A stretch of DNA of 42,154 nt from Nonomuraea rhizosphaerae (lineage in GTDB: Bacteria > Actinomycetota > Actinomycetes > Streptosporangiales > Streptosporangiaceae), in contig NZ_JAHKRL010000373.1 in the NCBI RefSeq assembly GCF_019396405.1, forward strand, positions 1-42,154. The letters run 5' to 3'. Each line of letters begins with the position of its first letter. Positions within the stretch are counted from its first letter, which is position 1. The notes beneath the pieces are model-generated. The model worked only from the letters and a program-made list of their open reading frames with translations. It was not told where the DNA came from and did not search any database. Positions 1 to 42,154 of the stretch are shown one piece after another. Both the position numbers and the translations under genes were made by a program.

Positions 1-92
1 CCGCGGCGGTGGCCGACGCCCTGGGGGCGCCGGTCCGGATCGGGTCGTACGGCCCGACAGCGGACGGCAAGCGAGCCCTCGCCGTCCGCTGA
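1..92 (+). CDS. C-terminal end of an unidentified protein (5' end outside window)
   Basis: An open frame enters from the left edge (codons from base 3) and stops at TGA 90-92, giving about 29 C-terminal residues that end in GKRALAVR. Codon use (G or C in nearly every third position) is typical of a coding region here. The fragment is too short to assign a family. The stop codon lies inside the first unit of the 19-bp tandem repeat that follows. The downstream E2 gene is on the opposite strand, so the two genes converge. Confidence 0.45.
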   Translation, partial: AAVADALGAPVRIGSYGPTADGKRALAVR

Positions 93-157
93 CCCCGGAG
101 CCGTCCGCTGACCCCGGAGCCGTCCGCCGAACCCGAGGCCGTCCGCCGACCTCAGGC
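82..157. repeat. Four tandem 19-bp units between convergent genes
   Basis: The unit CCGTCCGCTGACCCCGGAG occurs exactly twice (82-100, 101-119), followed by two diverged copies (120-138, 139-157) that keep the CCGTCCGC core. The first unit contains the last codons and stop of the upstream gene, so the array may have arisen by duplication of that gene's 3' end. It fills most of the gap to the E2 stop codon. No function is evident. Confidence 0.8.
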
Positions 158-177
158 GGGGCCGCGGGCCCTCAGGG

Positions 178-1587
178 CTACCCCCAGGCGAGCATGCGGA
201 GCGGCTCCTCCAGCATGGCGCCGACGTCGCGCAGGAACATCGACCCCAGCTCCCCGTCCACGATCCGGTGGTCGAACGACAGCGCCAGTGTCGTCACCTT
301 GCGCACCGCCAGCTCGCCGTCCACCACCCACGGCATGTCCCTGACCTGGCCGAAGGCCAGGATGGCCGACTCGCCGGGGTTCAGGATCGGGGTGCCGGTG
401 TCGACGCCGAAGACGCCCACGTTCGTGATCGTGATCGTGCCGCCCGCCATCTCGGCCGGTTGGGTCCTGCCCGCCCTGGCGGTCTCCGTCAGGGCGGCCA
501 GCTCACCGGCCAGCTGGGGCAGCGACAGGTCCTGGGCGCCCTTGACGTTCGGCACGACCAGGCCGCGCGGGGTGGCGGCGGCGATGCCCAGGTTCACGTA
601 ATGCTTGATCACGATCTCCTGCGCCGCCTCGTCCCACGAGGAGTTGATCATCGGGTACCGCTTCACCGCGGTGAGCACGGCCTTGGCGACCAGGAGCAGC
701 GGCGAGACCTTGACCTCGGCGAACTCCGGGAGCGTGCGCAGGCGCTTGACGGCCTCCATGGTCGCGGTCACGTCGAGCTGGAGGAACTCGGTGACGTGCG
801 GGGCGGTGAACGCGCTGGCCACCATGGCCTGGGCGGTCATCTTCCGCACGCCCTTGATCGGGACGCGCGACTCTCCCGCCGCCTGTGCGGGAGCGGCCGC
901 CCGCGCGGGGACGGCCTCGGGCCGGTCGGCGGCGGACTGGACGTCGTCGCGGGTGATCGAGCCGTGCGGGCCGGAGCCGGAGAGCGCGGCCAGGTCGACG
1001 CCCAGGTCCTTGGCCAGCTTGCGGACCGGCGGCTTGGCCAGGACGGCGACCTGGGACGGGCTCAGGTCCGCCCCGGAGGCGCCGGGCCTCACGCTGGCGG
1101 GCGCCGAGCCGGAGCCTGACGCGGGAGCCGGGCCGCCCGCGGGCGGTCCGCCGGGGCGGGGGCCTCCCTTGCGGGGGCGGCGTTTCGTCGAGCCGGTCTT
1201 GACGCCGTAGCCGACCAGGACCGCCTGCCGTTCCTCCTTGGGCGCGGGGCCGCCGTGGACGCCGGGCTCGACCGCGCCCTCCGGGGGCGGGCTCGGCACC
1301 ATGTCGTCGGACAGGGCCTCGGTACGGTCCCCGCCGGCGGCGTCCTCCTCGGACGTGTCGACCGCGATGATCGGCACGCCCACGTCGACGGTCTCGCCCT
1401 CGCCGGCCATCAGGCCGTGCACCACGCCGTCCCACGGGACGGGCAGCTCGACGATCGACTTGGCCGTCTCGATCTCCACGACGATCTGGTTGACCTTGAC
1501 CGTGTCGCCCACCTTGACGTGCCAGCGGACGATCTCCGCCTCCGTCAGCCCTTCGCCGACGTCGGGGAGCTTGAATTCGCGTCGCAT
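178..1587 (-). CDS. Dihydrolipoyl acyltransferase, E2 of a branched-chain/pyruvate dehydrogenase complex
   Basis: This is the 469-residue E2 core of a 2-oxoacid dehydrogenase complex, which passes the acyl group from E1 through lipoyl-lysine to CoA. Residues 3-77 form one lipoyl domain with the lipoylated Lys43 in the ETAKS motif. A Pro/Gly/Ala-rich linker follows. A peripheral-subunit-binding domain (about 184-219) would hold E1 or E3, and residues 240-469 are the catalytic domain with the HxxxDG motif (His440, Asp444). The ATG at 1587 is chosen because AAGGGGGA lies just upstream. It is the third gene of the E1alpha-E1beta-E2 operon. The ETAKS lipoyl motif and single lipoyl domain look more BCKDH-like than PDH-like, but substrate choice (branched-chain 2-oxoacids or pyruvate) cannot be settled from sequence alone (bkdC/pdhC type). 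Confidence 0.93.
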   Translation of the reverse strand: MRREFKLPDVGEGLTEAEIVRWHVKVGDTVKVNQIVVEIETAKSIVELPVPWDGVVHGLMAGEGETVDVGVPIIAVDTSEEDAAGGDRTEALSDDMVPSPPPEGAVEPGVHGGPAPKEERQAVLVGYGVKTGSTKRRPRKGGPRPGGPPAGGPAPASGSGSAPASVRPGASGADLSPSQVAVLAKPPVRKLAKDLGVDLAALSGSGPHGSITRDDVQSAADRPEAVPARAAAPAQAAGESRVPIKGVRKMTAQAMVASAFTAPHVTEFLQLDVTATMEAVKRLRTLPEFAEVKVSPLLLVAKAVLTAVKRYPMINSSWDEAAQEIVIKHYVNLGIAAATPRGLVVPNVKGAQDLSLPQLAGELAALTETARAGRTQPAEMAGGTITITNVGVFGVDTGTPILNPGESAILAFGQVRDMPWVVDGELAVRKVTTLALSFDHRIVDGELGSMFLRDVGAMLEEPLRMLAWG

Positions 1588-1607
1588 GAAAGGACGTTCC
1601 CCCTTGA

Positions 1608-2588
1608 TCAGTAGCCGAAGGCGCGATCGACGGCGTCGAGCACCCTGTCCAGGTCGGGCAGGTAGTGCTCCTCCAGCTTCGACGGGGGGTAGGGCGTGGA
1701 GAAGCCGCCGACCCGCAGCACCGGCGACTCCAGGTGGTAGAAGCACTGCTCGGTGATCCTGGCCGCCAGCTCGGCGCCGAAGCCGCTGTTGACGGGCGCC
1801 TCGTGCACCACGACGGCCCGGCCGGTACGGCGTACCGAGTCCATGACCAGCGGAGTGTCGAGCGGGTTGAGCGAGCGCAGGTCGAGCACCTCGACGGAGC
1901 GGCCGTCCTCCTCGGCGGCCGTGGCGGCCTCCAGGCAGGTCTTGACCATCGGGCCGTAGGCGATCAGCGTGACGTCGGTCCCGGGCCGCACGGCGCGGCC
2001 GCGGTCGAGCGGCGTCCACCAGTCGGCCGAGGAGGTGTCGACCTCGGCCTTCTCCCAGTAGCGGCGCTTGGGCTCGAAGAAGATGACGGGGTCGTCGCTG
2101 TGGATGGCCTGCTGGATCATCGCGTACGCGTCGGCCGGGTTGGAGCAGGCGACCACGCGCAGGCCCGCCGTGTGCGTGAAGTACGCCTCGGGGGACTCAC
2201 TGTGGTGCTCGACCGCGCCGATGCCGCCGCCGCAGGGGATGCGGACGACGACGGGCAGCTTGATCGCGCCGAGGGAGCGCATCGGCATCTTGGCGAGCTG
2301 GGTGATGATCTGGTCGGCGGCGGGGAAGACGAAGCCGTCGAACTGGATCTCGCACACCGGCCGGTAGCCGCGCAGCGCCAGGCCGATCGCGGTGCCGATG
2401 ATGCCGGACTCGGCCAGCGGCGTGTCGATGACGCGGTCCTCGCCGAAGTCCTTCTGCAGGCCGTCGGTGACGCGGAACACGCCGCCGAGCTTGCCGACGT
2501 CCTCGCCCATGATGAGGACCTTGGAGTCGTCCTCCATGGCCTTGCGCATGCCCTCGTTGAGCGCCTTGGACAGGCTGAGCACGCTCAT
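1608..2588 (-). CDS. 2-oxoacid dehydrogenase E1 component, beta subunit
   Basis: This 326-residue protein is the usual length for the beta chain of heterotetrameric BCKDH/PDH E1. With the alpha chain it carries out ThDP-dependent decarboxylation and reductive acylation of the E2 lipoyl group. It has the N-terminal pyrimidine-binding domain with the cofactor-activating Glu60 (DTPLAE), the conserved paired His128-His129, and a C-terminal transketolase-type domain. Its ATG overlaps the TGA of the alpha-subunit gene by 4 bp, so translation is probably coupled and the subunits made in equal amounts. E2 follows after 20 bp. bkdB/pdhB type. Confidence 0.94.
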   Translation of the reverse strand: MSVLSLSKALNEGMRKAMEDDSKVLIMGEDVGKLGGVFRVTDGLQKDFGEDRVIDTPLAESGIIGTAIGLALRGYRPVCEIQFDGFVFPAADQIITQLAKMPMRSLGAIKLPVVVRIPCGGGIGAVEHHSESPEAYFTHTAGLRVVACSNPADAYAMIQQAIHSDDPVIFFEPKRRYWEKAEVDTSSADWWTPLDRGRAVRPGTDVTLIAYGPMVKTCLEAATAAEEDGRSVEVLDLRSLNPLDTPLVMDSVRRTGRAVVVHEAPVNSGFGAELAARITEQCFYHLESPVLRVGGFSTPYPPSKLEEHYLPDLDRVLDAVDRAFGY

Positions 2589-3676
2589 GACTCGAAACCC
2601 TCCAGGTAGGCGGCGTACTGGGCGCGCTCCTCGTCGATCAGCGCGTGCGGCTCGGCGTACACGTGGTCGAACATGTCGAGCGGCCTCGGGTCGGGCATGG
2701 CCAGGCAGCGTCTGCGCAGGTCGGCGCCGAGCTGGTCGGCCTCGCCCTCGACCGTGTCGAAGAACGCCTGGTCGGCCAGCTCGTTCTTGAACAGGTACGC
2801 CTTGACCCGCTCGATCGGGTCCTTCAGCTTCCACGCCTCCAGCTCGCTGGCCACGCGGTAGCGGGTGGGGTCGTCGGTGGTGGTGTGGGCGCCCATCCGG
2901 TACGTGAACGCCTCAATCATGGTCGGCCCCTGCCCGCTACGCGCGTCGGCCAGGGCCTTGCGCGTCACGGCGAGGCAGGCGAACACGTCGTTGCCGTCCA
3001 CCCTGATGCCGGGGAAACCGAAGCCGGAGGCCCGGCGGTAGAGGGGGATGCGGCTCTGCTTCTCCAGCGGCTCGGAGATGGCCCACTGGTTGTTCTGGCA
3101 GAAGAACACGATCGGCGCGTTGAAGACGCTGGCCCAGATGAAGGACTCGTTCACGTCGCCCTGGGAGGTGGCGCCGTCGCCGAAGTAGGCGATGGTGGCC
3201 GCGGTCGCGTCGTCGCGCTGGATGCCCATGGCGTAGCCGACCGCGTGGAGGGTCTGGCTGCCGATCACGATCGTGTACAGGTGGAAGTTGTGCTCCTTGG
3301 GGTCCCATCCGCCGTGGTTGACGCCGCGGAAGAGGCCGAGCAGCTTGACCGGGTCCACGTCGCGGCACCACGCCACGCCGTGCTCGCGGTAGGTGGGGAA
3401 GGCCATGTCGGCGTCGGTCAGCGCGCGGCCGGAGCCGATCTGCGCGGCCTCCTGGCCGAGCAACGACGCCCAGATGCCGAGCTCGCCCTGCCGCTGCAGC
3501 GCCACGGCCTCCAGGTCGATGCGCCGGACGAGGACGAGGTCGCGGTAGAGGGACCTGATCTCTTCGGGCTTCAGGTCGATGTCGTAGTCGGGATGCTCGA
3601 CCCGCTCGCCCTCGGGGGTGAGTAGCTGGACGAGTTCCGGGGGTGCTTCGGCACCACGAGGGGCCTCGAGTGTCAC
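2585..3676 (-). CDS. 2-oxoacid dehydrogenase E1 component, alpha subunit
   Basis: This 363-residue ThDP-binding alpha chain is the first gene of the operon. The ThDP motif is visible as GDG at 166-168 leading to NN at 195-196, and the phosphorylation-loop equivalent (YRMGAHTTTDDPTRYR) is present. The start is GTG at 3676, with AGGAG six bases upstream. An acidic N-terminal extension of about 35 residues precedes the domain, as is common in actinobacterial homologues. The family contains both pyruvate and branched-chain oxoacid enzymes. The nearby valine dehydrogenase and a lipoamide dehydrogenase at 37.7 kb make a branched-chain role attractive, but this is inference. bkdA/pdhA type. Confidence 0.93.
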   Translation of the reverse strand: MTLEAPRGAEAPPELVQLLTPEGERVEHPDYDIDLKPEEIRSLYRDLVLVRRIDLEAVALQRQGELGIWASLLGQEAAQIGSGRALTDADMAFPTYREHGVAWCRDVDPVKLLGLFRGVNHGGWDPKEHNFHLYTIVIGSQTLHAVGYAMGIQRDDATAATIAYFGDGATSQGDVNESFIWASVFNAPIVFFCQNNQWAISEPLEKQSRIPLYRRASGFGFPGIRVDGNDVFACLAVTRKALADARSGQGPTMIEAFTYRMGAHTTTDDPTRYRVASELEAWKLKDPIERVKAYLFKNELADQAFFDTVEGEADQLGADLRRRCLAMPDPRPLDMFDHVYAEPHALIDEERAQYAAYLEGFES

Positions 3677-3785
3677 GTGCCGCTCCTGTGCGATCCGGGG
3701 CCGGGGGTCGATGGGATTGCCACCTTAGCCAGGCCTTTCGGGCGACGGACCATGTGGTGATGGTTCGTACGCGTTTGGGGACATC

Positions 3786-3852
3786 GTGGCAGACATCACA
3801 GTCCTTCGCGCAAGCCCCATGCCCTCCCCGTTCCCGTTGTGTCGTCTGCCAC
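3786..3852. promoter_or_regulatory. 9-bp inverted repeat in the bkd/purS divergent region
   Basis: GTGGCAGAC (3786-3794) and its exact reverse complement GTCTGCCAC (3844-3852) lie 49 bp apart in the 228-bp region between the divergent E1alpha and purS genes. The right arm lies in the spacer of the likely purS promoter. The arrangement would suit a looping or dimeric regulator, but no such protein is identified. Confidence 0.35.
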
Positions 3853-3867
3853 ACGCACCGGTAGGCT
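3837..3867 (+). promoter_or_regulatory. Possible purS promoter
   Basis: TTGTGT (3837-3842) and TAGGCT (3862-3867) are separated by 19 bp and lie 38 bp before the purS start codon. The -10 matches the TAnnnT pattern of actinobacterial housekeeping promoters. The spacer is longer than ideal. Confidence 0.35.
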
Positions 3868-3904
3868 TGCTTTCCCCACTACCACCGCATCCAGGAGGAA
3901 CGCA

Positions 3905-4150
3905 GTGGCGCGCGTCATCGTAGACGTCATGCTGAAGCCCGAGATTCTCGATCCGCAGGGCCAGGCCATCGCCCGCGCGCTGCCCCGCCTGGGCTTCTCC
4001 GGCGTCGCGGCCGTGCGTCAGGGCAAGCGCTTCGAGGTGGAGCTGGAGGGGCCGGCCGACGAGGCGGCGCTGGAGGAGGTGCGGAAGATGGCCGAGACGC
4101 TCCTGGCCAACACCGTCATCGAGGACTACACCGTACGGGTTGACCAGTAG
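3905..4150 (+). CDS. purS: Phosphoribosylformylglycinamidine synthase subunit PurS
   Basis: This 81-residue protein is the small subunit of the three-part FGAM synthase (PurS-PurQ-PurL). It bridges the glutaminase PurQ and the synthetase PurL and helps channel ammonia. The sequence has the family's pattern from ARVIVDVMLKPEILDPQG onward, including the LPRLGF and VRQGKRFEVELEG segments. The start is GTG at 3905, with a strong AGGAGG at 3893-3898. Unusually, purS is separated from purQ by about 700 bp and an unrelated ATPase gene. Confidence 0.96.
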   Translation: MARVIVDVMLKPEILDPQGQAIARALPRLGFSGVAAVRQGKRFEVELEGPADEAALEEVRKMAETLLANTVIEDYTVRVDQ

Positions 4151-4321
4151 AACAGCACATTTGACACCTCGAAATACCCTTGCCCGGTTAAAGCCGGGTT
4201 CTGGCGTGCCACAATGCCACGCGCACGCCAACAGTAAATAACAACAGCGTGATTTTGCGGTTAGCCCCGATTTCACGGGGAAACCTACTCCAGGTGACAT
4301 TCCGTAGCCCGGAGGGGTCTG
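4151..4321 (+). promoter_or_regulatory. purS-ATPase intergenic region with weak hairpins and a TTGACA box
   Basis: This 171-bp spacer contains a TTGACA hexamer (4161-4166), a short hairpin CCCGG/CCGGG (4183-4198, loop TTAAAG, followed by TT) and a second CCCCG/CGGGG hairpin at about 4265-4280. It is less G+C-rich than its surroundings. The hairpins may reduce read-through from purS, and the TTGACA may belong to a promoter for the ATPase gene, though no convincing -10 follows at the right distance. Confidence 0.3.
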
Positions 4322-4759
4322 GTGGATATTGAGTTCTCGTTGGCGCTGCCTCGGGATGCGATCGGCATACCGATGGTCAGGCGAGTGCTGGGCGATGCGA
4401 TGCGCTCACTCAACGTGAGCGAGACGTGCATCTCCGACATGCTGCTCGCGGTCTCCGAGGCGTGCTCCAACGCGGTGCGCCACGGCGGTCCCGCCAATCG
4501 GTACGAGGTCACGGCATCGATCGGCTACGGCCGCTGCGACGTGCGCGTCGTCGACAACGGCGTCGGGCTGCCCTCGATGCCCCTGCACTTCCCGCCCCCC
4601 GACACCGAGAACGGCCGCGGGCTGCTCATCATGCGCTCGGTGGTCGACGAGATCACCTTCGGCATCACCCCCGGCCGTGGCACGACGGTCCACCTGCGTA
4701 AGACCCTCGCCTGGGAAGACGCGGCCGGCAGCCGCTCCCGCGAGCTGGCCGCGGTCTGA
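4322..4759 (+). CDS. GHKL-type ATP-binding protein (RsbW/SpoIIAB-like anti-sigma kinase family)
   Basis: This 145-residue single-domain GHKL ATPase resembles the many stand-alone anti-sigma-factor kinase-like proteins of actinobacteria. The N box is [10 protein letters not shown] (47-56), the G1 box is VVDNGVGL (76-83), the G2 region is NGRGLLIM (97-104), and GRGTTVHL follows at 118-125. Such proteins phosphorylate an anti-anti-sigma (STAS) partner and/or bind a sigma factor. Neither partner gene is nearby, so the target is unknown. The start is GTG at 4322, with GGAGGGG upstream. Its position between purS and purQ is the odd feature. Confidence 0.88.
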
Positions 4760-4853
4760 CCTTTCCTCACCCCGGTACCTCACCCTGCGCACCGGTGCCC
4801 ACCGGATAACCTGGGTGGCGGCCGCCGTGTGCCGCGTGCAGAGGGGATACCAA

Positions 4854-5531
4854 ATGAGCGCCCGTGTGGGCATTGTCACGTTTCCAGGGACACTCGACGA
4901 CCAAGATGCCGCGAGAGCCGTACGCCTGGTGGGCGCGGAGGCGGTTCCGCTGTGGCACGCCGACCACGACCTCAAGGGAGTCGACGCGGTCTTTCTGCCC
5001 GGCGGTTTCTCCTACGGCGACTACCTGCGCTGCGGCGCGATCTCCCGGTTCGCCCCGCTGATGCGGGAGCTGGTCCCGGCCGCGCGGCAGGGGCTGCCGG
5101 TGCTGGGCACGTGCAACGGGTTCCAGATCCTGTGCGAGGCGCACCTGCTGCCGGGCGCGCTGACCCGTAACGCCTCGCTCCACTACGTCTGCCGCGACCA
5201 GCGGCTCAAGGTCGAGACGACGGCCACGCCGTGGACGAACGCGTTCGCGGCCGGTCAGGAGATCGTGCTGCCGATCAAGCACGGCGAGGGCCGCTACGTG
5301 GCCTCCGCCGACACGCTGGCCGCGCTGGAGGCGAACGGCCAGGTGGTCGTGCGCTACCTGGGCAACCCCAACGGCTCCCTGAACGACATCGCGGGCATCC
5401 GCAACGAGGCGGGCAACGTGGTCGGCCTCATGCCGCACCCAGAGCACGCCGTCGAGGACCTGGTCGGCGCGCCCAGCACCGACGGTCTCGGCTTCTTCAC
5501 CTCGATCCTCAAGAAGCTGGTGGACGCATGA
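4854..5531 (+). CDS. purQ: Phosphoribosylformylglycinamidine synthase, glutaminase subunit PurQ
   Basis: This 225-residue class I glutamine amidotransferase hydrolyses glutamine to feed ammonia to PurL in step 4 of IMP synthesis. The nucleophile is Cys87 in the GTCNGFQ elbow, and His195/Glu197 in PHPEH complete the triad. Length matches small stand-alone PurQ. The ATG at 4854 is supported by GAGGGG upstream. The stop overlaps the purL start by 4 bp (ATGA), so PurQ and PurL are translationally coupled. Confidence 0.97.
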
Positions 5532-7777
5532 CGGACAACGTCGAGCGGGCGGCCGGCACCCCTGACGAGCCGATGCCCTTCGCCGAGCTGGGGATGAAGC
5601 AGGACGAGTACGACCGGGTCAAGGAGATCCTCGGCCGCCGTCCCACCGGCTCCGAGCTGGCCATCTACAGCGTCATGTGGTCCGAGCACTGCTCGTACAA
5701 GTCGTCCAAGGTGCATCTCAAGCAGTTCGCCACCAAGGCCCCCAAGTCCGACGCGCTGCTCGTCGGCATGGGCGAGAACGCGGGCGTGGTGGACATCGGC
5801 GACGGCTGGGCGGCCACGTTCAAGATCGAGTCGCACAACCATCCGAGCTACGTGGAGCCGCACCAGGGCGCCGCCACCGGCGTCGGCGGGATCGTGCGCG
5901 ACATCATGTCGATGGGCGCCCGCCCGATCGCCGTCATGGACGCGCTGCGCTTCGGCGGGGCCGACCAGAACGACACCCGCAGGGTCCTGCCCGGCGTGGT
6001 CGAGGGCATCAGCAGCTACGGCAACTGCCTGGGGCTGCCCAACATCGGCGGCGAGGTCGTCTTCGACCCCTGCTACATCGGCAACCCGCTGGTCAACGCC
6101 CTGTGCGTGGGCCTGCTGCGTAAAGACCAGATCAAGCTGGCCACCGCGCCCGGCCCCGGCAACAAGGTCGTGCTGTTCGGCGCCTCCACCGGCCCCGACG
6201 GCATCGGCGGCGCCTCCGTGCTGGCCAGCGCCACGTTCGAGGACGAGTCGCAGGCCAAGCGCCCCGCGGTGCAGGTGGGCGACCCGTTCATGGAGAAGCT
6301 GCTCATCGAGTGCTGCCTGGAGCTGTACGCGGCCGACGTGGTCGTGGGCATCCAGGACCTGGGCGCGGCCGGCGTCTCCTGCGCCACGACCGAGCTGGCC
6401 GCCAAGGGCACCGGCGGCATGAGCGTCGACCTCAACCTCGTCCCGCTCCGCGACCCCTCGCTGCGGCCCGAGGAGATCCTCATGAGCGAGTCGCAGGAGC
6501 GGATGATGGCGGTCGTGCGCCCGTCCGACATCCCGGCCTTCACGGCGATCTGCGAGAAGTGGGACGTCCCCGCCACCGTCATCGGCGAGGTGACCGACAC
6601 CGGCCGGCTCGTGATGACGTGGGACGGCGAGGTCATCGTCGACATCCCGCCCGGCACGGCGGCCGACGACGGGCCCGTCTACGAGCGCCCGCTGCGCGAG
6701 CCCGCCGGGCAGGCCGCGCTCAACGCCGACGTCCCCGACCGCCTCGACCGGCCCGCCGACCTGCGCGCCACGCTCCTGGAGCTGCTCGGGTCGCCCAACC
6801 TGGCCTCCAAGGAGTGGGTGACCTCCCAGTACGACCGGTACGTACGCTCCAACACCGTCCTGGCCCAGCCCGCCGACGCCGGGATGCTGCGCGTCTCCGA
6901 GGTCATGGCGGGGGCGGAGCCGACGACCAGGGGCATCGCGCTGGCCACCGACGGCAACGGCCGCTACGCCAAGCTCGACCCGTACGCCGGGGCCCAGCTC
7001 GCCCTGGCCGAGGCGTACCGCAACGTCGCGGTCACCGGGGCGCGCCCGCTGGCCGTCACCAACTGCCTCAATTTCGGCTCGCCGGAGGACCCGGAGGTCA
7101 TGTGGCAGTTCGCCGAGGCCGTGCGCGGGCTCGCCGACGCCTGCCGCACCCTCGGCGTGCCGGTGACCGGCGGGAACGTCTCCTTCTACAACCAGACCGG
7201 CGCCACCGCGATCCACCCGACGCCGGTCGTCGGCGTGCTGGGCGTGATCGACGACGTGGCCAGGCGGGTGCCCACCGGCTTCACCACCGAAGGCCTGCGC
7301 GTGGCGCTGCTCGGCGAGACGGCGGCGGAGTTCGGCGGCTCGGAGTGGGCGCACGTGGCCCACGGCCACCTGGGCGGGCTGCCGCCCCAGGCCGACCTGG
7401 AGGCCGAGCGCTCCCTGGCGGCCGTGCTGGTCAGCGCGGCGGCCGAGGGGCTGCTGGAGGGCTCGCACGACCTGTCCGACGGCGGCCTGGCCGTCGCGCT
7501 CGCGGAGTCGTGCCTGGCGCGGGGCGTCGGCGCGTCGGTGAGCCTCACCGACGACGCCTTCACCGGCCTGTTCAGCGAGTCCGCGGCGCGGGCGCTGGTG
7601 ACGGTGCGGCCCGAGGCGTTCGACCGGTTCGCCAAGCTGTGCGCCGACCACGAGGTGCCCTGCTACGGCCTCGGCGCGACCGGCGGCGCCTCGCTGGTGG
7701 TCGAGGGCGTGCTGGAGGTCACGGTCGCGGAGCTGCGGGAGACGCACGCGGGCACGTTGCCAGCGCTGTTCGGCTAG
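5528..7777 (+). CDS. purL: Phosphoribosylformylglycinamidine synthase, synthetase subunit PurL
   Basis: This 749-residue small-type PurL (Bacillus/actinobacterial form, without a fused PurS or glutaminase part) converts FGAR, ATP and ammonia to FGAM. It has the N-terminal [12 protein letters not shown] motif with the catalytic-site His54, the glycine-rich [14 protein letters not shown] and [10 protein letters not shown] segments, and the duplicated AIRS-like halves (second half from about residue 430 with [12 protein letters not shown] and [12 protein letters not shown]). It overlaps purQ by 4 bp and is followed within 10 bp by a strong hairpin terminator. Confidence 0.97.
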
Positions 7778-7784
7778 CTGTTCC

Positions 7785-7823
7785 GAGAAGGGGCCCGTAC
7801 GCCGGTCGTACGGGCCCCTTCTC
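7785..7823. terminator. Bidirectional terminator between purL and the collagen-like gene
   Basis: The hairpin has a perfect 17-bp stem (arms 7785-7801 and 7807-7823, GAGAAGGGGCCCGTACG and complement) with a 5-nt loop CCGGT. It lies 8 bp after the purL stop and 9 bp before the stop of the convergent collagen-like gene, so it can serve both. There is no U-tract, as is common in high-G+C actinobacteria. Confidence 0.9.
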
Positions 7824-7831
7824 CGCGTGGG

Positions 7832-8692
7832 TCAGCTCTTCTTCAGGCAGACCACGTAGACGGTGCCGGAGGCGCTGCCGTAGCCGTCCTTCTCCGCCGA
7901 GACCGACCAACTGGCCGAGCCGCTGGGGGCGCTGCTGAGGACCGAGGAGCCCTTGCTGATCGTGAATCCGCCGCCGACCGCCAGGTCGCCGGTGGAGCAG
8001 GAGGCGCTGCCGGAGTTGGAGAAGGAGCTGGAACGGGTGTAGGTCGTGTAGGTCGCGCCGGAGCCGTCCTTCCCGTCCTTGCCGTCCTTGCCGTCGAGGC
8101 CGTTCCTGCCGTCCTTGCCCGGCAGGCCGTCCTTGCCGTTCTTCCCGTCGATCCCGTCCTTGCCGTCCTTGCCGGGAAGACCGTTCTTGCCGTCCTCGCC
8201 GTTCTTGCCGTCCTTACCGGGCAGGCCGTCCTTGCCGTCCTTGCCGTCGATCCCGTCCTTGCCGTTCTTGCCGTCCTCGCCGTTCTTCCCGTCCTTGCCC
8301 GGCAGGCCGTCCTTGCCGTCCTTGCCGTCAATACCGTTCTTGCCGTCGACGCCGTTCTTGCCGGGCAGGCCCTGCTTGCCGCGGGGGCCGGGGGCGCCCT
8401 GGAGGCCGGTGTCACCCTTCGGGCCCTGCGCGCCCGTGTCGCCCTTCTGGCCCTCGACCACGGTCGTCGTCGAGGTGCCGCCACCACCGCCGATCACCAT
8501 CCGCGTCTCGGTCTTCCTGCACGGCGTGGTGGTGTTGACGATGCGGACGTACCGCGACTTCTTGTTGACGCAGGCGGTCACCTGCTCCGCCGACGACGCG
8601 GTGGCGACGCCCCCGACGGCGAGGAGCGACGCTGCCAGTGCTCCGACAGTGGCGAGGGTGAGCGTGCGCCCCCCGGGAACCTTGATGGTCAC
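7832..8692 (-). CDS. Secreted collagen-like (Gly-X-Y repeat) protein
   Basis: This 286-residue protein has a probable Sec signal peptide (basic MTIKVPGGR, hydrophobic 11-30, AxA-like cleavage near 35) and a short N-terminal domain with Cys41 and Cys58. A Gly run (68-72) is followed by 43 uninterrupted Gly-X-Y triplets (81-209) and a 75-residue Ser/Gly-rich C-terminal domain with Cys at about 232 and 282. The triplets are mostly GKD, GKN, GED, GID and GLP, arranged as long near-repeats (GLPGKDGKNGEDGKNG). Bacterial collagens fold into triple helices without hydroxyproline, stabilised by charge pairs. The start is GTG at 8692, after GGAAGGA. The gene stands alone and is divergent from the cyclase gene. 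Function (adhesion, surface or spore coat) is not known from sequence. Confidence 0.9.
   Translation of the reverse strand: MTIKVPGGRTLTLATVGALAASLLAVGGVATASSAEQVTACVNKKSRYVRIVNTTTPCRKTETRMVIGGGGGTSTTTVVEGQKGDTGAQGPKGDTGLQGAPGPRGKQGLPGKNGVDGKNGIDGKDGKDGLPGKDGKNGEDGKNGKDGIDGKDGKDGLPGKDGKNGEDGKNGLPGKDGKDGIDGKNGKDGLPGKDGRNGLDGKDGKDGKDGSGATYTTYTRSSSFSNSGSASCSTGDLAVGGGFTISKGSSVLSSAPSGSASWSVSAEKDGYGSASGTVYVVCLKKS
8079..8451. repeat. DNA repeat region encoding the Gly-X-Y collagen domain
   Basis: Nine-base periodicity (CCGTCCTTG-type units on the plus strand) with longer near-identical blocks of about 45-60 bp comes from the GKD/GKN/GLP codon repeats. Such tracts tend to change length by slippage or recombination, so triplet number may vary between strains. 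Confidence 0.75.
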
Positions 8693-8717
8693 GGTTGTCC
8701 TTCCGAGAAACCTGTGG

Positions 8718-8732
8718 TGCTCACGATGAGCA
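8718..8732 (-). promoter_or_regulatory. Small hairpin in the leader of the collagen-like gene
   Basis: TGCTCA/TGAGCA arms (6 bp) with a 3-nt loop lie 26-40 nt upstream of the GTG start, between start codon and any promoter. It could affect mRNA stability or translation. This is weak evidence. Confidence 0.25.
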
Positions 8733-8823
8733 TGAGGTTCACGTTTCAACCGTTCCAATGGATGACAAGAACTACATAACGCATTCATCACGAAACACAG
8801 CGTGACAATCATGGCCAACCTGA

Positions 8824-8837
8824 CTTGACGCGTCAAG
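8824..8837. promoter_or_regulatory. 14-bp perfect palindrome, candidate operator
   Basis: CTTGACGCGTCAAG is a perfect palindrome in the 235-bp region between the divergent collagen-like and cyclase genes. It lies about 28 bp upstream of the likely -35 of the cyclase promoter and could serve either gene. The cognate regulator is unknown. Confidence 0.45.
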
Positions 8838-8864
8838 AACGACGCCAGCTCGTAAAAGGACGCA

Positions 8865-8892
8865 TTGGCGGGGTCCGTATCCGGTGGATAAT
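8865..8892 (+). promoter_or_regulatory. Likely promoter of the cyclase gene
   Basis: TTGGCG (8865-8870) and GATAAT (8887-8892) with a 16-bp spacer resemble a vegetative (HrdB/sigma-70 type) promoter. Transcription would begin near 8899, leaving about 29 nt before the GTG at 8928. Confidence 0.5.
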
Positions 8893-8927
8893 CAGGACCG
8901 TTAGGGGGCTTGCACACATCCACGGGA

Positions 8928-10955
8928 GTGACCTTGCCGACCGCCAGTCCCTATCTACCCCCTGCTACGCAGCCCGTACGGGGGGTCGTCTGGGCCATAC
9001 ATCTGATCCTGCCGCTGCTGGGCCTCTGGCTCCTGCTCGCCCAGCCCGACCTGAACTACAAATGGGAGCACCACGCCAGCCACTTCTGGATGATCATCTC
9101 GCTGGCGGGCCTCAACGTCGCGCTCGCCGCGCTGATCAGTGAGGCGTCACGCAGGCGGCACGACGCCCGGCTGTTCCTGGTCTCGATGGTCTTCGTGGCC
9201 AGCGCGGGGTTCTTCTTCCTGCACGGCCTGGCCACGCCGCAGGTGATCCTGCCCACCGGCTCGCTCGGGTTCGACCTCGGGCAGCAGGTCGGGCTCACGA
9301 TCGCGTCCGGCTTCGCGTTCGTCTCGTCGTTCCCCCTGGGCGACAAGGCGGCCGAGACCGTCCTGCGCTACCAGCACTTCATCAGGGGCGTGCTGTTCGG
9401 CTTCATGGTGCTGTGGGGGTTCGCCTCGCTGATCCCAGGGCTGACGCCGCTCAGCGAGCCGCCGTTCAAGGAGCCCGTGGACTGGGTCGCGGTGATGTCG
9501 CTGCCGGGCCTCGCCCTGTACGGGGCGGCCAGCGTGATGATGTTCCTGCTGCACCGGCGCCGGCCCTCGGCCATGCTGGTCAGCCTGATCACCGCGTACG
9601 CGCTGCTGGCCGAGGCCATGGTCGCCGGGATGTCGCAGCTCAACTGGCACCTGTCGTGGTGGGAGTGGCACATCCTGCTGACGCTGGCCTTCGTCTTCGT
9701 CGCCTACAGCGCCTACCTGCAGTTCAGGCGCGAGGGGTCGAGCGCGGGCCTGTTCGACTCGGTGGCGCTCGCGGCGACCGTGGCCCGCATCCAGCGCCAG
9801 TACGAGGACGCGCTGGAGGAGATGGTCGAGCACGTGCGGCGGGGCGAGCCGCTGGCCGCGACCCGGCTGTCGGAGAAGTTCCGGCTCAACGAGGGGCAGG
9901 CCGCGGTGCTCGACCGGGCCGGCGCGGCGCTGGCCAACGAGCGTGAGCTGACCCAGCGCCTGGGCGCCCTGGTGGCGGTCAGCGCCCAGACCCGCCTGCA
10001 CCAGCCCGAGACCGAGCTGCTGGCCACCGCGCTGGAGCGGGTGCGGCAGGCGTACGGGGACGTGCGCATCGGCCTGGTGGCCGAGGGCAGGGCGCAGATC
10101 GGCTCGCGCGAGTACGAGTTCCCCGACAACACCCCGGTCAGGCGCGACAGCCTCATGGCCTACCCCCTGACCGTCAAGGGCCATCTGGCGGGCGTCCTGG
10201 AGGTGCCGGTCGGGCGGACCCAGCAGGACGAGGCCCTGGCCGCGACCCTGGCCGGGCAGCTGTCCATCTCGCTGGAGAACGCCCGCCTCTACCAGGAGCT
10301 GGACACGCTGTTCAAGCAGTACATGTCGCCCGACGTGGCCAACGCGCTGCTCGCCGACCCGGCGCAGGCGGCGCTCGGCGGCCAGCTCAAGGAGCTGACG
10401 GCGTTGTTCGCCGACCTCAAGGGCTTCACCACGTTCTCCGAGCGGGTCACCCCCGGCGAGATCGTCGAGATGCTCAACCGCTACCACACGGCCGCGGTCC
10501 CCTGCATCCTCGACAACGGCGGCACGATCGTGCAGTTCGTCGGCGACGCGCTGCTGGCCCTGTTCAACGCCCCCGCCACGCAGCGCGACCACGCCGCGGC
10601 GGCCTGCCGGGCGGCGCTGGCGATGCAGGAGGCCGCCGCCGAGGTGTCGGAGGAGGTGGCCTGGAAGGACAACGGGGGCAGCGTCGAGTGGCCGATGTTC
10701 CGCGTCGGCGTCAACACCGGCCCGGCCCTGGTCGGCAACATCGGCAGCCCCAGGCTGCGCGGCTTCAACGCCATGGGCGACTGCGTGAACGTGGCCGCCA
10801 GGCTGCAGGCCCTCGCCGAGCCCGGCACGGTGGTGATCGGGGAGACCACGCGCAGGCAGCTCGGCCCCACCGTCAAGGTCAACTCCCTGGGACAGCTCAG
10901 TCTCAAGGGCAAGGAGGAAACTGTAGGAGCGTACGTTCTGACCGCGATGAGCTAG
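8928..10955 (+). CDS. Membrane class III adenylate/guanylate cyclase with atypical substrate residues
   Basis: This 675-residue protein has about seven transmembrane segments in residues 20-265, a helical linker, a GAF-like region (about 335-450) and a C-terminal class III cyclase domain (about 470-675). Both metal-binding aspartates are present (Asp496 in FADLKGFT, Asp540 in FVGDALLA), as are the transition-state Asn621 and Arg625 (VNVAARL). The purine-selecting pair, normally Lys/Asp in adenylate cyclases, is Gln536/Asn614. A Crp-family regulator follows 33 bp later, which makes cAMP a reasonable product, but cGMP or mixed activity is possible. The GTG at 8928 is preferred; an in-frame TTG at 8910 would add 6 residues, and neither has a well-placed ribosome site. 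Confidence 0.9.
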   Translation: MTLPTASPYLPPATQPVRGVVWAIHLILPLLGLWLLLAQPDLNYKWEHHASHFWMIISLAGLNVALAALISEASRRRHDARLFLVSMVFVASAGFFFLHGLATPQVILPTGSLGFDLGQQVGLTIASGFAFVSSFPLGDKAAETVLRYQHFIRGVLFGFMVLWGFASLIPGLTPLSEPPFKEPVDWVAVMSLPGLALYGAASVMMFLLHRRRPSAMLVSLITAYALLAEAMVAGMSQLNWHLSWWEWHILLTLAFVFVAYSAYLQFRREGSSAGLFDSVALAATVARIQRQYEDALEEMVEHVRRGEPLAATRLSEKFRLNEGQAAVLDRAGAALANERELTQRLGALVAVSAQTRLHQPETELLATALERVRQAYGDVRIGLVAEGRAQIGSREYEFPDNTPVRRDSLMAYPLTVKGHLAGVLEVPVGRTQQDEALAATLAGQLSISLENARLYQELDTLFKQYMSPDVANALLADPAQAALGGQLKELTALFADLKGFTTFSERVTPGEIVEMLNRYHTAAVPCILDNGGTIVQFVGDALLALFNAPATQRDHAAAACRAALAMQEAAAEVSEEVAWKDNGGSVEWPMFRVGVNTGPALVGNIGSPRLRGFNAMGDCVNVAARLQALAEPGTVVIGETTRRQLGPTVKVNSLGQLSLKGKEETVGAYVLTAMS

Positions 10956-10975
10956 AAGGGCGCTGCTCATACCGA

Positions 10976-10981
10976 CATAAT
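10976..10981 (+). promoter_or_regulatory. -10 box of a probable leaderless promoter for the Crp-family gene
   Basis: CATAAT ends 7 nt before the ATG at 10989, so transcription would start at or next to the start codon. No Shine-Dalgarno sequence precedes this ATG. The -35 region is weak. Confidence 0.5.
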
Positions 10982-10988
10982 CGGCGGC

Positions 10989-11651
10989 ATGAACGCAGAG
11001 GCCGGCGAGTTCCTCTCCATGCTCACCCCCGAAGAGGTCGATGAGCTGCGTGCCGCTGGACGGCCGCGGCGGTGGGAGCGCGGCACGACCGTGATGACCG
11101 AGGGCGACACCTCCGACTGGGTGCTCGTCCTGACGGAAGGAAGGGTGAAGGTCTCCTCCCACACCAGCAGCGGGACCGAGGTCGTGCTGGCCGTACGCGG
11201 GCCGGGCGGGCTGCTCGGCGAGATGTCGGCCATCGACGGCTCGCCGCGCTCGGCCACCGTCACCGCCCTGGAGCCGATCGCGGGCATCGTGGTCCGCGAC
11301 TTCCCCAACTTCCTGCAGATGCACGGCCGCATCGCGGTGCTGCTCATGCAGCTGGTGACCGGGCGGCTGCGGGACGCCGACAGGAAGCGGATCGAATATG
11401 GAGCGTTCGACACCACCGGCCGCGTGGCGACCCGGCTGATCGAGCTGGCCGAGCGCTACGGCGAGAAGACCAACAGCGGCGTCCGCGTGGCGCTGCCGCT
11501 CTCCCAGGACGAGCTCGCCGGATGGACCGGCGCGTCGCGGGAGGCGGTCAGCAAGGCGTTGCGCACGTTGCGCGACCGCGGGCTGATCGAGACGGGGCGG
11601 CGGCGCGTGGTGATCCACGACCTGGAAGGGCTGCGCAAGCGCGCCAGGTAA
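10989..11651 (+). CDS. Crp/Fnr-family transcriptional regulator
   Basis: This 220-residue protein has an N-terminal cyclic-nucleotide-binding-like domain (about 8-125) and a C-terminal winged helix. The phosphate-binding-cassette region reads GGLLGEMSAIDGSPRSATVTA, close to the GE..(x)..R(S/T)A pattern of cAMP-binding Crp proteins, so ligand binding is plausible. The recognition helix lies in LSQDELAGWTGASREAVSKALRTL. Placement directly after a nucleotide cyclase gene suggests a synthesis-sensor pair. No SD is seen, and the ATG is probably used by a leaderless mRNA. Confidence 0.92.
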   Translation: MNAEAGEFLSMLTPEEVDELRAAGRPRRWERGTTVMTEGDTSDWVLVLTEGRVKVSSHTSSGTEVVLAVRGPGGLLGEMSAIDGSPRSATVTALEPIAGIVVRDFPNFLQMHGRIAVLLMQLVTGRLRDADRKRIEYGAFDTTGRVATRLIELAERYGEKTNSGVRVALPLSQDELAGWTGASREAVSKALRTLRDRGLIETGRRRVVIHDLEGLRKRAR

Positions 11652-11681
11652 CCCCGGACAAATCGTACGTACGTCGTACGC

Positions 11682-11687
11682 CATAGT
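11682..11687 (+). promoter_or_regulatory. -10 box of a probable leaderless promoter for the first MFS gene
   Basis: CATAGT is followed by exactly 7 nt and then the ATG at 11695, the same layout as at the upstream Crp gene. No SD lies before this ATG. The preceding TACGTACGT tract is a short alternating repeat. Confidence 0.45.
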
Positions 11688-11694
11688 GGACGGC

Positions 11695-13131
11695 ATGCCG
11701 TCAGAGCGTGACCCCCGCCTCCGCTACGCCTGGCGCGTCTGCTCGGTGACCAGCCTGGGGCTCGTCCTCATCGGCATCGCGGGCAGCACCTTGAACGTCG
11801 CGCTGCCCACGGTGGTCCGCCACTTCCAGGCGGGCCCGTTCGAGTCCGGCTGGATCCTGCTGTCGTTCCTGCTGGTGAACACCGCGAGCCTGGTGTTCTT
11901 CGGCCGGGTGGCCGACCTGCTGGGCAGGCGGGAGGTGTACCTGGCGGGGTTCGCGCTGTTCACCGTCGCCTCGCTGCTGGCGGGGCTGGCGCCGGACGTG
12001 TGGTTCCTGGTCGGGATGCGCGTGCTGCAGGCGGTCGGCGCGGCGATGATCCTCTCCAACGGCACCGTGATCATCGCCGACGCGTTCCCGCCGGAGAAGC
12101 TCAGCCAGGGCATGGGCGTCTACATGGGCACGCTGTCCGTGGCGCAGCTCGCCGGGCCCACGCTCGGCGGCCTGATCGCCGAGGCGGCGGGCTGGCAGTG
12201 GATCTTCTGGGTGAACGTGCCGGCGGGGCTGCTGGCGTTCGGCTGGGGCGCCGCGATCCTCCGCAAGACGCCCAGAGGGCCCAAGGAGCCGGTGGACGCG
12301 CTGGGCAACGCGCTGGTGTTCGCGGCACTGTCGGCCCTGCTGCTGGCCCTCTCGGAGGCGGGCTCGGCCGGTCTGTCGAGCCCGGTCGTGCTGACGGGGG
12401 CGGCGGTGTTCGCCGTGCTGGCGCCGCTGATCGCGCTGGTGGAGCGGCGGGCCGCGCATCCCCTGCTGGACCTGCGGCTGTTCGGCGGGCGGATGCTGGC
12501 CTTCGCGAACCTGGCCTCCTTCTGCAACGCCCTGGCGCGCGCCGCGCTGATCCTGGTCGTGGCGCTGTACTTCCAGGCGGCCCGGGGCGTGGACGCCTTC
12601 ACGGCGGGGCTGAGCATCCTGCCGGTGCCGGTGGGCATGGCCGTCGCCTCGCCGCTGGCCGGCTCGCTCAAGATCTCGCCGTACGTGCTGGCGATCTGCG
12701 GCACGCTGATGAGCGCGCTCGGGCTGGGCACGCTCATGCTGACGGCCGACCCGTCGACGCCGTACTGGATCATCGGCGCCGGCCTGTTCGTGGCGGGCTG
12801 CGGCAGCGGCACGTTCCTGACCGGCAACACCACCCAGGTCATGCGCGCGCTGCCACCCGGCAGCCTGGGGGTGGTCAACGGCTTCCGCGTCATGGTGATG
12901 AACGTGGGCGTCGTGATCAGCGTCGGCCTGTCGCTGAGCGTCCTGGCCGGCTCCGTGGGGCCGGAGCTGCGCGCCCAGGTGTACGGGGCGACGCTGTCGC
13001 GGCTGTCGCCGGTGGCGGTCGGGCAGCTGATGCACGGCTTCCAGCGCACGTACGCGGTGCTGTTCGCGGTGGCCCTGCTCGGCGCCCTCTTCGCCGGCCT
13101 GGCCCGCTCCAGGCCCCGCGCAGCGCCCTAG
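11695..13131 (+). CDS. MFS drug-efflux transporter, DHA2 (EmrB/QacA) type
   Basis: This 478-residue integral membrane protein with about 14 hydrophobic segments belongs to the proton-driven multidrug exporters. The loop 2-3 motif A appears as GRVADLLGRREV and the antiporter motif C region as GPTLGGLIAEAAGWQWIFWVN. Its substrate cannot be predicted. It converges on the TetR gene: the two stop codons overlap within a single CTAG (13128-13131). A GTG nine bases upstream is an alternative start. Confidence 0.9.
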   Translation: MPSERDPRLRYAWRVCSVTSLGLVLIGIAGSTLNVALPTVVRHFQAGPFESGWILLSFLLVNTASLVFFGRVADLLGRREVYLAGFALFTVASLLAGLAPDVWFLVGMRVLQAVGAAMILSNGTVIIADAFPPEKLSQGMGVYMGTLSVAQLAGPTLGGLIAEAAGWQWIFWVNVPAGLLAFGWGAAILRKTPRGPKEPVDALGNALVFAALSALLLALSEAGSAGLSSPVVLTGAAVFAVLAPLIALVERRAAHPLLDLRLFGGRMLAFANLASFCNALARAALILVVALYFQAARGVDAFTAGLSILPVPVGMAVASPLAGSLKISPYVLAICGTLMSALGLGTLMLTADPSTPYWIIGAGLFVAGCGSGTFLTGNTTQVMRALPPGSLGVVNGFRVMVMNVGVVISVGLSLSVLAGSVGPELRAQVYGATLSRLSPVAVGQLMHGFQRTYAVLFAVALLGALFAGLARSRPRAAP

Positions 13132-13781
13132 TTCCTGGCCGCGAGCTTCTCGATGCCGGACATGACGAGGTCGACGCCGAAGGTGTCGTAGAGGTCGGCG
13201 CTCATGCCCGACACCATCGGGCCGGCCATCTCCACCAGGTTCGGGTACCGGCCCGCCGGGAGCGACTGCAGCCCGAGGCGCTTGACCCTGACGATCTCCT
13301 CCAGCTGCTCGGGCGTGTGGGTGCTGCGGAAGTGGACCGGGCCGTCGGCGATGGAGATCGCGCTCTGCAGGATGTACTTGGAGATCAGGCAGGACTCGTC
13401 CGCGTTGAATCCGGCGGCCCGCGCCAGGCCCAGCGCCTCGTCCCAGACCGCCAGGAAGCTGGGCACCGTCAGCGGGTCCACCTGCTCCAGGATGTTCTTG
13501 GCGCAGGGGTGGGCGCGCAGGACGCGGATCAGCCCGTCGACCATCTCGCGCAGCCGCTCCCGCCACGGGCGCTCGTCGCCGGTCTTCGGCGCGAACCCTG
13601 AGATCAGGTGGTCGGCCATGCCGACGAGCAGCAGCTCCTTGTTCTTGAAGTGCCAGTAGAGGGCCATCGGGGTCACGCCGAGGTCGGCCGCCAGCCGCCG
13701 GATCGTCAGGCCGTCGAGCCCTTCGGCGTCGCCGATCTCCAGAGCCCGGCCGACGATGGCCGCCGCCGTCAGTTTTCCCAT
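13128..13781 (-). CDS. TetR-family repressor (tetracycline-repressor-like C-terminal domain)
   Basis: This 217-residue regulator has an N-terminal helix-turn-helix (TIRRLAADLGVTPMALYWHFKNKELLL) and a ligand-binding domain similar in layout to TetR itself. It is divergent from an MFS exporter gene (start 13852), and a multi-half-site operator (13794-13842) fills the gap. The simplest model is repression of the exporter and itself until an exported compound binds. Start is ATG 13781; GTG 13784 and TTG 13793 are possible alternatives. Confidence 0.92.
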   Translation of the reverse strand: MGKLTAAAIVGRALEIGDAEGLDGLTIRRLAADLGVTPMALYWHFKNKELLLVGMADHLISGFAPKTGDERPWRERLREMVDGLIRVLRAHPCAKNILEQVDPLTVPSFLAVWDEALGLARAAGFNADESCLISKYILQSAISIADGPVHFRSTHTPEQLEEIVRVKRLGLQSLPAGRYPNLVEMAGPMVSGMSADLYDTFGVDLVMSGIEKLAARN

Positions 13782-13786
13782 CACGG

Positions 13787-13792
13787 TTGACA
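13787..13792 (+). promoter_or_regulatory. Consensus -35-like hexamer TTGACA upstream of the second MFS gene
   Basis: TTGACA abuts the operator on its TetR-gene side. A -10 at standard distance would fall inside the palindrome, though no clear hexamer is seen there. If real, repressor binding would block RNA polymerase directly. Confidence 0.35.
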
Positions 13793-13793
13793 A

Positions 13794-13842
13794 CTATACG
13801 CCGTACAAGTTGAACTGTACGGCGTACAAGTACGGCGTATAG
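13794..13842. promoter_or_regulatory. TetR operator with three half-sites
   Basis: CTATACGCCGTAC (13794-13806) is the exact reverse complement of GTACGGCGTATAG (13830-13842). A third copy of the half-site (GTACGGCGTAC, 13817-13827) gives a second, inner dyad (ACGCCGTACA and TGTACGGCGT, 8-bp spacer) and a direct repeat with the outer right arm. The operator ends within the AGGAGG of the MFS gene, so binding would cover promoter and ribosome site. Confidence 0.85.
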
Positions 13843-13851
13843 GAGGCGATC

Positions 13852-15279
13852 GTGGACAGGAAGTGGTGGGCTCTCACGGCGGTGACGCTGGGGACCTTCA
13901 TGACGTACCTGGACAACAACGTGGGCAACGTCGCCCTGCCCACCATCCAGCGCGACCTCGGGCTGACGATCTCGGGGCTCGAATGGGTGGTCAGCGGCTA
14001 CATCCTGGTGTTCGCCGGGCTCATGCTGGTCGGCGGCAGGCTGGCGGACCTGTTCGGCGCCCGGCGGGTGTTCGCGACCGGCCTGGTGATCTTCACGCTG
14101 TCCTCGCTCGCGGCCGGACTGGCCACGGGCGGCGGGATGCTCATCGCGGCCCGCGCGGTCCAGGGCGTCGGCGCGGCGCTGCTGACCCCGACGGCACTGT
14201 CACTGCTGACCCAGATCTTCCCCGACCCGGGCGAGCGGGGCCGGGCGGTGGGCATCTGGAGCTCCGCCGGGGCGCTGTCCATGGCGCTCGGCCCGGTCAC
14301 CGGCGGCTTCATCAGCGAGAACCTGCACTGGGGCTGGATCTACCTGATCAACGTGCCGATCGGGGCCCTCACCCTGGGCCTGGCGCTCTGGGCGATCCGC
14401 ATCGACTTCACCCGGGTGCGCCACAACCTGGATCTTCCGGGCCTGGCCACCTCGGCCGTCACGCTGTTCGCCCTGACATATGCGCTCATCGAGGGCTCCG
14501 CGGCCGGATGGACCTCGCCCGAGATCCTGACCGCGTTCGGGGTCGCGCTGGCGGCGGCGCTGGCGTTCCTGCTGGTCGAGTCGCGCTCCGCGGAGCCGAT
14601 GATCGACCTGTCGCTGTTCCGGGCCAGGGTGTTCAGCGGCGGACTGGTGACCATGGGCATCTGGTCGTTCGGGGTGTTCGGGATCTACTTCTTCAGCGCC
14701 CTCTGGCTGCAGAACGTGCTCGGCTTCTCCCCCACCGAGGCCGGCGGCTCGTTCGTGCCGATGGCGCTGGTCATGGCCGTGACGGCGATCCTGTCCCAGC
14801 GGGTCAGCCGGCTGCTCGGCCTGGCCGTGACCATCTCGATCGGCATGGCGCTCATGGGCGGCGCGATCTTCATGCTCTCCTCCGTCGGCGGCGACGCGAG
14901 CTACGGCGCCGTGCTCCCCTGGTTCCTCATGTACGGCCTGGGCGGCGGCCTGCTGGTGCCGCTCACCTCGGCCATCCTGAACGGCATGCCCCAGGGCAGA
15001 TCGGGCGTCGCCTCCGGCGTGCTGAACGTCTCCCGTGAGGTGTTCGGGCTGCTCGGCATCACCGTGCTGGGCGCGATCCTCAGCTCCCGGCAGAGCGCGA
15101 GCGACCAGCCCCCGCTGGTCGCCTTCCTCGACGCCTACCAGTTCACGCTGGTGCTGGCCGCGGTGATCATGCTGGCCGCCATCCCGATCAGCCTGTACGC
15201 CCTGCGCGAGCGCCGTACGAGCACCCCGGAGCCAGAGCTTCCTCAGGCGGCCTCGGCGACGGTCGGGTCCGCGAACTGA
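13852..15279 (+). CDS. MFS multidrug exporter, DHA2 (EmrB/QacA) type, under TetR control
   Basis: This 475-residue protein has about 14 membrane segments. The first segment carries the DHA2-typical TYLDNNVGNVALPTI, the loop 2-3 motif is GRLADLFGARRV, and the motif C region is GPVTGGFISENLHWGWIYLIN. It starts at GTG 13852, with AGGAGG 5 bp upstream. It is the probable target of the divergent TetR repressor. Its last 37 bp overlap the end of the convergent ABC transporter gene. Substrate unknown. Confidence 0.92.
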   Translation: MDRKWWALTAVTLGTFMTYLDNNVGNVALPTIQRDLGLTISGLEWVVSGYILVFAGLMLVGGRLADLFGARRVFATGLVIFTLSSLAAGLATGGGMLIAARAVQGVGAALLTPTALSLLTQIFPDPGERGRAVGIWSSAGALSMALGPVTGGFISENLHWGWIYLINVPIGALTLGLALWAIRIDFTRVRHNLDLPGLATSAVTLFALTYALIEGSAAGWTSPEILTAFGVALAAALAFLLVESRSAEPMIDLSLFRARVFSGGLVTMGIWSFGVFGIYFFSALWLQNVLGFSPTEAGGSFVPMALVMAVTAILSQRVSRLLGLAVTISIGMALMGGAIFMLSSVGGDASYGAVLPWFLMYGLGGGLLVPLTSAILNGMPQGRSGVASGVLNVSREVFGLLGITVLGAILSSRQSASDQPPLVAFLDAYQFTLVLAAVIMLAAIPISLYALRERRTSTPEPELPQAASATVGSAN

Positions 15280-17120
15280 GTGCGGTACAGCTCCTCGTAG
15301 CGGCCGCCGGCCTCCAGCAGCTCGGCGTGCGTGCCGCGCTCGGCCACCCGGCCGTCCTCGATCACCAGGATGACGTCGGCGGCCCTGATCGTGGACAGGC
15401 GGTGCGCGATCACCACGGCGGTCCTGCCCTGGAGCGCCTCGCCCAGCGCCTCCTGCACGGCCGCCTCGGAGGTCGAGTCGAGCGCGGCCGTGGCCTCGTC
15501 CAGGATCACCACCCTGGGCCTGGCCAGCAGCAGCCGGGCGATCGTCAGCCGCTGGCGCTCGCCGCCGGACAGCCGGTAGCCGCGCTCGCCGACCACGGTG
15601 TCCACGCCGTCGGGCAGGCTCTCGATCAGCTTGGCGAGCCTGGCCCTGGTCAGCGCCTCCCACAGGTCGGCCTCGCCGGCCTCAGGGCGGGCCAGCAGCA
15701 GGTTCGCCCGGATCGTCTCGTGGAACAGGTGGCCGTCCTGGGTCACCATGCCGAGCGTGTCACGGATGGAGTCGGCCGTCAGGTCGCGCACGTCCACGCC
15801 GCCGATCCGGACCGCGCCCGCGTCCACGTCGTACAGCCTGGGCAGGAGCTGGGCGATCGTGGACTTGCCCGCGCCCGAGGAGCCGACCAGGGCCACCATC
15901 TGGCCCGGCTCGGCCCTGAACGAGACGCCGTGCAGCACCTCGGCGCCGCCGCGCGAGTCGAGCGCGGCCACCTCCTCCAGCGAGGCGAGGGAGACCTTGT
16001 CGGCCGCCGGGTAGGCGAAGCGCACGTCGTCGAACTCGACGGCGACCGGCCCCTCGGGGACCTCGACCGCGCCCTTGCGCTCCTTGATCAGCGGTTCGAG
16101 GTCGAGCACCTCGAAGACCCGCTCGAAGCTGACCAGCGCGCTCATCACGTCCACGCGGGCGCTGGCCAGCGCGGTCAGCGGCGAGTACAGGCGGGTCAGC
16201 AGCAGCGCCAGCGACACGACCGAGCCGGGGTCGAGCTGGTCGCGCAGCGCGTAGAAGCCGCCCAGCCCGTACACCAGGGCCAGGGCGAGCGCGGAGACGA
16301 GGGTGAGCGCGGTGACGAACACCGACTGCGTCATGGCCGTGCGCACGCCGATGTCACGCACCCGCCTGGCCCTGGCGGCGAACTCCGCCGACTCCCTGGC
16401 CGGCCTGCCGAACAGCTTCACCAGCGTCGCGCCCGGCGCCGAGAAGCGCTCGGTCATCTGGTTGCCCATGGCCGCGTTGTGGTCGGCCGCCTCGCGCCGC
16501 AGCCGGGCGATCCTGACGCCCATCCGGCGGGCCGGCAGCACGAAGATCGGCAGCAGCAACAGCGCGAGCAGCGTGATCTGCCAGGAGATGCCGATCATCA
16601 CGGTGAGCGTCAGGACGAGCGTCACGACGTTGCCCGCCACGCTGGACAGGGTGTCGGTGAAGGCCCGCTGGGCGCCGATCACGTCGTTGTTCAGCCTGCT
16701 CACCAGGGCCCCCGTGCGCGTCCTGGTGAAGAAGGCGACGGGCATCCGCTGCACGTGGTCGAAGACGGCCGTGCGCAGGTCCAGGATCAGGTCCTCGCCC
16801 AGTCCCGCCGACAGCCACCTGGTCAGCAGCCCGAGCCCGGCCTCGGCAACCGCGATCAGCGCGATCACCCCCGCCAGCCCGGCCACGACGCCGAACGGAT
16901 CACCCTTGACGATCGCGTCCAGCACCCGGCCGGCGAGCACCGGAGCGACCACCGCCAGTGCCGCCATCACGAGGGTGAGCAGCAGGAACAGGAGCACCTT
17001 GCGCCGGTGCGGCCGGGCGAAGGCCGCGATGCGGCCGAGCGTCGCCCGGGACAGGGGGCGACGCTCCTGCTCGTTGTTCATCGAATAAAGCTGGTGCCAT
17101 GCGGTCATCTCCATGCTCAT
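15243..17120 (-). CDS. ABC exporter with fused membrane and ATPase domains (MsbA/LmrA-like)
   Basis: This 625-residue half-transporter would function as a dimer. Residues 40-325 hold six membrane helices, and 358-610 form the ATPase. Walker A is GSSGAGKST (413-421), the signature is LSGGERQ (517-523), and Walker B ends in ILDEA with Asp541-Glu542. A loop of about 20 residues just before the Walker A strand (SLASLEEVAALDSRGG) is longer than usual. Export of a lipid, peptide or drug is likely but the substrate is unknown. The ATG at 17120 is chosen because a TACGCT -10 box lies exactly 7 nt upstream; there is no SD. The promoter has a 19-bp spacer with an internal dyad. Confidence 0.93.
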   Translation of the reverse strand: MSMEMTAWHQLYSMNNEQERRPLSRATLGRIAAFARPHRRKVLLFLLLTLVMAALAVVAPVLAGRVLDAIVKGDPFGVVAGLAGVIALIAVAEAGLGLLTRWLSAGLGEDLILDLRTAVFDHVQRMPVAFFTRTRTGALVSRLNNDVIGAQRAFTDTLSSVAGNVVTLVLTLTVMIGISWQITLLALLLLPIFVLPARRMGVRIARLRREAADHNAAMGNQMTERFSAPGATLVKLFGRPARESAEFAARARRVRDIGVRTAMTQSVFVTALTLVSALALALVYGLGGFYALRDQLDPGSVVSLALLLTRLYSPLTALASARVDVMSALVSFERVFEVLDLEPLIKERKGAVEVPEGPVAVEFDDVRFAYPAADKVSLASLEEVAALDSRGGAEVLHGVSFRAEPGQMVALVGSSGAGKSTIAQLLPRLYDVDAGAVRIGGVDVRDLTADSIRDTLGMVTQDGHLFHETIRANLLLARPEAGEADLWEALTRARLAKLIESLPDGVDTVVGERGYRLSGGERQRLTIARLLLARPRVVILDEATAALDSTSEAAVQEALGEALQGRTAVVIAHRLSTIRAADVILVIEDGRVAERGTHAELLEAGGRYEELYRTQFADPTVAEAA

Positions 17121-17127
17121 GGCATGG

Positions 17128-17158
17128 AGCGTAGAAACTCAACCTAAGTTGAGGTCAA
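17128..17158 (-). promoter_or_regulatory. MerR-type promoter of the ABC exporter with internal dyad
   Basis: On the minus strand TTGACC (17153-17158) and TACGCT (17128-17133) are 19 bp apart. The spacer carries CTCAAC-N4-GTTGAG (17138-17153). A 19-20 bp spacer filled by a dyad is the signature of promoters activated by MerR/SoxR-family proteins, which untwist the DNA, and the arms resemble SoxR boxes (CCTCAA...TTGAGG). No classical MerR regulator gene is in this window; BldC is a distant relative. Confidence 0.65.
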
Positions 17159-17177
17159 GCGCCGCAGGGTGGGGGCG

Positions 17178-19238
17178 TCAGGTGCCGATCTTCTTGCCCT
17201 GTTTGTGCCATACGACGGCGACCGACGGGCGCGGCTGGTCGCCGTCGGGCCAGTGGCTGGCCGGGCTCTCGGGGGTCGCGCCGTCCAGCTCGCCCGGGTG
17301 CTGCACCGCCACGAACACGCTGCGCTGGTCCTCGGTGACCATCGGGCCGCAGGTCTCCGCGCCGAGCGGGACCGTCAGGAACTGGCGCAGGTGGCCGCGG
17401 TCCCGGCCGCGCACGGGCATGACGAACATGCCGTCGTTGCTGCCGAGTTGGTTGCCGTCGGTAGAGATCCACAGGTTGCCGTCGCGGTCGAAGGCCACGT
17501 TGTCCGGGCACGAGATCGGCGAGACCTTGGTCTTGTCGTACCCGGCGAAGTAGGTGGCCGGGTCGTTCGGGTCGCCGCAGACCAGCGGCAGCGACCAGGC
17601 GAACGTCGTGGCGGCCGCGTCGTCGCGCCGCTCGACCAGCTCCAGCACGTGGCCGTGCTTGTTGGAGGCGCGCGGGTTGGCCTCGTCGACCTGGGCGGCG
17701 GTGCGGTTGGTGTTGTTGGTCAGCGCCACGTACACGCCGCCGGTGACCGGGTTGCGCTCCATGTCCTCGGGGCGGTCCATCTTGGTGGCCCCGGCCTTGT
17801 CGGCGGCGACGCGGGTGTAGACGAGCACCTCGACGGCGGACATGCCGTCCACGTACGACTTGTTGCCCGAGACCAGCGGGATCCACTCGCCCGAGCCGTC
17901 GAACGAGCCGTCGGCGGGCAGCTTGCCGGTGCCGTCGATCTCGGCCTGCGGGCTGTCGCCGGTGAATTTGGCGACGTACAGGGTGCCCTCGTCGAGGAGA
18001 TCCCGGTTGTGCCGATCAAACCCGGGGATATACCGATTTTTCGAGACAAACTTGTAGATGTACTCGAAGCGGGCGTCATCCCCCATGTACACGACCAGGC
18101 GGCCGTCGCGCGCCAGCGTCGTGGTGGCGGCCTCGTGCTTCATCCGGCCCAGCGCGGTCCGCTTGATCGGCGTCGAGTCCGGGTCGAACGGGTCGATCTC
18201 CACGACCCAGCCGAACCTGTTGCACTCGTTCGGGTGCTTGGCCAGGTCGAAGCGCTCCTCCACGCGGTCGAACCTGCGGTTGGTCGCCGGCACGCCGGTC
18301 GTGATCGTGTAGCGGGCGACGTACGGGAGCTGCGCAGCGGGGACCTTGTCGCCGTTGATGAAGTACTGGTCGACGTTCTCCTCGGCGGTCAGCACGGTCC
18401 CCCACGGGGTGGAGCCGCCGGAGCAGTTGCTCAGCATGCCGACGGGCCTGCGGCCCTGCGGGTCGGCGGCGGTCCGCAGCGGTTCGGCGCCGGCGGCCGG
18501 GCCGCTGAAGCGCATGGGCGTCTGGGCGGTGATCCGCCGGTTGTAGCGCCTGCGGCCGTTGGTGACCAGCTTCCACTGGCCGGTCGAGCGTACGCGCTCG
18601 ATCTCGACGACCGAGCCGCCGTGCGCGGCGAGCGCGATCCTGATCTGCTCCTCGGTGGCGGCGGCGCCGGTCGTGTAGCCGCGGAACATCAGGTTCTCGT
18701 TGGTGTACTCGTGGTTCACCCAGAGCAGGCCACGGTTGCCGCCCATGGGGAAGAACGTGACGAAGTCGCAGTTGTAGCCGAACTGCTTGGCCTGCGCCTC
18801 GGCGCTCTGGCCGTCGAAGGCGAACGCGGGCGCGTCGGCCGTCACAGGGTCGCCCCAGCGCGCCACCACGGCGCTCACGTAGCCGTCGGGGACGCGGAGC
18901 GCGTCGTCCTTGTTCGGCGGCACGGGGGTGAAGCGGAGGTCGCCCTGGCTCTGGCCGTGGCCGCGGCTCAGCGTCTCCGAGGGGTCGGAGGGGTCCGCCA
19001 GGGCCGATGCGGCCGACACGGCGCCGGCCACGCCCGCGCCCGCCACCACCGCGCCGAGGGCGCCCGCGCGGAGCACGCCTCTGCGGGACAGCGCCTCGGT
19101 GACCACGTCGCCGAAGTAGGTGTTCTCACTGCCGTTCGCCACGTCGTGGGCGCAGGCGTTGCCGCACCTGAACCGGCACGTCATCGCCGATCGGCCGGAT
19201 CTGTGCGGGGTGAGCAGCGGTAGCAGCCGAATCGCCAC
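17178..19238 (-). CDS. PhoX-family (DUF839) secreted phosphatase-like protein
   Basis: This 686-residue protein has a twin-arginine signal (SRRGVLRAG, Arg52-Arg53, then a hydrophobic 58-80), preceded by an unusually long N-terminal region with two Cys. The body matches the PhoX/DUF839 beta-propeller family, with conserved stretches such as LLWVNHEYTNENLMF, CSGGSTPWGTVLTAEEN and CPDNVAFDRDGNLWI. Characterised PhoX enzymes are Ca/Fe-dependent alkaline phosphatases acting on phosphomonoesters outside the cell. The start is GTG at 19238, with GGAGG upstream. No PHO box was recognised in the 114 bp upstream, so regulation by phosphate is not shown. Confidence 0.88.
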   Translation of the reverse strand: MAIRLLPLLTPHRSGRSAMTCRFRCGNACAHDVANGSENTYFGDVVTEALSRRGVLRAGALGAVVAGAGVAGAVSAASALADPSDPSETLSRGHGQSQGDLRFTPVPPNKDDALRVPDGYVSAVVARWGDPVTADAPAFAFDGQSAEAQAKQFGYNCDFVTFFPMGGNRGLLWVNHEYTNENLMFRGYTTGAAATEEQIRIALAAHGGSVVEIERVRSTGQWKLVTNGRRRYNRRITAQTPMRFSGPAAGAEPLRTAADPQGRRPVGMLSNCSGGSTPWGTVLTAEENVDQYFINGDKVPAAQLPYVARYTITTGVPATNRRFDRVEERFDLAKHPNECNRFGWVVEIDPFDPDSTPIKRTALGRMKHEAATTTLARDGRLVVYMGDDARFEYIYKFVSKNRYIPGFDRHNRDLLDEGTLYVAKFTGDSPQAEIDGTGKLPADGSFDGSGEWIPLVSGNKSYVDGMSAVEVLVYTRVAADKAGATKMDRPEDMERNPVTGGVYVALTNNTNRTAAQVDEANPRASNKHGHVLELVERRDDAAATTFAWSLPLVCGDPNDPATYFAGYDKTKVSPISCPDNVAFDRDGNLWISTDGNQLGSNDGMFVMPVRGRDRGHLRQFLTVPLGAETCGPMVTEDQRSVFVAVQHPGELDGATPESPASHWPDGDQPRPSVAVVWHKQGKKIGT

Positions 19239-19340
19239 GGGTCCTCCAAACGCATTGCGGTCTTACGGCCGTGAACGCTACGACCGCCGTCGGAACCGCG
19301 GGTGAACGACGACCTCCGACCCGATGAACGCTTTCCGCGA

Positions 19341-19346
19341 CACAAT
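19341..19346 (+). promoter_or_regulatory. Possible leaderless -10 box for the SCP2-like gene
   Basis: CACAAT is followed by 6 nt and GTG 19353. Spacing is one base shorter than the 7 nt seen at other genes here. No SD precedes the GTG. Confidence 0.3.
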
Positions 19347-19352
19347 GGGCGG

Positions 19353-19790
19353 GTGCCCTCACGGAAACCGGATCCGGAAAAACTGCGCGCCGCGCTGGAC
19401 GCCCAGCTCGTGTCGCTGGACGAGCCGCCGTACGACGGACCGGCCTCCGCGCTGGCCGACGCGCTGGTCGCGGCCGTGCTCGCCGCGTACGAGCGGGGGC
19501 TGAAGCCGGAGCGCGACGCGGCCAGGCAGGCGGTCCGGCACCTGCTCGACCGGCTGGCCACGGCCGCTCCCGGCCGGACCGTGGAGGTGCGGGTGCCGCC
19601 GTACGCGGCCGTGCAGGCCGTCGAGGGGCCGCGGCACACGCGTGGCACTCCCCCGAACGTGGTGGAGATGGACGGGCGGACCTGGATCGAGCTGGCGGTC
19701 GGGCGGCTCACGTGGGCGCAGGCCGTGGAGAGGGGCGCGGTCTCGGCGAGCGGCGCCCGCGCCGACCTGTCCGACTTCTTGCCGCTGTAA
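19353..19790 (+). CDS. Sterol-carrier-like (SCP2-type) family protein of unknown function
   Basis: This 145-residue protein is recognisable from its C-terminal half: [15 protein letters not shown] (74-88), [17 protein letters not shown] (90-106) and a [24 protein letters not shown] tail, a pattern found in actinobacterial proteins annotated as sterol carrier family and often encoded near purF (from memory). The N-terminal half is helical ([18 protein letters not shown]). Ligand and role are unknown. Start GTG 19353 is preferred for its position after a -10-like CACAAT; an in-frame upstream GTG would add 17 residues. The stop codon sits in a hairpin. Confidence 0.8.
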
Positions 19791-19800
19791 GCGGCTGTTT
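19781..19800 (+). terminator. Hairpin terminator overlapping the SCP2-like gene stop
   Basis: GCCGCT (19781-19786), loop GTA, AGCGGC (19790-19795), then TGTTT. The stop codon TAA forms the loop edge. The convergent DUF4190 gene ends 14 bp further on, so the site may act for both strands. Confidence 0.6.
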
Positions 19801-19813
19801 CGCGAAGGTTGCC

Positions 19814-21220
19814 TTATCCGGGCGACTGCCGCATCCAGGGGAACCTGTCCTCGAAGCAGCGGTCGGCGAGCCGGCCCGGGAGCTGGGCGCAGTCCTGCAC
19901 CACGTTGTAGAACCAGACCGCCACCACGGCGAAGACGATCAGCGCGAGAACGCTGAACACGATGCCCGCGATGGCGCGGCCCTTGCCGGCCCGCCGGTTG
20001 AGCGCCACGGCGCCGAAGACGATCGACAGGATCGCCGTGAGCAGGCCGGTGAAGCAGACGAACACCAGGAACGGGCTGGCCACCCCCAGCACCAGCGACG
20101 CGGTCGCCAGGCCGCTGCCCGGCCGCTGCTGCTGGTACGGGCCTCCCTGGTAGGGGCCTCCTTGGTACGGGGCGCCTTGGTACGGGCCGCCTGGCGGGGC
20201 GTGGACGCCTCCCCCGGGTGGGGGGCCGTAGCCGGGGCCACCCGCGCCGGGCGGGCCGCCGTACGGGCTGGAGGGCGAGGTTCCGGGCACCGTGGGCATG
20301 TCCTGGGTGTGCCGGGTCTCCGAGGCGGGCTGCCCGTACGTGTCCGAGGCGCCGTACTCCCTGGGACCGCCGTCGTACGGTGAACCGCCGGGCGGCGTGA
20401 ACGACGCCCCCCGCGACGGCCCCTGCGACGAATCCCGCGCGGACTCATGTGCGGACTCCGGCGCCGACCTCTGCGCGGACTCGGGCGCGGACTCGGGTGC
20501 GGCCTCGGGTGCGGCCTCGTGCGCCGGCCGCTGCGCGACCCCGTGCGCGGCCCCCAGAGGCGACGCCAGGGGGTCGCCGTGCGGCGAACTGGGCGAGGCG
20601 CCGGCCGACGCCGCTGTGTCGTCCGGCGAGGCGTCGGGCCCCATGCCGGCGTGCCACGGAGAGCGCGGCGTGCCGTACGGCGGAGTGTCGGACGACGAGC
20701 GCATGCCGGACGGTGAGGCGTCGCGCTCCATGCCGGCAGGCGGCGAGGTCGGCGGGTCGTAGCGTGACGGCGGCGGTGAGGTCGGCGCGCCCGGCTCCGC
20801 CCCTTCGTCGTCCCACCCGGGGTACGACGGCTGCCCGAAGACGACCGTGCGCTCGGCGTCCGGCTCCCTGGCGGTCGGGCTCGGCGTCTCCGGCGATCCC
20901 GGCAGGTCCGGGTGATGCGGTGTCCACGGATCCCCCTCGGGCCCCGGCGCGCCGTCCGGACGCGGATCACCCTCCGGACGCGGCTCGGGCGGCACGATCG
21001 GCGGCGCGGGCGCGATCGGCTCCTCGGTCCCGCGAGGCTCGACCGGCCCCGCCGTCCCACGGTCCTCGTACCTGCGAGGCTCACCCCTGCGGGGTTCGTC
21101 CTGATCGTCGGGAGCCGGACGGGCGGGGGCCGGGCCGTCGGGCGCCGGGCCCTCCTCGCTCCACCAGGGGGTGGGGTCGTCGGTGTGCGGTGGCTGGTTC
21201 GGGTCCCCAGGTGTGGTCAC
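19814..21220 (-). CDS. Proline-rich membrane protein with C-terminal DUF4190 domain
   Basis: This 468-residue protein has a long disordered, acidic and Pro/Ser-rich N-terminal region (1-365) and a C-terminal DUF4190-type double membrane segment (about 373-407 and 415-438, with NRRAGKGRAIAGIVFSVLAL). A short tail with two Cys (CAQLPGRLADRCFEDRF) follows. Two low-complexity blocks stand out: an EAAP/ESAP/ESAR tract (about 230-265) and a GGPYQGAPYQGG tract (about 345-365). The DUF4190 domain is widespread in actinobacteria and uncharacterised. Start GTG 21220 follows GGGAG. Frame and codon use are convincing despite the low complexity. Confidence 0.82.
   Translation of the reverse strand: MTTPGDPNQPPHTDDPTPWWSEEGPAPDGPAPARPAPDDQDEPRRGEPRRYEDRGTAGPVEPRGTEEPIAPAPPIVPPEPRPEGDPRPDGAPGPEGDPWTPHHPDLPGSPETPSPTAREPDAERTVVFGQPSYPGWDDEGAEPGAPTSPPPSRYDPPTSPPAGMERDASPSGMRSSSDTPPYGTPRSPWHAGMGPDASPDDTAASAGASPSSPHGDPLASPLGAAHGVAQRPAHEAAPEAAPESAPESAQRSAPESAHESARDSSQGPSRGASFTPPGGSPYDGGPREYGASDTYGQPASETRHTQDMPTVPGTSPSSPYGGPPGAGGPGYGPPPGGGVHAPPGGPYQGAPYQGGPYQGGPYQQQRPGSGLATASLVLGVASPFLVFVCFTGLLTAILSIVFGAVALNRRAGKGRAIAGIVFSVLALIVFAVVAVWFYNVVQDCAQLPGRLADRCFEDRFPWMRQSPG
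20130..20195. repeat. Short tandem repeat encoding GGPYQ units
   Basis: About 15-bp units reading (minus strand) as codons for G-G-P-Y-Q are repeated four times with small changes. This is coding low-complexity DNA in the DUF4190 gene. Confidence 0.6.
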
Positions 21221-21362
21221 GTCTGCGTCTCCCGACGGGTCTGCATGCCGGATACCTCACCTTTTCGCGCCCGCGATCCCCGCCCCGGCGCGACACGGTA
21301 AGCGCCCGCTCATCCTTGGGTCACCATGCGCCCAAGCGGCAGGCGAAGGGCAGGATGAGGGC

Positions 21363-21830
21363 ATGCTGGAAGAGACCCTGACCTACGCGCTGATCATCGC
21401 CATGAAGCAGAAGCGTCACCGGATGGCCGCGGCGATGGCCCCGCTCGGGCTGCACGTCGGCCAGGAGTTCCTGCTGAACAAGCTCTGGCACGAGGACGGC
21501 CTCACCCAGAGCGAGCTGATCGCCCGGCTCGGGGTCGAGCCGCCGACGGTGACGAAGACCATCCAGCGCCTGGAGAGGGCCGGTTTCCTGCGGCGTTCGC
21601 GGGACGCCGACCGGCCGAGGGTGAGCCGCGTGTGGCTGACCGACGCGGGCAGGGCCCTGCGCGAGCCCGTGGAGCGGATCTGGGCCGAGCTGGACGAGGA
21701 GCTGGTGAACGGGCTCGGCGAGGAGGAGCGCGAGCTGCTGGCCGGCGTGCTGGAACGCGCCGTGCGCCGGTCACCGCACGCCCCGAAGCACACCACGAAG
21801 CACGCCCCGGAGCGCGCCACGGGCCGGTAG
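21363..21830 (+). CDS. MarR-family transcriptional regulator
   Basis: This 155-residue winged-helix regulator has its DNA-binding core in LTQSELIARLGVEPPTVTKTIQRLERAGFLRRSRDADRPRV-type order (about 50-90; the wing ends in RVSRVWLTDAG). The C-terminal tail (SPHAPKHTTKHAPERATG) is repetitive and basic. It is followed by an SDR gene on the same strand, with a tandem TTAGC...GCTAA operator in between. That layout suggests control of the SDR by a small ligand. Confidence 0.9.
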   Translation: MLEETLTYALIIAMKQKRHRMAAAMAPLGLHVGQEFLLNKLWHEDGLTQSELIARLGVEPPTVTKTIQRLERAGFLRRSRDADRPRVSRVWLTDAGRALREPVERIWAELDEELVNGLGEEERELLAGVLERAVRRSPHAPKHTTKHAPERATGR

Positions 21831-21873
21831 TCCCAGCAGTCCAGGCGAATCTTTCACTCCCAGCGAAATCGGC

Positions 21874-21903
21874 TTGCCAATCGGCCACCCCTTCAACTTA
21901 GCT
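21874..21903 (+). promoter_or_regulatory. Possible promoter of the SDR gene
   Basis: TTGCCA (21874-21879) and TTAGCT (21898-21903) are 18 bp apart. The -10 coincides with the first operator unit, so the repressor would compete with RNA polymerase. Confidence 0.4.
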
Positions 21904-21921
21904 GGCTAATTAGTCGGCTAA
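21898..21921. promoter_or_regulatory. Tandem MarR-type operator
   Basis: Two adjacent 12-mers, TTAGCTGGCTAA (21898-21909) and TTAGTCGGCTAA (21910-21921), differ at two positions. The first has perfect TTAGC/GCTAA arms, the second TTAG/CTAA arms, and together they form a 24-bp imperfect palindrome (20 of 24 positions symmetric). The block is A+T-rich against its surroundings and lies 20 bp before the SDR start codon. Confidence 0.75.
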
Positions 21922-21941
21922 AAAACAACTTGGGAGTCATC

Positions 21942-22688
21942 ATGCATGTCCTCGTAACAGGCGGCTCGTCCGGCATCGGCGCCGCCACAGCGGTCGCCTA
22001 CGGCTCCATGGGAGCCCGCGTCACCATCACCTACAACTCCGGCGCCGACCGCGCCGCCGAGGTGGTCAAGCGGGTGCACGAGGCCGGCGGCGAGGCCACC
22101 GCGGTCCGTCTCGACCTGGAGGACCACGACACCATCGCCGCCGCGGCGTGGGCGGCCGGGCCGGTGGACGCCCTGGTCGCCAACGCCGTGCGGTGGGGCA
22201 CGATCATGCCGAACAGCGTCCCCTTCGAGGAGGTCCCGGCCGAGGAGTGGACCGCCGCCCTGCACGCGAACGTGGTCGGCAACGCCCTGCTCGTCCAGGC
22301 GGTGCTGCCCGCCATGCGGAGGAACGGTTTCGGGCGGATCGTGTTCGTCTCGTCGGGCGCGGCGGAGGAGGGCCTGCCCGGCCCCGGCGCGTACGGCACC
22401 GCCAAGGCGGCCCTGCACGGCATGTGCCGCGCCCTGGCCTGGCAGGCGGGCAAGGACGGCGTCCTGGTGAACGTGGCCGTCGCGGGCCTCACCGTGACCG
22501 AGCGCGAACGCCCGGTGTCCCAGGACCTCCTGGACACGATCGCGTCCCACACTCCCACCGGCAGGCTCTCGACGGCCGAGGACATGGCGGCGCTCATCGT
22601 CTTCCTCGGCTCGGCCGCGAACCGTAACATCACCGGCGAACTCATCCGCGACGGCTCCAACGCCGGAAGATCGTCGCACGTCCTCTGA
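21942..22688 (+). CDS. Short-chain dehydrogenase/reductase (SDR), MarR-controlled
   Basis: This 248-residue classical SDR has the TGGSSGIG nucleotide-binding motif (6-13), Asp59 (DLED) after beta-3, the active-site Ser137/138 (VSSG) and the YxxxK pair Tyr151/Lys155. The usual NNAG is replaced by VANAV (79-83). Layout resembles 3-oxoacyl-ACP reductase-like enzymes, but the substrate is unknown. Start ATG 21942 follows GGGAG by 6 nt. Expression is probably repressed by the upstream MarR protein through the tandem operator. Confidence 0.9.
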   Translation: MHVLVTGGSSGIGAATAVAYGSMGARVTITYNSGADRAAEVVKRVHEAGGEATAVRLDLEDHDTIAAAAWAAGPVDALVANAVRWGTIMPNSVPFEEVPAEEWTAALHANVVGNALLVQAVLPAMRRNGFGRIVFVSSGAAEEGLPGPGAYGTAKAALHGMCRALAWQAGKDGVLVNVAVAGLTVTERERPVSQDLLDTIASHTPTGRLSTAEDMAALIVFLGSAANRNITGELIRDGSNAGRSSHVL

Positions 22689-22733
22689 GTGGCTGTTCAG
22701 CCCCCGGGTGTGCGAGCAGGGAAGCGACCGACC

Positions 22734-22739
22734 TAGACT
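22734..22739 (+). promoter_or_regulatory. -10 box of a probable leaderless purF promoter
   Basis: TAGACT followed by exactly 7 nt and GTG 22747. There is no SD before purF. The -35 zone (about 22710-22716) is weak (GTGCGA). Confidence 0.6.
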
Positions 22740-22746
22740 GAAGCAT

Positions 22747-24183
22747 GTGCTGAAAGGCGACGGCCGGCTCGGCCATGACCTGGACCCCCAAGACCGCGCT
22801 CCCCAAGACGCCTGTGGCGTCTTCGGCGTATGGGCGCCTGGCGAGGAAGTCTCCAAACTCACCTACTACGGGCTGTACGCGTTGCAGCACCGCGGGCAGG
22901 AGTCCGCGGGCATCGCGGTCAGCGAGGGCAGCCGCATCCTCGTGTACAAGGACATGGGCCTGGTGGCCCAGGTCTTCGACGAGTCGGTGCTGGGCACCCT
23001 CAGGGGCCACCTGGCCATCGGCCACTGCCGCTACTCCACGACCGGTTCGAGCGTGTGGGAGAACGCGCAGCCCACGCTGAGCTCCACCGACGTGGGCGGT
23101 CTCGCGCTGGCCCACAACGGCAACCTGATCAACACCCCCGAGCTGGCCCAGCGGCTGGCTCCGGGGGCCACCCGGGCGACCACCGACACCGAGGTGCTCA
23201 CCTCGCTGCTCGCCCAGGACCGCACCAGATCCATCGAGGACGCCGCCGCCGAGCTGCTGCCGCAGGTCAAGGGCGCCTACTCGCTGGTTTTCATGGACGA
23301 GAAGACCCTCTACGCGGCCCGTGACCCGCAGGGCATCCGCCCCATGGTCCTGGGCCGCCTGGAGCGGGGCTGGGTGGTGGCCTCCGAGACGGCGGCGCTC
23401 GACATCGTGGGCGCCACGTTCGTGCGCGAGATCGAGCCCGGCGAGATGCTCACGATCGACGAGCGCGGCGTCAGGTCGCGCAGGTTCGCTCTGGCCGAGC
23501 CCAAGGGCTGCCTGTTCGAGTACGTCTACCTGGCCCGTCCCGACACCACGATCGCCAGGCGCGGCGTCCAGGTGACCCGGGTCGAGGTCGGCCGCGTGCT
23601 GGCCCGCGAGCATCCCGTCGAGGCCGACCTGGTCATCCCGACCCCGGAGTCCGGCACGCCCGCCGCCGTGGGCTACGCCGAAGAGAGCGGCATCCCCTAC
23701 GGCCAGGGCCTGGTGAAGAACTCGTACGTGGGCCGCACGTTCATCCAGCCCTCGCAGACCATCAGGCAGCTCGGCATCAGGCTCAAGCTCAACCCGCTGC
23801 GCGAGGTCGTGGAGGGCAAGCGGCTGGTCGTCGTGGACGACTCGATCGTGCGCGGCAACACCCAGCGCGCGATCGTCAGGATGCTGCGCGAGGCGGGCGC
23901 CGCCGAGGTGCACGTGCGCATCTCCTCGCCGCCCGTGGCGTGGCCGTGCTTCTACGGCATCGACTTCGCAACCAGGGCCGAGCTGATCGCGGGCTCGCTC
24001 ACGGTCGAGGAGATCCGCGCCTCGCTCGGCGCCGACTCGCTGGGCTACATCTCGCTGGAGGGCCTGACCAAGGCCACGACGATCCCGGCCGAGCGCCTGT
24101 GCATGGCGTGCTTCAACGGCTCGTACCCGATCCCCATCGACCAGGACAACGTGGGCAAGTTCGTACTGGAGAGCAAGGCGTGA
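22747..24183 (+). CDS. purF: Amidophosphoribosyltransferase PurF
   Basis: This 478-residue enzyme catalyses the committed step of purine synthesis, PRPP plus glutamine to phosphoribosylamine. A 22-residue propeptide precedes the N-terminal nucleophile Cys23 (DACGVFG), as in Bacillus-type PurF. The glutaminase domain (YALQHRGQESAGI, HCRYSTTGS) is followed by the PRPP-binding loop VVVDDSIVRGNT. The late WPCFYGID and CMAC cysteines fit the 4Fe-4S cluster of this class. Start GTG 22747 matches the MxxGDGRL start of actinobacterial homologues. It overlaps purM by 4 bp (GTGA). Confidence 0.97.
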   Translation: MLKGDGRLGHDLDPQDRAPQDACGVFGVWAPGEEVSKLTYYGLYALQHRGQESAGIAVSEGSRILVYKDMGLVAQVFDESVLGTLRGHLAIGHCRYSTTGSSVWENAQPTLSSTDVGGLALAHNGNLINTPELAQRLAPGATRATTDTEVLTSLLAQDRTRSIEDAAAELLPQVKGAYSLVFMDEKTLYAARDPQGIRPMVLGRLERGWVVASETAALDIVGATFVREIEPGEMLTIDERGVRSRRFALAEPKGCLFEYVYLARPDTTIARRGVQVTRVEVGRVLAREHPVEADLVIPTPESGTPAAVGYAEESGIPYGQGLVKNSYVGRTFIQPSQTIRQLGIRLKLNPLREVVEGKRLVVVDDSIVRGNTQRAIVRMLREAGAAEVHVRISSPPVAWPCFYGIDFATRAELIAGSLTVEEIRASLGADSLGYISLEGLTKATTIPAERLCMACFNGSYPIPIDQDNVGKFVLESKA

Positions 24184-25199
24184 CGACTTACGAGGCCGCC
24201 GGGGTCGACATCGAGGCGGGCGAGCGCGCCGTCGCGCTGATGAAGGACAAGGTGGCCCGCTCCCGCAGGCCCGAGGTGGTCGACGACGTCAGCGGCTTCG
24301 CCGGGCTGTTCGACGCCTCGGCGCTGCGCGGCTACGAGCGGCCGCTGCTGGCCAGCTCGACCGACGGCGTGGGCACCAAGGTCATGATCGCCCAGCGCTA
24401 CGGCAAGCACGACACGATCGGGATCGACCTGGTCGGCATGGTCCTCGACGACCTGGTGGTGTGCGGGGCCGAGCCGCTGTTCATGACCGACTACATCGCC
24501 TGCGGCAAGGTCGTGCCCGAGCGGATCGCCGAGATCGTCGGCGGCGTGGCGGAGGGCTGCCGCCTGGCCGGTGCGGCCCTGGTGGGCGGCGAGACGGCCG
24601 AGCACCCGGGCGCGATGGGCCCCGACGAGTACGACCTGGCCGGCGCCGGCACGGGCGTGGTCGAGGCGTCGGCGATGCTCGGCCCGTCCAAGGTGCGGGC
24701 GGGCGACGCGGTGCTCGCCCTGGCCTCGTCGGGCCTGCACTCCAACGGCTACTCCCTGGTACGCCACGTGCTCAAGGACGTCCCGCTGGACGCCGACCTG
24801 CCCGAGCTGGCCCGGCCCCTGGGCGCCGAGCTGCTGGAGCCGACCCGTATCTACTCGCTCGACTGCCTGGCGCTGGCCCGCGCGGCCGAGGTCCACGCCT
24901 ATGCCCACATCACGGGCGGCGGCATCGAGAACAACCTGTCCCGCTCGCTCCCCGGCCACCTGGACGCCGTCCTGGACCGGTCCTCCTGGACGCCGCCGCC
25001 CATCTTCGAGGTCCTGGCCGGGCACGGCGACATCGCCCAGCCCGACATGGACAGGACCTTCAACCTGGGGATCGGCATGGCCGCCGTCGTGGCGGCGGAG
25101 GCCGCCGACGAGTCGATCCGCCTGCTGGCCTCAAGGGGCCTGGACGCCTGGGTGCTGGGCGAGGTCGTCGAGGGCACCGGCCGGGCTGCCTACCGCTGA
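24180..25199 (+). CDS. purM: Phosphoribosylformylglycinamidine cyclo-ligase PurM (AIR synthetase)
   Basis: This 339-residue enzyme makes AIR from FGAM and ATP, the step after FGAM synthase (PurSQL, encoded 16 kb upstream). Recognisable family segments are SSTDGVGTKVMIA, GIDLVGMVLDDLVVCGAEPLF, LVGGETAEHPG and HITGGGIENNLSRSLP. The GTG start overlaps the purF TGA by 4 bp, so the two are coupled. Strong hairpins follow the stop. Confidence 0.97.
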   Translation: MTTYEAAGVDIEAGERAVALMKDKVARSRRPEVVDDVSGFAGLFDASALRGYERPLLASSTDGVGTKVMIAQRYGKHDTIGIDLVGMVLDDLVVCGAEPLFMTDYIACGKVVPERIAEIVGGVAEGCRLAGAALVGGETAEHPGAMGPDEYDLAGAGTGVVEASAMLGPSKVRAGDAVLALASSGLHSNGYSLVRHVLKDVPLDADLPELARPLGAELLEPTRIYSLDCLALARAAEVHAYAHITGGGIENNLSRSLPGHLDAVLDRSSWTPPPIFEVLAGHGDIAQPDMDRTFNLGIGMAAVVAAEAADESIRLLASRGLDAWVLGEVVEGTGRAAYR

Positions 25200-25227
25200 G
25201 CAGGGCCGCGGCCAGGCTGAAAGGGCT

Positions 25228-25280
25228 CCGGCCGCCGCCCGACACCCCAGACGGTCTCACCGTCTTGTCGCGGCGGCCGG
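25228..25280 (+). terminator. Long compound hairpin after purM
   Basis: The outer stem CCGGCCGCCGC (from 25228) pairs with GCGGCGGCCGG (to 25280), continuing through GACA/TGTC. An inner perfect 7-bp hairpin AGACGGT-CTC-ACCGTCT (25249-25265) caps it. It lies 28 bp after the purM stop and lacks a U-tract. Confidence 0.8.
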
Positions 25281-25555
25281 CCCCGTGCGGGCTCAGCGGC
25301 CGTGTCCCTGGAGGTCCTCAGGCACGTACGGCGACTGGGTCTTGGCCGGCCTGCCGTAACGGAAAATCAGGCACGTCACACAGCGGACGCGCGCCACAGG
25401 ACGGACCGGCCTGCCACCCACGACAGACCGGTCCGTCACAGAAGAAAAATGGGAACGAACGTCAAGGCTCCACTGCGGCGGATTGCCCGCCCAACAGAGA
25501 AATCGGCCCCCACGGATGGGTGCCGTGGGGGTGGACGCGTCAACCAGAAGGACGA
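25281..25555. other. Non-coding gap between purM and DUF3073 genes
   Basis: No convincing gene is seen. It contains a 10-bp inverted repeat (GACGGACCGG 25400-25409 with CCGGTCCGTC 25428-25437) and, nearer the DUF3073 gene, that gene's own terminator. The two genes converge, so the gap is probably only transcription-termination space. Confidence 0.6.
25507..25531 (-). terminator. Terminator of the DUF3073 gene
   Basis: Perfect 9-bp stem CCCCCACGG/CCGTGGGGG with a 7-nt loop. Read on the minus strand it is followed by CCGATTTCTCT, a partly T-rich tail, 25 bp after the stop codon. Confidence 0.75.
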
Positions 25556-25774
25556 CTACTTACGACCCGAAGAACGGTCGTCGTCCTCGGCGCCGTACTC
25601 GTCGGCATAATCCGCGTAGCGATCAGCCAACTCGTCGCCGGGGTCGTCGTCGTTGTCGTTGGGGTCTCCGACCCCGAGTTCATCGCGAAGACGATCAAGA
25701 TCCGTGCCACCGCTGTTGTACTTCAGCTGGCGAGCAACCTTGACCTGCTTGGCCTTTGCTCGGCCGCGCCCCAT
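25556..25774 (-). CDS. DUF3073 small acidic-tailed protein
   Basis: This 72-residue protein starts MGRGRAKAKQVKVARQLKY, the hallmark of DUF3073. A basic N-terminal third is followed by TDLDRLRDELG and a very acidic tail (DPNDNDDDPGDE...AEDDD). It is conserved across actinobacteria, usually next to purM, and has no known function; the basic/acidic split suggests nucleic-acid or protein binding, which is inference. Start ATG 25774 follows GAGGGGG; an in-frame upstream start would add 19 residues without a better ribosome site. Confidence 0.9.
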   Translation of the reverse strand: MGRGRAKAKQVKVARQLKYNSGGTDLDRLRDELGVGDPNDNDDDPGDELADRYADYADEYGAEDDDRSSGRK

Positions 25775-25926
25775 TGGCTCGACCCCCTCGTGTGGGGTCG
25801 TCCCCGACCCCTCGTCGCTAACGCACCACACACTGACGCCGCCTGACTTTGGGCGTCAGCCTATTCGTTCGCCTATTACCGTACCTGTTTTGTGCCCAGC
25901 TCGGTACGCCGTATGGGCGTGGGGAG

Positions 25927-27006
<1,080 letters not shown>

Positions 27007-27257
27007 GGTAGTGACTCCCTGTCCGGTCCGCCGCGCCTTTGCGGCGGAGATCACCTGTCAGCGTATTGACGTCCCGGTCGCCGCGCACGCGGACGAGGTC
27101 ACGTGTGGGCGACGACACAGCGAATCCGGTCGGTTCGCGGCCGTCACCGTTCTTCTGCCCGTTGCGTGGCCGGGATCACGTGACGCCGAGCGGAAGAAGG
27201 ACATCCGGCATGAGCCACAACGGTGCAAGCAGGTTGTCTTCATGACACGATGCCTCC

Positions 27258-28121
27258 GTGCTGCCCTATGCCGCTTACCTCCGGGTCTACGAGCCGCTGA
27301 CCGCGTTCGGCGAGTCCGAGCGCAAGGTCTGGGCCGAGTACGCAGAGTCACGTGACCGCCCTCGGCGCGCCAACGCGCTCAACGCCGAGCACGACGAGGC
27401 CATCAGGCGGCTGCTCGGCACGCCTCCGCACCCGGCACCCGCCCAGGAGAGCCCCAACGCCTATCTGCGGCGCGTTGAGGACCGGTTGTACGTGTGCCCG
27501 TGGCAGACCCGGCTGCGGTCGTGGCTGGCGTTCTCAAGGCTCCGTGGCGGCACTCCCGTGAAGCTGATGGACCGGCTCGTCCCGAAGGCCATCGCCGAGC
27601 AGACGAGCGACGACTTCGACAAGTACAAGCGCGGCGGCGACTCCTCCGCCCTTCGCACGCACATCCGCACGACGGCGTGGCACGTGCCGCCGGCGTGGTT
27701 CGTGCCGTTCGACGGCAACGAGCGCTGGCTGGTGCTCGGCTCCTCCACCCCGGGCCAGGACGTGACCACCGCCACGGGGCGCAACCTCATCTACGTCACC
27801 TCGATGGCGCAGGCCAGGAGGCGTTCGGCCCGCGCCATGGGGGTGCTGCGCAAGCACCTGGGCGACGTGTCGGCCAACTTCGACGTCGAGGACGTGGCCC
27901 GCTGGCTGGAGGAGTTCCACCCGCACTCGCTGGTGGAGCTCGACTACGGCGGCCTGGTGCACCTCATGGACGACGACGCGTTGCAGGCCGACCAGTCCGT
28001 CGCGGAGCTCTCCGCCGCCCTCACGGGCCTGGACACGGGTCAAGAAGAGCTTGCCTACGCCATGTACCAGAGGGTGATCCTGCGCTGGAAGTCAATGCAA
28101 CTCCTGGAATCATCCAACTGA
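27258..28121 (+). CDS. Conserved protein of unknown function upstream of bldC
   Basis: This 287-residue soluble protein has no signal peptide or membrane segment and no motif I can assign. It is Arg/Trp-rich with charged helices (RVYEPLTAFGESERKVWAEY near the start), a central WHVPPAWFVPFDGNERWLVLG block and a helical C-terminus. I recall a gene of this kind between vdh and bldC in Streptomyces (SCO4090), so it is probably conserved and not strain-specific. Start GTG 27258 has no SD; CACGAT lies 6 nt upstream and may be the -10 of a leaderless transcript. Divergent from vdh. Confidence 0.78.
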   Translation: MLPYAAYLRVYEPLTAFGESERKVWAEYAESRDRPRRANALNAEHDEAIRRLLGTPPHPAPAQESPNAYLRRVEDRLYVCPWQTRLRSWLAFSRLRGGTPVKLMDRLVPKAIAEQTSDDFDKYKRGGDSSALRTHIRTTAWHVPPAWFVPFDGNERWLVLGSSTPGQDVTTATGRNLIYVTSMAQARRRSARAMGVLRKHLGDVSANFDVEDVARWLEEFHPHSLVELDYGGLVHLMDDDALQADQSVAELSAALTGLDTGQEELAYAMYQRVILRWKSMQLLESSN

Positions 28122-28443
28122 GCCCCAATACAACCGTCTGACCTGCATAAGTAGGTCATGACTAGCGGCTGCTGTCTTCTGCGAACTGAGTAGTTTGCCG
28201 TTTTCACTGCGATACCACGAAACGTGTCGCTAGAATCACCGAGCGTGACATCGCCACGTGGGCGGGCAGTTGGGTCAAAGAAGGGCTCGCCAATCGCTCT
28301 GCGTGGCGGTATGGTCACTTCGGGTGATGCCGCATATGGCCCAGAAAAGCCGCACGCTCTGGGCTATAGGGGGACATCCGTGACACGCGCAAAGGGAGTC
28401 ACAGGATCGCTGAGCCGGTCCGCACGGAGGAGAGGCCGCACAA
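28122..28443 (+). other. 322-bp leader/promoter region of bldC
   Basis: No gene seen. It is clearly less G+C-rich than the rest, as expected for a regulated promoter region. It contains a TAGAAT box (28231-28236) with TGCGAT 17 bp upstream, giving an mRNA leader of about 200 nt. A 7-bp hairpin GCCCAGA/TCTGGGC (28339-28364) lies within this leader. A further TATGGT and CTATAG near 28310 and 28365 could be parts of other promoters. Confidence 0.5.
28231..28236 (+). promoter_or_regulatory. Candidate bldC promoter -10 box
   Basis: TAGAAT with TGCGAT at 17-bp spacing upstream. The -10 is near consensus and the -35 is weak. Confidence 0.4.
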
Positions 28444-28647
28444 ATGTCAGCTCGTACACCCGAGGCCGAGCCGCTGCTCACGCCCGCCGAGGTCGCGACC
28501 ATGTTCAGGGTCGACCCCAAGACCGTCACGCGGTGGGCCAAGGCAGGCAAGTTGACGTCGATTCGTACCCTCGGCGGTCACCGTCGTTACCGGGAGACCG
28601 AGGTCAGGGCACTGCTGGCGGGCATTCCGCAGCAGCGCTCGGAGTAG
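28444..28647 (+). CDS. bldC: Developmental regulator BldC (small MerR-like DNA-binding protein)
   Basis: This 67-residue protein is nearly identical, as I remember it, to Streptomyces BldC, which controls entry into aerial growth and sporulation by cooperative head-to-tail binding to direct repeats. It is a lone MerR-type winged helix-turn-helix (LTPAEVATMFRVDPKTVTRWAKAG, then LGGHRRYRE wing) without a dimerisation coiled coil. Start ATG 28444 has GGAGAGG upstream. It has a long leader and is followed by several hairpins. Confidence 0.96.
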   Translation: MSARTPEAEPLLTPAEVATMFRVDPKTVTRWAKAGKLTSIRTLGGHRRYRETEVRALLAGIPQQRSE

Positions 28648-28683
28648 CCGGGGTCGTCACGAACCTCAGGGGGGTTGAACGGT

Positions 28684-28703
28684 GGGCCGTGTCAGGACGG
28701 CCC
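28684..28703 (+). terminator. First hairpin after bldC
   Basis: GGGCCGT/ACGGCCC 7-bp perfect stem with a 6-nt loop, 36 bp after the stop. Confidence 0.6.
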
Positions 28704-28743
28704 GGTCCACCTCGGTGACGACGTCAAGTCGTAAGTGGGGAGT

Positions 28744-28765
28744 TGGCGCCGCCCGCCCGGCGCCA
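28744..28765 (+). terminator. Second hairpin after bldC
   Basis: TGGCGCCG/CGGCGCCA 8-bp perfect stem with a CCCGCC loop, followed by TCCTTCCCTCGTTGT, which is T-rich for this genome. Confidence 0.7.
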
Positions 28766-28778
28766 TCCTTCCCTCGTT

Positions 28779-28853
28779 GTCACGATCGGTAGCGATCAGT
28801 GACGAATGTCGGGGTCACGGTCCGTGACGCTTCAGGACGTCACGATGCGTGAC
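28779..28853. repeat. Three GTCAC...GTGAC dyads between convergent bldC and TetR genes
   Basis: Dyads lie at 28779-28803 (10-bp stem with one bulge), 28814-28828 (GTCACGGTCCGTGAC) and 28839-28853 (GTCACGATGCGTGAC). The last two are the same size and 25 bp apart centre to centre. They may be terminators for the TetR gene on the minus strand or a protein-binding array. Confidence 0.55.
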
Positions 28854-28892
28854 GGCGACGAAGGTACGGTTTTGTGCCCAGCGGGTGAGCGG

Positions 28893-29552
28893 TTACCGCC
28901 CCGCGGTGAGCATGTCGAGCAGGCCGCGCACGTCCTCGTCGTAGCCAGCGGCCACTCCGAGCAGCGCCACCATGTGGTCGACCAGCATCTTCTCCAGCGC
29001 CGGGCGCTCGATGTCACGATGCTCCAGCCAGTCGAGCCCCGCCGTCTCCACGGAGGCGATCCACGACCTGAGCGTCGTGCGCAGCACCGGGCTCGGCCGC
29101 TCGACCCCCATCTGCCGTTGGATTAAACGGAACAGCCGCTGCCGGACGCCCTCCACGATCTCGCCGACGTCGCCCGCCCGGTTGGCGGGGCCGCCGCGCA
29201 GCAGCGCCGCGAACCCGGCCGCGTGCTCCTCGACGAAGTCGAAGTAGCGCCCGAGCCCCAGGGCCAGCTCGTCGATCGGCCGGCCGCCGCCCTGCGGGCG
29301 CAGCCGCGACTCCAGTTGCTCGGCCGCGCTCCTCAGCGCGGCCACGTAGAGCTCCTGCTTGCCGCCGAAGTAGTGGTAGACGAGCGCTCGCGACGCCCCC
29401 GCCGCCGAGGCCACGTCGTCGATCGAGACGTCCTCCGCGTCACGGGTGCTGAAGAGCTCCAACGCCGCCGCCATGAGCTCCTCGCGACGACGGTCCACGC
29501 TGAGCCTGCGCCGCGCCGGTCGTGCCGTCTCGGCTGACTTCCCGGGTGTCAC
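28893..29552 (-). CDS. TetR-family transcriptional regulator
   Basis: This 219-residue regulator has the helix-turn-helix in VSIDDVASAAGASRALVYHYFGGKQELYVAAL, with a ligand domain of the common actinobacterial type. Start choice is uncertain: GTG 29552 has TACTGT 6 nt upstream (leaderless-like), while ATG 29591 would add 13 residues; neither has an SD. No obvious target gene is adjacent except the divergent LacI gene. A GACCGGTC palindrome lies just upstream. Confidence 0.87.
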   Translation of the reverse strand: MTPGKSAETARPARRRLSVDRRREELMAAALELFSTRDAEDVSIDDVASAAGASRALVYHYFGGKQELYVAALRSAAEQLESRLRPQGGGRPIDELALGLGRYFDFVEEHAAGFAALLRGGPANRAGDVGEIVEGVRQRLFRLIQRQMGVERPSPVLRTTLRSWIASVETAGLDWLEHRDIERPALEKMLVDHMVALLGVAAGYDEDVRGLLDMLTAGR

Positions 29553-29597
29553 ATCAGCACAGTATCCGACGGCGTGCCCAATAGCGGACATGTAGCC

Positions 29598-29605
29598 GAC
29601 CGGTC
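29598..29605. promoter_or_regulatory. GACCGGTC palindrome upstream of the TetR gene
   Basis: This 8-bp perfect palindrome (flanks CC/AA not symmetric) lies in the TetR/LacI divergent region, 45 bp from the proposed TetR start. Possible autoregulatory operator. Confidence 0.3.
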
Positions 29606-29698
29606 AATATCAGCCTTCCCTAACCTGAAGCCGTACCCTGCGGCGAACTCGATCGTTTGGTCAGACAGGTGCCCAACTTCGCATCGCGGGGGAGACAC

Positions 29699-30748
29699 AT
29701 GTCAGGACCGCCCGTCAACACTTCAACCATCACCGAGCTCCGAGAGGTAGACGCGGTGCCTCGGCCAAGACCCACCATCCGCAACGTCGCCGAACGAGCC
29801 GGCGTCTCGAAATCGCTGGTGTCGCTCGTACTGCGCGGATCCCCGCACGTGAGCGAGCACCGGCGGCAAGCCGTGCTGCAAGCGGCCCGCGAGCTCGGCT
29901 ACCGCCCCAACGCGGTGGCCCGCAGCCTCGTCGAGGGCCGCACTCACCTGGTCGGCGCGCTCGTAGCCGATCTGCACAACCCGTTCTACGCCGAGTTCCT
30001 CGACGGTCTGCAGGAGAGCCTGCACGGCGACGGACTGCGCATGCTGATCGGCAACAGCCAGTGGGACCCAGCGTTCGAGGACGAAGCCGTGGAGGCGTTC
30101 TTAGAACTCAGGGTCGACGGGCTGGTGCTGCTCGGCATCGCGCCGACCAGCGAGACGCTGATCGAGGCGACCTCCTACACGCCCACGGTCGTCGTAGGGG
30201 AACGTGACATAGAGCTCGAAGGAGTCGACATCGTCGTCGACGACGACCAGCTCGGCGCCCGCCTGGCCATCGACCACCTGGTCGAGCACGGCCACAAGCG
30301 GATCGCGCACATCGAGGGCGCGCGCTCGTCGCGCTGCGAGGGCTACCTCGTGGCGATGCGCAGGCACTCGCTGGCGCCGTACATCATGGTCGAAGCCGCG
30401 GAGTCGACCGAGGAGGACGGCCGTCAGGCCGCCCTCGCCCTGCTCAACCGCGATCCCAGGCCCACGGCGATCTTCGCCGCCAACGACGTGGTGGCGCTCG
30501 GCGTTCTGTCCGCCGCCGCGGAGCTGGGCCTGAAGGTGCCGGAGGACCTGTCGGTGGTCGGCTACGACAACACCCACCTGGCCGCCTCGCACCACATCTC
30601 GCTCACGTCGGTCGACCAGCCCCGCCGCACCATGGGACGGTCGGCGGCGGCACTGCTCAGCGACCGGATCGGAGATCCGGCCAAAGTCGCGCGCCTGCGC
30701 GAGGTGACCCCTGAGCTGATCGTACGACGGAGCACGGGTCCCGCCTAA
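29699..30748 (+). CDS. LacI-family transcriptional regulator
   Basis: This 349-residue protein has the LacI helix-turn-helix at 26-47 (TIRNVAERAGVSKSLVSLVLRG), the hinge helix (RPNAVARSLVEG, 69-80) and a periplasmic-binding-protein-like effector domain (LVGALVADLHNPFYAEFLDGL onward). The effector is probably a sugar or related small molecule. No sugar transporter or catabolic operon is adjacent, so its target is elsewhere or is the divergent TetR region. Start ATG 29699 follows GGGGGAG. A 25-residue N-terminal extension precedes the DNA-binding domain. Confidence 0.92.
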   Translation: MSGPPVNTSTITELREVDAVPRPRPTIRNVAERAGVSKSLVSLVLRGSPHVSEHRRQAVLQAARELGYRPNAVARSLVEGRTHLVGALVADLHNPFYAEFLDGLQESLHGDGLRMLIGNSQWDPAFEDEAVEAFLELRVDGLVLLGIAPTSETLIEATSYTPTVVVGERDIELEGVDIVVDDDQLGARLAIDHLVEHGHKRIAHIEGARSSRCEGYLVAMRRHSLAPYIMVEAAESTEEDGRQAALALLNRDPRPTAIFAANDVVALGVLSAAAELGLKVPEDLSVVGYDNTHLAASHHISLTSVDQPRRTMGRSAAALLSDRIGDPAKVARLREVTPELIVRRSTGPA

Positions 30749-30844
30749 GAGTGGGCCAAAGCTGGGTCAACCCGTGCGGCGGCGGCGCCGCACGGCGGTT
30801 TACTCATGAGGGTCATGCGAACGATCTGATCCGGGGGGACAGTC

Positions 30845-31093
30845 ATGCGTGATCCCGAACTTGTGTCCTGCGCCCAGCGCGCGGCGGCCGAGCTCGAAAG
30901 GGCATGGGCGCACTGGCGCGCGGGCCGAGGCAGGGGCACCGACGTCGGCGCCGAGTCCGTGGCCAGCTACGTCGCCCATTCGCTCGACCATCCGTGGGGC
31001 CGTCCCCGCGTCGTGCTCGGCCTCGACGCCGAGGACGCCCGGGAGCTGGCCGCGCTGCTCGAACGGCAGGAGGTGGGCGAACGCGTCTGGTGA
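30845..31093 (+). CDS. Small conserved actinobacterial protein of unknown function
   Basis: This 82-residue protein starts MRDPELVSCAQRAAAELERAW and ends with VVLGLDAEDARELAALLERQ. The pattern (helix, then SVASYVAHSLDHPWGRPRVV) is one I associate with a small uncharacterised actinobacterial family. Start ATG 30845 is preceded by GGGGGGAC. No signal peptide. The amidase gene follows after 28 bp on the same strand. Confidence 0.75.
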   Translation: MRDPELVSCAQRAAAELERAWAHWRAGRGRGTDVGAESVASYVAHSLDHPWGRPRVVLGLDAEDARELAALLERQEVGERVW

Positions 31094-31108
31094 GGACCGC
31101 TGTTGACG

Positions 31109-31114
31109 TAAGTT
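31109..31114 (+). promoter_or_regulatory. -10-like box before the amidase gene
   Basis: TAAGTT, 7 nt, ATG 31122. Here a GGAGG also lies in the 7-nt spacer, so the gene may be read both from a leaderless transcript and from an upstream transcript using the SD. Confidence 0.35.
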
Positions 31115-31121
31115 GGAGGCC

Positions 31122-31949
31122 ATGCGTGCTCTCCCAGCGTCAGTCCTCGCCGTCTGCGGCCTGATCGCCACCGCGTGCAGCGGCGCCGGCAGCGATGGCG
31201 CCGCCGCAGGTCAGGCGGCCCAGGCCGCCAACGCGGCCACGACGTCCGAACAGGCACCCGTTCCGGCCAAGCCCGAGGCGGCGGCCAAGCCGCTCGACGG
31301 CAAGGTCATCGTGATCGACCCCGGCCACAACGGCGGCAACTACCGCGCGCCCAAGGCCGTCAACCGCAAGGTCAACGTGCTGACCAAGTGGAAGCCGTGC
31401 GACACGACGGGCACGGAGACCAACAACCACTACACCGAGGCGGCCTTCACCTGGGACGTCTCCAACCGGATGCTCAAGATCCTGAAGAGCCGCGGCGCCA
31501 CGGTGAAGCTGACCAGGGCCGACAACGACAGCGTCGGGCCGTGCATCACCCAGCGGGCCGCGATCGGCAACAAGGCCAAGGCCGACGCCGCGATCTCCGT
31601 GCACGCCGACGGCGCCGGCCCGGCCAACCACGGCTTCCACGTCATCATGCCGAAGAAGATCAACGGGCCGGTGGACCCGGTCGTGGGCAAGTCGCGTCAG
31701 CTCGGCGTGGCGGTGCGTGACTCGTTCAGGAAGGGCACCGGGCTGCCCTACTCCACCTACATCGGCAGCAAGGCCCTCGACTACCGCAGCGACCTGGGCG
31801 GACTCAACCTGTCGTCGGTGCCGAAGATCTTCGTCGAGTGCGGCAACATGCGCAACGCGGCCGAGGCGGCCAAGTTCCAGGACCCGAAGTTCCGGCAGCG
31901 GATCGCCCTGGCGCTCGCCAACGGATTGCAGCACTATCTCGAAGCATGA
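31122..31949 (+). CDS. Lipoprotein N-acetylmuramoyl-L-alanine amidase (Amidase_3)
   Basis: This 275-residue cell-wall hydrolase cleaves the bond between MurNAc and the stem peptide. A signal peptide ends at a lipobox-like ATAC with Cys19, so it is probably membrane-anchored outside the cell. An Ala/Pro linker leads to the Amidase_3 domain (about 60-272). Zinc ligands and catalytic residues are visible: His69 (DPGHNGG), Glu106 (NHYTEAAF), His161 (SVHADG) and Glu239 (VECGN). Start ATG 31122 with GGAGG. Its stop overlaps the start of the hexosaminidase gene (ATGA), indicating joint function in peptidoglycan turnover. Confidence 0.93.
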   Translation: MRALPASVLAVCGLIATACSGAGSDGAAAGQAAQAANAATTSEQAPVPAKPEAAAKPLDGKVIVIDPGHNGGNYRAPKAVNRKVNVLTKWKPCDTTGTETNNHYTEAAFTWDVSNRMLKILKSRGATVKLTRADNDSVGPCITQRAAIGNKAKADAAISVHADGAGPANHGFHVIMPKKINGPVDPVVGKSRQLGVAVRDSFRKGTGLPYSTYIGSKALDYRSDLGGLNLSSVPKIFVECGNMRNAAEAAKFQDPKFRQRIALALANGLQHYLEA

Positions 31950-33544
31950 TTCCTCGCTCTGACCTGTTTCGTGATCTTTCCGGTTCCTATGAGCTGACCT
32001 CCGGCGCCACCGTGTCCGGCCCCGCCGACCTGGTCGACGCCGTACGCCTCGCGCTGCCGGTGCTCGACCTGCGCCCCGGCGACTCGGGGGCCGTCGACCT
32101 GAGGCTCGACCCGGCGCTCGGCCCCGAGGCGTACCGGCTGACCGTGGGCTCGCGCGGCGTGGAGATCGCCGCGGGCGGCCGGTCCGGCGCTTTCTACGCG
32201 GGCCAGTCGCTGCACCAGTTGCTGCCGCCCTCCTCCTACCGCTTCTCGGCGGGCACGGCGTGGAACGTGCCGGGGGTGCGGATCGAGGACGCGCCCCGCT
32301 TCTCCTGGCGCGGCCTGCACCTGGACGTGGCCCGGCACTTCTTCCCCAAGCGTGAGGTGCTGCGGCTGCTCGACCTGATGGCCGTGCACAAGCTGAACCG
32401 GCTGCACCTGCACCTGGTGGACGACCAGGGCTGGCGGGTGGAGAGCAGGGCGTACCCGCTGCTGCACGAGATCGCCTCGCACCGCGCGCGTACGGCCACC
32501 AACTTCTCCCGCGACCCCGAGTCCTACGACGAGATCCCGCACGGCGGCTACTACTCGCTGGAGGACCTGGCGGAGATCGGCGCGTACGCGCGGGCCAGGG
32601 CGGTCACCGTCGTGCCGGAGATCGACGTGCCGGGCCACGCGCAGGCGATCCTGACGGCCTACCCGGAGTTCGGCTCGTCCGACGACCGCTGGCAGGTGCT
32701 GGAGCGCTGGGGCATCACCCGGGCGATCCTGTCGCCGAAGCCGCCGACGGTCGAGTTCCTGACGGCGATCTTCGACGAGCTGATCGGCGCGCTCGGCGAG
32801 ACCCCCTACGTCCACATCGGCGGCGACGAGGTGGTGCTCGACCACTGGGCCGAGTCCAAGGAGATCACCGCCTACCGCGACTCGCTGGGCCTGTCGTCGA
32901 ACGGCGAGCTGCAGGCGTGGTTCCTGCGCAGGCTCGCCGACGTGCTGGCCGAGCGGGGCGCGCGGGCGGTGGTGTGGGACGAGGCGTTCGTCAGCGGTGA
33001 GCTGCGGCCCGACACGCTGGTGATGCCGTGGCGCGGCATGGGCGTGGGCCGGCGCGCGGCCGCGGCGGGGCACGACGTGATCGCGACGCCGGTGTTCCCG
33101 CTGTACTTCGACTACGCCGAGTCGGCCTCGGCGGACGAGCCGATGGCGATCGGCGACGCGATCACCGTCGCCGACGTGGCGGCCTTCTCCCCCGTCCCGG
33201 ACGACTGGACGCGGGAGGAGCGGGTGCGGGTCGTCGGCGCCCAGGCGCAGCTCTGGAGCGAGCGCATCCCCGACCCCCGCACGCTCGACTACCGGACGTG
33301 GCCGCGGGCGTGCGCGCTGGCGGAGGTGACGTGGTCGGGCTCGGCGGGCGACGACTTCCCGGCCCGCCTGGACGAGCATCTCGGGCGGCTCGACGCGCTC
33401 GGGGTGGAGTACCGGCCGCTCGACGGGCCGCGGCCGTGGCAGCGGCGCCGGCCGCACCGGCCCGGCAAGGTGCCCGTCTCCGAGGTGATGAAGCGCCTGA
33501 ACGCGATGACCCACGACGCGGAGTCGACCAAGCCGACCGTGTGA
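31946..33544 (+). CDS. Beta-N-acetylhexosaminidase, GH20
   Basis: This 532-residue GH20 enzyme removes terminal GlcNAc/GalNAc from chitin or peptidoglycan fragments. The N-terminal GH20b domain (about 1-120) precedes the barrel, which begins at FSWRGLHLDVARHFF. The catalytic Asp294-Glu295 pair is in HIGGDEV, and the substrate-binding Trp-rich strands (LWSERI) follow. No signal peptide is seen, which fits cytoplasmic processing of imported sugars, or a non-classical route. It is coupled to the amidase gene by a 4-bp overlap, so muropeptide recycling is more likely than chitin use (inference). Confidence 0.92.
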   Translation: MIPRSDLFRDLSGSYELTSGATVSGPADLVDAVRLALPVLDLRPGDSGAVDLRLDPALGPEAYRLTVGSRGVEIAAGGRSGAFYAGQSLHQLLPPSSYRFSAGTAWNVPGVRIEDAPRFSWRGLHLDVARHFFPKREVLRLLDLMAVHKLNRLHLHLVDDQGWRVESRAYPLLHEIASHRARTATNFSRDPESYDEIPHGGYYSLEDLAEIGAYARARAVTVVPEIDVPGHAQAILTAYPEFGSSDDRWQVLERWGITRAILSPKPPTVEFLTAIFDELIGALGETPYVHIGGDEVVLDHWAESKEITAYRDSLGLSSNGELQAWFLRRLADVLAERGARAVVWDEAFVSGELRPDTLVMPWRGMGVGRRAAAAGHDVIATPVFPLYFDYAESASADEPMAIGDAITVADVAAFSPVPDDWTREERVRVVGAQAQLWSERIPDPRTLDYRTWPRACALAEVTWSGSAGDDFPARLDEHLGRLDALGVEYRPLDGPRPWQRRRPHRPGKVPVSEVMKRLNAMTHDAESTKPTV

Positions 33545-33567
33545 CGTGATCGAGCCTCCGGTGTGCC

Positions 33568-34350
33568 TCAGCCCTCCAGCACCATGCCCATGAAGGCCAG
33601 CAGGTCGGCCCGGCGGCGCAGGCGGTTGCGGTACACCGGGGGCCCGCCCAGCCTGATCCGCAGCGCCTCGCGGACGATCGGGTGCCAGCGCTCGTCGTAG
33701 GTCTCCAGCGCGTACCGGGCCGCCGCGGTCTTCGAGGTCACCTCGCCGGCCGCGAGCGTGTGACGCAGGCGGGTGACGCCGAGCGCGCCCCAGGTGGTCA
33801 TGTAGTCGCTCAGCACGGCCACGCCCCAGAGGGACGGCAGCCGCGAGGCGCGCCGCACCCAGGCGGTCCAGTACGTCGCCAGGTTGTGCCGGGTCTGCCC
33901 GGCCAGCTTGTCCCAGTCGGTGTGGACGCCCAGGCCGGCGGCCGACGGCCCGCGCACGGCCACGCCGCCCTGGGCCAGGAGGTGCCAGGTGACCAGGCCG
34001 CGCTCCCCTCGGCTCGACCCGTCCACCTTCCAGTCGTGGGCCGAGGGGCCGGCGGGCGTCTCGTCGGGGTCCTTGCGCAGGTCGTCCCAGGTGACGTACA
34101 CGCCGTCGAAGTTCGGCCTGGCCCCGTTGCGTCGCCGCAGCTCGGCATGGACGGTCCTGAGCGCGGCGACGTCCGGCGGACGGCCGACGACGGCCACGAA
34201 GTCGACGTCGCTCACCGCCGGGTGGTAGTCGCCGAGCGCGATCGAGCCCGACAGGTACAGGCCCTCGATCAGGCCGGGGGCGTGGCGATCGGCCAGTTCG
34301 AGATAGTTCCGGCAGAGACGGGCGGGTATCTCGTGCGGATCGTTCGCCAT
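33568..34350 (-). CDS. Nucleotidyltransferase of the aminoglycoside adenylyltransferase-like family
   Basis: This 260-residue protein has the polymerase-beta-like nucleotidyltransferase motif GS(x)n-DxD: Gly35-Ser36 (LSGSIALGD) and Asp48/Asp50 (SDVDF). The C-terminal half is helical and resembles the AadA-type adenylyltransferase domain. It could modify an aminoglycoside, but many chromosomal homologues have no resistance role. Start ATG 34350 has a TAGGGT box 6 nt upstream. It is divergent from the epoxide hydrolase gene. Confidence 0.82.
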   Translation of the reverse strand: MANDPHEIPARLCRNYLELADRHAPGLIEGLYLSGSIALGDYHPAVSDVDFVAVVGRPPDVAALRTVHAELRRRNGARPNFDGVYVTWDDLRKDPDETPAGPSAHDWKVDGSSRGERGLVTWHLLAQGGVAVRGPSAAGLGVHTDWDKLAGQTRHNLATYWTAWVRRASRLPSLWGVAVLSDYMTTWGALGVTRLRHTLAAGEVTSKTAAARYALETYDERWHPIVREALRIRLGGPPVYRNRLRRRADLLAFMGMVLEG

Positions 34351-34403
34351 CCGGGCACCCTAGCAACGGCATGGCTTCGCCCCGGCGGGAAAGGTCATCA
34401 GAG

Positions 34404-35516
34404 GTGACGCCATTCCTGATCGACGTTCCCGAGTCCGACCTGGCCGACCTGCGGGCGCGGCTGAGGAACACCCGCTGGCCGGAGCCCGAGACGGTGCCGG
34501 ACGAGTCCCAGGGCGTCCCGCTGGCCTACCTGCGGGAGCTGTGCGGCTACTGGGCCGGCCTGTACGACTGGCGGCGGGCGGAGGCGCGGCTCAACGCCTT
34601 CCCGCAGTTCCGGATGGAGATCGGCGGCCTCGGCATCCATCTCCTGCACGTACGCTCCCCGCACCCGTCCGCGACCCCGCTGGTCATGACGCACGGCTGG
34701 CCCGGGTCGGTGATCGAGTTCCTCGACGTCATCGGGCCGCTGACCGACCCGGCGGACCCGGCGGACGCCTTCCACGTCGTCTGCCCCTCGCTGCCCGGCT
34801 ACGGCTTCAGCGACAAACCCGCCCGCGCCGGCTGGGGCATCGAGCGCGTCGCCGACGCGTGGGCGGAGCTGATGGACAGGCTCGGGTACGAGCGGTACGG
34901 CGCGCAGGGCCACGACTGGGGCACCAGCGTCAGCACCTTGCTGGCGCGGCGGCATCCGGAGCACGTCATCGGCATCCACCTGGTGCCGCCCCTGGCCGCT
35001 CCCGGCGACGCGATCACCGAGGCCGAGCGGTCGGCGCTGGCCGAGCTGAGGCAGGCCGGGGAGCAGGGCGACGGCTACAACCTGATGCAGTCCACCCGGC
35101 CCCAGACCATCGGGTACGCGCTGGTGGACTCCCCCGCCGCGCTGTGCGGGTGGATGGCGGAGAAGTTCCTCGCCTGGTCCGATCCCCGCAGCGAGCTGAG
35201 CAGGGACGCGATGCTCGACAACGTCTCGCTCTACTGGCTGACCGCCACGGGCGCGTCGTCGGCGCGCCTGTACTGGGAGAGCTTCAAGCAGGTGCGGACC
35301 TGGTTCACCGAGTCGAACCCGGACACGGTCGACGTGCCCACCGGCGCGTCGATCTTCCCCAAGGAGCTGCCCCGGCCCTCGCGCCGCTGGGCGGCCCGGC
35401 GTTTCACCGACCTCCGCCACTGGAACGAGCTGGACAGGGGCGGCCACTTCGCCGCCCTTGAGCAGCCCAAGCTGTTCGTGGACGAGGTCCGCGCCTTCTT
35501 CCGCCTGCTCCGCTGA
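34404..35516 (+). CDS. Epoxide hydrolase (alpha/beta hydrolase with EPHN domain)
   Basis: This 370-residue enzyme hydrolyses epoxides to diols. The N-terminal EPHN domain ([23 protein letters not shown]) is typical of microsomal-type bacterial epoxide hydrolases. The oxyanion motif is HGWP (97-100), the nucleophile Asp171 (GHDWG) and the base His348 ([11 protein letters not shown]). Start GTG 34404 is preferred because GGAAAGG lies upstream; ATG 34371 would add 11 residues without an SD. The stop codon is inside an 18-bp palindrome shared with pyrD. Confidence 0.9.
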
Positions 35517-35530
35517 GGCACGTGCCTCAG
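35513..35530. terminator. 18-bp perfect palindrome containing the stop codons of both convergent genes
   Basis: CTGAGGCACGTGCCTCAG includes TGA of the epoxide hydrolase gene (35514-35516) and the TGA of pyrD on the other strand (35527-35529). As RNA it can form a 7-bp stem on either transcript. Confidence 0.6.
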
Positions 35531-36579
35531 GCCGTGCGGCCGATCGCCTCGGTGATCGACTTCATGCCGTGCCGCCGGACCCGGCGGGCGAGCCGGCGGT
35601 GGATGCGCGAGGCCCACAGCGGCCCGCCGTAGATCCACCCCGTGTACCCCTGCACCAGGGTGGCCCCGGCGAGCAGGCGCTCCCACACGTCGTCCACGTC
35701 CTCCACCCCGCCCACCGACACCAGCGTGAGCCGGTCGCCGGCGCGGGCCCGCAGGCGGCGCAGCACCTCCAGCGAGCGGGCCTTGAGCGGCCGGCCCGAC
35801 AGCCCGCCGGTCTCGCCGCCGTGCCTGATCGTGGTGTTGGTCGCGATGATCCCGTCCAGCCCCAGCTCCAGGGCCAGGTCGGCGACCGCGTCGACGTCCT
35901 CGTCGGCCAGGTCGGGGGCGATCTTCACCAGCAGCGGGGTACGGCGCGGCGTGCCGTCGGCGACGTCCTTGACCGAGGCGAGCAGCGGCCGCAGCTTCGA
36001 GACGGCCTGAAGGTCGCGCAGGCCGGGCGTGTTGGGCGAGCTGACGTTGACCACGAGGTAGTCGGCGAGCGCGGCCAGTTCCTTGGCACTGGCCACGTAG
36101 TCGGCGGCGGCCTCGGACTCGGGCACCACCTTGGTCTTGCCGATGTTCACCCCGATCACGACCGGGACGCCCCGGGTGCGGCGCAGGCGGCGCGAGGCGG
36201 CCACGGCCCCGGCGTTGTTGAAGCCCATCCGGTTGATCACCGCCTGGCCCGGCACCAGCCGGAACAGCCGCGGCCTGGGGTTGCCCGGCTGGGCGTGCGC
36301 GGTGATGGTGCCGACCTCGACGTGCCCGAACCCCAGGGCGGCCACGCCCTCGGCGCAGGCGGCGTCCTTGTCGAACCCGGCGGCCAGGCCCAGCGGCCCG
36401 GGGAAGTGCACGCCGAACGCGCTCACGCGCAGGACGGGGTCGCGCGGCGCGAGCGCTCGGTGAAGCAGCCGCTTGAGCAGGGGCAGCGCCGAGAGCAGCG
36501 CGAGGGCCCTGACGGTCAGGTGGTGCACGGCCTCGGCGTCGAAACGTCGCAAGACCTGCGTGAACACGAGGCGATACAT
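35527..36579 (-). CDS. pyrD: Dihydroorotate dehydrogenase (quinone), class 2
   Basis: This 350-residue FMN enzyme oxidises dihydroorotate to orotate in pyrimidine synthesis, passing electrons to quinone. The class 2 N-terminal membrane-association helices ([16 protein letters not shown]..., to about residue 45) are present. The barrel has [10 protein letters not shown], the INRMGFNN segment, [12 protein letters not shown] with the class 2 catalytic Ser, and a C-terminal phosphate-binding [14 protein letters not shown] 36579 is divergent from the tautomerase gene with only 34 bp between. Confidence 0.96.
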
Positions 36580-36600
36580 CAGGGCTCAGGCTACATCTTC

Positions 36601-36606
36601 TACAGT
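36601..36606 (+). promoter_or_regulatory. -10 box of a probable leaderless promoter for the tautomerase gene
   Basis: TACAGT, 7 nt, ATG 36614. Only 34 bp separate this gene from the divergent pyrD start, so there is little room for an untranslated leader. Confidence 0.55.
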
Positions 36607-36613
36607 GGCGGTC

Positions 36614-36988
36614 ATGGCCCAGCTGAAGATCTACGGACGGCGCGACGTGTGGGCGGGGCGGCGGCGGGAGCTGTCGGACCTGCTGCAGTCGTGCCTGGTG
36701 AGCGCGTGGGGGCTGCCGGAGGACAAGCGCTTCCACCGCTTCCTGCTGCTCGACGCCGACGACTTCGTCTGCCCTCAGCGCAGCGACCAGTACCTGATCA
36801 TCGAGGTCGTCTGCTTCACCGGCCGCAGCGACGACGCCAAGCGGGCGCTGATCCGGGCGATCTACGAGCGCTGCGGGCTGCCGCCCGAGGACGTGGAGAT
36901 CACGATCATCGAGATGCCCAAGGTCAACTGGGGTATTCGCGGGGTTCCGGCGGACGAGCTGGCGCTGACGTACAAGGTGGAGGTCTAG
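36614..36988 (+). CDS. Tautomerase-superfamily protein
   Basis: This 124-residue protein has a tautomerase-like (4-OT/MIF fold) pattern with a duplicated beta-alpha-beta layout: [12 protein letters not shown] at the N-terminus, [14 protein letters not shown] in the middle and [21 protein letters not shown] followed by [13 protein letters not shown]. In active tautomerases the residue after the initiator Met is the catalytic Pro; here it is Ala. The protein may therefore use another mechanism or be non-enzymatic. Its stop codon overlaps that of the next gene in a shared CTAG. Confidence 0.83.
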
Positions 36989-37650
36989 CCGAGGGTGCCG
37001 AGCGCGAACGCGCCCGCGCCGATCGCCAGGGCCAGCGGGACGGCCCACCACCTCGGCGCCGGGCCGTCGCGCAGCACCTTGACGCCGAGCGGCACGAGCG
37101 CGACGCACAGGCCCACGGTCGCCACGATCGACATCGGGCCGGTGCCCTTCAGCACACCGATCGGCAGCGCGGACATCAGGCCCAGCGCGAGCGCCCGCGC
37201 GAGGCCGAGCGTGCCGGCCCGCCACAGGCCGATCGCCAGCACGATCCAGCCGAAGAACAGTGCCACGCTGAGCGAGGCGAAGACGTGGAAGGCTCCGTAC
37301 GAGTCCGCCACCGCGTTACGGGCGGCCGAAAGTCCCTGCACGGAGACGAGCTGGAACGCCAGATGGCTGATCCCGGCGTGGAACGTGCGCTCGAAGAGCC
37401 CGAGCAGCACCATCGCCGCGCCCCACGGCGCGACCCGGGCCAGCCGCAGCACGCCGGGCCAGAGCAGCACGTTGCCCGCCGCGAAGCAGCTGTAGGAGGC
37501 GGTCATCAGCGCGGGCTCCGCGGCGAAGGCCGCGAGCTGGCTCGGGAAGAAGCCGTCGTACGGCAGGCGCAGCAGCACGCCCGCGAGCATGAGGACGGGG
37601 GCCGCGGTGAGGCTGACGCCCTCCGCCCAGCGTCCGGGGAATTCGGTCAT
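36985..37650 (-). CDS. Integral membrane protein of unknown function
   Basis: This 221-residue protein has about six hydrophobic segments (e.g. [43 protein letters not shown]) and short loops. Family not recognised with confidence. Start ATG 37650; a TTG 12 bp upstream is an alternative. A small hairpin GCCCCG/CGGGGC overlaps the leader (37651-37669). It converges with the tautomerase gene: both stops share CTAG at 36985-36988. Confidence 0.75.
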
Positions 37651-37726
37651 GCCCCGATCCAACCGGGGCGCGCGGAGCCGGTCATTGGCGCAGGGGCGAG
37701 GGTCAGGGGTAGACCTGGGTGGACGG

Positions 37727-37732
37727 TATCGT
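37727..37732 (+). promoter_or_regulatory. -10 box of a probable leaderless lpdA promoter
   Basis: TATCGT, 7 nt, ATG 37740. No SD. The -35 region is weak. Confidence 0.55.
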
Positions 37733-37739
37733 CCGACGC

Positions 37740-39119
37740 ATGAGCACTCACTATGACGTCGTCGTTCTCGGCGCGGGTCCCGGAGGTTACACGGCTGCGG
37801 TCCGCGCCGCCCAGCTCGGGCTGCGCACAGCGGTCGTCGAGGAGAAGTACTGGGGTGGCGTCTGCCTGAACGTGGGCTGCATCCCGTCCAAGGCGCTGTT
37901 GCGCAACGCGGAGCTCGCCCATATTTTCCACAGCGAGGCCAAGACCTTCGGCATCAGCGGCGAGGTCAGCTTCGACTACGGCGCCGCCTTCCAGCGCAGC
38001 CGCAAGGTGGCCGACGGCCGGGTCAAGGGCGTCCACTACCTGATGAAGAAGAACGCCATCAAGGAGTACGACGGCCGCGGCACGTTCCTGGACGCCAACA
38101 CCATCCAGGTCAACGACGAGACCATCACCTTTGCCCACTGCATCATCGCCGCCGGCGCCACCACCAGGCTGATCCCCGGCACGTCGCTGTCGGAGCGGGT
38201 GGTGACGTACGAGGAGCAGATCATGACCGACCAGCTCCCGGGCAGCGTCATCATCGCGGGCGCGGGCGCGATCGGCGTGGAGTTCGCGTATGTGCTGCAC
38301 AACTACGGCGTCAAGGTGACGATCGTCGAGTTCCTCGACCGCATGGTGCCGCTGGAGGACGAGGAGGTCTCCGCCGAGCTGGCCAAGCGCTACAAGCGGC
38401 TCGGCATCGAGGTGCTCACCTCCACCCGGGTGGACGGCATCGACGACACCGGCTCCTCGGTCAAGGTCACCGTCACCCGCAACGACCAGCAGCAGGTGCT
38501 GGAGGCCGACAAGGTCATGCAGGCCATCGGGTTCGCGCCGCGGGTGGACGGCTACGGCCTGGAGAAGACCGGCGTGGCGCTCACCGACCGGGGCGCGATC
38601 GCCGTGGACGGCCGGTGCCGCACGAACGTGCCGCACATCTTCGCCATCGGCGACGTCACCGCCAAGCTCATGCTGGCGCACGCGGCCGAGGCCATGGGCA
38701 TCATCGCGGCCGAGACGATCGGCGACGCGGAGACCATGGAGCTCGACTACGTGATGATCCCGCGGGCCACCTACTGCCAGCCGCAGGTGGCCAGCTTCGG
38801 CTACACCGAGGCGCAGGCCCGCGACCTGGGGTACGACGTGAAGGTCGTCAAGTTCCCGTTCACCGCGAACGGCAAGGCGCACGGCCTCGGCGACTCGACC
38901 GGCTTCGTCAAGATCATCAGCGACAACCAGTACGGCGAGCTGCTCGGCGCGCACCTGATCGGCCCCGAGGTGACGGAGCTGCTGCCGGAGCTGACGCTGG
39001 CCCAGCAGTGGGACCTGACGGTGCACGAGGTGGCGCGCAACGTGCACGCGCACCCGACGCTCGGCGAGGCGGTCAAGGAGGCGATCCACGGCCTCGCGGG
39101 CCACATGATCAACATGTAG
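37740..39119 (+). CDS. lpdA: Dihydrolipoyl dehydrogenase (E3)
   Basis: This 459-residue flavoprotein reoxidises dihydrolipoamide on E2 or the glycine cleavage H protein, with NAD as acceptor. It has the N-terminal FAD motif GAGPGG (11-16), the redox disulfide Cys42/Cys47 ([10 protein letters not shown]), the NAD-binding GAGAIGVE, the second FAD motif (IFAIGDV) and the C-terminal catalytic His438/Glu443 (HPTLGE). It is the natural E3 for the E1/E2 operon at the start of the window, 34 kb away. Start ATG 37740 is leaderless-like. Confidence 0.96.
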
Positions 39120-39125
39120 GGGCGT

Positions 39126-39146
39126 GGCCCCGGGCGGCTCGGGGCC
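39126..39146. terminator. Terminator after lpdA
   Basis: GGCCCCG/CGGGGCC 7-bp perfect stem, loop GGCGGCT, starting 7 bp after the lpdA stop. The convergent fulvocin-C-related gene ends 37 bp beyond, so it may work on both strands. Confidence 0.75.
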
Positions 39147-39182
39147 TCACCCGCCTGGCGCGGCTCGCCTTCCCGGCCTGCC

Positions 39183-39572
39183 TCACCTGATCGAGCAGGA
39201 TCCCCCGGGCGGGCCGAGCGTCGCGAACAGGTCGTGCGCCTCGTCCGCCCCGAACGCCGCGACGGCCCTGCCGCCGAGCGCGTCGAGCTTGTCGCGGTCG
39301 AACGGCCGGTCCTGCCGATGGACCTCCGGTACGAGAACCTGCGCGTCGGCTATGACGTGCCGCTGCTCGGCCGACAGGTCGGGGTGCCCGTCGAGGTAGT
39401 GGCCGAAGTGCTCCGTCCACAGCCGGGCCTTGGTGTCGGGCGTGAGCCGCCGGTAGATCGCCTTGCGATAGGCGAAGGAGAACGTGCTGTACTCCGCGTA
39501 GGTGCGCGGAAGCCGGTCGCTGTTGGCCTGAACCCAGGCGTGGGCTTCGTCCCACTCGTTGTCTGAAGTCAT
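39183..39572 (-). CDS. Fulvocin-C-related protein, short form
   Basis: This 129-residue protein resembles the actinobacterial family annotated as bacteriocin fulvocin C-related: WVQANSDRLPRTYAEYSTFSFAYRKAIYRRLTP and ARLWTEHFGHYLDGHPDLSAEQRHVI in order. Family members, as I recall, continue past the LFATLG segment into a Cys-rich tail; here the chain stops at GGSCSIR with a single Cys, so it may be truncated. No signal peptide. Start ATG 39572 with a GGCGGAAG tract just upstream. Function unknown; the bacteriocin label rests only on family naming. Confidence 0.7.
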   Translation of the reverse strand: MTSDNEWDEAHAWVQANSDRLPRTYAEYSTFSFAYRKAIYRRLTPDTKARLWTEHFGHYLDGHPDLSAEQRHVIADAQVLVPEVHRQDRPFDRDKLDALGGRAVAAFGADEAHDLFATLGPPGGSCSIR

Positions 39573-39623
39573 CTTCCGCCCAGTACAGCACGGTGACCGC
39601 CGGGCCTGCCATCGAGTTATGCC

Positions 39624-39652
39624 TTGCAGAAAATTACTCACCTGTATAACTT
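39624..39652 (+). promoter_or_regulatory. Well-formed leaderless promoter
   Basis: TTGCAG (39624-39629), 17-bp spacer, TAACTT (39647-39652), then 7 nt to ATG 39660. The block is A+T-rich and lies in the divergent region between the fulvocin-C-related and membrane-protein genes. This is the best -35/-10 pair among the 7-nt leaderless sites. Confidence 0.7.
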
Positions 39653-39659
39653 TACTCGC

Positions 39660-40046
39660 ATGGATAACAAGACTTGGGCTCCGGTCCGGATCCTCTTCGT
39701 CGTCATGCTCGTGATCTCCCTGCTCGCCCTCGCCGTCGCGGGCGTCGTCGGCGGTGACTGGGTGGTGTGGGTGCGAGGCGTCGCCGTCGCCGCGGCCGCC
39801 GCCTGGCTCATCACGCTGACCGGCCGCGCCGCCGAAGGACACCTGCCCGCCTACGTCCGCATCCGCTTCATCGCCACCATCGCGCCCATCGGCATCCTGC
39901 TGATCGTGGCCGTCCCCTCCAGCGGCTACCCGGCGTGGATGCGGGTCGAGCAGGCCCTGGTCGGAGTGCTGCTGGCGGCCGTCGCCGTGATCGTCAACCG
40001 TCGTGCCGTACGACAGGCGTACCCCAAGCGTGGCAAGCTCGGGTGA
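39660..40046 (+). CDS. Small membrane protein encoded upstream of a TetR gene
   Basis: This 128-residue protein has four predicted membrane helices (11-31, 36-55, 67-85, 95-112) and a basic C-terminal tail (NRRAVRQAYPKRGKLG). Family not recognised. The TetR gene starts 1 bp after its stop, so the two are co-transcribed and the TetR protein may control this gene. Confidence 0.8.
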   Translation: MDNKTWAPVRILFVVMLVISLLALAVAGVVGGDWVVWVRGVAVAAAAAWLITLTGRAAEGHLPAYVRIRFIATIAPIGILLIVAVPSSGYPAWMRVEQALVGVLLAAVAVIVNRRAVRQAYPKRGKLG

Positions 40047-40047
40047 C

Positions 40048-40623
40048 ATGCAGACAGCTCGCCGCGCCGCGACCGAGGCACGCAGGGCGCAGATCGCGCA
40101 GGCCACGATCGCCGTCCTGGCCCGGCGCGGGTACGCCGCCACCACGTTCGAGGCCATCTGCGAGCACGCGGGGCTCAGCAGCAAGCGGCTGATCTCCTAC
40201 CATTTCTCCACCAAGGACGAGCTGCTGGCGGCCGTCGTGCGCAAGGTGATCGAGGACGCCGCCGCCTTCATGCGGCCCGCGCTCGACGCCGCCGGCGGGG
40301 TGCGCGACCTGCTCCAGGCCTACATCAGGTCGAACGTGGCCTTCGTCGCCGCCCATCCCGACCACGTGCGGGCCGTGCAGCAGATCGCGCTCAACGCCGC
40401 CGCGGCCGGGGGGCAGGAGGCCGACGAGGGGGTGGCCCGGCTGGTGGCGATGTTCGACGACGGGCAGCGTACGGGGGCGTTCCGGGCGTTCGACTCGACG
40501 ATCATGGCCGCCACGGTGCGGGCGGCGCTCGACGTGGTGGCCGAGCGGCTGGTCAGGGGGCTGGATCCGGAGCTGTGCGCGGACGAACTGGCCGAGACGT
40601 TCGACCGGGCCACCCGCCCGTGA
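40048..40623 (+). CDS. TetR-family regulator co-transcribed with the small membrane protein
   Basis: This 191-residue regulator has the helix-turn-helix in ATTFEAICEHAGLSSKRLISYHFSTKDELLAAV. The ligand domain is Ala-rich and of no specific subfamily I can name. There is no SD of its own; translation probably follows from the upstream gene through stop-start proximity (TGA-C-ATG). The likely target is its own leaderless promoter at 39624-39652. Confidence 0.9.
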   Translation: MQTARRAATEARRAQIAQATIAVLARRGYAATTFEAICEHAGLSSKRLISYHFSTKDELLAAVVRKVIEDAAAFMRPALDAAGGVRDLLQAYIRSNVAFVAAHPDHVRAVQQIALNAAAAGGQEADEGVARLVAMFDDGQRTGAFRAFDSTIMAATVRAALDVVAERLVRGLDPELCADELAETFDRATRP

Positions 40624-40641
40624 CTTTCGGGTGGGCGGGTC

Positions 40642-41865
40642 TCAGGTGGTGGTCAGGGCCACCGTCGGGGACAGGCGGGCGGCTCGCACGGCCGGGTAGA
40701 GTCCCGCGATCGTGCCGATGACCAGCGTGGCGGCGAGCGCGCCGCCGAGCGCCCACGGCGGCACCACGGCGGGCCAGCCGCGCGACATCGCGTAGACCGT
40801 GGTGGCCAGCGCCCCGAGCACCGCCCCCACCACCCCGCCCAGCGCCGACAGCAGCAGCGACTCCGCCAGGAACTGCAGCCGCACCTGCCCCCGCGTCGCC
40901 CCGAGCGAGCGGCGCAGCCCGATCTCGCTGCGGCGCTCCAGCACCGAGATCACCATCGTGTTCGCCACGCCGACGCCGCCGACCAGGAGCGCGACCGCGC
41001 CGAGGCCGAGCAGCAGGTTCGTGAACGCGCCGGCCGCCGCCGCCTTGGCCGCCAGCGCGTCGGACGGCCTGCTGACCTGGACCTCCTCAGGGTTCTCCGG
41101 GTTCACGGTGCGCGGCAGCACCGCTCGTACGCCCTCCACCGACTCCTCCGACGACCGTTCGTACACCACGGACGGATGCCCGTCGAAGCCCAGCAGCTCC
41201 TGCGCGGCCGGGAAGCCGATCAGCGCCGACCGCTCGATCTCCGGCGCCAGCGGCATCGGCGTCAGGATGCCGGTCACCGTGAACCACCGGCCGCCGATCC
41301 ACACCCGCACCCCGGTCCGGGTGATGCCGAGCGTCTCGGCGCTCTTGGAGCCGAGGACGACCACGGGCCGGCGTTCGGTGGCGGCGTTGAGCCAGACGCC
41401 CTTGGCGACGGCGCCCTCCAGCGTGTCCAGCAGCCCCACGGACGCCGCCTGTACGGCGATGCCGCCGGTCACGGCCACGGGGATGTGGTCGGTGCGCCGG
41501 ATCGTGACGGTGGAGACCATCCCGGTGGCGGCGGCCGTACGGACCGGGCCGATGCGCCGGACCATGGCGACCGCGCCGGTGGGCAGCTCGGCGTTCTCGC
41601 CGAACATGGTCTGTCCCGCCGAGACGGTGAGCAGGTTGGTGCCGAGGCGGTCGAGCCGGCGCAGCAGCTGCTCCCGCGAGGAGGCCGAGATGCCGATCAC
41701 CGCGATCATGGTCGCGATGCCGATGGCGATGCCGAGCGCGGACAGGATCACCCTGGTCGGGCGGGTGCTGAGCCCGGCCGCGCCGACCCGCAGGACGTCG
41801 GCCAGGCCCAGGCGGGCCGGGATCAGCCGGGCGCGGGGTGGCTTGGCGAGGGTCAGCCGGGTCAT
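40642..41865 (-). CDS. ABC transporter permease, MacB/FtsX type
   Basis: This 407-residue permease has one membrane helix near the N-terminus (about 38-60), a large extracellular MacB-PCD-like domain (about 65-270) and a C-terminal FtsX domain with three helices (about 285-407; [24 protein letters not shown] is the coupling segment). Such systems act in efflux of peptides/macrolides or envelope stress as mechanotransmitters and do not move the substrate through the membrane themselves. Its ATG overlaps the TGA of the ATPase gene by 4 bp. Confidence 0.92.
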
Positions 41866-42154
41866 GCCGGGGCTCCGTTCGAGAGGTCGGCGACGATGTG
41901 GCCGTCGCGGAGTCTGACCTGGCGGTGGCACCAGGAGGCGACGTCGGCGTCATGCGTGATGACCGCGATCGTCGTACCGGCCGTGTGCAGGTCGCCCAGC
42001 ACGGCCAGCACCTCCGCGCCCGAGGCGGAGTCCAGGTTGCCGGTCGGCTCGTCGGCCAGCAGCAGCGGCGGGTCGCCGGCCACGGCGCGGGCCACCGCGA
42101 CCCGCTGCTGCTCGCCGCCCGAGAGCTGGTTCGGCCGGTGCCCGAGCCGGTGGC
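41862..42154 (-). CDS. ABC transporter ATP-binding protein, MacB type (N-terminal part outside window)
   Basis: The frame runs to the right edge without a start. Visible are the signature [14 protein letters not shown], Walker [13 protein letters not shown] and the switch His in [10 protein letters not shown]. The DEPTGNLD form and coupling to an FtsX-type permease place it in the LolD/MacB group. The Walker A part lies beyond base 42154. Confidence 0.93.

What the first reader, a model, noticed from the sequence alone, without database searches (positions are those of the whole stretch)
8928..11651. Cyclase with Gln/Asn in place of the Lys/Asp purine-selecting pair, next to a Crp regulator
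Metal and transition-state residues are intact, so activity is likely, but residues 536 and 614 are Gln and Asn. The mycobacterial cyclase Rv0386 is reported to have a Gln/Asn pair and mixed purine use. The downstream Crp-type protein keeps a GE...RSA cassette, so the pair may be a local second-messenger circuit using cAMP, cGMP or both.
Basis: partly seen in the sequence, partly recalled or inferred. Interest (0 to 1): 0.6.

Follow-up and report, generated by a model that had tools for sequence, protein, structure and literature searches.

The report
Membrane cyclase paired with Crp receptor
This soil actinomycete carries a conserved two-gene signalling unit, a membrane sensor that makes a cyclic nucleotide and a partner DNA-binding receptor, and both proteins have changed the residues that normally pick out cyclic AMP, so the messenger may be cyclic GMP or a mixture.

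Summary
The 675-aa class III cyclase (8928-10955) keeps its metal and transition-state residues but has Gln536/Asn614 at the purine-selecting positions; a Crp-type regulator starts 33 bp downstream. The two are an old module: all 41 Gln/Asn cyclases among 71 related loci have this Crp downstream on the same strand (35 of 41 within 35 bp), and they form one fully supported clade.

The sensor is an 8-helix, MASE3-like membrane domain with three invariant histidines. No cyclase of this sensor family keeps the usual Lys (0 of 70 named loci, 0 of 12 further ones); 36 of 37 other actinobacterial class III cyclases sampled do.

The Crp keeps the ribose/phosphate contacts, but its C-helix base-contact pair is Ala/Ser130-Asp131, not the Thr-Ser of E. 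coli CRP or the Thr-Asn of the housekeeping Crp in the same genomes. An acidic C-helix residue reads guanine in the cGMP receptor XC_0249. Against this: 7 of 42 other Crp homologues, with no family cyclase beside them, also have Asp there.

Best reading: a private membrane-sensor, messenger and transcription circuit, separate from housekeeping cAMP-Crp, using cGMP or both nucleotides. The pairing is well supported; the nucleotide is inferred and needs an assay.

The parts
8928..10955 (+). Membrane-bound class III nucleotidyl cyclase, 675 aa, GTG start
   Evidence: ORF; Pfam Guanylate_cyc E 4e-25; full-length relatives at 74-86% identity in 52 of 53 same-genus genomes
8967..9761 (+). N-terminal 8-helix membrane sensor domain, MASE3-like (residues 14-278)
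   Evidence: AlphaFold models, mean pLDDT 84.3 and 85.6; Pfam MASE3 matched by 18 of 43 family members, best E 5.2e-05, not by the window's own copy
9081..9083 (+). His52, invariant sensor histidine
   Evidence: 55 of 55 rows with a residue; 13 of 13 further sequences from the unbiased search
9222..9224 (+). His99, invariant sensor histidine
   Evidence: 55 of 55; 13 of 13
9645..9671 (+). WHLSWWEWH motif (240-248), last residue His248 invariant
   Evidence: 57 of 57, but WHLSWWEW was a search pattern, so only His248 counts there; unbiased search: His248 14 of 14, His241 only 7 of 14
9756..10316 (+). Helical linker, weak GAF-like segment (about 361-427) and signalling helix (432-463)
   Evidence: Model secondary structure; Pfam GAF_2 18.0 bits, below its cut-off
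10377..10952 (+). Catalytic domain (residues 484-675)
   Evidence: Foldseek against PDB: Cya2 2w01 TM 0.89-0.91 (target-normalised), 34% identity; CyaC, CyaB close behind
10413..10415 (+). Asp496, metal ligand
   Evidence: 57 of 57
10533..10535 (+). Gln536 at the purine-selecting Lys position
   Evidence: Q in 36 of 57 aligned relatives, never K
10545..10547 (+). Asp540, metal ligand
   Evidence: 57 of 57
10767..10769 (+). Asn614 at the purine-selecting Asp/Thr position
   Evidence: N in 32 of 57
10788..10802 (+). Asn621 to Arg625, transition-state pair
   Evidence: Both 57 of 57
10989..11651 (+). Crp-type receptor and transcription regulator, 220 aa
   Evidence: Pfam cNMP_binding E 7.9e-17 and HTH_Crp_2 E 5.1e-20; closest solved chains GlxR and mycobacterial CRP
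11220..11252 (+). Ribose/phosphate cassette E78...R87-S88
   Evidence: Aligned to E. coli CRP; counts
11376..11381 (+). Ala130-Asp131, C-helix positions of E. coli CRP Thr127/Ser128
   Evidence: Gap-free here; Asp131 in 42 of 43 linked Crp
8865..8892 (+). Conserved promoter-like element TTGGCG-16-GATAAT upstream of the cyclase
   Evidence: Alignment of 19 upstream regions; function inferred
10976..10981 (+). CATAAT, 7 nt before the Crp ATG; possible own leaderless-type promoter of crp
   Evidence: Seen in most Nonomuraea intergenic regions printed; function inferred

Best explanation
The two genes are one signalling module. An 8-helix MASE3-like domain senses an unknown signal at the membrane and, through a helical linker and a GAF-like segment, controls a homodimeric class III cyclase. 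The cyclase is active but does not use the usual Lys/Asp purine pocket; with Gln536/Asn614 it makes cGMP, or cGMP together with cAMP. The Crp encoded next to it binds that product: its E78/R87/S88 cassette holds ribose and phosphate and its C-helix Asp131, facing the pocket of the partner subunit, helps to read the base. It then acts on promoters through a CRP-like recognition helix. Because both the enzyme's and the receptor's base-reading residues differ from the Lys/Asp cyclase and the Thr-Asn Crp of the same genomes, the module is probably insulated from the housekeeping cAMP pathway. Shown: anatomy, conservation, linkage, single origin. Inferred: activity, nucleotide, binding, insulation, regulated genes.
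For: Pairing: 41 of 41 Gln/Asn loci carry this Crp downstream on the same strand, 35 of 41 within 35 bp and 5 of 41 with overlapping or abutting ends. One branch of a 70-row tree, 100/100, holds all 32 Gln/Asn+Crp rows used; 0 of 500 label shuffles were as low. Whole-genome profile: of 26 genomes examined for both proteins, 10 have both, 14 neither, 1 a truncated cyclase without the Crp, 1 the Crp without the cyclase. Micromonosporaceae MAG loci keep the pair although purL and the transporter are not seen within their flanks. Altered purine pocket: no Lys in 70 readable family loci nor in 12 further ones (a 13th, L189, equals L074), while 36 of 37 other class III cyclases sampled keep it. Altered receptor: Asp131 in 42 of 43 linked Crp; the housekeeping Crp of the same Nonomuraea genomes has Thr-Asn there (L159, L161-L163), and those genomes' other cyclases keep Lys (12 of 12 aligned). 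In XC_0249 the C-helix Glu146 carboxylate bonds guanine N1 and N2 (PMC3770947, section 8). Closest solved catalytic domain is the guanylyl cyclase Cya2.
Against: No assay. Cya2 stands barely above the adenylyl cyclases CyaC and CyaB. Seven of 42 non-orthologous Crp homologues also have Asp131 and show no family cyclase in their roughly 1.5 kb flanks, so Asp131 is not specific to the pair. In 12 of 43 linked Crp the ribose Glu78 is Asp. The Pseudonocardia relative (Gln/Thr cyclase) sits beside a Crp that has lost E78, S88 and D131. G054 has the Crp (61% identity) without the cyclase. In G033 the two genes are about 1.15 kb apart and in L056 1.7 kb. No TGTGA-N6-TCACA site with at most one mismatch lies upstream of the cyclase in 40 regions scanned. 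E146/D131 equivalence rests on the paper's wording and an alignment to E. coli CRP, not on an alignment to XC_0249.
Confidence: 0.55

Rival explanations
1. An ordinary cAMP circuit. The Gln/Asn pair still selects mainly ATP, as in Rv0386, and the Crp responds to cAMP; the C-helix change only tunes affinity.
For: Rv0386 is chiefly an adenylyl cyclase with 20% guanylyl side activity (PMC4452763 passages). The Crp keeps E78, R87 and S88 in the window, and its closest solved relatives are cAMP-type GlxR and mycobacterial CRP.
Against: Thr127/Ser128 of E. coli CRP are Ala/Ser and Asp in the linked Crp; housekeeping Lys/Asp cyclases and a Thr-Asn Crp already exist in the same genomes, so a second cAMP pair would be open to cross-talk.
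Confidence: 0.33
2. The Crp does not bind a cyclic nucleotide, or the cyclase is no longer active; linkage is historical.
For: Pocket Glu is Asp in 12 of 43 Crp; a Crp homologue lives without the cyclase in G054.
Against: All four catalytic residues are 57 of 57 conserved; R87 and S88 are each kept in 42 of 43. In the one genome where the cyclase is truncated (G056) its transition-state Asn is Asp and the Crp is missing, as if the two decay together.
Confidence: 0.08
3. The product is another cyclic nucleotide such as cUMP or cCMP.
For: The purine pocket is non-standard across the family: Q, R, H, S or C in place of Lys.
Against: No pyrimidine-cyclase model was tested and no feature seen points to it; the fold and motifs are those of ordinary class IIIb purine cyclases.
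Confidence: 0.04

Closest known systems
Rv0386 (mycobacterial cyclase-ATPase-LuxR protein)
   Same: Gln/Asn at the purine-selecting positions (recalled); intact catalytic set; actinobacterial
   Different: Rv0386 is soluble and fused to its own DNA-binding domain (PMC4452763 passages); here the cyclase has a membrane sensor and the regulator is a separate Crp
CgrA and the gcy cluster of Rhodospirillum centenum
   Same: Cyclase genes next to a CRP homologue; there the messenger is cGMP (PMC4681086 passages)
   Different: Alphaproteobacterial, multi-subunit cyclase; the cyclases were not compared here
XC_0250/XC_0249 of Xanthomonas campestris
   Same: Linked class III cyclase and cyclic-nucleotide receptor; acidic C-helix residue reading guanine (PMC3770947 section 8)
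   Different: Receptor output is a GGDEF domain, not DNA binding
CyaC, CyaB and Cya2 (class IIIb cyclases)
   Same: Catalytic-domain fold, target-normalised TM about 0.84-0.91
   Different: CyaB keeps the Lys; the Lys of CyaC and the Glu/Gly pair of Cya2 are recalled
MASE3 membrane-associated sensor domain (PF17159)
   Same: Matched by 18 of 43 family members
   Different: The window copy itself does not match at E up to 1; scores are weak

Membership tests
Class III nucleotidyl cyclase | Catalytic fold with two metal Asp and Asn/Arg transition-state pair | tested here: met
Canonical class III adenylyl cyclase | Lys at the first purine-selecting position with Asp or Thr at the second | tested here: not met
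   Q536/N614
Canonical guanylyl cyclase | Glu at the first purine-selecting position (recalled) | tested here: not met
   Q536; no Glu there in the 57-row alignment
Gln/Asn mixed-purine cyclase like Rv0386 | Gln/Asn pair | tested here: met
Gln/Asn mixed-purine cyclase like Rv0386 | Measured use of both ATP and GTP | not testable with these tools
   Needs an enzyme assay
CRP/FNR cAMP receptor | cNMP-binding domain and HTH_Crp domain | tested here: met
CRP/FNR cAMP receptor | Glu-Arg-Ser ribose/phosphate cassette | tested here: met
   E78, R87, S88 in the window; E78 varies in relatives
CRP/FNR cAMP receptor | C-helix Thr127/Ser128 adenine contacts | tested here: not met
   Ala130/Asp131
MASE3 sensor domain | Match to the Pfam model above its cut-off | tested here: inconclusive
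   18 of 43 members match, best E 5.2e-05; window copy no match

The most novel reading that the evidence does not exclude
A private cGMP (or mixed cGMP/cAMP) channel in Gram-positive actinomycetes: a MASE3-like membrane sensor cyclase and its own Crp changed their base-reading residues together once, in a common ancestor of the Streptosporangiaceae and Micromonosporaceae copies, and so became separate from the housekeeping cAMP-Crp pathway running in the same cell.
Probability: 0.35. Interest if true: 0.72.

Novelty: new variant of a known kind. Interest (0 to 1): 0.5.

Why it matters
cGMP signalling in bacteria is known from few organisms, and how two cyclic mononucleotide pathways stay apart in one cell is an open question. 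Here the enzyme and the receptor are adjacent, small and soluble in their key parts, and the same genomes hold a Lys/Asp cyclase and a Thr-Asn Crp as built-in controls, so the question can be tested with two assays. The membrane sensor with three invariant histidines, also found in front of an HD-GYP domain, is a further uncharacterised input domain.

Tried and rejected
Autoregulation by a standard Crp site: TGTGA-N6-TCACA was scanned in 300 bp upstream of the cyclase in 40 regions; 3 had a hit at two mismatches (L034, L062, L067) and none at fewer; with the shorter GTGA-N6-TCAC core 6 regions had a hit at one mismatch. Not pursued.

Fold of the sensor: Foldseek gave no match at E 0.001 or better; the best rows are GPCRs at TM 0.5 or below. 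VIA-align 2 gave Z up to 12.8, which its own note calls possible noise for helical bundles. No kinship to GPCRs is claimed. The weak Pfam hit to 7TMR-DISM_7TM (21.6 bits, cut-off 29) is not used.

Invariance of the whole WHLSWWEWH motif: set aside, because WHLSWWEW was one of the search patterns; the unbiased search showed His241 varies (7 of 14).

Functional link to purine synthesis from purL next door: 33 of 41 Gln/Asn loci have purL within about 4 kb upstream and 33 of 41 the same transporter downstream, but Micromonosporaceae and Spongiactinospora loci show neither, so this is taken as shared ancestry of the locus. Three of the eight loci without purL are cut by a contig end upstream (L045, L059, L073).

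Literature: no paper in the held library has Nonomuraea, adenylate cyclase and Crp together; MASE3/MASE4 search gave only unrelated papers. The listings showed no title on this module; those papers were not opened. The original Rv0386 paper was not available; only its title in a reference list and a second-hand statement were seen. PMC2447327 was held as abstract and references only.

Rows left out: 14 of the loci L033-L103 (13 near copies and L083, truncated) were dropped before the tree, as were L176, L189 and L190; L083 is unreadable at the purine positions; L116 was not scored; L172 and L175 gave no alignment.
Full report
What is there. The window lies in a fragmented, 64% complete genome of 5.9 Mb; its nearest named relatives are Nonomuraea. 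ORF 8928-10955 is a 675-aa protein; 10989-11651 is a 220-aa Crp-type regulator 33 bp further on. Pfam finds the class III cyclase domain at residues 488-671 and weak GAF matches below cut-off; the second protein has cNMP_binding and HTH_Crp_2. Alignment with CyaB places Gln536 at the Lys and Asn614 at the Asp/Thr position of the purine pocket (numbering). Asp496, Asp540, Asn621 and Arg625 are invariant in 57 of 57 relatives.

The cyclase family. A scan of named genomes gave 71 loci encoding relatives. The purine-position pairs are: Gln/Asn 41, Arg/Thr 18, His/Ala 4, Ser/Thr 2, Gln/Thr 2, and one each of Gln/Ala, Cys/Thr and Gln/Gly, with one locus unreadable. None of the 70 readable loci has Lys. 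That scan used peptide patterns from the query, so an unbiased profile search with the sensor domain was made over 296 genomes of the phylum: 15 had a match, the window's own included. Of the 14 others, 13 carry a cyclase and again none has Lys; one of the 13, L189, is identical to L074, so 12 are new. The fourteenth, L190, has an HD-GYP-like sequence behind the sensor (named from its letters, not from a database search). For contrast, 37 class III cyclases outside the family, taken as the best-scoring loci of two searches, were aligned: 36 have Lys and one Gln. I counted as family the 9 rows that score above 250 bits with the family model; the next row scores 155. In four Nonomuraea genomes the paired cyclase is Gln/Asn, and the 12 other cyclases that could be aligned all have Lys (11 with Asp).

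The pairing. All 41 Gln/Asn loci have the Crp downstream on the same strand; in 35 of 41 within 35 bp, in 5 of 41 overlapping or abutting, and in one 1.7 kb away. One Gln/Thr locus (Pseudonocardia, L072) has a distant Crp (31% identity) in the same place; the other Gln/Thr locus, L074, has none in its 4 kb downstream, and no other family locus showed one in its flank. In a 70-row tree all 32 Gln/Asn+Crp rows lie on one branch, support 100/100, in 200 of 200 bootstrap trees; 0 of 500 shuffles were as low. Whole genomes: 52 of 53 same-genus genomes have a full-length match to the cyclase. The exception, G009, has only a distant cyclase, and its best Crp is 38% identical, in the range of the housekeeping Crp. 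Counting the 26 genomes examined for both proteins: both in 10 (G010, G011, G020, G026, G033, G050, G061, G067, G129, G224), neither in 14, and two exceptions. G056 has a cyclase without its sensor and with Asp at the transition-state Asn, and no Crp orthologue. G054 has a 61% identical Crp and no family cyclase. In G033 the two genes are about 1.15 kb apart.

The sensor. The model shows eight helices long enough to span the membrane before the linker. Of 43 family members scanned singly, 18 match Pfam MASE3, best E 5.2e-05; the window copy does not match MASE3 at E up to 1. His52, His99 and His248 are invariant in the pattern-based set and in the unbiased set (13 of 13, 13 of 13 and 14 of 14 others), including L190. 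His241 is not (7 of 14). If the C-terminal cyclase is cytoplasmic and all eight helices cross the membrane, the three histidines lie near the outer face; that is inference. A metal, haem or quinone site is possible and untested. No solved fold was found for this domain.

The receptor. Against E. coli CRP (fetched) the window Crp keeps Glu, Arg and Ser of the ribose/phosphate cassette (E78, R87, S88) and the Arg-Glu of the recognition helix, with Lys for the last Arg, but has Ala130-Asp131 where E. coli has Thr127-Ser128. GlxR has Thr-Asn there (alignment). Among 43 linked Crp, Asp131 is kept in 42, position 130 is Ala in 29 and Ser in 13, and E78 is Asp in 12; the Pseudonocardia protein has lost E78, S88 and D131. 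Among 42 non-orthologous Crp homologues from two searches, Asp131 occurs in 7, Glu in 2; Thr-Asn is commonest with 13. None of the 7 shows a family-type cyclase in its roughly 1.5 kb flanks. So Asp131 is a mark of the paired Crp but not unique to it. In XC_0249, a cGMP receptor with an affinity of about 0.3 uM for cGMP against 18 uM for cAMP, Glu146 of the opposing C-helix makes two bonds to guanine N1 and N2, and Asn145 one to O6 (PMC3770947, section 8); the paper names this pair as the main difference from E. coli CRP (passage). It also says that the pair is absent from the R. centenum cGMP effector (passage), so an acidic residue is not the only way to bind cGMP.

Mechanism. The most likely reading is a one-input, one-output circuit: membrane signal, cyclase, messenger, Crp, promoters. 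Enzyme and receptor both differ from the Lys/Asp cyclase and Thr-Asn Crp of the same genomes, which suggests insulation from housekeeping cAMP. I favour cGMP or a mixture over cAMP alone, but only slightly, because the Gln/Asn enzyme Rv0386 is still mainly an adenylyl cyclase (20% guanylyl side activity, PMC4452763 passages). The nearest solved catalytic domain is the guanylyl cyclase Cya2, but adenylyl cyclases follow at once.

Known or new. Linked cyclase-receptor pairs using cGMP are known from R. centenum (CgrA, PMC4681086 passages) and Xanthomonas (PMC3770947). A search for Nonomuraea with adenylate cyclase and Crp found no paper. I rate this a new variant of a known kind.

Expression. 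Nonomuraea upstream regions share TTGGCG-like and GATAATCGG sequences shortly before the start codon, and CATAATCGG lies 7-9 nt before the crp ATG in most Nonomuraea loci printed. This looks like a promoter for each gene, with leaderless or nearly leaderless mRNA, so crp may also be expressed apart from the cyclase. In several outgroup loci the genes overlap instead. No standard Crp site was found upstream.

Noticed in passing
L190 (G426:C130:7197-7958, minus strand): The same histidine-bearing membrane domain (E 6e-22) stands before an HD-GYP-like sequence instead of a cyclase, so it may be a general sensor module; the HD-GYP name is from reading the letters.
   Followed up: partly
G010 C1:11766738-11769186; G033 C1:5943014-5945518; G050 C1:5443925-5446402: A second Crp homologue (31-33% identity) lies close to another cyclase, of the long Lys/Asp type, in three Nonomuraea genomes: a possible second cyclase-Crp pair.
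   Followed up: no
G056:C43 (L238), purL side: Truncated cyclase that lacks the sensor domain, with Asp at the transition-state Asn, next to purL; no orthologous Crp found in that genome. Described only.
   Followed up: partly
window 7832-8923, minus strand: Collagen-like protein with many GKDG/GKNG repeats between purL and the cyclase, read divergently from the cyclase.
   Followed up: no
window 10976-10988 and 8865-8892: Conserved ATAATCGG elements a few bases before the crp start and upstream of the cyclase; leaderless-type promoters are likely in Nonomuraea.
   Followed up: partly
window 11652-13793: MFS-type transporter after crp, kept in 33 of 41 Gln/Asn loci, with a convergent TetR-like gene; GTACGTACGTCGTACG precedes the transporter and could be an operator. 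Names from reading the sequence.
   Followed up: partly
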